From positions 1 to 41,825 of the forward strand of contig JABCYQ010000024.1 in the NCBI GenBank assembly GCA_013290125.1: a DNA stretch of 41,825 nucleotides. The letters run 5' to 3'. How positions within the stretch are numbered: position 1 is the first letter of the stretch; every line of letters begins with the position of its first letter. Positions 1-41,825 of this stretch are shown one piece after another. A model generated the notes under the pieces. That model was not told the origin of the DNA and did not search any database. It saw nothing but the letters and a program-made list of their open reading frames with translations. Source of the DNA: Vulcanimicrobiota bacterium (GTDB lineage Bacteria; Vulcanimicrobiota; Vulcanimicrobiia; Eremiobacterales; Eremiobacteraceae). The translations under genes and the position numbers were made by a program.

Positions 1-1795
1 GGAGCCGTTCGGCGCCGGCCAGGTCGAGAATCGTCCGCGAATCCACCTGCGACGACGCGGCGAACGCGATGCGCGATGGGATGTTCGCCTTGATGAGCCC
101 GGTGATGACGTCGACCGACGGCCGCTGCGTGGCGACCACGAGATGGATACCGGTGGCGCGAGCGAGCTGCGCGATGCGGCAGATGCTCGTCTCGACGCGC
201 GTCGGAGCGACGAGCATGAGGTCGGCGAGTTCGTCGATGATGACGACGATATAAGGGAGTTTGTCGTCCGGATTCTCCGCGTTGTATTCTTCGATCTTGC
301 GGACGCCGGCGCGCGCGAAGCGTTCGTAGCGCGCGTCCATCTCGCGCGTGAGTTCGTAGAGCGCGCCCGCCGCGAGCTTCGGATCTGTGATGCATTCCTT
401 GATGAGGTGCGGGATGCCGTTGTATTCGGTCAACTCGACGCGCTTCGGGTCGACGAGCAACAGCTGGACCTGTTCGGGCGTGCACGTGGAGAGCAGCGAC
501 GCGAGGATCACGTTGAGACAGACGCTCTTGCCGGCGCCGGTCGCGCCGGCCACGAGAAGGTGCGGCATGCGCGCGAGGTCGGCGATCACAGCGCGCCCCG
601 TGATGTCCTTGCCCAATCCGATGGAGAGTTTGCCTTCGGCCCTTGGCAGGTAGTCTAATATCTCGCGCATGGACACAATCGAAACGGCGCTGTTCGGCAC
701 TTCTATGCCGACCGCGCCTTTGCCGGGGATCGGCGCTTCGATGCGCACGCTCTGCGCCGCAAGCGCGAGCTGGATGTTGTCGGAGAGCGATTTGATCGCA
801 CTGACTTTCACGCCGCGTCCGGGCGTCATCTCATAGCGCGTCACGCTTGGACCGCGCTCGATGTGCGTGACGGTCGCCTCAACGCCGAACGACGCGAGCG
901 TCTCTTCCAGCGTTTTCGCCGCGCTCGTCTCGTCGATCACGCGCCTCTCTGGTGGATTGAACAGCGAGAGATCGGGCAGGCGGTATCCGCCGGGGCTCAC
1001 GGGTTGACGTACTTGCTTTTGCGGTTTCGGTTCGGGTGCGGCAGGCCGGATGATGTCGAGCGGCGCCGGCGCCGTTGCAGGGGTTACGCGAATGAGCTCT
1101 TCCACATGGTCTTGGCCGACAGACGATGGTCGCGTGTCTTCGCGTTCGATTTCGGTCTCTGGTTCGACGACGAGCGTGGGTCCGACGGCGGTCGGCGCGA
1201 TCGCGGCTTGTTCAACGGCGTCGAGTCGATCGATCGGTCGTTGCAACGCCCGCGCGCCGGCGCCGATCAGACGACCGGCATTCGCGCTGGCTCTCGCGGC
1301 GCCGATCGCCGTAGCGCCGAGCACGCGCTTGAGCGAGATGCCAGTCGGCGCCACGAAAAACGCCACGAGTGCGAAGAACAAGATGATGCTCGCGCCGGCC
1401 GAACCGCCCAGCCACACCAATCCGTGAGCCAATGCGTTTCCGACGATGCCGCCGCGTGCGCCCATGCCGAGAAGAGCATCGAGCACGAGAAATTCCGCGA
1501 TCGCACATCCGGCGAACATCGCCATCATCCGCAGCACGTGCAATTCGAGAAAGATGATGACAGCGATCGTGGCGAGCGCGACCACCAAGATCCAGGCCCC
1601 GCCGCCGAACCAGACGTGCATCGTCGCGTTGGCGATCGGCCCGATGGTTCCCGAGTGTCCCGGCGGGAGCCAGAGCGCGAGCGCGCACAGAATCGCGACG
1701 CAAAGCACGCCGATACCGAGGATCTCCAGATTGAGCGTCAGGCCCGGCAACGGGTCGACGCGGCGCGATCTAGCGGCCGATCTCGCGCGGCTCAT
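1..1795 (-). CDS. ftsK: DNA translocase FtsK/SpoIIIE, N-terminal part (cut by window start)
   Basis: Hexameric ATPase that pumps DNA at the division septum during chromosome segregation. The 598 visible codons start at an ATG (1795) and show three or four hydrophobic membrane segments in the first ~170 residues, a short linker, then the alpha/beta motor domain. The Walker A motif GATGAGKS lies near residue 416, followed by [10 protein letters not shown] and the Walker B-like stretch [11 protein letters not shown], and the read runs to [15 protein letters not shown]. The C-terminal end of the motor and any gamma (KOPS-reading) domain lie outside the window. The linker is short compared with the E. 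coli protein, closer to SpoIIIE size. It lies downstream of RNase J on the same strand, separated by two unrelated genes. Identification is secure. Confidence 0.96.
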
Positions 1796-1871
1796 GCGTC
1801 CGAAACCATACGCACGGATGTTCGATGACTTGCGAAACGCTGCCTGCGCATCATTTGATGGGCAACGCGCC

Positions 1872-1936
1872 CTGAAGGGGCCGACGCTAGTCGGCCCACG
1901 TTATGTTTGCCTGGACCGACTAGCGTCGGCCCCTTC
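1872..1936. repeat. Family A hairpin, inverted pair
   Basis: Two copies of the interspersed element face each other: arms at 1874-1894 and 1916-1936 are perfect 21-bp inverted repeats, and each arm contains its own small palindrome CCGACGCTAGTCGG. The variant here has a GCTA centre. It fills most of the gap between the macroglobulin-like gene and ftsK, both on the minus strand, and could fold as a strong RNA hairpin. No T-run follows, so terminator function is only possible. Confidence 0.85.
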
Positions 1937-1969
1937 GTGAATCCGGCGTCGGATTTTAGCGTTTCGATT

Positions 1970-4900
1970 CTAGCGGTCGATGCGAAGAGTCTCCGGCGCT
2001 GATCGTCCGAATTCTTCGGGTGCAAATTCCAAGTGCGCGTCGGCGCCGGGCCAATCGAATGAGCCGCCAGTGACGGCGCGCGCGATGTACGTCACCGTGG
2101 TGCCCGACCACGATTCGGAGAGATGCCAGACGATTCGGTCACGAAAAACAGTCTGTTCTCCCCAATAGTAATCTCGCGTGTCGTGGCGAGGCAGTGTCGC
2201 GTTCTCGCTCGCGAGCTCCCCGTTGACTGGCTCGAGACCGGCGGCCAAGCGCTCCACTATGACGAGGTGATCCAGCTCGAGCTCCGGCGGAGAAAGGACG
2301 CGCACGGCTATCTCATAGAGGCGGCCGGCAGACAGCGCCAGCGGCGTCGACCCCGACTCTGCAAGCGGCGCGCCGGCGATCCCGTTTGCATCGAGGGGCT
2401 GCAGTGTTCGGATAACGCGAAGACCGCGATCCAACGCCGGCAAATCGCCCGCTAACATATACGAGTACACGGCGACGTAATGCAAGTCGCCTCTCCCGTG
2501 GACCGCCAACAAGAGATCACCGGAGCTCGGCGGCAACGATGCGGACTGCACGGAAAGTAGACTGCTCGCGCGACGACCCGCGTCGAACGTGACGCTGCCG
2601 ACCTGCCGGTCTGCTAGCGTCGCGGTCGCCATGAATCCGTCGAGAGACTTTCCCGCGTCGGCGTAGTCGGCGAGCGCCGAGAGAGCGTCCGCGGTGCTAT
2701 GCGGATCTTCCCATGCGTCGCCATCGCGCCGCGCGAGAAGTCCGCGAATGATGCGATCCTGTGTCTCTGCATTCGCCGATCCGGCGATCGCGGCTTCGAG
2801 CAACTCCGCTTGGGCCACGGTTCCTGAATCGAGCCACGACCATTGACCAGGCAGGTTGACGAAGACCGACCGGCCCGTGTACGACTCAAACGGCGCCAAA
2901 TCGCGGAAGACGAGCCGCGCCTGGTACGTCCAACCCGGCGTCGCAGCGAGAAGATGCGCGAGACGCGCAAGACCCGCGAGATCAAATCCGACTCTGAACG
3001 CGTAGACCTCTGCCAAGTGGTCGGTCCTCGGCGCGCCAAGTTCGTTCAACGCCAACATCGAATCGAGCCGGACGCGAGCGATGTCCGACGCCGTGAGGCA
3101 GTAGCGCCACTGAGTGGGATTGTCGATAAGGCCATTGAGGTATTTTTCCAATCGATCGATTTCGATGGGATCCGTAGCGAAGCCGGCGCGCTGCGCGAGC
3201 GAGAGCGCTTCCGCGGCGTACGCGCTCAAGTACGGATCGGAGACTTGATTGAACGGTACGAAGCCGAAACCGCCGTCGTAACGTTGCATGACGGAGAGGC
3301 GACCAAGTTCAAGCGCGCCTTCGTCAGCAATTTTACTTCGCGCCACAGCCGATCCAGAGCCGGTGCTCAATCGCTGAACAGACGCTGCCGCCACAAGCCG
3401 ACTTATGACGGGTTCAAGCCAGTCGAGATCCTGATCGGCGATGAGGGACTGTGCCGGCAACGTTACGTCGGGCACGATCGAATTCGCCAGCGTGATGTCG
3501 AGACGACCGGATCCAGGTACCGAACGGCGGTCGATCGCAAACGGTATGCGTTCAACTCCGGTCGTCGCACCGGTTTCAACGACGTCCTCGGGCGAGGTAT
3601 TTGCAATCACCGAGAAGGGAATCACAAACGCGTCGTTTGCAGTGCCGAGTACGGCGTCGAACCGCAGCCTGGCCGCCGACGCGATTCTGGTCTGTACGTC
3701 GAAGAAACGAGTGCCTGTGTCTCCGGCAGCAAGGTTATTCATTACAGTGGACGCGTTTGAGCCAGAGCCTACAAATGTCAGCGGACCTGTGAGTGAACCT
3801 GATACACGAACGTCGCCGCGCGCATCCGTCGCATTGGTCACGATCACGCCAGCACCAAAACGATCGCCGGGCCTTGCAAAGTTCGGCAGCGCCGGATTCG
3901 CCATCAAGGGCTTGCGCGCGACAAACGTGGTTTCGGCTTCCACAACGGCCATGTAGCTCGCGTCAGTCGGCATTTCCGCCGCATCGGGCACGGCGACGAC
4001 GCGAGCGCGCCACGTCGTGAGATCGTCGGGGAGGCTGAAGCTCACCGTGGCATGCCCGCGCGCGTCTGTGCGGACGGCTCCGGCAAAGTATGCGAGCGGT
4101 CGAAAATGAATCCGCGCTGTCGGCGGCGGCGCAGGAGGCGTTCGCATGGTTATCGCGCCTATCACGCGCGGCGGATTCGACGGATTCCAAACGATCGGCG
4201 GTGAACTCGGCGCCGGAGTCGCGGCGCCGCAGCAACTGGACCAGTGAAGCGGCGTCAATGGGGGCGCGAGTGAAATGGATGGCCGATTGTCCCCGTAAGC
4301 AGTCGGATCTTCGTACGTATTGAAGCCGGTACCGTTCGCTCCGTTCATCCCCGGTAATTGGGCCCACGCGACTCGCAATACATCGTCGCTGTCTACCATC
4401 ACCGTGAAGCGGCCTTCGACGGGCTTGCCCGCATCGTCGAAGAGCGACAAGTGCAGCGTCTGGCGACCGCCTGGAGTGATGACCGCAAACGCAGGCTTTA
4501 CCGACGCTTTGAAAGACCGCTGTGACTGAAAAGCGCCGAGATTTGTCCACCTGGTGGCCGACAGGGTCTCTCCTGGTGGGCCGGCCGCACCGTCGCGATC
4601 GGTGCCGCGTCGCACAGCCATCGCCTCGACTGCGGCTCCCTTTTCCATTTCCGGCGTGACGGTGAATGAAACTTCAGCCGATCCCTGCGTTACGCGAAGC
4701 GTTTGGCTCCAGAGAAGCCGACGGCCGATAACGCCCACGAACACATCGGCGTCTGGATAGGCGGTCTTGAGCGTCACGTGTTGTTGCGAGCCGACGCTCA
4801 CTCCCCACGTCTTCACCGCGATCTCGAGCGGATCGGGAGTGGAAGTCGCATTGGGCGCTGGTACCGGTCGCGACTCCAAACTCGACACTGGAGCGGCGAC

Positions 4901-7771
4901 GTTGACGACCGTGTCCGTCTCGCTGTCCGCATTGGCGGCGCCGGCAAAGTTCGCACGGATTATGTACTCACCGGGCGGCTGTGCCGCGAACGTGACCGAT
5001 CGCGCGTCCTGCGCGGAGATCACCTCTGCGCTAGCGACAGTCGCATAGGACACGTTTGACCGATCGTCTACGGATTGACGCTGCAAATCGAGGTGAACGC
5101 CTTTTCCGACAAGATTCTTCTTGTCGAACCCAAACGCGATCACGCGGACGACGATCGGTTGCGCCACGCTCGCCGTGTCGTTGGCACTCAATCCGATGAA
5201 CGATGATGTGGGCGCCACCAGCACGTCGTCACGAGCCGATGTCGGAACGTTTCTCCCGTCGGATGCCTGGACGTCGACGTCGTAGAGCGTCCAATACGCC
5301 AGATGCGCCGCCGTAGCAAGCCGGTAGATCGCGGCACCGCTCGCATCGAGAAGGCCGCTCGCGCGCATGTCCGCAGGCGGCGGCGACGGCGGACTATCTG
5401 GCGATATCCATTCGCGACCCATCGTATAGCCCCAGTCGAACCAATGATAGCCGCGGCTCGTGACGACATGCCATGAAACCGCGCCGTGCGCGAGCGGCGC
5501 GTCGTACGAATACCTCCCGAGCGCAGTGAGCGAAACTGCATCACCGGCGATCGGATCCGGACTGTCCGACTTGACGTCAACCGAATATTGCGCGGCTTTG
5601 AATTCTTGCACGTTGAGAGTTATTTGAAACGTATTACCGTTTGCCGCGCTCGCGGTCAGTTTGTACGACCCCGGCACGACGTGCGGCGCAAACGGCACCA
5701 TGAGCGAGAATGCCCCGCCCGCATCCGTCGTTCGATCACCGAGCGAAGTGGTCGTGCCGTCCGGCTGCCCCAAAGTTATCGCGTATTGAGTGCCAGCGTC
5801 GCGAGAAAGGACGCCGTCGCGGCCGAAGTATGCATACGCCTCCAAGGTAGCCGTCTCGCCCGGCCTATAGATGCCGCGGTCCGCCATGAACCAGCCGTTT
5901 CGCTCGATCTCCGCTGTCGGCCAAAATGAAGTCCCGGATGCGCCGGTATAGGGTGACGCGACGTCGAGGCGCACTGTCGTCCAGTCGTTGCCGTCACGCG
6001 CGGCGGCGAAGAGTTGCGGTAACGTGAACGGCCGGATACAGTTCGCTACCGAAGCCGCGTCCATGACAAGCAGACCGCCCGCATCGGTAGTTCCAGTGGC
6101 GCAAGGCTTCGCAGGTATGCCCGAACCTACATCATAGAGTTCTACCGAGGCGCCGGCGATCGGCGATCCGTCGTGCAGGTGGTGCACGCGAAAAATCCCG
6201 TTCTCGCGGAGTACCTGCGCGAAGAGACCGATGTCGGTGAAATCGGCGACACCGGAAAACTCCGCGCGCGATATGCGCATGACATCATCGCCGATTTGAT
6301 AGTAGCCGACGCCGGCGAGCACACCATAGGCCAAGACTCCGAATCCGCTCTGGCCACGATCGATCGGTATCGTCATCGATGCGACGCTGTTGCGCCGAGT
6401 ACGGATCGTGAAGTTCTGCCATTGCGTGGTCTCCGGCAACAGCGGCGCTGGGTCGCCGAACGGTCGCGGGGTCGCGAATGGATCGGGCGGTGTCGGCGGA
6501 GGCAACAACGTCAGGAGGGCCGACATATCCAGCGCGCGCGAAAATATGGACATTTCGGAATCGGGTGGATTGAGCACTGACGCGGACAGAGACCATCGGG
6601 CACGCGCTGGGATGATTCGATACCCGACCGGAGCGGCAAAATCGGGCGACAGATCGCCGGTGGTGAACGTCGCCGTCTGAGCGACGCCTAAGCGCTGCCC
6701 ACTCTCGTCGGTCACGCCTGGGCCGATTCGAACATTGTACGTGGTGTCCGGCATCAGAGCGGCGTCGTTGAATCGCTGGGGATCATCGCTGGCGAAGAGA
6801 GGGAAGCCCGGTCGGGGGGTAGGCGAAAGCGTCACGTTGGCCGCGAGAGTCGATGCGTTGATCTGATTGTTGAAATCTATCTTCACGGCGCCGCTCGCGA
6901 ATAGTTCGGCGGCCGCCGGAGCGTTTGAATCGTACATTTCCAACTGCAAGAATCGCAGCGGATCAACCGTCCGCGTCCTATCGCTTTCCGGCTTCGCCAG
7001 CGGCAAGTTGCCGACGAGCGCTCGAACTCCAGCCTGAACGTCGACTTGGTACACGGTGGAATCTCGCAGCGGCAAGAGCGGCGTAATGGTGTAACTGCCG
7101 CCTTCGGATCCGTCGTCTTCCGTGGGACCGTTTGGGTCTGGTTCGGGAAGCGGAATGGGGCGCCACTGTAGTTTCTGATCTTTGATCGAGATCGCGACCG
7201 GGATTATGGCGTGATCCGTGACGTCGGTAAACGTCACGCGTGGAACGAGAGTCCGAATGTCGAGCGAAGTGTTGGCATACAATGTCGCGGGCATCGCCGG
7301 CGAGTACGAACCAAACCAAGACGTGTTCAACGACAGCGCTTCGGTCTCGAATGTCCACACGAGCGGCCTTGTGAGACGATCGCGGGCTAGATCATGCAGC
7401 CCCGCGCTGACGTTAACGCGAAGTCGCGTAGCGATCGGAAAAGGACGATACGTGTCGAAGACCACGAGGCGCGGCGAGACGATCCGGAACGCGCCGGGCA
7501 TCTCCGGATAGATGGAGAAGTGATCGAGAATCGGTTTTTCGAGTGAAGGGTCGGTGCCCGTTAGCGGCACGATCGGCGTCGCGAACCGGATACGCACCTG
7601 CGTCGACGACGAGGCTTGACCTATCGGAGCCGCTTCCACGATCCATTGCGGAAGGACGGGAGCCGGCAGCGGCGCGACGTCGGGCAGCCGCAGGCCGAAC
7701 GCCGGCTGATCCGACGCCATGCCGACGCAGACCATGAGTGCGGCGCAGATCACCGGCTTAGTGCGCGGCAT
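1970..7771 (-). CDS. Alpha-2-macroglobulin-like protein without thioester (YfaS/MagD type)
   Basis: Giant exported protein of 1933 residues. Residues 1-26 look like a signal peptide without a lipobox. Then come a Big/Ig-like domain (~55-145) and repeated macroglobulin domains. The family motif DRGIYRPGET is at 631-640, a Pro-rich bait-like stretch at ~1165-1220, and the hallmark FRPLAYF...LPDDLTTWRARV at 1223-1257. An alpha/alpha-toroid domain follows from ~1440. The place where thioester members have CxEQ reads DLDWLEPVISRL (~1448-1459), so no Cys-Gln thioester can form, as in E. coli YfaS. Family role: trapping of foreign proteases in the periplasm. The usual partner PBP1C is not in the window. 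The ATG is preceded by GGAGG with good spacing. It follows the permease gene on the same strand after a 118-base gap. Confidence 0.88.
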   Translation of the reverse strand: MPRTKPVICAALMVCVGMASDQPAFGLRLPDVAPLPAPVLPQWIVEAAPIGQASSSTQVRIRFATPIVPLTGTDPSLEKPILDHFSIYPEMPGAFRIVSPRLVVFDTYRPFPIATRLRVNVSAGLHDLARDRLTRPLVWTFETEALSLNTSWFGSYSPAMPATLYANTSLDIRTLVPRVTFTDVTDHAIIPVAISIKDQKLQWRPIPLPEPDPNGPTEDDGSEGGSYTITPLLPLRDSTVYQVDVQAGVRALVGNLPLAKPESDRTRTVDPLRFLQLEMYDSNAPAAAELFASGAVKIDFNNQINASTLAANVTLSPTPRPGFPLFASDDPQRFNDAALMPDTTYNVRIGPGVTDESGQRLGVAQTATFTTGDLSPDFAAPVGYRIIPARARWSLSASVLNPPDSEMSIFSRALDMSALLTLLPPPTPPDPFATPRPFGDPAPLLPETTQWQNFTIRTRRNSVASMTIPIDRGQSGFGVLAYGVLAGVGYYQIGDDVMRISRAEFSGVADFTDIGLFAQVLRENGIFRVHHLHDGSPIAGASVELYDVGSGIPAKPCATGTTDAGGLLVMDAASVANCIRPFTLPQLFAAARDGNDWTTVRLDVASPYTGASGTSFWPTAEIERNGWFMADRGIYRPGETATLEAYAYFGRDGVLSRDAGTQYAITLGQPDGTTTSLGDRTTDAGGAFSLMVPFAPHVVPGSYKLTASAANGNTFQITLNVQEFKAAQYSVDVKSDSPDPIAGDAVSLTALGRYSYDAPLAHGAVSWHVVTSRGYHWFDWGYTMGREWISPDSPPSPPPADMRASGLLDASGAAIYRLATAAHLAYWTLYDVDVQASDGRNVPTSARDDVLVAPTSSFIGLSANDTASVAQPIVVRVIAFGFDKKNLVGKGVHLDLQRQSVDDRSNVSYATVASAEVISAQDARSVTFAAQPPGEYIIRANFAGAANADSETDTVVNVAAPVSSLESRPVPAPNATSTPDPLEIAVKTWGVSVGSQQHVTLKTAYPDADVFVGVIGRRLLWSQTLRVTQGSAEVSFTVTPEMEKGAAVEAMAVRRGTDRDGAAGPPGETLSATRWTNLGAFQSQRSFKASVKPAFAVITPGGRQTLHLSLFDDAGKPVEGRFTVMVDSDDVLRVAWAQLPGMNGANGTGFNTYEDPTAYGDNRPSISLAPPLTPLHWSSCCGAATPAPSSPPIVWNPSNPPRVIGAITMRTPPAPPPTARIHFRPLAYFAGAVRTDARGHATVSFSLPDDLTTWRARVVAVPDAAEMPTDASYMAVVEAETTFVARKPLMANPALPNFARPGDRFGAGVIVTNATDARGDVRVSGSLTGPLTFVGSGSNASTVMNNLAAGDTGTRFFDVQTRIASAARLRFDAVLGTANDAFVIPFSVIANTSPEDVVETGATTGVERIPFAIDRRSVPGSGRLDITLANSIVPDVTLPAQSLIADQDLDWLEPVISRLVAAASVQRLSTGSGSAVARSKIADEGALELGRLSVMQRYDGGFGFVPFNQVSDPYLSAYAAEALSLAQRAGFATDPIEIDRLEKYLNGLIDNPTQWRYCLTASDIARVRLDSMLALNELGAPRTDHLAEVYAFRVGFDLAGLARLAHLLAATPGWTYQARLVFRDLAPFESYTGRSVFVNLPGQWSWLDSGTVAQAELLEAAIAGSANAETQDRIIRGLLARRDGDAWEDPHSTADALSALADYADAGKSLDGFMATATLADRQVGSVTFDAGRRASSLLSVQSASLPPSSGDLLLAVHGRGDLHYVAVYSYMLAGDLPALDRGLRVIRTLQPLDANGIAGAPLAESGSTPLALSAGRLYEIAVRVLSPPELELDHLVIVERLAAGLEPVNGELASENATLPRHDTRDYYWGEQTVFRDRIVWHLSESWSGTTVTYIARAVTGGSFDWPGADAHLEFAPEEFGRSAPETLRIDR

Positions 7772-7858
7772 TTGCGACCTCCGCGTGAGCCGTTCACGTC
7801 TTTCCGGGGCCCGCCCTAGACGACCTAATTAAATTTGGATGATGATTGGACGTCGTAA

Positions 7859-7874
7859 CCCGGCTAAAGCCGGG
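7859..7874 (-). terminator. Small GC hairpin after the permease gene
   Basis: CCCGGC-TAAA-GCCGGG forms a 6-bp stem with a 4-base loop just downstream of the permease stop. No T-run follows on the minus strand, so it is a weak terminator candidate or another short repeat. Confidence 0.35.
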
Positions 7875-7889
7875 GCGCCAAGACGATCG

Positions 7890-8798
7890 TCATTTCGATT
7901 TTGGGTCGAGTGCGTCGCGCAAGCCGTCGCCCAGAAGATTGAAGCCGAGCACCGTCAGCGAGATCGCGATTCCTGGGAAGAGCAGCGCCCACGGCGCCGA
8001 CAGCCAGTAGTCGCGCGCGTCGTTGAGCATCGAACCCCATTCCGCGGTCGGCGGTTGTATGCCAAGACCCAAAAACGAAAGGCCGGCAGAATCCAACTCG
8101 GCGGTGCCGACACCGAGCGTTGCCTGCACGAGCAGCGGCGCCATGATATTCGGCAGCACGTACTTGAGCAGCAACGCGGGAACGCCGTTGCCGATCGCTT
8201 TCGCCGCTTCGACGTACTCCATGTCTTTCACGGCGAGCACGGAAGCGCGCGCAATGCGCGCATAGACCGGTATCCCCACGACGCCAACCGCGATGAACAA
8301 CTTGACGACGTCGCTCACCCGCGTGTCGAGCACGGCGGAGACGGCGATCGCAAGGATGATGCTCGGAAACGCGAGCATGACGTCCATGAAGCCCATCGCG
8401 ACCGAGTCGAGCCAACCGCCCCAAAAGCCGGCGGTCATGCCGATAAACGTTCCCAACAACAGACCGATACCGACCGAGACGAAACCGATCTCGACCGAAA
8501 GCCGCGCGCCGAACAACAGTCGTGTGAAGATGTCGCGGCCGAGTTTGTCCGTACCGGCGAGATGGGCGAACGTCGGCGGCAACGTCGTGGCCGCCGTTGC
8601 GAGATTCTGCGCGAGCGGATCGCGAAAGCCCGAGAGTGCGGGCGCGAAGATCGCGCAGATGGCGAGCACGGTGATGATCGTGAGCCCGATGAGCGCGGAC
8701 GGACTTTTGCGAAAGCGCCGCCACGTATCCGCCCACACCGACACGTACGGCGCGTCGTGCATCGTGGCATCGGCGTACGCCGATGCGGCGAACGCCAT
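7890..8798 (-). CDS. ABC transporter permease, DppC/OppC family
   Basis: Inner-membrane permease of a peptide/nickel-type ABC importer, 302 residues. It shows the OppC-type N-terminal segment with one membrane helix (~35-55), the motif GTDKLGRDIFTRLLFGARLS (82-101), further helices, and the EAA coupling loop EAAKAIGNG at 197-205 that contacts the ATPase. It ends LGFNLLGDGLRDALDPK, as is typical for the family. It starts 6 bases after the RNase J stop, with GGAG (8811-8814) overlapping that gene's end, so the two are probably co-translated. An internal ATG at 8762 gives a more conventional N-terminus. No DppB, binding protein or ATPase is present nearby, so its partners must be encoded elsewhere or it is a relic of a broken operon. 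Confidence 0.93.
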   Translation of the reverse strand: MAFAASAYADATMHDAPYVSVWADTWRRFRKSPSALIGLTIITVLAICAIFAPALSGFRDPLAQNLATAATTLPPTFAHLAGTDKLGRDIFTRLLFGARLSVEIGFVSVGIGLLLGTFIGMTAGFWGGWLDSVAMGFMDVMLAFPSIILAIAVSAVLDTRVSDVVKLFIAVGVVGIPVYARIARASVLAVKDMEYVEAAKAIGNGVPALLLKYVLPNIMAPLLVQATLGVGTAELDSAGLSFLGLGIQPPTAEWGSMLNDARDYWLSAPWALLFPGIAISLTVLGFNLLGDGLRDALDPKSK

Positions 8799-8804
8799 CG
8801 GGCT

Positions 8805-10538
8805 TTAGATCTCCATAACCACGGGAACGATCATCGGCCGGCGTTTCGTGCGGTCGAACACGAACTTGGACAGTCCTTTGTGGATGTCGTCGCGGATCGC
8901 CGTCCACTCGGTGATGCCGGCATCTGCGCCTTCTTCGATGATGTTGTGCGCTTCGCGCCGTACTTCGTCAAGCACGCCGTCGGCGGTCGCCGACTGGTCG
9001 AACGTGAAGCCGCGCGACACGATGTCCGGCCCGGCAAGCACTTTGCCGTCGACGCTGTCGATGGTGACGGTGACGATGATCATGCCGTCGCCAGACAGAT
9101 GGCGCCGATCGCGGAGCACGACGGTGCCGACGTCGCCGACCCCGAGTCCGTCCACGTAGACGGGCGCCGCTGGCGCTTTGCCGATGCGCGAGGCCTTATC
9201 GCGATCGGTGAACTCGATGACGTCGCCGTTCTCTACGACGAAGACGTCGCCCGGCTCTAGGCCGGTCTTGAACGCGAGCCGCGCGTGCTGCACGAGCATG
9301 CGGTATTCGCCGTGCACGGGGATGAAGAACCTGGGTTTGGTGAGATTGAGCATGAGCAGCAGCTCTTCTTGACAGCCGTGTCCGGAGACGTGCGCGAGAC
9401 GCTGCTTACCGTAGATCACGTTGACGCCGAGACGGAAGAGATTATTGATAGTCCGTCCGATGCTGCGTTCGTTACCGGGGATCGGCGTGGCCGAGATCAC
9501 GACGGTATCGCCGCGTACGAGCTTCACCTTCCGGTGATCGCGCGCCGCCATGCGCGTTAGCGCGGACATGGGCTCGCCTTGGCTGCCAGTGGTGCAGATG
9601 ACGATGCGTTCCGGCGGATGCGATGCGAGCTCGTGTTCGCGGATGAGCTGCGACGGTTCGATATTGAGGTAGCCGTGCTCCATGGCGATGCTCGAGACGT
9701 TGAGCATGCTGCGTCCGACAAAGCAGATCTTGCGGCCGTGGCGCGCCGCAGCGTCGACGGTCTGCTGCAGGCGCGGCACGTTCGACGCGAACATCGTCAC
9801 GATGATGCGCCCTTCTGCGCGCGCGAAGATATCGGCGAACGTCTCGCCGACCACGCGCTCCGAAAGCGTGTGGCCCGGGAGTTCGGAGTTCGTCGAATCC
9901 GAACAGAGCAGCAGGACGCCTTCGTTGCCGTAGCTCGCGAGCGCGGCCATGTCGGTGGGCTTGCCGTCGATCGGGGTCTGATCGAACTTAAAGTCGCCCG
10001 TGTGGATGACCGTGCCGACCGGCGTGTGCAGCGCGATCGCGCAGGAGCCCGCGACGCTGTGCGTGACGTTGATGAAGTGCGCCCCGATGCCGCCGACCGT
10101 GACGGTCTCGCCCGCATCCACGACATGCGTGACGACGTTTTGGATCTTGTGCTCTTTTAGTTTGCCGCGCAAAAGCGCGAGCGTGACGTCGGTGCCGTAC
10201 ACCGGCACGTTGAGCTGCGCGAGGAAATATGGCACGCCGCCGATGTGGTCTTCGTGGGCGTGAGTCAGGAGAAGGCCGCGAACTTTGCGTTTGCGTTCGA
10301 GCAGGTACGTGATCTCGTCGATGACGAGGTCCACGCCGAGCATCTCTTCTTCTGGGAACTGGACACCCGCGTCCACGACCACGATGTCATCGCGGGTCTC
10401 GAAAACCGTCATGTTGCGGCCGATCTCGCCACAGCCCCCTAAGGGGATGACTCTTAAATACTGGCCGTCGCGCGGCGGGTCGGGCAAAGGATCGTTTGAA
10501 TCGCGCGTGTTCGCGACTGGGAAAAACTCATGTAGCAT
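8805..10538 (-). CDS. rnj: Ribonuclease J
   Basis: Metallo-beta-lactamase/beta-CASP ribonuclease with endo- and 5'-3' exonuclease activity in mRNA decay and rRNA maturation, 577 residues. The metal-binding motif HAHEDHIGG begins at residue 93 (H93, H95, D97, H98). The N-terminal LGGCGEIGRN, TGDFKFDQTP, the PVHGEYRML beta-CASP motif and the C-terminal domain all match full-length RNase J. The start ATG has no clear Shine-Dalgarno sequence. It lies 43 bases after the small exported gene and directly before the permease. RNase J near ftsK is a familiar neighbourhood in several phyla; here two genes separate them. Confidence 0.96.
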   Translation of the reverse strand: MLHEFFPVANTRDSNDPLPDPPRDGQYLRVIPLGGCGEIGRNMTVFETRDDIVVVDAGVQFPEEEMLGVDLVIDEITYLLERKRKVRGLLLTHAHEDHIGGVPYFLAQLNVPVYGTDVTLALLRGKLKEHKIQNVVTHVVDAGETVTVGGIGAHFINVTHSVAGSCAIALHTPVGTVIHTGDFKFDQTPIDGKPTDMAALASYGNEGVLLLCSDSTNSELPGHTLSERVVGETFADIFARAEGRIIVTMFASNVPRLQQTVDAAARHGRKICFVGRSMLNVSSIAMEHGYLNIEPSQLIREHELASHPPERIVICTTGSQGEPMSALTRMAARDHRKVKLVRGDTVVISATPIPGNERSIGRTINNLFRLGVNVIYGKQRLAHVSGHGCQEELLLMLNLTKPRFFIPVHGEYRMLVQHARLAFKTGLEPGDVFVVENGDVIEFTDRDKASRIGKAPAAPVYVDGLGVGDVGTVVLRDRRHLSGDGMIIVTVTIDSVDGKVLAGPDIVSRGFTFDQSATADGVLDEVRREAHNIIEEGADAGITEWTAIRDDIHKGLSKFVFDRTKRRPMIVPVVMEI

Positions 10539-10581
10539 ATCGGTATATTCGCCGGCGGCGCTCTATTTGCCCCCAGGCCTT

Positions 10582-11079
10582 TCACCACTGCTGTAGCGTC
10601 CATCGCAGTGCTACGGGCGTGATCTGCGCCGGGCAGAGCATCTCGATCGATCGAGATTCCCCTGGCGCGATCGAATCTACCGCGTACGAGAGGTCTACGT
10701 TTTTCCCCGCCGCGTCTTCCACGTGAGCGATGATCAAGCCGGTGAACGCCGATCGAGATCGGTTGCGAACTCGCGCACGCACGATCGGGCTGCCGAGAAA
10801 GTCGAGTGCGATAGAAGATGGGCCGACTTCCATGTTCGACAGTTCCGTCGCCGCATCGAGTCTGACGAGCGGCGTTTCCGTGGCTGTCAGGGCCAAGAAA
10901 TCTTCCAGCGCTGTTTCGCGCCGCGTGAGCGCGGCGATCACGGCGAGCCGGACGACGCGACGGCGGATGACTCGTTCGGTTGCGATCGGGACTTGACGCT
11001 GCGCGACCGGATGATGCTTCCGCTTAGGGCGCGCCTGAAGCAATGCGCTGAGGGCTGCGGCGGCGATGATGGTTGTCAT
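10582..11079 (-). CDS. Exported hypothetical protein
   Basis: A 165-residue protein of unknown function. I chose the ATG at 11079 because GAGGG lies about 11 bases upstream and longer readings run into the repeat pair at 11141-11204. The N-terminus (MTTIIAAAALSALLQA) is a short hydrophobic segment followed by basic residues, suggesting export or membrane anchoring. The middle contains an Arg-rich helix. The C-terminal half (about residues 100-165) is beta-rich, with the pattern VRARVRNRSRSAFTG...SIAPGESRSIE, reminiscent of FxLYD-type or other Ig-like domains that follow 'nonspecific change in flanking' patterns. No firm family is recognised. It precedes rnj on the same strand and may be co-transcribed with it. 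Confidence 0.6.
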   Translation of the reverse strand: MTTIIAAAALSALLQARPKRKHHPVAQRQVPIATERVIRRRVVRLAVIAALTRRETALEDFLALTATETPLVRLDAATELSNMEVGPSSIALDFLGSPIVRARVRNRSRSAFTGLIIAHVEDAAGKNVDLSYAVDSIAPGESRSIEMLCPAQITPVALRWTLQQW

Positions 11080-11105
11080 GCCGCGCGTTTCCCTCGTTGC
11101 CCATA

Positions 11106-11127
11106 GGAGGGCAAGCATCGCGTGCCC
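11106..11127. repeat. Family B hairpin
   Basis: GGGCAAGC-ATC-GCGTGCCC (core 11109-11127) is a degenerate copy of the second interspersed hairpin, with one mismatch in the 8-bp stem. It lies in the divergent region before the GntR operon. Confidence 0.6.
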
Positions 11128-11140
11128 ACGTGATTTGTCT

Positions 11141-11204
11141 GAAGGGGCCGACTTCATGTCGGCCCGGGTTACGTACGCGGGGCCGACATGAAGTCGGCCC
11201 CTTC
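11141..11204. repeat. Family A hairpin, inverted pair
   Basis: Arms 11141-11165 and 11180-11204 are perfect 25-bp inverted repeats around a 14-base loop, with the TTCAT centre variant (CCGACTTCATGTCGG). The pair sits between the divergent rnj and GntR transcription units, 28 bases upstream of the operon's -35 box, so here it cannot simply be a terminator of a convergent gene. Confidence 0.9.
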
Positions 11205-11231
11205 GGTCGTCCCTTCGGAGAAGCAAAATCG

Positions 11232-11260
11232 TTGACAGGCCGCCTAAAGGACATTATAAT
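11232..11260 (+). promoter_or_regulatory. Perfect consensus sigma-70-type promoter of the GntR-efflux operon
   Basis: TTGACA (11232-11237), a 17-base spacer and TATAAT (11255-11260) match the housekeeping consensus at all 12 positions. The GntR start GTG is 49 bases after the -10 box. Such a strong promoter normally needs a repressor, which fits the operator immediately downstream. Confidence 0.9.
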
Positions 11261-11264
11261 GCAG

Positions 11265-11286
11265 TTGTCCTAAACCACTAGGACAA
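11265..11286. promoter_or_regulatory. Palindromic operator, probably for the GntR regulator
   Basis: TTGTCCTA-N6-TAGGACAA is a perfect 8-bp inverted repeat starting 5 bases after the -10 box, at or just after the expected transcription start. A further GGACA half-site lies at 11249-11253, within the spacer. Position and symmetry suit a dimeric YtrA-type repressor that blocks its own promoter. Confidence 0.75.
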
Positions 11287-11308
11287 TGAGACAGGATAGG
11301 AACATGTA

Positions 11309-11695
11309 GTGCTCTTCCACCTGGATTCGGCAAGCGCCATCCCGGTCTACGTCCAGCTCCGCGAACAGGTGCTGCACGCGATCTCGCGCGGTTCGTTGCG
11401 CATCGGCGACCAATTGCCAACCGTCCGCGAAGTCGCTGTCGCCCTTGCGATCAATCCCAACACGGTCAACCACGCCTACGCCGCGCTCGAGCGCGAGGGC
11501 GTGCTCGTCAGCAAGCGCGGCCGCGGCACGTTCATCGCGGGTGGCGGCCGCCCCGAGGACGACGCCGCACGGATCACCCGGCTGAACGACATCGCGCGCC
11601 GCGCACTCGGGGAGACCCGAGCTTTCGGTTTCGCACCTAAGGAACTCATCGACGCTGTGGCGCGCATCGCGCGCGAAGACCACGGAGGAGAATGA
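11309..11695 (+). CDS. GntR-family transcriptional regulator, YtrA subfamily
   Basis: A 128-residue DNA-binding protein. The winged helix-turn-helix occupies residues ~8-76, with IPVYVQLREQ, the recognition stretch LPTVREVAVALAINPNTVNHAYAALE and the wing GRGTFI. Only ~50 residues follow, the short dimerisation tail that defines the YtrA subgroup and leaves no room for a metabolite-binding domain. The start is GTG, preceded by AGGATAGGA. YtrA-type regulators usually repress linked ABC transporter genes and respond to envelope-acting compounds. Here it is the first gene of a ten-gene operon ending in an ABC exporter and lies behind a palindromic operator, so autorepression is likely. Its stop overlaps the next start by 4 bases (ATGA). 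Confidence 0.93.
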   Translation: MLFHLDSASAIPVYVQLREQVLHAISRGSLRIGDQLPTVREVAVALAINPNTVNHAYAALEREGVLVSKRGRGTFIAGGGRPEDDAARITRLNDIARRALGETRAFGFAPKELIDAVARIAREDHGGE

Positions 11696-12690
11696 CGGAG
11701 ATGCCAATCATCACGAGTTCGCCGGCTCCCTCGAAGGACGGGTCCGGTCCGTCCGGGGCCGTGGCGCAAGGAACCGCTTCAATCCACTTCGGCAATCCGG
11801 TTTCGTGGCTTTTGGCCGGCATCATCACGCTTGCCGGCGTGATCTGGACCGCGACGGTTAGCAGCCCCACGTACGTCGTAGCCGCGCTGATCGTCTCAGT
11901 CTTGCTTCTCGTGACGCTGCAGATCGCCACAGTCTGGGAGCGCGTGGTCGTTTTGCGCTTCGGCCACTTCCGCATGCTGGCCGGCCCCGGCGTGTTCTTC
12001 CTTATACCAGCGGTCGACACGATCGCGGCGTGGATCGATCAGCGCGTGCAGACCAGCACGTTCACAGCCGAAGAGACGCTTACCAAGGATACCGTACCGG
12101 TCGACGTTGACGCGGTGCTTTTCTGGGTGGCTTGGGATGCGAAGAAAGCAGCGCTCGAGGTGGCCTCGTACCGCGATGCCATCGGTTGGGCGGCCCAGAC
12201 CGCGCTGCGCGACATCATCGGAACCACGAACCTCTCGGACCTCCTCAGCAATAGGCAGGCCGTCGACGACAAGCTCCAGCACACCATCGACGCGCGAACC
12301 ACGCCGTGGGGGATCACGGTGCAATCGGTCGAGATCCGCGATATCAAAATCCCAGACAACCTCCAGGATGCCATGTCCCGACAGGCCCAGGCGGAGCGCG
12401 AGCGCGAAGCACGCGTCATCCTCGGGGACGCCGAGCGGCAGATCGCGGCCTCCTTCATGGAAGCGGCGAAACAATACGAAGGCAACAACGTGGCCCTGCA
12501 CCTGCGGGCTATGAACATGCTCTACGAAGGCTTGAAAGAGCGAGGGGCGATGATCATCGTGCCGAGCACGGCAGTTGAAACGATGGGTCTGGGTGCGATT
12601 ACCGGGTTGTCGGCATTGAGCGGAGCGCTGCCAGGAATAGCAGCAAACCCGACCACGCCGCCTGGCCCAGCTTCAGGAGAAAATGGATGA
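11692..12690 (+). CDS. Slipin/stomatin-like SPFH-domain membrane protein
   Basis: A 332-residue protein. After a Ser/Pro-rich cytoplasmic head, two closely spaced hydrophobic stretches (~37-58 and ~62-82) form a membrane hairpin. The SPFH band-7 domain follows (~84-270), with VVLRFGHFR, GPGVFFLIPAVDTI, RVQTSTFTAEETLTKDTVPV and the slipin signature SVEIRDIKIPDNLQDAMSRQAQAERE. The helical region runs to ~290 and the tail is Gly/Pro-rich. Slipins scaffold membrane microdomains and often pair with NfeD, which is absent here. GGAGGAGA precedes the ATG, which overlaps the gntR stop. Its place second in a regulator-exporter operon suggests membrane organisation or repair during the same stress. Confidence 0.92.
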   Translation: MTEMPIITSSPAPSKDGSGPSGAVAQGTASIHFGNPVSWLLAGIITLAGVIWTATVSSPTYVVAALIVSVLLLVTLQIATVWERVVVLRFGHFRMLAGPGVFFLIPAVDTIAAWIDQRVQTSTFTAEETLTKDTVPVDVDAVLFWVAWDAKKAALEVASYRDAIGWAAQTALRDIIGTTNLSDLLSNRQAVDDKLQHTIDARTTPWGITVQSVEIRDIKIPDNLQDAMSRQAQAEREREARVILGDAERQIAASFMEAAKQYEGNNVALHLRAMNMLYEGLKERGAMIIVPSTAVETMGLGAITGLSALSGALPGIAANPTTPPGPASGENG

Positions 12691-13400
12691 TCGCAGCAGT
12701 TTTCCTTGCCGCAGCAGTGGCGGCCGCCGCCGCGCCGCCCGACGGCACATATACGTACGACATCGAAACCGGCGGACAAGTTTCGTCAGCCACGGTCACG
12801 ATCAAACGCGACGCCGCAGGCCTGCACGTGGACGAAACCACTGCCATCGCGTCAAAGACCGCCACCGCGACGCTCGTTCTCGATCCCACGACGCTCACGC
12901 CGATCTCGTACGTCGCGGCTTATAATCCGGGCTCGTCAAACCCAAGTTCCGTCGCGATCGCATTCAACGGTCAAGGCGCGTCGGAGACTGTCGACGGGCA
13001 GTCGGGTCAACCGATCGGTCTCGCACCGCTCGTCGGCGCGCCGAAGATGCTCGTACTCGATGGCGCACTGCTCGCGGGTTTTGTCGTGTTGCCGGCGATC
13101 GTGTCGAGCTCATCCGACAGCAGCATGACCGCGATCGTCGCCGCCAATGGCACCGCGTATCCGATCGTGATCGACCGCAAGTTGAAGGCGGCGCATCCGA
13201 CAACCGTGCCGGCGGGCGACACGTCAGTCTCTGTGATCACGCCGACCGCGTTCACGATCTGGTACGACCCTCGAACGTTCGTCATGGACGAGCTCGACGT
13301 GCCGCTGCAAGGCGTCACCGAGACGCTCCGTAAGCACACAGCCGCAGCACCGGTCATTCCGGATCGCGCGGCGCTCGCCATAGATGTGAGGACTAGATGA
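12687..13400 (+). CDS. Exported hypothetical protein (beta-rich)
   Basis: A 237-residue protein with a clear Sec signal peptide (MIAAVFLAAAVAAAAAPPDG, cleavage expected near residue 16). The mature part is beta-strand-rich, beginning GTYTYDIETGGQVSSATVTIKR and ending with a WYDP...MDELDVP stretch. That pattern resembles periplasmic proteins that read a membrane-associated ligand (DUF3108-like), but I cannot assign a family. It overlaps both neighbours by 4 bases (ATGA), with AGGAG upstream, so it is an integral operon member and probably the periplasmic accessory of the efflux/envelope system. Confidence 0.7.
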   Translation: MIAAVFLAAAVAAAAAPPDGTYTYDIETGGQVSSATVTIKRDAAGLHVDETTAIASKTATATLVLDPTTLTPISYVAAYNPGSSNPSSVAIAFNGQGASETVDGQSGQPIGLAPLVGAPKMLVLDGALLAGFVVLPAIVSSSSDSSMTAIVAANGTAYPIVIDRKLKAAHPTTVPAGDTSVSVITPTAFTIWYDPRTFVMDELDVPLQGVTETLRKHTAAAPVIPDRAALAIDVRTR

Positions 13401-14134
13401 CGATCGATACTAGCGGACCCGCGACGCCGCCCGTTTACGTACCGGCCGAGAAGCCAAACGGCTTAGCGACGTATTTCGGCGTCCTCTTCTCGCCGGGCGA
13501 AGCGTTTGCGACGCTTGCCCGCACGCCGATGTGGGGCTGGGCAGCTATCATCGGCATGTTGCTCGTCGTCGCCGCCTCGACTATCTCTTTGCCCGAGATC
13601 ATGAAGATCAGCCAAATCGCTCAGGCGCAAGCGATCAGCCAGATGTCTGCGGATCAGCAGGCGCAGGCGCATCAAAACATCGCCGCTTTCGCCGGAGTCG
13701 CGAGAGTGTTCATCATCGTTTTCGCGTTCATCGGTCCGTGGGTCGGATGGCTCCTCGCCGCGGTGGTATATCTCATCGGCGCGTCCGCCTCGAAGGCCGA
13801 CGTAAATTTCGGCCGCGCCTGGACGCTAGCCGTAAACGCCTTCTTGGTCTTCTTCCTCGGGCAACTCGTGAACGCGGTGATCCTGGCGACGCGCGGCCCG
13901 GATTCGATCGCTTCGGCGGCCGATGTGTATGCGATTCCATCGCTCGCCATGTTCACGCACGCGCCGAAACTCGCCGCTGCGCTGTTCGCGTTCAATCCGA
14001 TCAATCTTTGGTACTACGCGGTCATCGCGATCGGGTTGCAGATAGTGATGCGCATGAAGCCGACTGCCGCTTGGATCACGGTCGCCGTGTATGCGTTGAT
14101 CGGCGCCGGCTTCGGCGCGGCACTTGCGCGATAG
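13397..14134 (+). CDS. Yip1-domain integral membrane protein
   Basis: A 245-residue membrane protein. The N-terminal motif YFGVLFSPGEAFATLARTP matches bacterial Yip1 proteins, and five hydrophobic segments follow (about residues 47-66, 100-135, 147-162, 190-210 and 215-243). A Gln/Ala-rich soluble loop (about 70-95) lies between the first two. Bacterial Yip1 proteins are poorly characterised and often occur next to ABC exporters and MacA-like adaptors. The start overlaps the previous stop by 4 bases. The gap to the TolC gene is 17 bases. Confidence 0.85.
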   Translation: MTIDTSGPATPPVYVPAEKPNGLATYFGVLFSPGEAFATLARTPMWGWAAIIGMLLVVAASTISLPEIMKISQIAQAQAISQMSADQQAQAHQNIAAFAGVARVFIIVFAFIGPWVGWLLAAVVYLIGASASKADVNFGRAWTLAVNAFLVFFLGQLVNAVILATRGPDSIASAADVYAIPSLAMFTHAPKLAAALFAFNPINLWYYAVIAIGLQIVMRMKPTAAWITVAVYALIGAGFGAALAR

Positions 14135-14151
14135 CAGATAGTAGACGATAG

Positions 14152-15519
14152 ATGTTCGTGACCTTGCTCGCCGCCGCCGTCGCCGCAGCGATCGCGGCAT
14201 CGCCGGCGCCTGTCGCGCAGGCGCAAGCGCAGCCGATGACGCTGGATCAGGCGATATCGTTTGCGATGTCGCACGACGCGACGGTGTTGGCGGCTCGCTC
14301 GGCCTACGCCGCGGCGGGCGCGCAACTCGCCGCCAATCGCGCGGCCGGTCTATTGAACGTCGACGGCCAGGCGCAGTCGATCTTGAACCGGCAGAGCTCG
14401 AGCAATGCGGGTGCCTTCGCGCAGTTCGGCCTGTCGCCCAGCCCGAATTTCTCCCAGAACACGACGCAGCTCACCGCGTCGCAGAACGTCTTCGACCTCA
14501 CCACGTCACTCCAGGCCAAAGAGGCCCAGCGTGCATACGACGCGGCTAGCCGCGACCTTCGGCGTGCCAAATCACAAGCCACGCTCGACATCATGACGTC
14601 GTTCTACGGCTTGGCCGAGGACGCGCAGCTGGTCACGCTGTCGTTAGCGGATCTAAAATATCAACAGGCGCTCGTCCAGATCGCGCAGATCAACTACCAG
14701 ACGGGCAAAGTCGCCGGCATCGATGTCTTGAAAGCGCGCATACAATCCACGACCAGCCAAGAGCACGCGTCGTCGTCTGAAGCCGACCTGGAAGATGCTC
14801 GCCAAAATCTGGCGCAGCAGATCGGCGCGCCGGCGGATCAGACATTCGCCTTGCCGGACTCGATACCGGCGCCTGCGCCGCCGGCGGGCGATCAACCCAC
14901 GTTGACCGCATTGGCGCTGCGAAATCGACCGGATTTGCTCGCGGCGTCCGATGCGTTCGATGAAGCGCTCATCGTCCGATCGCTCGTGGACGCATCGGAT
15001 CGGCCGATCGTGAACTTGACGGGCGGTTGGGGCAACCAGGTCTCTCCCACCAGCAATGCCGCGACGCTGGCCGCATGCAACAATCCGAGCCATCCGCTCG
15101 GCGTGCCGTGCGGACTCGGTTCGTCACACTTCTACAGCGTCTCGCTGACGTCCACGTGGACGCTGCCGCTGCTCGACTGGGGCGCGAAGCACGCGGCGCG
15201 CCAGAGCGCCGAACTTGCGGCGGACGAGAAGCGCGCTGCGTACGAATCCGCGCGGCGGCAGGCCGCGATCGATGTCGACCAAGCTTTTCGACGACTCGGC
15301 GTCAACAGGCAGAACCTCGATCTCGCGACTGCGAACGAACAGCTCGCAAAACGCACGGCGGATGTCTCGCAAGTCCAATATCGCACGGGTCTTATCAGCC
15401 AGATCGACGTGACGTCGGCCGAGCAGACGTATCTCCAGGTCGCCAAAGATCTGCTCGACGCGCAAGTCGGTTACGTGCTGTCCGTCGCGAAGCTCAAACT
15501 AGCGGTTGGGGATTTATGA
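14152..15519 (+). CDS. TolC-family outer-membrane efflux protein
   Basis: A 455-residue exit duct for a tripartite exporter. It has a signal peptide (~1-25, ending AQAQAQ) and two OEP repeats (~29-235 and ~245-455) with the long amphipathic helices of the family (SLQAKEAQRAYDAASRDL, NYQTGKVAGIDVLKA, YRTGLISQIDVTSAEQTYL). The second repeat contains a short insertion with two Cys (AACNNPSHPLGVPCGLG). The sequence before the ATG lacks a clear Shine-Dalgarno site. It is directly followed by the adaptor gene, giving the classic duct-adaptor-pump order. Confidence 0.95.
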   Translation: MFVTLLAAAVAAAIAASPAPVAQAQAQPMTLDQAISFAMSHDATVLAARSAYAAAGAQLAANRAAGLLNVDGQAQSILNRQSSSNAGAFAQFGLSPSPNFSQNTTQLTASQNVFDLTTSLQAKEAQRAYDAASRDLRRAKSQATLDIMTSFYGLAEDAQLVTLSLADLKYQQALVQIAQINYQTGKVAGIDVLKARIQSTTSQEHASSSEADLEDARQNLAQQIGAPADQTFALPDSIPAPAPPAGDQPTLTALALRNRPDLLAASDAFDEALIVRSLVDASDRPIVNLTGGWGNQVSPTSNAATLAACNNPSHPLGVPCGLGSSHFYSVSLTSTWTLPLLDWGAKHAARQSAELAADEKRAAYESARRQAAIDVDQAFRRLGVNRQNLDLATANEQLAKRTADVSQVQYRTGLISQIDVTSAEQTYLQVAKDLLDAQVGYVLSVAKLKLAVGDL

Positions 15520-15537
15520 TAAAAATGGGAGATTGCG

Positions 15538-17103
15538 TTGCGGAATAGACCCAAGTGGCTCATACCTGCCGTTGTCGCGGCAGGTGTCCTGCTGCTCGTG
15601 ATCGTCGGCACGGTCTCGCACCATGGCAGCGGCGGCGTGGAGGTCACCACCATCGTCGTCTCGCCGGGGAACATGGTGGTGAAGCTGCCCGAAAACGGCG
15701 TCGTGAATCTGCCGCAGACCGCGACGATCGGTGCGCAAAGCGCGGGGACAGTCGTGCAGATCGTGGCACATGAAGGCCAACGCGTCTCGAAAGGGTCGCT
15801 GCTCATGCTGCTCGACGACCGCCAAGCGGCCGCGAAAGTCGACGCGGATCGCGCGCAAGTCGCGCAGGCGCAGGCGACGCTCGACACGGCGCAGCAGGCT
15901 GCCGAGACGGCGGGAGATACCAGCGTCCAGACTGTCGCCAGCGCGGAGCAGACGCTTCTCCAGGCGCAAGCTCGGCTGCAAGCCGACACCAACAGCAAAC
16001 GAGAAGGTCAGTTGTCGGGCGCGGTAGCCGGCAGCGCCGGCCTGGGCGTCAGTGGCGAATCGGAGCTGATCCAGCAGCAGCAACTGCTGCAGGCCGCAAC
16101 TACGAACCTCGAAACTGCGCGCGAGACCTACGCTTCCGACCAAGCCCTATACAAGATCGATGCCGTATCGCGGCAAGTGCTCGACCGCGATCGCGTCGCG
16201 TACGAACAAGCGCAGACCGCCGCGACCGCCGCGCAGCAGCAATACGACCTCGTCAAGCGCCAACTTTCCGACAACGCCGCACAATTCGAGAGCACGATCG
16301 AAGCCGATCGGCAAGCGGTTGCAAGCGCCGAAGCGGGCGTGCGCCAGGCACGCGTGCAGGCACGCGACGACAAAACGATTGGCGTCCGTTCGGGCCAAGC
16401 CGGGCTCGACTCGGCGAACGCGCAGCTGGCGATCGATCAGGCCGAACTTGACGCGACCAGAGTGCGCGCGCCGTTCGACGGCGTCGTGCAGTCGCTCGGC
16501 ACCGTGCAGTCATCGCTCGGCACCGGCTTGGTTCCATTGGCTGTCGGCGATACGGTGCAGCCGGCGCAGACGCTTTTCACTTTCGTTGGCAGCGGGCCGA
16601 TGGTCGTAAAAGCGCAAGTGGACGAACAGGACATCATCAACGTGAAACTCGGCCAGCACGCATTCATCACCGGTGAAGACTTTCCAGGGCAGACGCTCAC
16701 CGGAACCGTGACGCGCATCGCGCCGGTGGTGGTAGCGCAAAGCCAAGCCGGCAACGCCGCGAAAAACGTAGAGACGACGATTGCGCTCGGCCGATCCTTC
16801 CCATTTCTGCGCGATGGCATGTCGTGCGACGTGGACATCGTCACGGGCAAAGCCTCGAATGCGCTCACGGTGCCGCAAGGCGCGGTCGTCGACGATGGCT
16901 CCAAGCACTATGTCTTCGTCATCAAGGCGGGCACGGCGCATAAGGTGCGCGTGACCGAAGGGATCAAGAACGACACCGACGTCGTGATCGTGCGCGGGCT
17001 GTCGAAGGGCGACGTGGTTGCGACGACCGGCGTGAAGGATATCAAGGACGGCGCGAAAGTGAACGCCACTGCCGCCACCCCAGCGCCGACCTCGAGCAGC
17101 TGA
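15538..17103 (+). CDS. Periplasmic adaptor (MacA/HlyD family)
   Basis: Membrane-fusion protein of 521 residues linking the MacB-type pump to the TolC channel. The N-terminus has one membrane anchor (WLIPAVVAAGVLLLVIVGTV). The first half of the lipoyl/barrel-sandwich domain is near 60-100 (GAQSAGTVVQIVAHEGQRVS) and the second near 305-320 (RVRAPFDGVVQSLG). Between them is an unusually long Gln/Ala-rich coiled coil of ~200 residues, longer than in MacA, which would make a long helical hairpin. The beta-barrel and membrane-proximal domains follow. The start is TTG, chosen because GGGAG lies 6 bases upstream and the frame is closed by TAA at 15520. The tail is Ala/Thr/Pro/Ser-rich. Confidence 0.93.
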   Translation: MRNRPKWLIPAVVAAGVLLLVIVGTVSHHGSGGVEVTTIVVSPGNMVVKLPENGVVNLPQTATIGAQSAGTVVQIVAHEGQRVSKGSLLMLLDDRQAAAKVDADRAQVAQAQATLDTAQQAAETAGDTSVQTVASAEQTLLQAQARLQADTNSKREGQLSGAVAGSAGLGVSGESELIQQQQLLQAATTNLETARETYASDQALYKIDAVSRQVLDRDRVAYEQAQTAATAAQQQYDLVKRQLSDNAAQFESTIEADRQAVASAEAGVRQARVQARDDKTIGVRSGQAGLDSANAQLAIDQAELDATRVRAPFDGVVQSLGTVQSSLGTGLVPLAVGDTVQPAQTLFTFVGSGPMVVKAQVDEQDIINVKLGQHAFITGEDFPGQTLTGTVTRIAPVVVAQSQAGNAAKNVETTIALGRSFPFLRDGMSCDVDIVTGKASNALTVPQGAVVDDGSKHYVFVIKAGTAHKVRVTEGIKNDTDVVIVRGLSKGDVVATTGVKDIKDGAKVNATAATPAPTSSS

Positions 17104-17564
17104 TGTCGTCGACCGAACTCGTCGCGGGCGTCCTCGAGGTCATCGCGTTCGGATGTGTCGCGGCGATCATCGCGGTGACGGTTGCGGCGTACCCGGGATT
17201 GCCGGAGCGCGTCCCCGTGCACTACGGCTTGACCGGCCAGGCCAATAGCTGGGGGCCGCGCGGCTTCGTCTTCCTGATACCGGCGATCTCGGTCGTCTTC
17301 TTCGTCATGGCGACGTATTTCAATCCGATATTCGGCTTCGTACTGGAAGACAAACACGGCGTCGTGCTTCATCCGCTGATCCCGATGCCATGCGGTGTGC
17401 TCTCCGTCGTGCTGGTCCTCTTCACTGCTCTGCAGATCGCGATGCTTGAAAGCGCGCGCACAGGCTCACCGTTGAACATGCGCATCGTGTTGCCCGCTGT
17501 CGCTGTCGCGGTCTTATTCGTCGCCGGGTCCGCGATCTCGGTCGCGTTTCCGTTCGGTCGATGA
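17103..17564 (+). CDS. DUF1648-domain membrane protein
   Basis: A 153-residue membrane protein with four hydrophobic segments. The diagnostic DUF1648 motif is at ~30-52: YPGLPERVPVHYGLTGQANSWG. This domain is known from SdpI-type immunity proteins against the peptide toxin SdpC and from loci controlled by YtrA-like GntR regulators. The SdpI C-terminal domain is missing, so this is a stand-alone DUF1648 protein. Its start overlaps the adaptor stop by one base, and its stop overlaps the next start by 4 bases. Sitting between adaptor and permease, it may protect against or sense the exported compound; that is inference. Confidence 0.88.
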   Translation: MSSTELVAGVLEVIAFGCVAAIIAVTVAAYPGLPERVPVHYGLTGQANSWGPRGFVFLIPAISVVFFVMATYFNPIFGFVLEDKHGVVLHPLIPMPCGVLSVVLVLFTALQIAMLESARTGSPLNMRIVLPAVAVAVLFVAGSAISVAFPFGR

Positions 17565-18743
17565 AGCTTTTCGAATTCTTTATCGCCGCCCTGGACACGC
17601 TGTGGGCCAACCGCATGCGGACCGGCTTGACCATGGTCGGCATCGTGATCGGCACGTCGGCGGTGATCTGCATCTTCGCGATCGGGCAGAGCGCCTCGTC
17701 TTCCATCGGCGGTCTGCTCCAACTCACCGGTGACCGCGGCACGATCATATTCCCCGACACGAGCACCACGCAACTTGCAGAACCCTTTACCTGGGCCGAT
17801 ATCCAGAAGATCCGCGACAGCTGCTCGCGCTGCCTGAAAGTCTTTCCGTCGTACAACAACGTGTACTTCATGGAGATCGCGCATAAGGAGGCTCCGGTCC
17901 GTCTCGTGTCGCGGACGGACTACATCAAGGACTCGTTGCCGATGGACGCGGGGCGGCACTTCGACGCAGACGACATCGACGGAGCGCGCGCGGTCTGTCT
18001 TCTCACGTTTGAAACAGCGCAAAAGGTTTTTCCGCAGGGCCATGCGCTCGGAGGCGTGATCCGCGTCGCCGACCACCGGTTCACGGTCATCGGGGTCTTC
18101 GCGCCGATCAGTCTCGGTTTGCTCGGCGCTCAACAAGGCGACGTCGTGTTCATCCCGTATACGACCTACCATCATCTTCCGGACAGCCAATTCACGTATA
18201 TCCAAGTCTATCCGATTCCCGGCGCAACCTCCGCGCAGACCACGGACGAAGTGGAAAGCATTTTGCAACGCTCGCACGGCGCGCGCGCGAAGTACAGCGG
18301 CGTGGATTCCTCGCAGCAGGAGTCGGCGTTCTTGAACATCATCGGCTTCGTCTCGCTGGCGATCTCGATGATCGGAGGCATAGCGCTGCTCGTGGGCGGC
18401 ATCGGCGTGATGAATATGATGCTCGTCTCGGTCAACGAGCGCACGCGCGAGATCGGCATACGCAAGGCGATCGGCGCTTCGACGCGCGACATCCTCGTCC
18501 AATTCCTCATCGAGGCCGCTGCGATCACGTTGTTCGGCGGCGCGATCGGCACGCTGCTCGGCGGTCTGGCCGGCGCGGGCGCGAGTACGCTGCTCATCAC
18601 CAAACTTTCGGGCAGCGCGGGAACCGTGGCATGGTTGCCGATCATCTCGGTCTCGCTGGGCTTCTCCATTCTCGTCGGCGTGTTCTTCGGCACATATCCG
18701 GCTTTGCGAGCATCGCGGCTATCGCCGATCGATTGTCTGCGTC

Positions 18744-18751
<8 letters not shown>
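17561..18751 (+). CDS. MacB-type ABC exporter permease, first subunit
   Basis: A 396-residue permease without a fused ATPase. Helix 1 (MRTGLTMVGIVIGTSAVICIFAIG, ~20-43) is followed by a large periplasmic MacB_PCD domain (~45-260) with one CxxC-like pair (CSRC, ~88-91). The three C-terminal helices form the FtsX domain, with the conserved GIGVMNMMLVSVNERTREIGIRKAIGAS (~285-312, given here as family hallmark) coupling loop. MacB-type pumps are mechanotransducers that expel periplasmic substrates through TolC. This gene and the next encode paralogous half-pumps, implying a heterodimer. The stop overlaps the next start by 8 bases. Confidence 0.94.
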
Positions 18752-19944
<1,193 letters not shown>

Positions 19945-19952
<8 letters not shown>

Positions 19953-20637
19953 AGTCATCCGGATCAAGGGCATGACGCGGACCTACACGATAGGCGACAT
20001 CGAGGTGCTCGCGCTGCGCGGAATCGATCTCAAGGTTGAACGTGGCGAATACGTGGCGGTGATGGGACCGTCCGGGTCCGGCAAGTCCACGCTGATGAAT
20101 CTGATCGGCTGCCTGGACAAGCCGACGTCGGGAACGTACGAACTTGACGGTGTCGACGTCTCCGCGCTCGACGACACCGCGCTTGCGGCCGTGCGCCTGC
20201 AAAAGCTCGGCTTCATCTTCCAGGGATTCAATCTGCTCGCACGCACCTCGGCGGTGCGCAACGTCGCACTTCCGCTCTTCTACGCCGGCGATCCGAATCG
20301 CGAGAAAAAGGCGATCGCCGCGCTCGAAGAGGTCGGGCTCGGCGACCGCATCTCGCATCGTCCAAACGAGCTTTCCGGCGGCCAGCAGCAGCGTGTCGCG
20401 ATTGCGCGCGCGCTCGTGAACGATCCGGCGCTGATTCTAGCGGACGAACCGACCGGCAATCTTGACTCGACCACAGCCGAGGGGATCATGGCGGTGTTCG
20501 AGCGGCTCAACGGCGGCGGCCGCACCGTGATCATGGTGACGCACGATGAAAACGTCGCGCACCATGCGAAGCGGATCGTGCGATTGCTCGACGGCGTCGT
20601 CGTAAGCGACGACTCGGTGACCAACCGCACCGTGTGA
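19945..20637 (+). CDS. ABC exporter ATPase (MacB/LolD type)
   Basis: A 230-residue nucleotide-binding subunit for the two permeases. Walker [10 protein letters not shown] is at 41-49, the Q-loop at [10 protein letters not shown] (~90-99), the signature LSGGQQQR at 143-150, Walker B and D-loop [13 protein letters not shown] at 163-175, and the switch His at ~200 (MVTHD). Length and motifs match the LolD/MacB/FtsE group. It is the last gene of the GntR operon. A paired hairpin repeat follows the stop by 16 bases and may end the transcript. Confidence 0.96.
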
Positions 20638-20653
20638 AAGAGCCGATTTTATT

Positions 20654-20733
20654 GAAGGGGCCGATTTTATATCGGCCCACGTTTAGATCAACGCGAACGA
20701 AAAAAAAGGGGCCGACATAAAGTCGGCCCCTTC
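20654..20733. repeat. Family A hairpin pair at a convergent gene junction
   Basis: Left arm 20654-20678 (centre TTTTA/TA variant) and right arm 20708-20733 face each other across a 29-base spacer that contains an A-run (20700-20707). The left copy differs from the right at two positions that pair with each other within its own small hairpin (CCGAT...ATCGG against CCGAC...GTCGG), a compensatory change. It lies between the converging ends of the efflux operon and the lipoprotein gene and could act as a terminator for both. Confidence 0.85.
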
Positions 20734-20751
20734 GATTTGATCGAGTTTGCC

Positions 20752-21888
20752 CTAATGGATCCGATGTGCGACATGCGGGCGCCGGCGGTTGATCCCGCCG
20801 CCGCCGTAGGTCGATGAGAACACGTTCGAGATCGAGATGTCCGCCTGGCCGCCGCTGTTCGGACCAGTGAGCGCCGGAGTTTGCGAGGAGCTGCCAGGCG
20901 GCGACGCTTCGAACGCCGGGTAGTCGTACACGATCGCATAGACCGCGTAGTTGTCGCCTGCGGCCAAACTCGCCGATGCCCCAGCGCCGTTCTGACAGTT
21001 GTTGCCGGAGCATTTGCCGAGAGTGTCGGGCAGCGCGCCCGAGAGGGTTCCCGTTCCCGCCAGCGGCCCGATCGTGAAGAAGAGCCCAGACGTGGTGTCG
21101 GCGATGTAGAACATCGTCTCAAAGACGCGTGCATCAGCCGGCACTGTTGCCGACACATTGGAAAGTCCGCCCGTGCCGTCTTCCGTTACGCTCGGCGCTC
21201 CGACGCCCGGCAGCGGCGCAAGACTTGTCAGAGTCGCAGATGTAGAGAACGTCCGGGTCGGGCCGTTTGCGATTGGAACGATCAGCGAAACCCCGTACGA
21301 ACCGGCGGTCGCGGGCGTCTCGAAGGCGCTGAAACCTTGCGAGTACCCGACAAAGCCGCTGATAAACGTGCCGTTGTTGAAGAACGGATATGCCGGCGGT
21401 CCACCGGCGATCGGCACCGGATCACCCGAATAGAATGGCTCCGCGTACAGACCCGGTCCGTTTGGATACGGATTTCCCGTATTGTCGGAATTATACGGGG
21501 CGATGCCATATTTGAACGCGCCGCCGGCAAATCCGAACGTGTTCGGCGGCGGCGTCGCCCCGGTCGAGACTTGCACCGAACCGCTGATGTGGTTCGTGCC
21601 GGCGTCCATGGACGGTGCGTTTGCCGTGACGACAAATCCCGCCGGTCCGGTGATCGTTGGCGCGTCGAGAAGAACCGCAGAAAGGCCATTGGGCTGCCTG
21701 AACGTCGTGACGACGTTCAGGCCGACCGTTCCATCGAAGCCGATGTTCGCCGTGCCGACGGCCATCTGCAGTTTGTCGTTTCCGAGATTCCCAGGCGATA
21801 CGGTGGGGTTGATGCTGGAGCCATTCGTGGAGCAGCCCGCGAGCAAAGCCCCAGCGATGAGCGCCCCGATTACGTGTCTGAATTTCAT
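20752..21888 (-). CDS. Secreted lipoprotein of unknown function
   Basis: A 378-residue lipoprotein: the signal peptide ends in the lipobox LLAGC (Cys at 19), so the mature protein is lipid-anchored, probably at the outer membrane. The rest is Gly/Pro/Asn-rich and beta-rich, with tandem-looking Ig-like segments and a pair of Cys (KCSGNNC) near 290. The C-terminus is basic and His-rich (GGGINRRRPHVAHRIH). No family recognised. GAGGA, overlapping the receptor gene's stop, serves as its ribosome site, so it is co-translated with the TonB-dependent receptor. A surface partner for that receptor, comparable in logic to SusC/SusD pairs but not homologous as far as I can see, is a reasonable guess. 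Confidence 0.75.
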   Translation of the reverse strand: MKFRHVIGALIAGALLAGCSTNGSSINPTVSPGNLGNDKLQMAVGTANIGFDGTVGLNVVTTFRQPNGLSAVLLDAPTITGPAGFVVTANAPSMDAGTNHISGSVQVSTGATPPPNTFGFAGGAFKYGIAPYNSDNTGNPYPNGPGLYAEPFYSGDPVPIAGGPPAYPFFNNGTFISGFVGYSQGFSAFETPATAGSYGVSLIVPIANGPTRTFSTSATLTSLAPLPGVGAPSVTEDGTGGLSNVSATVPADARVFETMFYIADTTSGLFFTIGPLAGTGTLSGALPDTLGKCSGNNCQNGAGASASLAAGDNYAVYAIVYDYPAFEASPPGSSSQTPALTGPNSGGQADISISNVFSSTYGGGGINRRRPHVAHRIH

Positions 21889-21898
21889 CGCTCGGTCC

Positions 21899-24800
21899 TC
21901 ACATCTTCACTTGCAAGTAGAGGTAGTAGCTGCGCGGCTGGCCGTCCGGGCGGTTGACGTACGCGTTCTGTCCGCGGATGAACGGCAAGTAGTTGTATTG
22001 CCCCAGACCTGGGAAGAACGGCTGCGAATGCAGGCCGGAAAGCGGACCGGAAAAACCCGTGGCCACCGGCTGGTAACGAGCGTTGAGAACCGGGCCGCCG
22101 TTGATGTTATTGAACACGTTGTTCAGCGTGAACCCCAGAACTTGGTTGTGACCGAGGCTACGCTCAATCGTCAAGTTCGCCGTGGTGAGCGGATGGTCGA
22201 GTTTTCCGCCGGGCCACGTGCCTTCCGGAGTGCCGCGCGTAGCGGCGATGTGCGGATTGAAGAACGATCCTGGATCTTCTGGATCAATGTATTGGACCGT
22301 GCCGTTTGGCGCGGCGTTGATCAATCCGGATGCGTTTGTATTGAGCAGATTATACGGCACGCCGTTCACAAACGCGGCCGCGAATAGCCCCGCGCCATTC
22401 GGATAGCCGATGTCGTACGAGAACTGCGGGCTTATGCGCCAGCCGTTGCGCTGGTAGTTGAGGTCGAGCGACGTCTGGAACGGCGAGAGATAACCCACCC
22501 GGTATAGATTGTTGAGCAGCAACGACGGGGGCGGAATGGACGGGAAGAAATCTTCGCTTCCCGAGAGCGGTATGACGTTCGAGAACTCGTTGATGTACGT
22601 AGCAGTGAACTGGCCGGAAAGTCCAGACGCCGCTTCCTTCGTCACGAGCAATTCCACGCCGGTGGCGTGATTCGTGCCCTTGTTCGTGACGACGGGCGGG
22701 AAGAACTGGAATCCGCCCGCACCGTTTGACACGGGCTGGCCGTTCACGAGGATCGGCGATTGCACGGAAGCCGTCGCATCGTAACCGCGGCGATACCACG
22801 GCGTCACCTTGAACGCAAAGCCGCCGGCGAATTGATGCGAGTAGGAGAAATCGTAGTTGTCGAATAGTTCCGGCTTGACCGGTTGGAGCGGCACGCCTTG
22901 GAACGTGTTCTGGTTTTCCCAATAGAGCTGCTCGCCGTAGTTCTTGCATGGAACCTGGAAGCCGGGTATGCCGCAATTCGCCGGCAGACTTTGCCCGGTG
23001 AACAGGAAACCAAGCGTATCAAACGACGGGATCTTTGAGTACCCTGCGTATGCCTGCGGCGGATCGTAGAGATCCACTTGCCCGAGCGGCGGGAATTCCA
23101 CCGACCGGCCGTACGAGAACCGGATCGCGTCGTTATCACGCAGCTGATAGGACATCGCGAAACGAGGTTCCGGGATGCGCGGCCGCGTTTGGGCGTTCGT
23201 TATATTATTGAATGTTGCGATCGGACAGCCTGACGATACGTTTGTGTTCCAGCTCGTCGGCTCGTAGAGCGTGGTGCATGTCGCGGGGTCGACACCAGGT
23301 GTCGGCAGTCGATAGTTCGCCCCGTCGAAACGCAGACCGGGCTCGATCTGGAGTCGCGGCGTGGCCGAGAACGTATCGTCGATGTAGATCGACATATCCT
23401 GACGAGTGGCGATCGACTGCTCGAGGTTTTGCGGCACTCGAGACGGCAACGACGGGAGGAACGGCGTTAAGTATCCGCACGCGCCGACGCCAAACGGGCA
23501 GTTCGCGTCATTCGGCAGGAAATCGAGGAACTCGAAGGCACCGAGACCGGTCACGGAATCGCCGCCGCCGAAGAGAGTAGACTCGATGCCTTGCCCTGGA
23601 CCCGGCTGATTGTAGACCGGGCGTAGATATGCGTAGTCGGCCCCGATCTTCAGCAGGTTCTTGTCGCCGAGTTGCGATGTCAGGTCGGCTGTGACACCTT
23701 TTGTGAAGCCGCCCTGTTGAATCGAACCGCCGAATTCTTCCCAGGCCGGGAAATCGAACGTGGTGACGGCGTTCACCTGATAGAATTTCGCGCTGAAGAA
23801 CGTCGTCGAGTTCACGTTGTCGTCGAACTGCAGTTTTAACGCGTGGTTCGGCTGATAGTACGTCGCCGGTGCGCGACCGACCGACGCAAGCGTCTGATTC
23901 TGACCGCTCTGGTAGGGGACAAAGCCGGTGATCGATGCCAATTGCTGTTGCGAGATATTCGCACCGATCTGGCCCAGCAACCCGTTGATAGCCGCGCCGT
24001 ATTCGCCATCGCAGCCCGGGAAGCAGTACGGGTTCCCGCCGTAGCCTTGTGTGAATTGGTGCTGCGCGTCGTCGTAGAACAACTGTACAGACTTCGTGCT
24101 GTTCGTGCCAAAGCGATACGTGAAATTGTTGATGAATTCGCGGTCGATTTCGGTCAGTGTGCTGAACTGCCGGCCGAACTGAGCGGCCGGGATTCCGGCG
24201 TTGCCATAGTAGAAGCCCGTGTTCTGGCCCGAGAAGGCGAAGTAGTTCGACCAGCGACCATCTGCCGCCGCGGTGCCGTAGTCGAAGTTACCGGCATGGT
24301 AGAACTGCCCGCCGCCGGCGGCTACTTGCGCGTCTGTGAACGCGGGGTAGGCGCCTCGTCGCGCGATGAGGTTGAGCGTACCCGTTCCGCTGTTACCGAA
24401 GACCGCGCTTCCGGCGCCCGGCGTCAGCTGGACGTTCAACAGGCCGAGGCCCGGGGTTGCGAGCGTATTGACGAATTGGTTCGTGAAGGCGTCGGTGTAT
24501 GGAATGCCTTCGAACTGGAATCCCTCTTCGTTCTCGCGTCCGCCGCGTATCGTCGGATAGCCGTTCGAGTCAGCGGCCGCGCCCGGTAGAGAGGTTATCA
24601 AATTGGTCTCGCTGATATTCAGCGAGTTGCCCTGGATGTTGTTGATCTGTGCCTGCGTGACCGTATAGGTATCGACGGTCTGCTTCGGTTGGTACGCGCC
24701 GCCGCTCACGCCGCGCACGACTTCTTTGCCGAGCGTTTTCGTGGAGGTCCGCATCGCAGCGTCAACGCTTGCTGATTGATCGGCAAAGACGTTCACGCCA

Positions 24801-25084
24801 GGCACGGACAGCGGATCATAACCCGTTGCCGAGAACGTCAGCGTGTACGTATCCGCATCCACGCCGAACATACTATAGAAGCCAGTAGCGTTCGTGGTGG
24901 CACTATACGTGCCGGTCGGCGCGACCGCAGAAACTTTTACGCCGGCGAGCGGTGCGCCGGATTGTGCAGCAGTCACTTTGCCGGATATGACGCCGGTCGT
25001 ACCGGCGACGGCCGCTGCCGAAAACGCCGCACCAACCAATATGATTGCGACGAGCGATCCAACCAGTCTACGATAGGTCCACAT
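21899..25084 (-). CDS. TonB-dependent receptor with N-terminal carboxypeptidase-regulatory domain
   Basis: Outer-membrane active-uptake receptor of 1061 residues. I chose the ATG at 25084, which has GAGGA 8 bases upstream and yields a proper signal peptide (MWTYRRLVGSLVAIILVGAA); a longer reading from 25165 has no such features. A CarboxypepD_reg/Ig-like domain spans ~27-110 (GVISGKVTAAQSGAPLAGV), then the plug (~130-245, with IRGGRENEEGFQFEGIPYTD and a Gly-rich GTGTLNLIARRG end), then a ~800-residue beta-barrel ending YYLYLQVKM. Substrate is unknown. TonB/ExbBD are not in the window. The lipoprotein gene follows after 10 bases. Confidence 0.92.
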   Translation of the reverse strand: MWTYRRLVGSLVAIILVGAAFSAAAVAGTTGVISGKVTAAQSGAPLAGVKVSAVAPTGTYSATTNATGFYSMFGVDADTYTLTFSATGYDPLSVPGVNVFADQSASVDAAMRTSTKTLGKEVVRGVSGGAYQPKQTVDTYTVTQAQINNIQGNSLNISETNLITSLPGAAADSNGYPTIRGGRENEEGFQFEGIPYTDAFTNQFVNTLATPGLGLLNVQLTPGAGSAVFGNSGTGTLNLIARRGAYPAFTDAQVAAGGGQFYHAGNFDYGTAAADGRWSNYFAFSGQNTGFYYGNAGIPAAQFGRQFSTLTEIDREFINNFTYRFGTNSTKSVQLFYDDAQHQFTQGYGGNPYCFPGCDGEYGAAINGLLGQIGANISQQQLASITGFVPYQSGQNQTLASVGRAPATYYQPNHALKLQFDDNVNSTTFFSAKFYQVNAVTTFDFPAWEEFGGSIQQGGFTKGVTADLTSQLGDKNLLKIGADYAYLRPVYNQPGPGQGIESTLFGGGDSVTGLGAFEFLDFLPNDANCPFGVGACGYLTPFLPSLPSRVPQNLEQSIATRQDMSIYIDDTFSATPRLQIEPGLRFDGANYRLPTPGVDPATCTTLYEPTSWNTNVSSGCPIATFNNITNAQTRPRIPEPRFAMSYQLRDNDAIRFSYGRSVEFPPLGQVDLYDPPQAYAGYSKIPSFDTLGFLFTGQSLPANCGIPGFQVPCKNYGEQLYWENQNTFQGVPLQPVKPELFDNYDFSYSHQFAGGFAFKVTPWYRRGYDATASVQSPILVNGQPVSNGAGGFQFFPPVVTNKGTNHATGVELLVTKEAASGLSGQFTATYINEFSNVIPLSGSEDFFPSIPPPSLLLNNLYRVGYLSPFQTSLDLNYQRNGWRISPQFSYDIGYPNGAGLFAAAFVNGVPYNLLNTNASGLINAAPNGTVQYIDPEDPGSFFNPHIAATRGTPEGTWPGGKLDHPLTTANLTIERSLGHNQVLGFTLNNVFNNINGGPVLNARYQPVATGFSGPLSGLHSQPFFPGLGQYNYLPFIRGQNAYVNRPDGQPRSYYLYLQVKM

Positions 25085-25222
25085 CTCGGTGTCCTCGTTT
25101 CCCAAGACGAACGCGAAATAATGCGCCAAGTCGCACAGCCACAGAAGTGACGCACGAATCTGCATTAAGGGTTCGTTAATTATGTGGTACGGGTCACCAA
25201 TCCCTCGGGACGAAGACCCATA

Positions 25223-25251
25223 TTGACGATTGGCACTCTCGATGCTATAGT
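25223..25251 (+). promoter_or_regulatory. Promoter of the htrA-dnaK heat-shock cluster
   Basis: TTGACG (25223-25228), a 17-base spacer and TATAGT (25246-25251) differ from the consensus by one base in each hexamer. It lies 165 bases before the htrA start and is overlapped by the CIRCE operator. Confidence 0.82.
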
Positions 25252-25256
25252 GCTAA
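25230..25256. promoter_or_regulatory. CIRCE element (HrcA operator)
   Basis: TTGGCACTC-N9-TAGTGCTAA matches the CIRCE consensus TTAGCACTC-N9-GAGTGCTAA at 16 of 18 positions with the exact spacing. Its right half covers the -10 box, the usual way HrcA represses chaperone promoters. hrcA itself is not in the window. Confidence 0.85.
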
Positions 25257-25416
25257 AAGTAGTCGGATTTCATGCATGCCTCGAATACCTGCGGGACGCT
25301 CTGACTCGGGCGATTCCCGGAACATTCACAACTCTTTTCGGGTACACTGATGCAGGGCACCAATCGTCCGCGCGCGGCCGCCGTGGCGCGATTTTCAGGG
25401 AGTCGAAGATTTTCAG

Positions 25417-26619
25417 ATGACAAGTCAAGTGCGCACGTCCATCGGCTTTCTCCTAACGGGAGTCCTCGGCGTACTCGTGGGGGCGTTGATCGTGGCTTGC
25501 ACGTCAGGCAAGCTTCTCGGGTCCAGCGCGCCGCAAAATCAGAACGTCGCTTCGGCGGCGGCGCTCCACCAGAATCTCAATCCCGATATAGAACAGCGGA
25601 TCATCGAAGCCGTCAAGCAGTCGGAGCCGTCGGTCGTTCTGATCAAGTCCACCATCCACGGCGTCCAGCAGTTCTACAATCCGTTCGGCCAAGATCCGTT
25701 CTTCAAGCAGTTCTTCGGCCCGCAGGGCGCTCAGCCGTTCACGGCGACCGCGTCAGGCTCGGGCTTTATCTACCAGCGCGATGGCGACACCGCGTACATC
25801 GCCACCAACGGTCACGTCGTCTATAAAGCCGACAACATCCAAGTGCTGCTCTCCAACGGACGCAAGTTCGCGGGAACCGTGGTCGGCAAAGACATGCAAG
25901 ACGACGTCGCGCTCGTCAAGATCACCGGATCGAATCTCCCTCCCGCGTTGCCGGTCGGTGATTCGCGCATCCTCCAGCAAGGCGAATTCGTGCTGGCGAT
26001 CGGTGAGCCGGTCGAGTTGCAGAACTCGGTCTCGTTCGGAATCGTCGCAAACGTCGATCGCCAAGGCATCACGGCCGGCGGCCAGGCCGATATCCCGGCG
26101 ATCCATTACAACGACCTCATCCAGATCACAACGCCGATCAACCCGGGCAATTCGGGTGGTCCGCTGATCACCGATACCGGCGAAGTCGTCGGCATCAACG
26201 CGGTTGTGGATTCGGGCGCGCAGAACATCGGGTTCGCCGTGCCGATGCACAACGCCGGACCGATCCTCGCCGACATCCAGAGCGGGAAGTATATCGCCGC
26301 GACGCATCCGTTCATCGGCGTGCAGATGGCGCAGCTCGACACACGCTGGCGCACGTACCTCGGCTATAGCGGCAAGACCGGCGTGCTCGTCGCTGCAGTC
26401 GTGCAGGGCAGCCCGGCGGATCAAGCCGGCCTGCAGCAAGGCGACGTCATCGAGCAGATCAACCGTCAGTCGGTGGCATCACCGGACGACGTGACAAAAG
26501 TCATCAAGACCATGAAGGTCGGCGAGAAAGCAACGCTCGTGGTGTGGCGGCAGGGCAACGTCCAACCCGTGGATGTTACCCTCGGAGACGAGAACAACTT
26601 CAGCCTGCCGCAAGGCTGA
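25417..26619 (+). CDS. HtrA/DegP-family serine protease with one PDZ domain
   Basis: Periplasmic, membrane-anchored protease/chaperone for misfolded envelope proteins, 400 residues. A single N-terminal hydrophobic segment (~8-28) ends near Cys28, so an anchor or lipoprotein signal is possible. The trypsin-like domain has the triad His133 (TNGHVV), Asp163 (DDVALVKI) and Ser246 (GNSGGPL). An insertion rich in Phe/Pro/Gln (~85-107) precedes the first strand, like loop LA of DegP/DegS proteins. One PDZ domain follows (~300-390, GVLVAAVVQGSPADQAGLQQGDVI). The single PDZ fits the DegS/HtrA-like layout. Control by a CIRCE-overlapped promoter places it in the HrcA heat-shock regulon. Confidence 0.95.
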   Translation: MTSQVRTSIGFLLTGVLGVLVGALIVACTSGKLLGSSAPQNQNVASAAALHQNLNPDIEQRIIEAVKQSEPSVVLIKSTIHGVQQFYNPFGQDPFFKQFFGPQGAQPFTATASGSGFIYQRDGDTAYIATNGHVVYKADNIQVLLSNGRKFAGTVVGKDMQDDVALVKITGSNLPPALPVGDSRILQQGEFVLAIGEPVELQNSVSFGIVANVDRQGITAGGQADIPAIHYNDLIQITTPINPGNSGGPLITDTGEVVGINAVVDSGAQNIGFAVPMHNAGPILADIQSGKYIAATHPFIGVQMAQLDTRWRTYLGYSGKTGVLVAAVVQGSPADQAGLQQGDVIEQINRQSVASPDDVTKVIKTMKVGEKATLVVWRQGNVQPVDVTLGDENNFSLPQG

Positions 26620-26633
26620 CGGCTCGCGTAGGC

Positions 26634-26700
26634 CGTATCGCGTATCGCGTTGCCCGTACCGCGTAAATTGTATCTCGTTAACTCGTAACTCGTGACTCGT
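26634..26700. repeat. Short degenerate tandem repeats before dnaK
   Basis: Two low-complexity runs lie between htrA and dnaK: CGTATCG repeated at 26634-26650, and a heptamer RACTCGT repeated three times at 26680-26700 with a related ATCTCGT just before. They end directly at the family B hairpin. They may be decayed repeats or protein-binding sites; no HspR operator (CTTGAGT-N7-ACTCAAG) is recognisable. Confidence 0.5.
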
Positions 26701-26729
26701 AGTAGGGCGAGCATCGATCGCCCTACTAC
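26699..26729. repeat. Family B hairpin
   Basis: Perfect 12-bp stem: GTAGTAGGGCGA (26699-26710), loop of 7, and TCGCCCTACTAC (26718-26729). This is the best-preserved copy of the second family. It lies 44 bases upstream of dnaK, between htrA and dnaK, and could reduce read-through or stabilise the downstream chaperone mRNA. Confidence 0.85.
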
Positions 26730-26773
26730 GAATAAATCGGATTCAATAAGAAATCTCGGAGGAACCAATCATC

Positions 26774-28645
<1,872 letters not shown>

Positions 28646-28651
28646 GGCGTA

Positions 28652-29233
28652 ATGCCCGATCTCAATCCGGTTGACGAGTACGACTCTTTGTCCGGCGCTC
28701 CGGTGCCGGGCATCGACGACGTGGCGACCGCGGACCAGCGCGCGGATGGACAGACAGACGGCGATCTCGCGCGGTTGCGAGGCGAGCTCGCCGCCGCGCG
28801 CGCCGATGCCGACGAGCAGCGCGACCGGTATCTGCGTTCGCTGGCGGACTTCGAGAACTATAAGAAGCGCGTCGACCGCACGATGGCCGATCGATCTTCC
28901 GAAGGCCGGCGCGATCTGCTCAAGCGCGTGCTTGGGGTGCTCGACAATCTCTATCGCGCCGCCGCGTACCGGGAACAGGGCGCCCCAGCCGAGCAACTCG
29001 TGGACGGTCTGCTAGCCACCGTGAAACAGTTCACGACGATGCTTGAAACTGAAGGCGTGCGCCCGATCGAGGTCGTGGGGCGCCCGTTCGATCCTGCGAC
29101 CGCCGAAGCGGTCGGCACGCGGCCGAATCCCGACGTGGCCGAACACACGGTGCTCGACGAAGCGCGCAAAGGCTATCGCCTCGGCGACGACGTGCTGCGC
29201 CCGGCGCAAGTGATCGTCTCCACGGCCGAATGA
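28652..29233 (+). CDS. grpE: Nucleotide exchange factor GrpE
   Basis: Dimeric cofactor that releases ADP from DnaK, 193 residues. An acidic disordered head (~1-38) is followed by a long coiled coil (~38-95, with [17 protein letters not shown]), a four-helix part and the C-terminal beta-wing ([17 protein letters not shown]...[24 protein letters not shown]), all typical. One base separates its stop from the dnaJ start, which implies coupled translation. Confidence 0.96.
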
Positions 29234-29234
29234 C

Positions 29235-30266
29235 ATGGCCGTCCAATACAAGGACTACTACAAGATCCTGGACGTCCCCAAGTCCGCCACGGTTAAAGAG
29301 ATCAAGTCCGCGTATCGCAAGCTCGCGCGCAAGTGGCATCCGGACGTCAACCCCAATAAGAAGAAGGAAGCGGAAGAGAAATTCAAAGAGATCGCCGAGG
29401 CCTATGAGGTTCTCGGCGACCCCCAAAAACGCAAGACCTACGACACGCTAGGTCCGGATTGGCAATCGCGCGCGCAAACGCCGCCGCCCGGGTACGGTCA
29501 GTGGCCAGGCGGCGCGGGCGGGCAGAGCGTCCATTTCGAGAACGGCGACTTTGAAGACGCCGGTTTTTCCGATTTCTTCCAGGCTTTCTTCGGCAACATC
29601 GGGCGCGACGCGGGCGGCGCGACCACTGCCGGCAATGTGCGGCGCGGTCAGCGCGGCATGCGCGGACAGGACGTCGAATCCGAGCTGCACCTCTCGTTAC
29701 GCGAGGCGTATTCGGGCGGCCCGCGTTCGCTCTCGCTGCAGACGCAGACCGCTTGCCCGCGTTGTCACGGCACGGGCAGCGACAACGGCAAGCTCTGTCA
29801 CCAGTGCCGCGGCACGGGGACGGTGGCCGCGCAGCGCACTCTCGACGTGACCATTCCCGCAGGCGTGCGCGACGGCCAACGCATCCGCCTCGCGGGGCAA
29901 GGTGGCCCGGGGTTAGGCGGCGGTCAGAACGGCGATCTATACATGATCGTGCGCATCGGCCACGATCCGGTCTTCGAACGTCGCGGTGACGATCTATATC
30001 TCGAGCACCCGGTCAGCGTCTACACGCTCGTGTTGGGCGGCGAGATCACGGTGCCGACTCTGACGGGTCAGATCGATGTCAAGGTTCCGCCCGGTTCGCA
30101 GAACGGCCGGACGCTGCGCGTCACCGGCAAAGGCATGCCGCGCGTCGGGTCGGGCGGCGGATTCGGCGACCTCTACGTCAGGCTTGCGGCGCAAGTGCCG
30201 ACGAATCTGACGGATGCAGAGCGAGACCTCTTCAAGCAGTTGGCAGAACTAGCGAAGGCACGCTGA
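29235..30266 (+). CDS. dnaJ: DnaJ-type co-chaperone with a reduced zinc finger
   Basis: Hsp40 partner of DnaK, 343 residues. The J domain (~5-72) has the essential HPD at 35-37. A Gly/Phe-rich linker with [10 protein letters not shown] follows (~85-145). The cysteine-rich zone contains only two CxxCxGxG motifs, CPRCHGTG (174-181) and CHQCRGTG (188-195), instead of the four of canonical DnaJ. One zinc site at most can form. The two C-terminal beta-barrel domains (about 197-340) are complete ([27 protein letters not shown]). It is thus intermediate between DnaJ and CbpA (which has none). Translation is coupled to grpE upstream and, by a TGATG overlap, to the hspR-like gene downstream. Confidence 0.94.
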
Positions 30267-30535
30267 TGGATACTGACACGGTCGACGGGTTATATGCGAT
30301 CACCGCGATCGCGGGCCACTTCGATGTGCAACCGGAGACGCTCGTGCGTTACGAACGCGCCGGGCTCTTGCGGCCCACGATCGTGAACGACGTGCGCTTC
30401 TACACGGCGGCGGACGTCGACCGGCTCTCCACGATCCGGCGGCTCACGGATATCTGCGGCTTGAATCTGGCGGGCGTCGACGTCGTGCTGCGGCTCCTCG
30501 ACGAGATCCAGATCCTGCAGGGCCAACTTTCCTGA
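30266..30535 (+). CDS. hspR: MerR-family heat-shock regulator, HspR-like
   Basis: An 89-residue protein made almost only of the MerR helix-turn-helix: YAITAIAGHFDVQPETLVRYERAGLLRP followed by the wing VRFYTAADVDRLSTIRRLTDICGLNLAGVDVVLRLL. The segment CGLNLAGV and the final short helix are typical of HspR, which represses dnaK operons by binding HAIR sites with DnaK as co-repressor. Its place after dnaK-grpE-dnaJ matches Actinobacteria. The start overlaps the dnaJ stop (TGATG). The stop codon TGA belongs to the first bases of a family A repeat, so the natural C-terminus may have been trimmed or set by repeat insertion. No HAIR operator is visible in the window. Confidence 0.87.
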   Translation: MDTDTVDGLYAITAIAGHFDVQPETLVRYERAGLLRPTIVNDVRFYTAADVDRLSTIRRLTDICGLNLAGVDVVLRLLDEIQILQGQLS

Positions 30536-30655
30536 AGGGGCCGACTTTATTTGGAGGGGCCGACTTCATGTCGGCCCATGCCGTCTCTGAAGGGGCCGAC
30601 TTTATGTCGGCCCTTAGTGCGCGGCCTCTCTGAAGGGGCCGACGCCAGTCGGCCC
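30532..30655. repeat. Cluster of four family A hairpin elements
   Basis: Four copies in the same orientation: a left half only (30532-30550), GGAGGGGC-type full copy (30553-30576), full copy with TTTAT centre (30587-30613), and full copy with the short GCCA centre (30630-30655). Spacers are 2 to 16 bases and unrelated. Here the copies are direct rather than inverted. The first one provides the hspR stop codon. Different centre variants side by side show that the cluster did not arise by simple tandem duplication of one copy. Confidence 0.88.
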
Positions 30656-30670
30656 ACAATACGCGGCGTC

Positions 30671-30695
30671 GGGGCGAGCGTTGCTCGCCCTACTA
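30671..30695. repeat. Family B hairpin
   Basis: GGGCGAGC-GTT-GCTCGCCC has a perfect 8-bp stem and the TACTAC flank on the right, with the left flank lost. It follows the family A cluster after 15 bases, ahead of the patatin gene. Confidence 0.8.
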
Positions 30696-30729
30696 CAAAT
30701 AGATAAGATCGATAGACGAGGCGCTCGCC

Positions 30730-32001
30730 ATGCCGTTCAGCCGGTCCAGATTCCTCTCGCTCGTCGCAGCCTTGTCAGCCGCTGGGTCTTCCGCCGCACC
30801 GGCAGCCGCAGCGGTTCCGCCGTGGTACCCGCTGCCGCCTCCGATCAAACCGTCGCGACGCGCACTCGTCCTGAGCGGCGGCGGCGCGCGCGGCGCCTAC
30901 GAAGCGGGCGTCCTCGCGCGATTGTATGAGAACGTGGAGACTGATGGCCCGCCGTTCGACATCGTCTGCGGCACGTCGGCCGGCGCGATCAACGCTGCGT
31001 TCGCCGCGCGCAGCACGCGCGCGTCGATCGATGAGGCGCGTAAGTTCTGGCTCGAGATTCCGGACGCGCATATCGTCGACTTGATCGATCCGGTGCAGCA
31101 CGCCATGCTCGCCGCCGATGCGTTCCGTCAATCCACGCAGCACGGCTTTCCGCGCAAGCTCAAATACCTGGCGCGCGCGAACGGCGAGCTTGGCGCGATG
31201 GGCCCGCTTTCGGATTTGAAAGACACGCTCGGGGTGGTCAGCGAGCAGCCGATCTTAGACCTCGTCCACAAATACCCGATGTCGCTTGACGAACTTCGCG
31301 CGACGCTCGTCATCACCGCGACGAACGTGACGGTGCTCGGCTCGGACGCATTCTATCGATTCGTCGGGCCGACCGCCGTGGCCGACGAAGCCCGCTTCGT
31401 CGACCTCGGCCAAAAGTTCAAGACGGCTGAACAACAGATCTTGCGAGGCGTCCATGCGCGGCGTGTGCCGCTGCGGGAAGAGACGTTCATCCCTGCCGTG
31501 ATCGCGTCAACGGCGATTCCAGGTGCCTTTGCGCCGGTTTCTATCAGCGACGCCGCCGGCAACGTCAGCGTGTACGTCGATGGCGGCGTCGCGAACAACA
31601 CGCCAGTGGGTCTCGCGACCGACGCCGGCGCTACCGACATCACCGTCGTGTTCGTCGATGCACCCGAGGAATTCGAGCCGCCGCAGCCCGTGAATATGCT
31701 CGAACTGATGGCGAACTGCTACAATCTGATGCACCAGAAGATCGTCGAGGCCGATCTCGAGCTTGTTCTCGCACAGAATCTGATGACGCAGTACCGCGAG
31801 TACAGAGGCCTTAGTTCGCTCGCGCAGCGCTATCTCAATACTCTCGGCAAGGAGGCCTGGCATCCACTCACGTTGCGGCTTATCCATCCGCGGGCGGCAC
31901 TGCCGGTCGACGTCATGGGCTTCAACGACCCGGCGGGGTTGAAAAAAGCGTTTGAAGCGGGGTTCGCCGACGCGGCAGAGCCGCAGATCTACACGACCTG
32001 A
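30730..32001 (+). CDS. Patatin-like phospholipase, exported
   Basis: A 423-residue acyl hydrolase. The N-terminus (MPFSRSRFLSLVAALSAAG...AAAA) is a signal peptide, possibly Tat-like but without a twin Arg. The patatin domain (~44-300) has the oxyanion motif SGGGARG (49-55), the nucleophile elbow GTSAG with Ser83, and the catalytic dyad DGG with Asp284, so it should be active. The region between ~110 and 270 is longer than in minimal patatins. A ~120-residue C-terminal extension is present. Export would make this a periplasmic or outer-membrane lipase. It stands alone, downstream of a repeat cluster and convergent with the methyltransferase gene only two bases away. Confidence 0.93.
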   Translation: MPFSRSRFLSLVAALSAAGSSAAPAAAAVPPWYPLPPPIKPSRRALVLSGGGARGAYEAGVLARLYENVETDGPPFDIVCGTSAGAINAAFAARSTRASIDEARKFWLEIPDAHIVDLIDPVQHAMLAADAFRQSTQHGFPRKLKYLARANGELGAMGPLSDLKDTLGVVSEQPILDLVHKYPMSLDELRATLVITATNVTVLGSDAFYRFVGPTAVADEARFVDLGQKFKTAEQQILRGVHARRVPLREETFIPAVIASTAIPGAFAPVSISDAAGNVSVYVDGGVANNTPVGLATDAGATDITVVFVDAPEEFEPPQPVNMLELMANCYNLMHQKIVEADLELVLAQNLMTQYREYRGLSSLAQRYLNTLGKEAWHPLTLRLIHPRAALPVDVMGFNDPAGLKKAFEAGFADAAEPQIYTT

Positions 32002-32003
32002 TT

Positions 32004-32861
32004 TTAACGGCGCTCCAGCAACGCCATCGCGGACCAATACTTCGGATCTCGTGCGCGCAACATCCCGAGCGCTCGAAGAAGCCATGCATTCGGCATCTCT
32101 CGATTCAGGCGGCGCGCTTCGCCGACCATGTCGCGCACCTCGCGCGGCACCCATCCTTGCGGCTCATGAAACGCAAGCCCGCTCGCCGGCCCGAACAGCA
32201 TCGGAGCGTTTGCGGCTTCCAAACCCTTGTGATAGCCGCGGCGCATGAACCCAAGAATGGCCGGCGACGCCTGATCGATGAGCCAGAGCGCGAAATTCGG
32301 ACAGGCATAGAGAGCGCGCCCCAAACTCGCGACACTCTCCTCGGTTAGATAGACGGTCAGACCCTCGCTCACGACCAAGACGCGCTTACACTGTGTGTTA
32401 ACACGCGCGAAGAGCGCGGTGCGTGCGCCCTCGTCCGAAAGATCCATTGCGATCCGCTCGAGGCTGCACGCGGATGGCACGTCTGCAAGACTCTCGGTCT
32501 TGTAAGCGATCATCTCCGGCAAGTCGACTTCGATCCACAACAGACTCGATGGCAGCGCGAGCCGCTGCGGACGCGTGTCGAGGCCCGCGCCCAGGTTGAG
32601 CACGCAGTCGCAGCCGCCCACCGTGACTTCGCGCACGATCAACTCGTCGAACACCGCCGTACGCGTGATCATGGCCCACGCCGCCGAGCGCGCCGAGCGG
32701 CTAAAGCCGGCCATCGACGTACCGGCGTCTCCCGCGAACATGCGCGCGTACGGATCGCGGAAGATCGCGTCCGGCTTATCCGTCTCTTGCGCGCGGTACA
32801 TCGCGATCCAGCGCGCGGTGTCGGCGACGCTGTGGAAAGGCGAACTCGGCGACCCGCTCAC
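32004..32861 (-). CDS. Class I SAM-dependent methyltransferase (LCM/TIGR00027 type)
   Basis: A 285-residue methyltransferase. The opening SVADTARWIAMYRAQETDKPDA and FRDPYARMFAG, the SAM-binding motif NLGAGLDTRP (89-98), the acidic EVDLPEMI (111-118) and the late SEGLTVYLTEESV are diagnostic of the leucine carboxyl methyltransferase-like family; natural substrates of bacterial members are mostly unknown, and some act on polyketides. I start it at GTG 32861, whose GTGA overlaps the stop of the ligase-like gene upstream, instead of a far upstream ATG that would read out of frame through that gene. Translational coupling makes a joint role with the ligase-like protein likely. Confidence 0.9.
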   Translation of the reverse strand: MSGSPSSPFHSVADTARWIAMYRAQETDKPDAIFRDPYARMFAGDAGTSMAGFSRSARSAAWAMITRTAVFDELIVREVTVGGCDCVLNLGAGLDTRPQRLALPSSLLWIEVDLPEMIAYKTESLADVPSACSLERIAMDLSDEGARTALFARVNTQCKRVLVVSEGLTVYLTEESVASLGRALYACPNFALWLIDQASPAILGFMRRGYHKGLEAANAPMLFGPASGLAFHEPQGWVPREVRDMVGEARRLNREMPNAWLLRALGMLRARDPKYWSAMALLERR

Positions 32862-33793
32862 GCTTGCCGCATCCCGCGGACTTGGATGCCGAATTTCTGC
32901 TCGAAATCGTTGCGCGCTTGCGCCGGGATGGCGCTGCCCGTGACGACGATCGAGCGGACGGAAGTATGACTGCCGCCTGCCGGCGGACCGCCGAACAACA
33001 GATCGTAGAATTGCGTGGGCACGAGTGCGAGCCACGTCGCGCGCTGCGCCGCGACTTGCTCCCAAAACCGACGACCGTCGAAGCGCTCGGGCACGACGCA
33101 CTGCCCGCTAGACGTGAGCGCCGCAACGAGCGCGGTCACACCGTCGCGGTGACCGAGCTGAATCGCGCAGATCGCCCGGTCTGTCTCAGTTAGGCGAAGT
33201 TCTGACGTCAACGCGTCGGCATCCGAAAGCAGATCGGCGTGCGTGCGGCGCACCGGTTCGAAACCGTCCGTGTGCGCGCGGTACGATTCGACGGCGACCG
33301 CGTCGCCTGCCACGTTGAGCAGTTGCTGATGGTTCGACTCCGTGGCCGCGGCGAGCGCGGCATCCAAATCGAGGTCGCCATCTTCCGGCGAGTGCGCGCC
33401 GGCGACGATCGTGGCGTGCAGCGTTGTGCATTCACGGCGTAGCCCGTGCAGTTCCACGAGACGTTTTTGGTCGATCGCGAGCGCGCTCGCCCCGCTGGCC
33501 ATGATAAGGTCGCGCGCGTCCGGTCCCTTGAGCATCGGATCCACCGGCACGACGGCGGCGCCCAAGCGCCAAGACCCCAGGAGACACGTGACGTATGCCA
33601 GCCCGTTGCCCATCATGATCGCAAAGCGGTCGCCGGCCACAACGCCGTTGGCCTCCAGCACACCTGAAATCGCGCGCGCGCGCGCCGCAGTCTCAGCAAA
33701 CGTCAATTCGACGTGCTCGTCCGGGAAGACGAAAGCGGTGCTTGCGCTCTGCCGATCGGCCCGCTCCGCGAGCACGTGGCTTACTGTAGCCAT
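32858..33793 (-). CDS. Shortened, degenerate acyl-CoA ligase-like (ANL) protein
   Basis: A 311-residue relative of AMP-forming acyl-CoA ligases, which usually have ~500-550 residues. The N-terminal part is normal (ELTFAETAARARAISGVL, GDRFAIMMGNGLAYV, LGAAVVPVDPML). Where the ATP-binding loop YTSGTTGxPKG belongs, it reads ESYRAHTDGFEPVRRTHADL (~169-188), so ATP binding is doubtful. The protein ends after VVTGSAIPAQARNDFEQKFG, losing the A5 motif and the whole C-terminal domain with the catalytic Lys. Yet the stop is tidily coupled (GTGA) to the methyltransferase, which argues against a very recent frameshift. It may be a non-catalytic carrier or partner, or an old pseudogene. The start is the ATG at 33793. 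Confidence 0.72.
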   Translation of the reverse strand: MATVSHVLAERADRQSASTAFVFPDEHVELTFAETAARARAISGVLEANGVVAGDRFAIMMGNGLAYVTCLLGSWRLGAAVVPVDPMLKGPDARDLIMASGASALAIDQKRLVELHGLRRECTTLHATIVAGAHSPEDGDLDLDAALAAATESNHQQLLNVAGDAVAVESYRAHTDGFEPVRRTHADLLSDADALTSELRLTETDRAICAIQLGHRDGVTALVAALTSSGQCVVPERFDGRRFWEQVAAQRATWLALVPTQFYDLLFGGPPAGGSHTSVRSIVVTGSAIPAQARNDFEQKFGIQVRGMRQA

Positions 33794-33925
33794 GCGATGC
33801 GATCCATGCACTCCGCATTTGCTCCGTGCGCGCGCCGCCCTGCATGACTCAAGGACCAAGGGCGCTTACCGCAACGGACAGAACTCATCGGCGTTGTTCT
33901 TTTGACGTTGAGGAGAGATGCCGTC

Positions 33926-35080
33926 ATGCTGGCACCGGAACGAAACGCTGAAACGCTCGAGATGGAGCGGATGATATTGGACACGGTGCGGCGCATCACG
34001 GCCGACAAAGTTGCGCCGCGTGCTGCCGAGATCGACGCGACCGGGAACTATCCGAAAGACATCCGCGACATTTTCGCGGAGAACGAACTCTTCAGCGTGC
34101 CGTTCCCAGAAGAATACGGCGGGCTCGGATCCTTCTCGACCTACGTCAAAGTCGTCGAAGAGGTGAGCAAGGCGTGTGCCTCGTCAGGGCTCATCATCGC
34201 GGTCCAAGAGCTCGGCGGACTGCCGATCATGATCGCCGGCAATGAGGCTCAGAAGAAGCACTATTTGCCGAAACTCTCCACTGGCGAACTGATGGCCTCG
34301 TACGCGCTCACCGAAGCGTCATCGGGTTCCGATGCTGCAAACATGCGCACGACAGCGGTCCGCGACGGCGATCGCTATGTCCTCAACGGCACGAAAGTCT
34401 TTATCACCAACGTGGCCGTGGCCGACATCTGCATCGTGTTCGCTTCGACGAACAAGGAACTCGGTCCGAAGGGCGTCTCGGCCTTCATCTGCCACACTGA
34501 CGACCCGGGTTTCAAACTGGGCAAGGTCGAGCACAAGATGGGGATCCGCGGTTCACCGACCAACGAAGTCGTGCTGGATAACTGCACGATTCCCGCCGAT
34601 AGGCTTTTGGGCGCCGAGGGCGAGGGCTTCCGCATCGCCATGAAGACGCTCGACAAGTCGCGACCCGGCGTTGCCGCGCAAGCGCTCGGCATTGCACAAG
34701 GCGCGCTCGACTTCGCAGCAAAGTATCTGCAAGAGCGCGTCGCGTTCGGCAAGCCGCTGTCCAAGCAGCAAGGACTACAATGGATGATCGCGGACATGGA
34801 TCTTGAGGTGCAGGCCGCGCGGTTATTGCTGTACGAAGCGGCACGGCGCTGCGATCTCGCGACGGACGACGTCACGTACTGGGGCGCGCTCTGCAAATTG
34901 AAATGCGGCGACGTGGCTATGAGCGTCACCACCGACGCCGTGCAGCTCGTGGGCGGCTACGGGTATATGACGGAGTATCCTGTGGAACGCATGATGCGCG
35001 ACGCGAAGATCACGCAGATCTATGAGGGCACGCAGCAGATCCAGCGCATCGTGATCGGGCGCCACATCCTCGGCCGTTAA
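33926..35080 (+). CDS. Acyl-CoA dehydrogenase
   Basis: FAD enzyme for alpha,beta-dehydrogenation of acyl-CoA, 384 residues. It has the three-domain family fold: helical N-domain, the FAD-binding beta domain with YALTEASSGSDAANM, and the C-terminal helical domain with RVAFGKPLSKQQ and GGYGYMTEYPVERMMRDAK. The catalytic base is Glu367 in IYEGTQQIQ, the short/medium-chain (butyryl-CoA type) position. The ATG at 33926 has GAGGAGAG 8 bases upstream and is preferred over a TTG 24 bases earlier. It diverges from the ligase-like gene over 132 bases, suggesting a shared fatty or organic acid theme. No ETF genes are nearby. Confidence 0.95.
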   Translation: MLAPERNAETLEMERMILDTVRRITADKVAPRAAEIDATGNYPKDIRDIFAENELFSVPFPEEYGGLGSFSTYVKVVEEVSKACASSGLIIAVQELGGLPIMIAGNEAQKKHYLPKLSTGELMASYALTEASSGSDAANMRTTAVRDGDRYVLNGTKVFITNVAVADICIVFASTNKELGPKGVSAFICHTDDPGFKLGKVEHKMGIRGSPTNEVVLDNCTIPADRLLGAEGEGFRIAMKTLDKSRPGVAAQALGIAQGALDFAAKYLQERVAFGKPLSKQQGLQWMIADMDLEVQAARLLLYEAARRCDLATDDVTYWGALCKLKCGDVAMSVTTDAVQLVGGYGYMTEYPVERMMRDAKITQIYEGTQQIQRIVIGRHILGR

Positions 35081-35092
35081 ATCTCGCTACTT

Positions 35093-35125
35093 CTGAAGAG
35101 GCCGACTTCATGTCGGCCCCTCTTC
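35093..35125. repeat. Family A hairpin, single
   Basis: A single copy with TTCAT centre whose flanks have mutated to GAAGAGG and CCTCTTC, keeping near-complete pairing over the outer stem. It follows the acyl-CoA dehydrogenase stop by 12 bases and may act as its terminator. Confidence 0.8.
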
Positions 35126-35136
35126 TCCGTCGTTCC

Positions 35137-35161
35137 GTAGTAGGGTAAGCATCGCTTGCCC
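35137..35161. repeat. Family B hairpin
   Basis: GTAGTAGGGTAAGC-ATC-GCTTGCCC: the 8-bp stem has one G-T pair and the right flank is lost. It directly follows a family A copy, as at 30671. Confidence 0.72.
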
Positions 35162-35182
35162 GCGAGCGAACGTGAGCCGTCG

Positions 35183-35563
35183 TCAATCCCGGATCACGGC
35201 GTGAGGGTCGTTCGGGGCGGACCAAACGCCGCTCGGTACGAAATAAGAGTTGGCAAGGTAGAAATAGCTGTCCCTAAGACGGCCCGGCGCTATACGTCGT
35301 GTCGACCGTTGGGATATTCCACACGCCGTTCGAGACGATGAAACGGTTAAGTGGGTTTTGATTTTCTGCGCTGAGCTTGCTTGCAGCGCTACCTCATAGA
35401 CGACATCATTTCCGCTCGGGCTAGCGCCAACTCGTTCGAAGCTCTTGATGCGCACCGAGCAACTCTCTGCCCGGCTTTCGGTAGAGAAACAACCTACGCT
35501 GGCGACGATTGCAAGTAGCGCCGCCGCCCCTGAGCGAACAATAACAACTCGACGTGATTTCAT
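35183..35563 (-). pseudogene. Small secreted protein gene, probably frame-damaged
   Basis: An open frame of 126 codons with a good signal peptide (MKSRRVVIVRSGAAALLAIVASVGC, possible lipobox-like end) and a normal-looking mature start (CSVRIKSFERVGASPSGNDVVYEVALQASS). From about codon 67 to 97 the reading becomes Arg/Ser-rich and unnatural, while another frame of the same strand reads ENQNPLNRFIVSNGVWNIP and TVDTTYSAGPS. After that the first frame again looks natural (YFYLANSYFVPSGVWSAPN). Two compensating single-base indels, the first near an AAAA run, would explain this. The function is unknown; a read error is the alternative. Confidence 0.5.
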
Positions 35564-35638
35564 ACGACGCCTCTAAGAAAGCTGACGCATGCAAATTCTC
35601 GCACGAGAGTCTCAAGTTCCTTGGGCCGACTAAGGGCG

Positions 35639-35761
35639 AAGAAGTAAGTCGCTTCGGGGTGGTGCACCACGAGCGCTACCGTGGACTGCTCCGACACAAC
35701 TTGGAACGCCTCGGTTATCGTCATCCCGATCGCGTCGCACGGCATGATCGCGAAGAATTTC
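35639..35761 (-). pseudogene. Left-over 3' end of a second metH
   Basis: This 123-base segment aligns without gaps to the end of the intact metH (36877-36999), with 104 identical bases by my count. Only about four of the ~41 encoded residues differ (DAIGMTITEAFQVVSEQ against DVIGMTITEAFQLVPEQ), so most changes are synonymous. Similarity stops abruptly at KFFAIMPCD on the N-terminal side. At the other end the frame runs on without the metH stop. It cannot work alone. The RES-Xre pair lies between it and the intact gene. Confidence 0.88.
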
Positions 35762-35840
35762 GGCCGCTAACGTCGCATCGCTCCGCGTGTTGCGACCTTG
35801 GAGATGCTCGTAAGTTCAGCCGAGATTGGTTCGTAAGCCG

Positions 35841-36320
35841 CTAGGACGTCATCAGGAACGATATAAGCCGCGGGTCCCACCGAAAGGGAGTTCCAGGGCC
35901 GCTCGTGTCGATGCGGGCAAAATCGGGGTGTTTGGGATTCAACACCACGTTTCGGTCTTGAGGCACGACGGCCGATGGAACGTCAAGCACCGCGGTGCGG
36001 TTCTCAGAAATCCACGTATCTCCGAGTGCGAGGCAAGCCGGATGATTGAGTTCCTGCCAATCGTTCGGCAAGTCTGAGAGGCTGATGCGCAGCTGCGCGA
36101 TATCGATCGGAATAACTACCTGAATGGCCAGTTCATCAAGCGGTATGGCGTCAGGCGTGCCGGCATGAACCAAGATTTCCAGCGCGGCTGTGGAGAGGCT
36201 GTTGGACGCATACACCGCGTAGCGACCCGGGCTGTTCCACCGGCCGCCATATCTGAAGGCGCCGGCTCCGGAAAAGGCTGTCGCACGATCGACCGCACGC
36301 ACCATTCTCCATGAGACCAC
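35841..36320 (-). CDS. RES-domain toxin
   Basis: A 159-residue toxin of the RES family (ParT/MbcT), which destroys or transfers ADP-ribose from NAD+. The conserved stretch GGRWNSPG with Arg27 (24-31), Tyr37 in AVYASNSLSTAALEIL with Glu48, and VPSAVVPQDRNVVLNPKHPDF with Ser116 contain the three active-site residues for which the family is named, so it appears intact. The start used is GTG one base after the antitoxin stop, with ATG at 36305 as alternative. It forms a two-gene operon with the antitoxin upstream. Confidence 0.93.
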   Translation of the reverse strand: MVSWRMVRAVDRATAFSGAGAFRYGGRWNSPGRYAVYASNSLSTAALEILVHAGTPDAIPLDELAIQVVIPIDIAQLRISLSDLPNDWQELNHPACLALGDTWISENRTAVLDVPSAVVPQDRNVVLNPKHPDFARIDTSGPGTPFRWDPRLISFLMTS

Positions 36321-36321
36321 C

Positions 36322-36747
36322 TCAGCCGACTACGCCTTCGCGCAAGCGCCCGAGAACCGTTTCAACTCGCTTGGCTCCGGCATCTGTGTCAAGTTCTTCG
36401 ATTGGCCGCGCGCCTTGCAGCGCCCGATTCGGCACGTTCATCCATGCCAGCGCCTGTGGCCGCGTTCCTATGGACTCCTCGGCAAAATCGATTACACGCG
36501 CTATCCTGACGAGACGATCCGATTGATCCGGCTGCAGCCGCATTGCGGCGCGGCGTTCAAGCGTGCGGCGCGACACGCCGGCGACCCGTAGCAGCGTGTC
36601 GAAAGGAACGCTGGGTGAAGTGGATTCGATGAACTTGCAAGCGTTCTTGGTGGGCAGACCAGCGCGTACGACATCGGAGAGGGAGCGCCCCGATCCAAGT
36701 CTCAGCTGGAATTGCTCTAAGATTCTGTCTTCGGATATAGCACGCAT
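36322..36747 (-). CDS. Xre/MbcA-type antitoxin (DUF2384, ParS)
   Basis: A 141-residue antitoxin. The N-terminal HTH-like part (~20-60) is followed by the toxin-binding DUF2384 domain (~65-141) with LQPDQSDRLVRIARVIDFAEESIGT, PQALAWMNVPNRALQGARPIE and DTDAGAKRVETVLGRLREG, the standard signature. It neutralises the RES toxin by covering its NAD+ site and represses the operon. AGGTGA lies just before the ATG, and a perfect palindrome overlaps the -10 box. Confidence 0.94.
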   Translation of the reverse strand: MRAISEDRILEQFQLRLGSGRSLSDVVRAGLPTKNACKFIESTSPSVPFDTLLRVAGVSRRTLERRAAMRLQPDQSDRLVRIARVIDFAEESIGTRPQALAWMNVPNRALQGARPIEELDTDAGAKRVETVLGRLREGVVG

Positions 36748-36756
36748 GTCGTCACC

Positions 36757-36776
36757 TGTCGCTAATTATAGCGACA
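36757..36776. promoter_or_regulatory. Palindromic operator of the toxin-antitoxin operon
   Basis: TGTCGCTA-N4-TAGCGACA is a perfect 8-bp inverted repeat that contains the whole -10 box. Binding of the Xre antitoxin dimer here would directly exclude RNA polymerase. Confidence 0.82.
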
Positions 36777-36793
36777 CCTGCCAAAGTTGTCAA
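36765..36793 (-). promoter_or_regulatory. Perfect consensus promoter of the toxin-antitoxin operon
   Basis: On the minus strand TTGACA (36793-36788), 17 bases, TATAAT (36770-36765): all 12 consensus bases. The start codon follows the -10 by 17 bases, so the leader is very short. It lies 37 bases past the metH stop. Confidence 0.9.
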
Positions 36794-36830
36794 TTGATGC
36801 AGGTCCGCGCGTCTTGAAGTTCGCGCAGGA

Positions 36831-39800
36831 CTAGGGAAGGGACGCGGTCAGCACGCTCTCGCCGGCGCCGAGGGCCGAGAAGTAGGTCGCCTCGGGGTGG
36901 TGCACCACGAGCGCGACGGTGGATTGTTCCGGTACGAGCTGGAACGCCTCGGTGATCGTCATGCCAATAACGTCGCAGGGCATGATCGCGAAGAACTTCC
37001 GGTGTTCCTCGATGTCCGGGCAAGCCGGATAGCCCCACGAATAGCGTTTACCCTGACCCGCAGGTATACCCAATTCCCGGCGGATGTGGCGATGCACGAG
37101 TTCCGCCAAACCCTCTGCTGCTTCAACCGCAAGCCCATGGACGTAGAGGGCTTCCGCATATTCACCAGCCTGTTGGAGGCGCGTGTAACGCGCTGTCGCC
37201 TCGGCCCCCACCGTTACAGCTTGCAGCGCGACCACATCGCGCCGCTCTTCGTCCACACTCGCGAAGTAGTCCGAGATGCAGAGGCGCGGCATCGCCGGCT
37301 GGCGCGGGAACGCGAAACGCGTCAGCTCGATCGCCGGGTCGCTTGGCTGGAATAGGACTAGGTCGTCGCCATCCGAGGCGGCCGGGAAGAATCCAAAGAC
37401 CGCTTGCGGCGCAAGCCAGCCGGTCTCGATCGCTTCCGTCTTCATGCGTTCGAAGCGCGGCCGGAATTCTTCGTGCAGCAGCGAACGCCACGCGTCGCCC
37501 TTCGCGCTCTTCGCGCCCCATTGCAGGCGATACAGCGAACGGACGTCGAGCGTACGGAACACCTCGGGAACTTTAATATCGCGCAGTTCGCGCGCACCCC
37601 AAAACGGTGGTTTGGGAATCGGCGCATCTTTCGCGACGGCCGAACGCGCCGGTACGTCGGCAGCCGCGGGAACTGTGCGGGCCGCACGCCGCGCGAGTGC
37701 GTCGCGCGCTTCGGTCTCCACCCGCGTGCGCAAACCTTCGCGGCGCGACGGATCCTGCAACGTGTCCATTAGCGCAAGGCCTTCGAAAGCGTCCTTCGCG
37801 TAGAACACGCCGGGCCTGAAGTACGTTTCGGGGTCCACGAAGCCTATGCGTTGCACGTACGCGCGATTGATGGCCGCGCCGCCGACTATCACCGGAAATT
37901 CATGTCCTTCGCGATGCAGTTCTTGCAGGCAGAGCGGCATCTGCTTGGATGTGGAGACCAAGAGAGCGGATAGACCGATCGCGTCCGCCTTGACCTCCAC
38001 CGCTTTCTCGATGATCGCGTGCAGTGGCACTTGCTTGCCGAGATCGTGCACCGTGTAGCCGTTGTTCGAAAGGATCGTGTTCACGAGGTTCTTCCCGATG
38101 TCGTGCACGTCGCCGAAGACCGTCGCCAACACCACGATGCCTTTTGTATAGCTGTCGTTTTTCTCGAGGAATTGTTCGAGGTAGGAGACCGCCTTCTTCA
38201 TCACCTCTGCCGACTGCAGAACGAACGGCAGGATGAGTTCGCCAGCGCCGAATCGATCGCCGACGTCTTTCATCGCTCCGAGCAGACAGCCGTTGAGCAG
38301 ATCCACCGCCGACTGATCCCGCAGCGCCTCATCGAGGAGCGCTTCGATGCCCTCCTTCTTGCGATGCAGAATGCGGCGATGGATGCGCTCGGTCACCGGA
38401 AGCTCTGCGTCGTCGGCTTCAGCTTGGCCGTCCGTGGCAGTCGCCGCGCTCACGCCTTCGTAGCGCGAGATCACCCGCTGCAGCGCATCCGGCCGCCGGT
38501 TGAAGATCAGATCTTCTGCCAGCTCGCGTTCGTCGCCCATGATGAGCGCGTAGGGTGTGATGTCCTTCGGATTGACGATCGCGAGATCGAGTCCAGCCGC
38601 CACGCAGTGGTAGAGGAAGACGCTGTTGATGACGGCGCGCGCGGCGGGATTCAACCCAAACGAGATGTTGGAGACTCCCAAGACCGTCAGCACGCCGGGC
38701 AGCGCGGTCTTGACCGCGCGGATCCCTTCGATCGTGTTCGCACCCGCATCGATATACTCTGGCTGACCGGTCGCGAGCGTAAACGTCAGCACGTCGAAGA
38801 TGAGGCGGCCGCGTGGCAATCCGTATTCGCCACAACAGATCGCCTCGATCATCTGTGCCACCTCTACCTTGGCGGCGGGCGTCTTGGCCATGCCGACCGA
38901 TTTTTCGATCGTGAGCGCAACGACGGCCGCGCCGTGTTCGAGCGCGAGCGGCAAGATGTCGTCGATGCGCGAGCGCCCGTTCTCGAGGTTGACGGAGTTG
39001 ATGATCGCGCGGCCCGGATTGGTCTCGAGCGCGCGGCGCACGACTTTGGCTTCGGTGCTGTCGATCATGAGCGGCGCTTCGACCGATAGTTCGAGCCGTT
39101 TGACGATCTCGGCCATGGTCGTGTCTTCGCCCTCACGCTCGGTGAGCGCCATGCAGACGTCGAGCGCGTGCGCGCCGCCGCTCACCTGTTCGCGCGCGAC
39201 TTCCACGAGCGCGTCGTAGTCATCGGCGAGGATCAGGCGTTTGACTTTGCGGCTGCCTTGCGCGTTCAACCGCTCGCCGACGATGAGCGGACGAGGTTCT
39301 TGCGCGAGCGGCAACGCGGTCATCGCGCTCGCAACCTCTTGATCCGGCTTCGGCTTGGGGACTCGCGGCGTCTTGCCTTTTGCGGCGATGGCGAGCAGCC
39401 GTATGTGCTCCGGCCCGGAACCGCAACAGCCGCCGATGATGTTGACACCGTAGTCGGCGACGAACGATTCTAGATGGTCGCGCATGCCCTCTGGCTCAAG
39501 CGGATAGATCGCAAGGCCGCCTTCGTTGCGCGGGATGCCCGCGTTCGGTATGCACGAGACGTATTTCGACGAATGCTGCGCCAGATAGCGCATCGCGTCG
39601 CGCATATACTCGGGCCCTGTGCTGCAGTTCAGACCGGCGACGTCGCACGGCAGCGCCTCGAGGATTGCACAGACCGCGGCGATGTCGGTGCCGAGGAGCA
39701 TGCGCCCTTGCGTGTCGAGCGAGACCGAAGCGATGATCGCGGCCCGTGCGCCGCCGGTCGCATCGGCATGCGCCTGCGCCGCTCGGGAGCAGGCGGTGAT

Positions 39801-40334
39801 GGCCGCGCGCGTCTCCAAGATGTCCTGCTGCGTCTCGACGATCAGCCCGTCCACGCCGCCTTCGAGCAGCGCTTCGGCTTGTTCGCGGTAGATCTCGAAC
39901 AGATCGGCGTACGACAACCGGGAGAGTGCCGGATCGTTGGCCGATGGCAGCATGCCGGTCGGGCCGAGCGATCCCACGACGAAGCGCGGCCGCGATGGAT
40001 CGCGCTTCGTGAACTCATCGGCCACTTCGCGGGCGATGCGCGCCGACGCGATGTTGTGTTCGCGCGTCAGATCGCCGAGCCCGTACTCGTCCAGCTTCAG
40101 GCGCGATGCCTGAAACGTGTTCGTCTCGAGCGCGTCGGCGCCGGCCTCTAGAAACGCGCGGTGCAGCCCGCTGATCACGTCTGGCTTCGTCAGGCTGAGA
40201 TGATCGTTGCAGCCTTCTTTGCCGCCGAAATCCGCGGCAGTAAGGTTCATCGCTTGCAGCGTGGCGCCCATCGAGCCGTCGAAGACGACGACGCGGTGCG
40301 TGAGGCCCTCTAAGAGCGGATTACGACGCGGCAT
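36831..40334 (-). CDS. metH: Cobalamin-dependent methionine synthase
   Basis: Transfers a methyl group from 5-methyltetrahydrofolate via cobalamin to homocysteine; 1167 residues (E. coli MetH 1227). Domains in order: homocysteine domain (~1-320; Zn cysteines in GLNCSTG and GGCCGSG), folate domain (~350-610; VGERLNAQGS), B12 cap (~640-720), B12 domain with GDVHDIGKN and the cobalt-ligating His744, and the SAM-binding reactivation domain (~900-1167; RYSWGYPACPD fits RxxxGY). The ATG at 40334 has GAGG 6-7 bases upstream and overlaps the acyl-CoA synthetase end by 14 bases. The final ~45 codons exist a second time at 35639-35761. In E. coli the last residues continue longer; here the protein ends SVLTASLP. 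Confidence 0.97.
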   Translation of the reverse strand: MPRRNPLLEGLTHRVVVFDGSMGATLQAMNLTAADFGGKEGCNDHLSLTKPDVISGLHRAFLEAGADALETNTFQASRLKLDEYGLGDLTREHNIASARIAREVADEFTKRDPSRPRFVVGSLGPTGMLPSANDPALSRLSYADLFEIYREQAEALLEGGVDGLIVETQQDILETRAAITACSRAAQAHADATGGARAAIIASVSLDTQGRMLLGTDIAAVCAILEALPCDVAGLNCSTGPEYMRDAMRYLAQHSSKYVSCIPNAGIPRNEGGLAIYPLEPEGMRDHLESFVADYGVNIIGGCCGSGPEHIRLLAIAAKGKTPRVPKPKPDQEVASAMTALPLAQEPRPLIVGERLNAQGSRKVKRLILADDYDALVEVAREQVSGGAHALDVCMALTEREGEDTTMAEIVKRLELSVEAPLMIDSTEAKVVRRALETNPGRAIINSVNLENGRSRIDDILPLALEHGAAVVALTIEKSVGMAKTPAAKVEVAQMIEAICCGEYGLPRGRLIFDVLTFTLATGQPEYIDAGANTIEGIRAVKTALPGVLTVLGVSNISFGLNPAARAVINSVFLYHCVAAGLDLAIVNPKDITPYALIMGDERELAEDLIFNRRPDALQRVISRYEGVSAATATDGQAEADDAELPVTERIHRRILHRKKEGIEALLDEALRDQSAVDLLNGCLLGAMKDVGDRFGAGELILPFVLQSAEVMKKAVSYLEQFLEKNDSYTKGIVVLATVFGDVHDIGKNLVNTILSNNGYTVHDLGKQVPLHAIIEKAVEVKADAIGLSALLVSTSKQMPLCLQELHREGHEFPVIVGGAAINRAYVQRIGFVDPETYFRPGVFYAKDAFEGLALMDTLQDPSRREGLRTRVETEARDALARRAARTVPAAADVPARSAVAKDAPIPKPPFWGARELRDIKVPEVFRTLDVRSLYRLQWGAKSAKGDAWRSLLHEEFRPRFERMKTEAIETGWLAPQAVFGFFPAASDGDDLVLFQPSDPAIELTRFAFPRQPAMPRLCISDYFASVDEERRDVVALQAVTVGAEATARYTRLQQAGEYAEALYVHGLAVEAAEGLAELVHRHIRRELGIPAGQGKRYSWGYPACPDIEEHRKFFAIMPCDVIGMTITEAFQLVPEQSTVALVVHHPEATYFSALGAGESVLTASLP

Positions 40335-41825
40335 CGATCGCCTCGAGCGACGCTGGATTTTCGAGCGCCGAGAGATCGCCGAGCGCATCGCTCTTCAAGT
40401 AGCGAGCGCGCGCGACGCGGCGCATCATCTTGCCGTTGCGCGTGTGGGGCAGATCGCTTACGAATTTCACTGCTTTGGGCGCAAGCGCTTTGCCCAAACT
40501 CCGCGCGCACGCGCCGACGAGTGCGGCCCGCAATGCTTCGTCTGCCTTCGCGCCCGGCCGCAGAACGACCAGACAAACGACGACTTCGCCTTTCACCGGA
40601 TCGGGCACCGCCACTGCCGCTGCTTCCTTCACCGCTGCGTGCGCGACGAGGGCGCTCTCGTACTCGGCCGGTCCGACGCGCTTGCCCGCGACATTGATCG
40701 TGTCATCCGAGCGGCCGTGGATGAACCAGTAGCCGTGATCGTCGACGCTGCACCAGTCGCCGTGCAACCAGACGCCTGGGATCCGCGACCAGTACGTCTG
40801 TAGATAGCGTTGATCGTCGTGCCAGAACGACTGGGTCATGCCGGGCCAAGGCTGGCGGATGCACAGTTCGCCGACTTGCCCGCGCAGCGAAACTCCATGC
40901 TCGTCCACGACATCAGCGTCCATACCCGGCACCGGGCCATGAAATGCGCACGGCACGAGCGGCTGCGTGGGAAAGCAGCCCAAGATCCCACCGCTGATCT
41001 CCGTGCCGCCTGAGTAGTTGATGATCGGGCAGCGGTCCGCGCCTACGTGGTGCGCGAACCAGCGGTACGGTTCTGGATTCCATGCTTCGCCGCTGGACGC
41101 GAGAATGCGCAGGCTCGAGAGATCGTGTTTGTGCGGATGTTCGTCGCCGTGTGCCATCAGCGCGCGGATCGCAGTCGGCGCGATGCCGAGATGCGTGACA
41201 CGGTGCCGCGCGACGACTTGCCAGAGACGGTCGGGGCTCGGGTAGTCGGGCGTGCCGTCGAACAGCACGACTGTGGCGCCTAACCCGAGCGCGCCGAGCA
41301 CGAGAAAGGGCCCCATCATCCAGCCCATGTCGGTGAACCAGAGCATGCGATCGCGGGGTTTGACGTCGAAGCAAAGATACTGGTCGATCTGCACCTTGAC
41401 CGGGAAGCCGGCGTGTCCGTGCACCGCGCCCTTGGGTTTGCCGGTGGAGCCGGACGTGTAGAGCAAAAGATATGGATCATCCGCCGCGGTTCGCTCAGCC
41501 TCGATGAAGCTCGGTTGGCCGCTGACGAGCGTCGTCCAATCGTGGATTTTGAAACTGATCGTTCTCTCGCTCGCCATCCCGAAGGGGCCGACGCCAGTCG
41601 GCCCATCTTCGTCGAATACGACGACGTGTTCTATGGTTGAAACTTCGCTTGCTGCCTCGATCGCAGTATCGAGCATGGGAACGGCTTTTCCGCGGCGCGA
41701 TGCCGTGCGCACGGTCAGCAACGCTTTCGCTTCGGCGTCGGCGAGCCGCGCCACGAGCGCCGGTGCGGCATACCCCGAGAACGCCGGCACCGCGATCGCA
41801 CCGATACGGCCAATCGCCAACAGCG
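40321..41825 (-). CDS. Acetyl-CoA synthetase-like acyl-CoA ligase (5' part outside window)
   Basis: AMP-forming ligase, ~501 visible codons, with the N-terminus beyond the window. The ATP loop YTSGSTGKPKG is followed by DMGWMMGP, the acetyl/propionyl-CoA synthetase-like NYSGGTEISGGILGC, HGDWCSVDDHGYWFIHGRSDDTINVAGKRVGP and the catalytic Lys in LPHTRNGKMMRR, so all active-site parts are present. A family A repeat lies in frame about 30 codons before the ATP loop and encodes DGPTGVGPFG in a stretch that is variable between family members. The gene overlaps metH by 14 bases, so both are probably one transcript. Confidence 0.93.
   Translation of the reverse strand, partial: LLAIGRIGAIAVPAFSGYAAPALVARLADAEAKALLTVRTASRRGKAVPMLDTAIEAASEVSTIEHVVVFDEDGPTGVGPFGMASERTISFKIHDWTTLVSGQPSFIEAERTAADDPYLLLYTSGSTGKPKGAVHGHAGFPVKVQIDQYLCFDVKPRDRMLWFTDMGWMMGPFLVLGALGLGATVVLFDGTPDYPSPDRLWQVVARHRVTHLGIAPTAIRALMAHGDEHPHKHDLSSLRILASSGEAWNPEPYRWFAHHVGADRCPIINYSGGTEISGGILGCFPTQPLVPCAFHGPVPGMDADVVDEHGVSLRGQVGELCIRQPWPGMTQSFWHDDQRYLQTYWSRIPGVWLHGDWCSVDDHGYWFIHGRSDDTINVAGKRVGPAEYESALVAHAAVKEAAAVAVPDPVKGEVVVCLVVLRPGAKADEALRAALVGACARSLGKALAPKAVKFVSDLPHTRNGKMMRRVARARYLKSDALGDLSALENPASLEAIDAAS
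41581..41604. repeat. Family A hairpin inside a coding sequence
   Basis: GAAGGGGCCGAC-GCCA-GTCGGCCC (short-centre variant) lies wholly within the acyl-CoA synthetase gene and keeps its reading frame: 24 bases, eight codons, no stop in the frame used. Confidence 0.88.

Follow-up and report, generated by a model that had tools for sequence, protein, structure and literature searches.

A conserved promoter with a predicted operator upstream of a YtrA-type gntR gene in a predicted SPFH-containing operon

Organization of the gntR locus

The window analysed here is the whole 41,825-nt stretch of DNA, and all coordinates count from its first letter. A promoter and a palindrome precede a gntR gene, which opens a series of genes whose ends overlap or are closely spaced as far as the gene for an ABC ATPase:

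11144-11205 (no strand), inverted pair of the genome-wide repeat GGCCGACATGAAGTCGGCC, outside the switch; 219 genome copies
11232-11237 (+), -35 box TTGACA, exact consensus; TTGAC kept in most orthologues
11248-11253 (+), AGGACA in the promoter spacer
11255-11260 (+), -10 box TATAAT, exact consensus
11265-11272 (+), left arm of the predicted operator, TTGTCCTA (palindrome search; column frequencies in orthologues)
11279-11286 (+), right arm of the predicted operator, TAGGACAA (palindrome search; column frequencies in orthologues)
11287-11293 (+), third half-site TGAGACA (in most orthologues TAGGACA), a direct repeat at a distance of 8 bp from the right arm
11293-11301 (+), probable Shine-Dalgarno stretch AGGATAGGA (sequence inspection)
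11309-11695 (+), gntR, YtrA-type regulator, 128 aa, GTG start (Pfam GntR, 2.6e-16; AF2 model; nearest solved structures)
11692-12690 (+), SPFH/Band 7 protein, stomatin/slipin type (PF01145, 9.6e-34; PDB stomatin, 3.5e-38)
12687-13400 (+), probably secreted protein of no Pfam family, related to the N-terminal part of alpha/beta hydrolases from related operons and the trans site (sequence comparison)
13397-14134 (+), Yip1/YknW-like membrane protein (PF04893, 5.9e-13; YknW_fam, 1.4e-22, under that family's cut-off)
14152-15519 (+), TolC-type outer membrane efflux protein (PF02321, 8.1e-37)
15538-17103 (+), MacA/HlyD-type periplasmic adaptor (RND_mfp, 6e-50)
17103-17564 (+), DUF1648 membrane protein (PF07853, 1.2e-15)
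17561-18751 (+), MacB-type permease 1 (MacB_PCD and FtsX)
18744-19952 (+), MacB-type permease 2 (MacB_PCD and FtsX)
19945-20637 (+), ABC ATPase, last gene of the predicted operon (PF00005, 6e-33)

The first-pass annotation had described a consensus promoter followed by a 22-bp palindrome, with a short GntR protein as the first gene, and all of these elements are borne out. Inspection of the sequence places TTGACA-N17-TATAAT at 11232-11260 and the palindrome TTGTCCTA-AACCAC-TAGGACAA at 11265-11286, both with zero mismatches; the palindrome is 22 bp long, ends 22 bp ahead of gntR, and is followed by a 128-aa protein that matches PF00392 (E 2.6e-16). The palindrome is not due to chance. Even with up to three mismatches it is expected 0.01 times per window, this is the sole site with fewer than three mismatches in the 2.9-Mb genome, and when the 75-bp promoter region was shuffled 500 times, arms of at least 8 bp arose in only 4 cases. 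The perfect promoter is similarly rare, with four copies in the whole genome (control 0), two of them inside the window.

The second perfect promoter of the window carries TGTCGCTA-TAAT-TAGCGACA over its -10 box and precedes genes for a 141-aa protein and a RES-domain protein, at 36322-36793 (-) and 35841-36320 (-). This locus (35841-36793) probably encodes an Xre/RES toxin-antitoxin pair that carries an operator of its own. A 61-aa ORF at 35560-35745 (-) resembles the C terminus of the large methionine synthase encoded at 36831-40388 (-); it looks as though insertion of the RES pair had duplicated the end of the methionine synthase gene. Elsewhere in the genome (G000:C22:6217, L075), a perfect promoter lies before a MarR-like gene, and its -10 box is flanked by GTTAACCTCCTAA and TTAGGAGGTTAAC as inverted arms, as judged by eye. 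These two further members of the genome's four perfect promoters sit at likely self-regulated genes with repeats; it is only an impression, from four cases, that perfect promoters are kept here mainly where a tight repressor controls them.

Upstream of the switch, GGCCGACATGAAGTCGGCC occurs at 11146-11164 and 11181-11199, and again in the window at 30558-30576 and 35100-35118. The genome holds 219 copies (108 + 111) with at most one mismatch (control 0), often as facing pairs. The pair is missing upstream of the congeneric gntR in G004.

The regulator has a predicted YtrA-type architecture

The N-terminal GntR winged helix-turn-helix domain (PF00392, 59.5 bits against a cut-off of 27) places the protein in the GntR superfamily. 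In the AF2 model (mean pLDDT 85.6) this domain is followed by two C-terminal helices, 82-105 and 110-125, and it is a C-terminal domain of about 50 residues with only two helices that defines the YtrA subfamily. The nearest solved structures are Lin1836, Lmo2241, an Oenococcus protein and YtrASa; by sequence these are 3neu, 4ham, 3by6 and 6sbs, and by fold the same entries together with 2ek5/2du9, although the relative domain orientation superposes poorly in the fold matches to YtrA-type structures (rmsd mostly 8-13 Å). From sequence and model together, the regulator is predicted to have the architecture of the YtrA subfamily. Membership of the PmtR family (NCBIfam NF047563) is ruled out, as the protein scores 58.2 bits against a curated cut-off of 200.

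The palindrome is conserved and follows the regulator

To survey the class, 117 genomes were searched for the regulator at E <= 1e-23, which yielded 30 with an orthologue and 87 without this gntR. The first-pass annotation had proposed looking for the palindrome before orthologous gntR genes, and it is indeed present just upstream of 29 of these 30, in the form TGT[C/A][C/T]TA-N6-TA[G/A][G/T]ACA with occasional single deviations, so that the absence named there as a refutation was not observed; such conservation counts are not independent because the orthologues are related. The half-sites lie far from the centre, as is characteristic of YtrA-type operators, and in 29/30 orthologues a 20-bp palindrome is bounded by TGT and ACA; about 24 bp is quoted as typical for the palindromic operators of this type (PMC6746942). 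Only L073 lacks the site; it is the most divergent orthologue (45% identity) and has an altered recognition helix, NPTTVHR vs NPNTVNR. A TTGA-type -35 box and TANNNT at N16-18 were recovered in 23/30 orthologues by a strict scan, and the -10 box often falls short of full consensus. It is therefore a strong rather than a perfect promoter that is conserved.

We then scanned the 117 genomes for the site alone, using the pattern TGTCYTANNNNNNTARGACA with its reversed form as a control. This returned 18 exact matches in 17 genomes (reversed control 1), 17 of which immediately precede a gntR orthologue, and no match in any of the 87 class genomes without gntR. All 17 site-bearing genomes are among the 30 with gntR, which has a chance of 1e-12 if genomes are independent, a value that overstates the case because the genomes are related and thus not quite independent. 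The architecture is conserved and the site follows the regulator. The scan returns nearly only gntR upstream regions, which supports the earlier view of this locus as a clean case for predicting the regulator's recognition site.

A rival to the predicted binding by this GntR is that the palindrome is the operator of a different regulator that happens to control the operon. Yet none of the 87 class genomes without gntR has the site, and it is retained at gntR genes without an SPFH neighbor (L080, L094, L096 and L097). Moreover, the arms have the form of YtrA-type sites, and their sequence differs between clades with different recognition helices. We thus consider control by another regulator very unlikely.

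A third half-site and a candidate target in trans

The first-pass annotation had also pointed to an extra half-site within the promoter spacer. The AGGACA in question (11248-11253) is present in the window, but two congeneric genomes lack it in this promoter, as do the other orthologues; it is probably incidental because it is not conserved, even among congeners. A conserved third half-site, absent from that annotation, is instead found 3' of the palindrome, where AGGACA, a repeat of the right arm, matches at five or more of six positions in 21/30 orthologues. Its spacing from the right arm is +8 in 16 of these, +9 in 3 and +10 in 2. Within the window's own genus the third half-site is imperfect, at 4/6 positions. 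A pattern combining an arm with the third site gave 14 matches in the 117 genomes (control 0), all at the promoters considered here. Extra boxes beside GntR-family palindromes are already known (PMC4494728; PMC6746942).

These data also bear on whether the palindrome acts in RNA, as a hairpin controlling mRNA stability or translation. The palindrome sits where the transcript is inferred to begin, and base pairing between its 8-bp arms is feasible. However, the arms show no covariation (score 0.103 vs 0.103 in shuffles), though they pair in 91% of cells, and the fourth pair is broken in 7/27 sequences. Each arm is conserved as a half-site rather than as a pairing partner, and the third copy is conserved in direct orientation, which would be useless for a hairpin. 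A role in RNA is thus extremely unlikely, and we reject it because covariation is lacking.

The 18th match of the site-only scan (G012:C19:68571) lies in front of an alpha/beta hydrolase gene, in the layout GTGACA-N17-TATAAT, TGTCCTAAACGACTAGGACA and a third half-site TAGGACA. Over 547 columns the hydrolase is 42% identical to the product of gene three in a related gntR-SPFH operon (L089), and in its N-terminal part it also matches the window gene at 12687-13400 (30% identity, 3e-17). Given this homology, and a promoter of the same layout, the site looks like a target in trans. It was the only such target in the two pattern scans of the 117 genomes, which were confined to non-degenerate sites because chance matches would otherwise dominate. 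The site accompanies genes of the same group, as would be expected of a real operator.

SPFH proteins are the constant partner of this clade

The SPFH domain encoded after gntR is nearer to stomatin (3.5e-38) and PH stomatin (5.4e-37) than to HflC (2.8e-07), consistent with a stomatin/slipin type. Of the 20 loci examined in the class, 16 have an SPFH gene next to gntR, as do 11 loci from Acidobacteria and Chloroflexi. YtrA regulators are typically tied to ABC transporters (PMC4494728), and ABC genes do occur in the window's family, but the constant partner in the wider clade is SPFH, not ABC. The MacAB-TolC-like pump genes were found, among the loci examined, only in the window's family. Searches of open literature returned no paper that brings YtrA, GntR and SPFH together, and nothing relevant for GntR with stomatin. 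These loci link an uncharacterized clade of YtrA-type regulators with SPFH proteins of the stomatin-like kind, about whose functions in bacteria little is known, and supply a firm, testable predicted operator for this clade.

The SPFH-linked orthologues of Acidobacteria (L032-L045) resemble the window in that gntR is followed by SPFH and the site, here TTGTACTA-N6-TAGTACAA-like, has the same position and geometry. They differ in their arms (TGTACTA vs TGTCCTA here) and in their recognition helix (mostly NANTVAK vs NPNTVN[R/H] here). Arms of the same geometry found outside the class include TGTACTA in these Acidobacteria genes, and TGTATTA/TGTACTA in Streptococcus. Arg40 is constant among the regulators compared; Asn54 accompanies TGTCCTA-type arms, and Ala, Val or Gln at position 54 accompany right arms of the TGTACTA type, a correlation that is only a lead because it is confounded by phylogeny. 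This natural series of site variants allows the recognition-helix residue that sets specificity to be tested. A broader proposal, which we advance tentatively and judge rather doubtful, is that a YtrA-type regulator and a stomatin/slipin together make up a distinct two-gene module that is widespread, occurring in this class as well as in Acidobacteria and Chloroflexi. The class regulator would read the shifted half-site TGTCCTA rather than TGTACTA, tracking residue 54, the signal would be the state of the membrane that houses the SPFH protein, and pumps or hydrolases would have been added by lineage.

Paralogous YtrA-type gntR and ABC genes are directly preceded by genes for peptides of 36-40 aa whose C termini share an invariant F-x-GWGP and, after it, K/R and a hydrophobic residue (G000:C2:142646-142756 (-), L115; L132-L161). 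A profile of these GWGP peptides has matches in 69 of the 117 class genomes, the weaker of which are uncertain; no Pfam family was found among three peptides tested, and a literature search returned nothing relevant. They could be a signal, a RiPP-like precursor or an exported peptide, and the family looks more novel than the gntR switch. The window's genome encodes another GWGP peptide (G000:C5:109852-109965, L142), which directly precedes not gntR but a gene for an ECF-type-like sigma factor, named by eye.

Proposed mechanism

The reading we favor, at a probability of roughly 0.92, is that GntR is a YtrA-subfamily autorepressor. A GntR dimer would bind TTGTCCTA-N6-TAGGACAA, which starts 4 bp downstream of the -10 box and spans the presumed start of transcription near 11267, as placed from the -10 box, and the bound repressor would stop RNA polymerase. 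Autorepression by a block to polymerase is the simplest reading because of this position, and has been demonstrated for YtrASa (PMC6746942) and PmtR (PMC5080381). Beyond the palindrome on its 3' side, the third half-site probably assists the binding of an additional subunit. Once binding is lost, the very strong promoter would fire the whole operon, comprising the regulator, the SPFH protein, the YknW-like protein and the TolC/MacA/MacB-type pump. The suggestion from the first-pass annotation of a strong promoter held by a tight repressor fits this arrangement, in which a consensus promoter is followed by a predicted operator over the inferred start. The inducer may be cell-envelope or membrane stress, a guess by analogy that we make because the B. 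subtilis ytr operon is induced by lipid II cycle inhibitors (PMC12772383) and PmtR by phenol-soluble modulin peptides (PMC5080381).

Some GntR proteins, such as GabR, also activate, and GntR might bind this site as an activator. Yet a protein bound here, past a -10 box of full consensus and on top of the start site, stands in the way of polymerase, and a consensus promoter needs no activator, such that we regard activation as extremely improbable. Overall, the arrangement is genuine and well supported, but belongs to an ordinary type of bacterial on/off switch; what is modestly new is its SPFH partner and its shifted half-site.

Comparison with known systems

YtrA of Bacillus subtilis, the founder of the subfamily, has a main operon with an ABC transporter and governs a second one with a hydrolase among its genes, but it has no SPFH partner and its operon content is otherwise different (PMC12772383, PMC4494728). 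PmtR of Staphylococcus aureus is a short YtrA-type repressor encoded by the first gene of its own operon, with a site over the start (PMC5080381); its footprint (36 bp) spans its own start site (PMC5080381). Its operon, unlike that described here, contains four ABC genes, and PmtR is not an orthologue of this gntR (PMC5080381); the full-length NCBIfam match here (8.1e-16) is far under the family cut-off. YtrASa of Sulfolobus acidocaldarius differs in having an archaeal promoter, a core motif of 14 bp, secondary half-sites to either side and a partner that is another membrane protein rather than SPFH (PMC6746942). It is otherwise alike in being a short GntR of YtrA architecture with a palindrome over the start site, additional half-sites, a very small regulon and membrane-protein targets (PMC6746942). 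In YtrASa, whose operator with extra half-sites covers the start site, autorepression has been shown experimentally (PMC6746942), and the same mode of control is predicted here.
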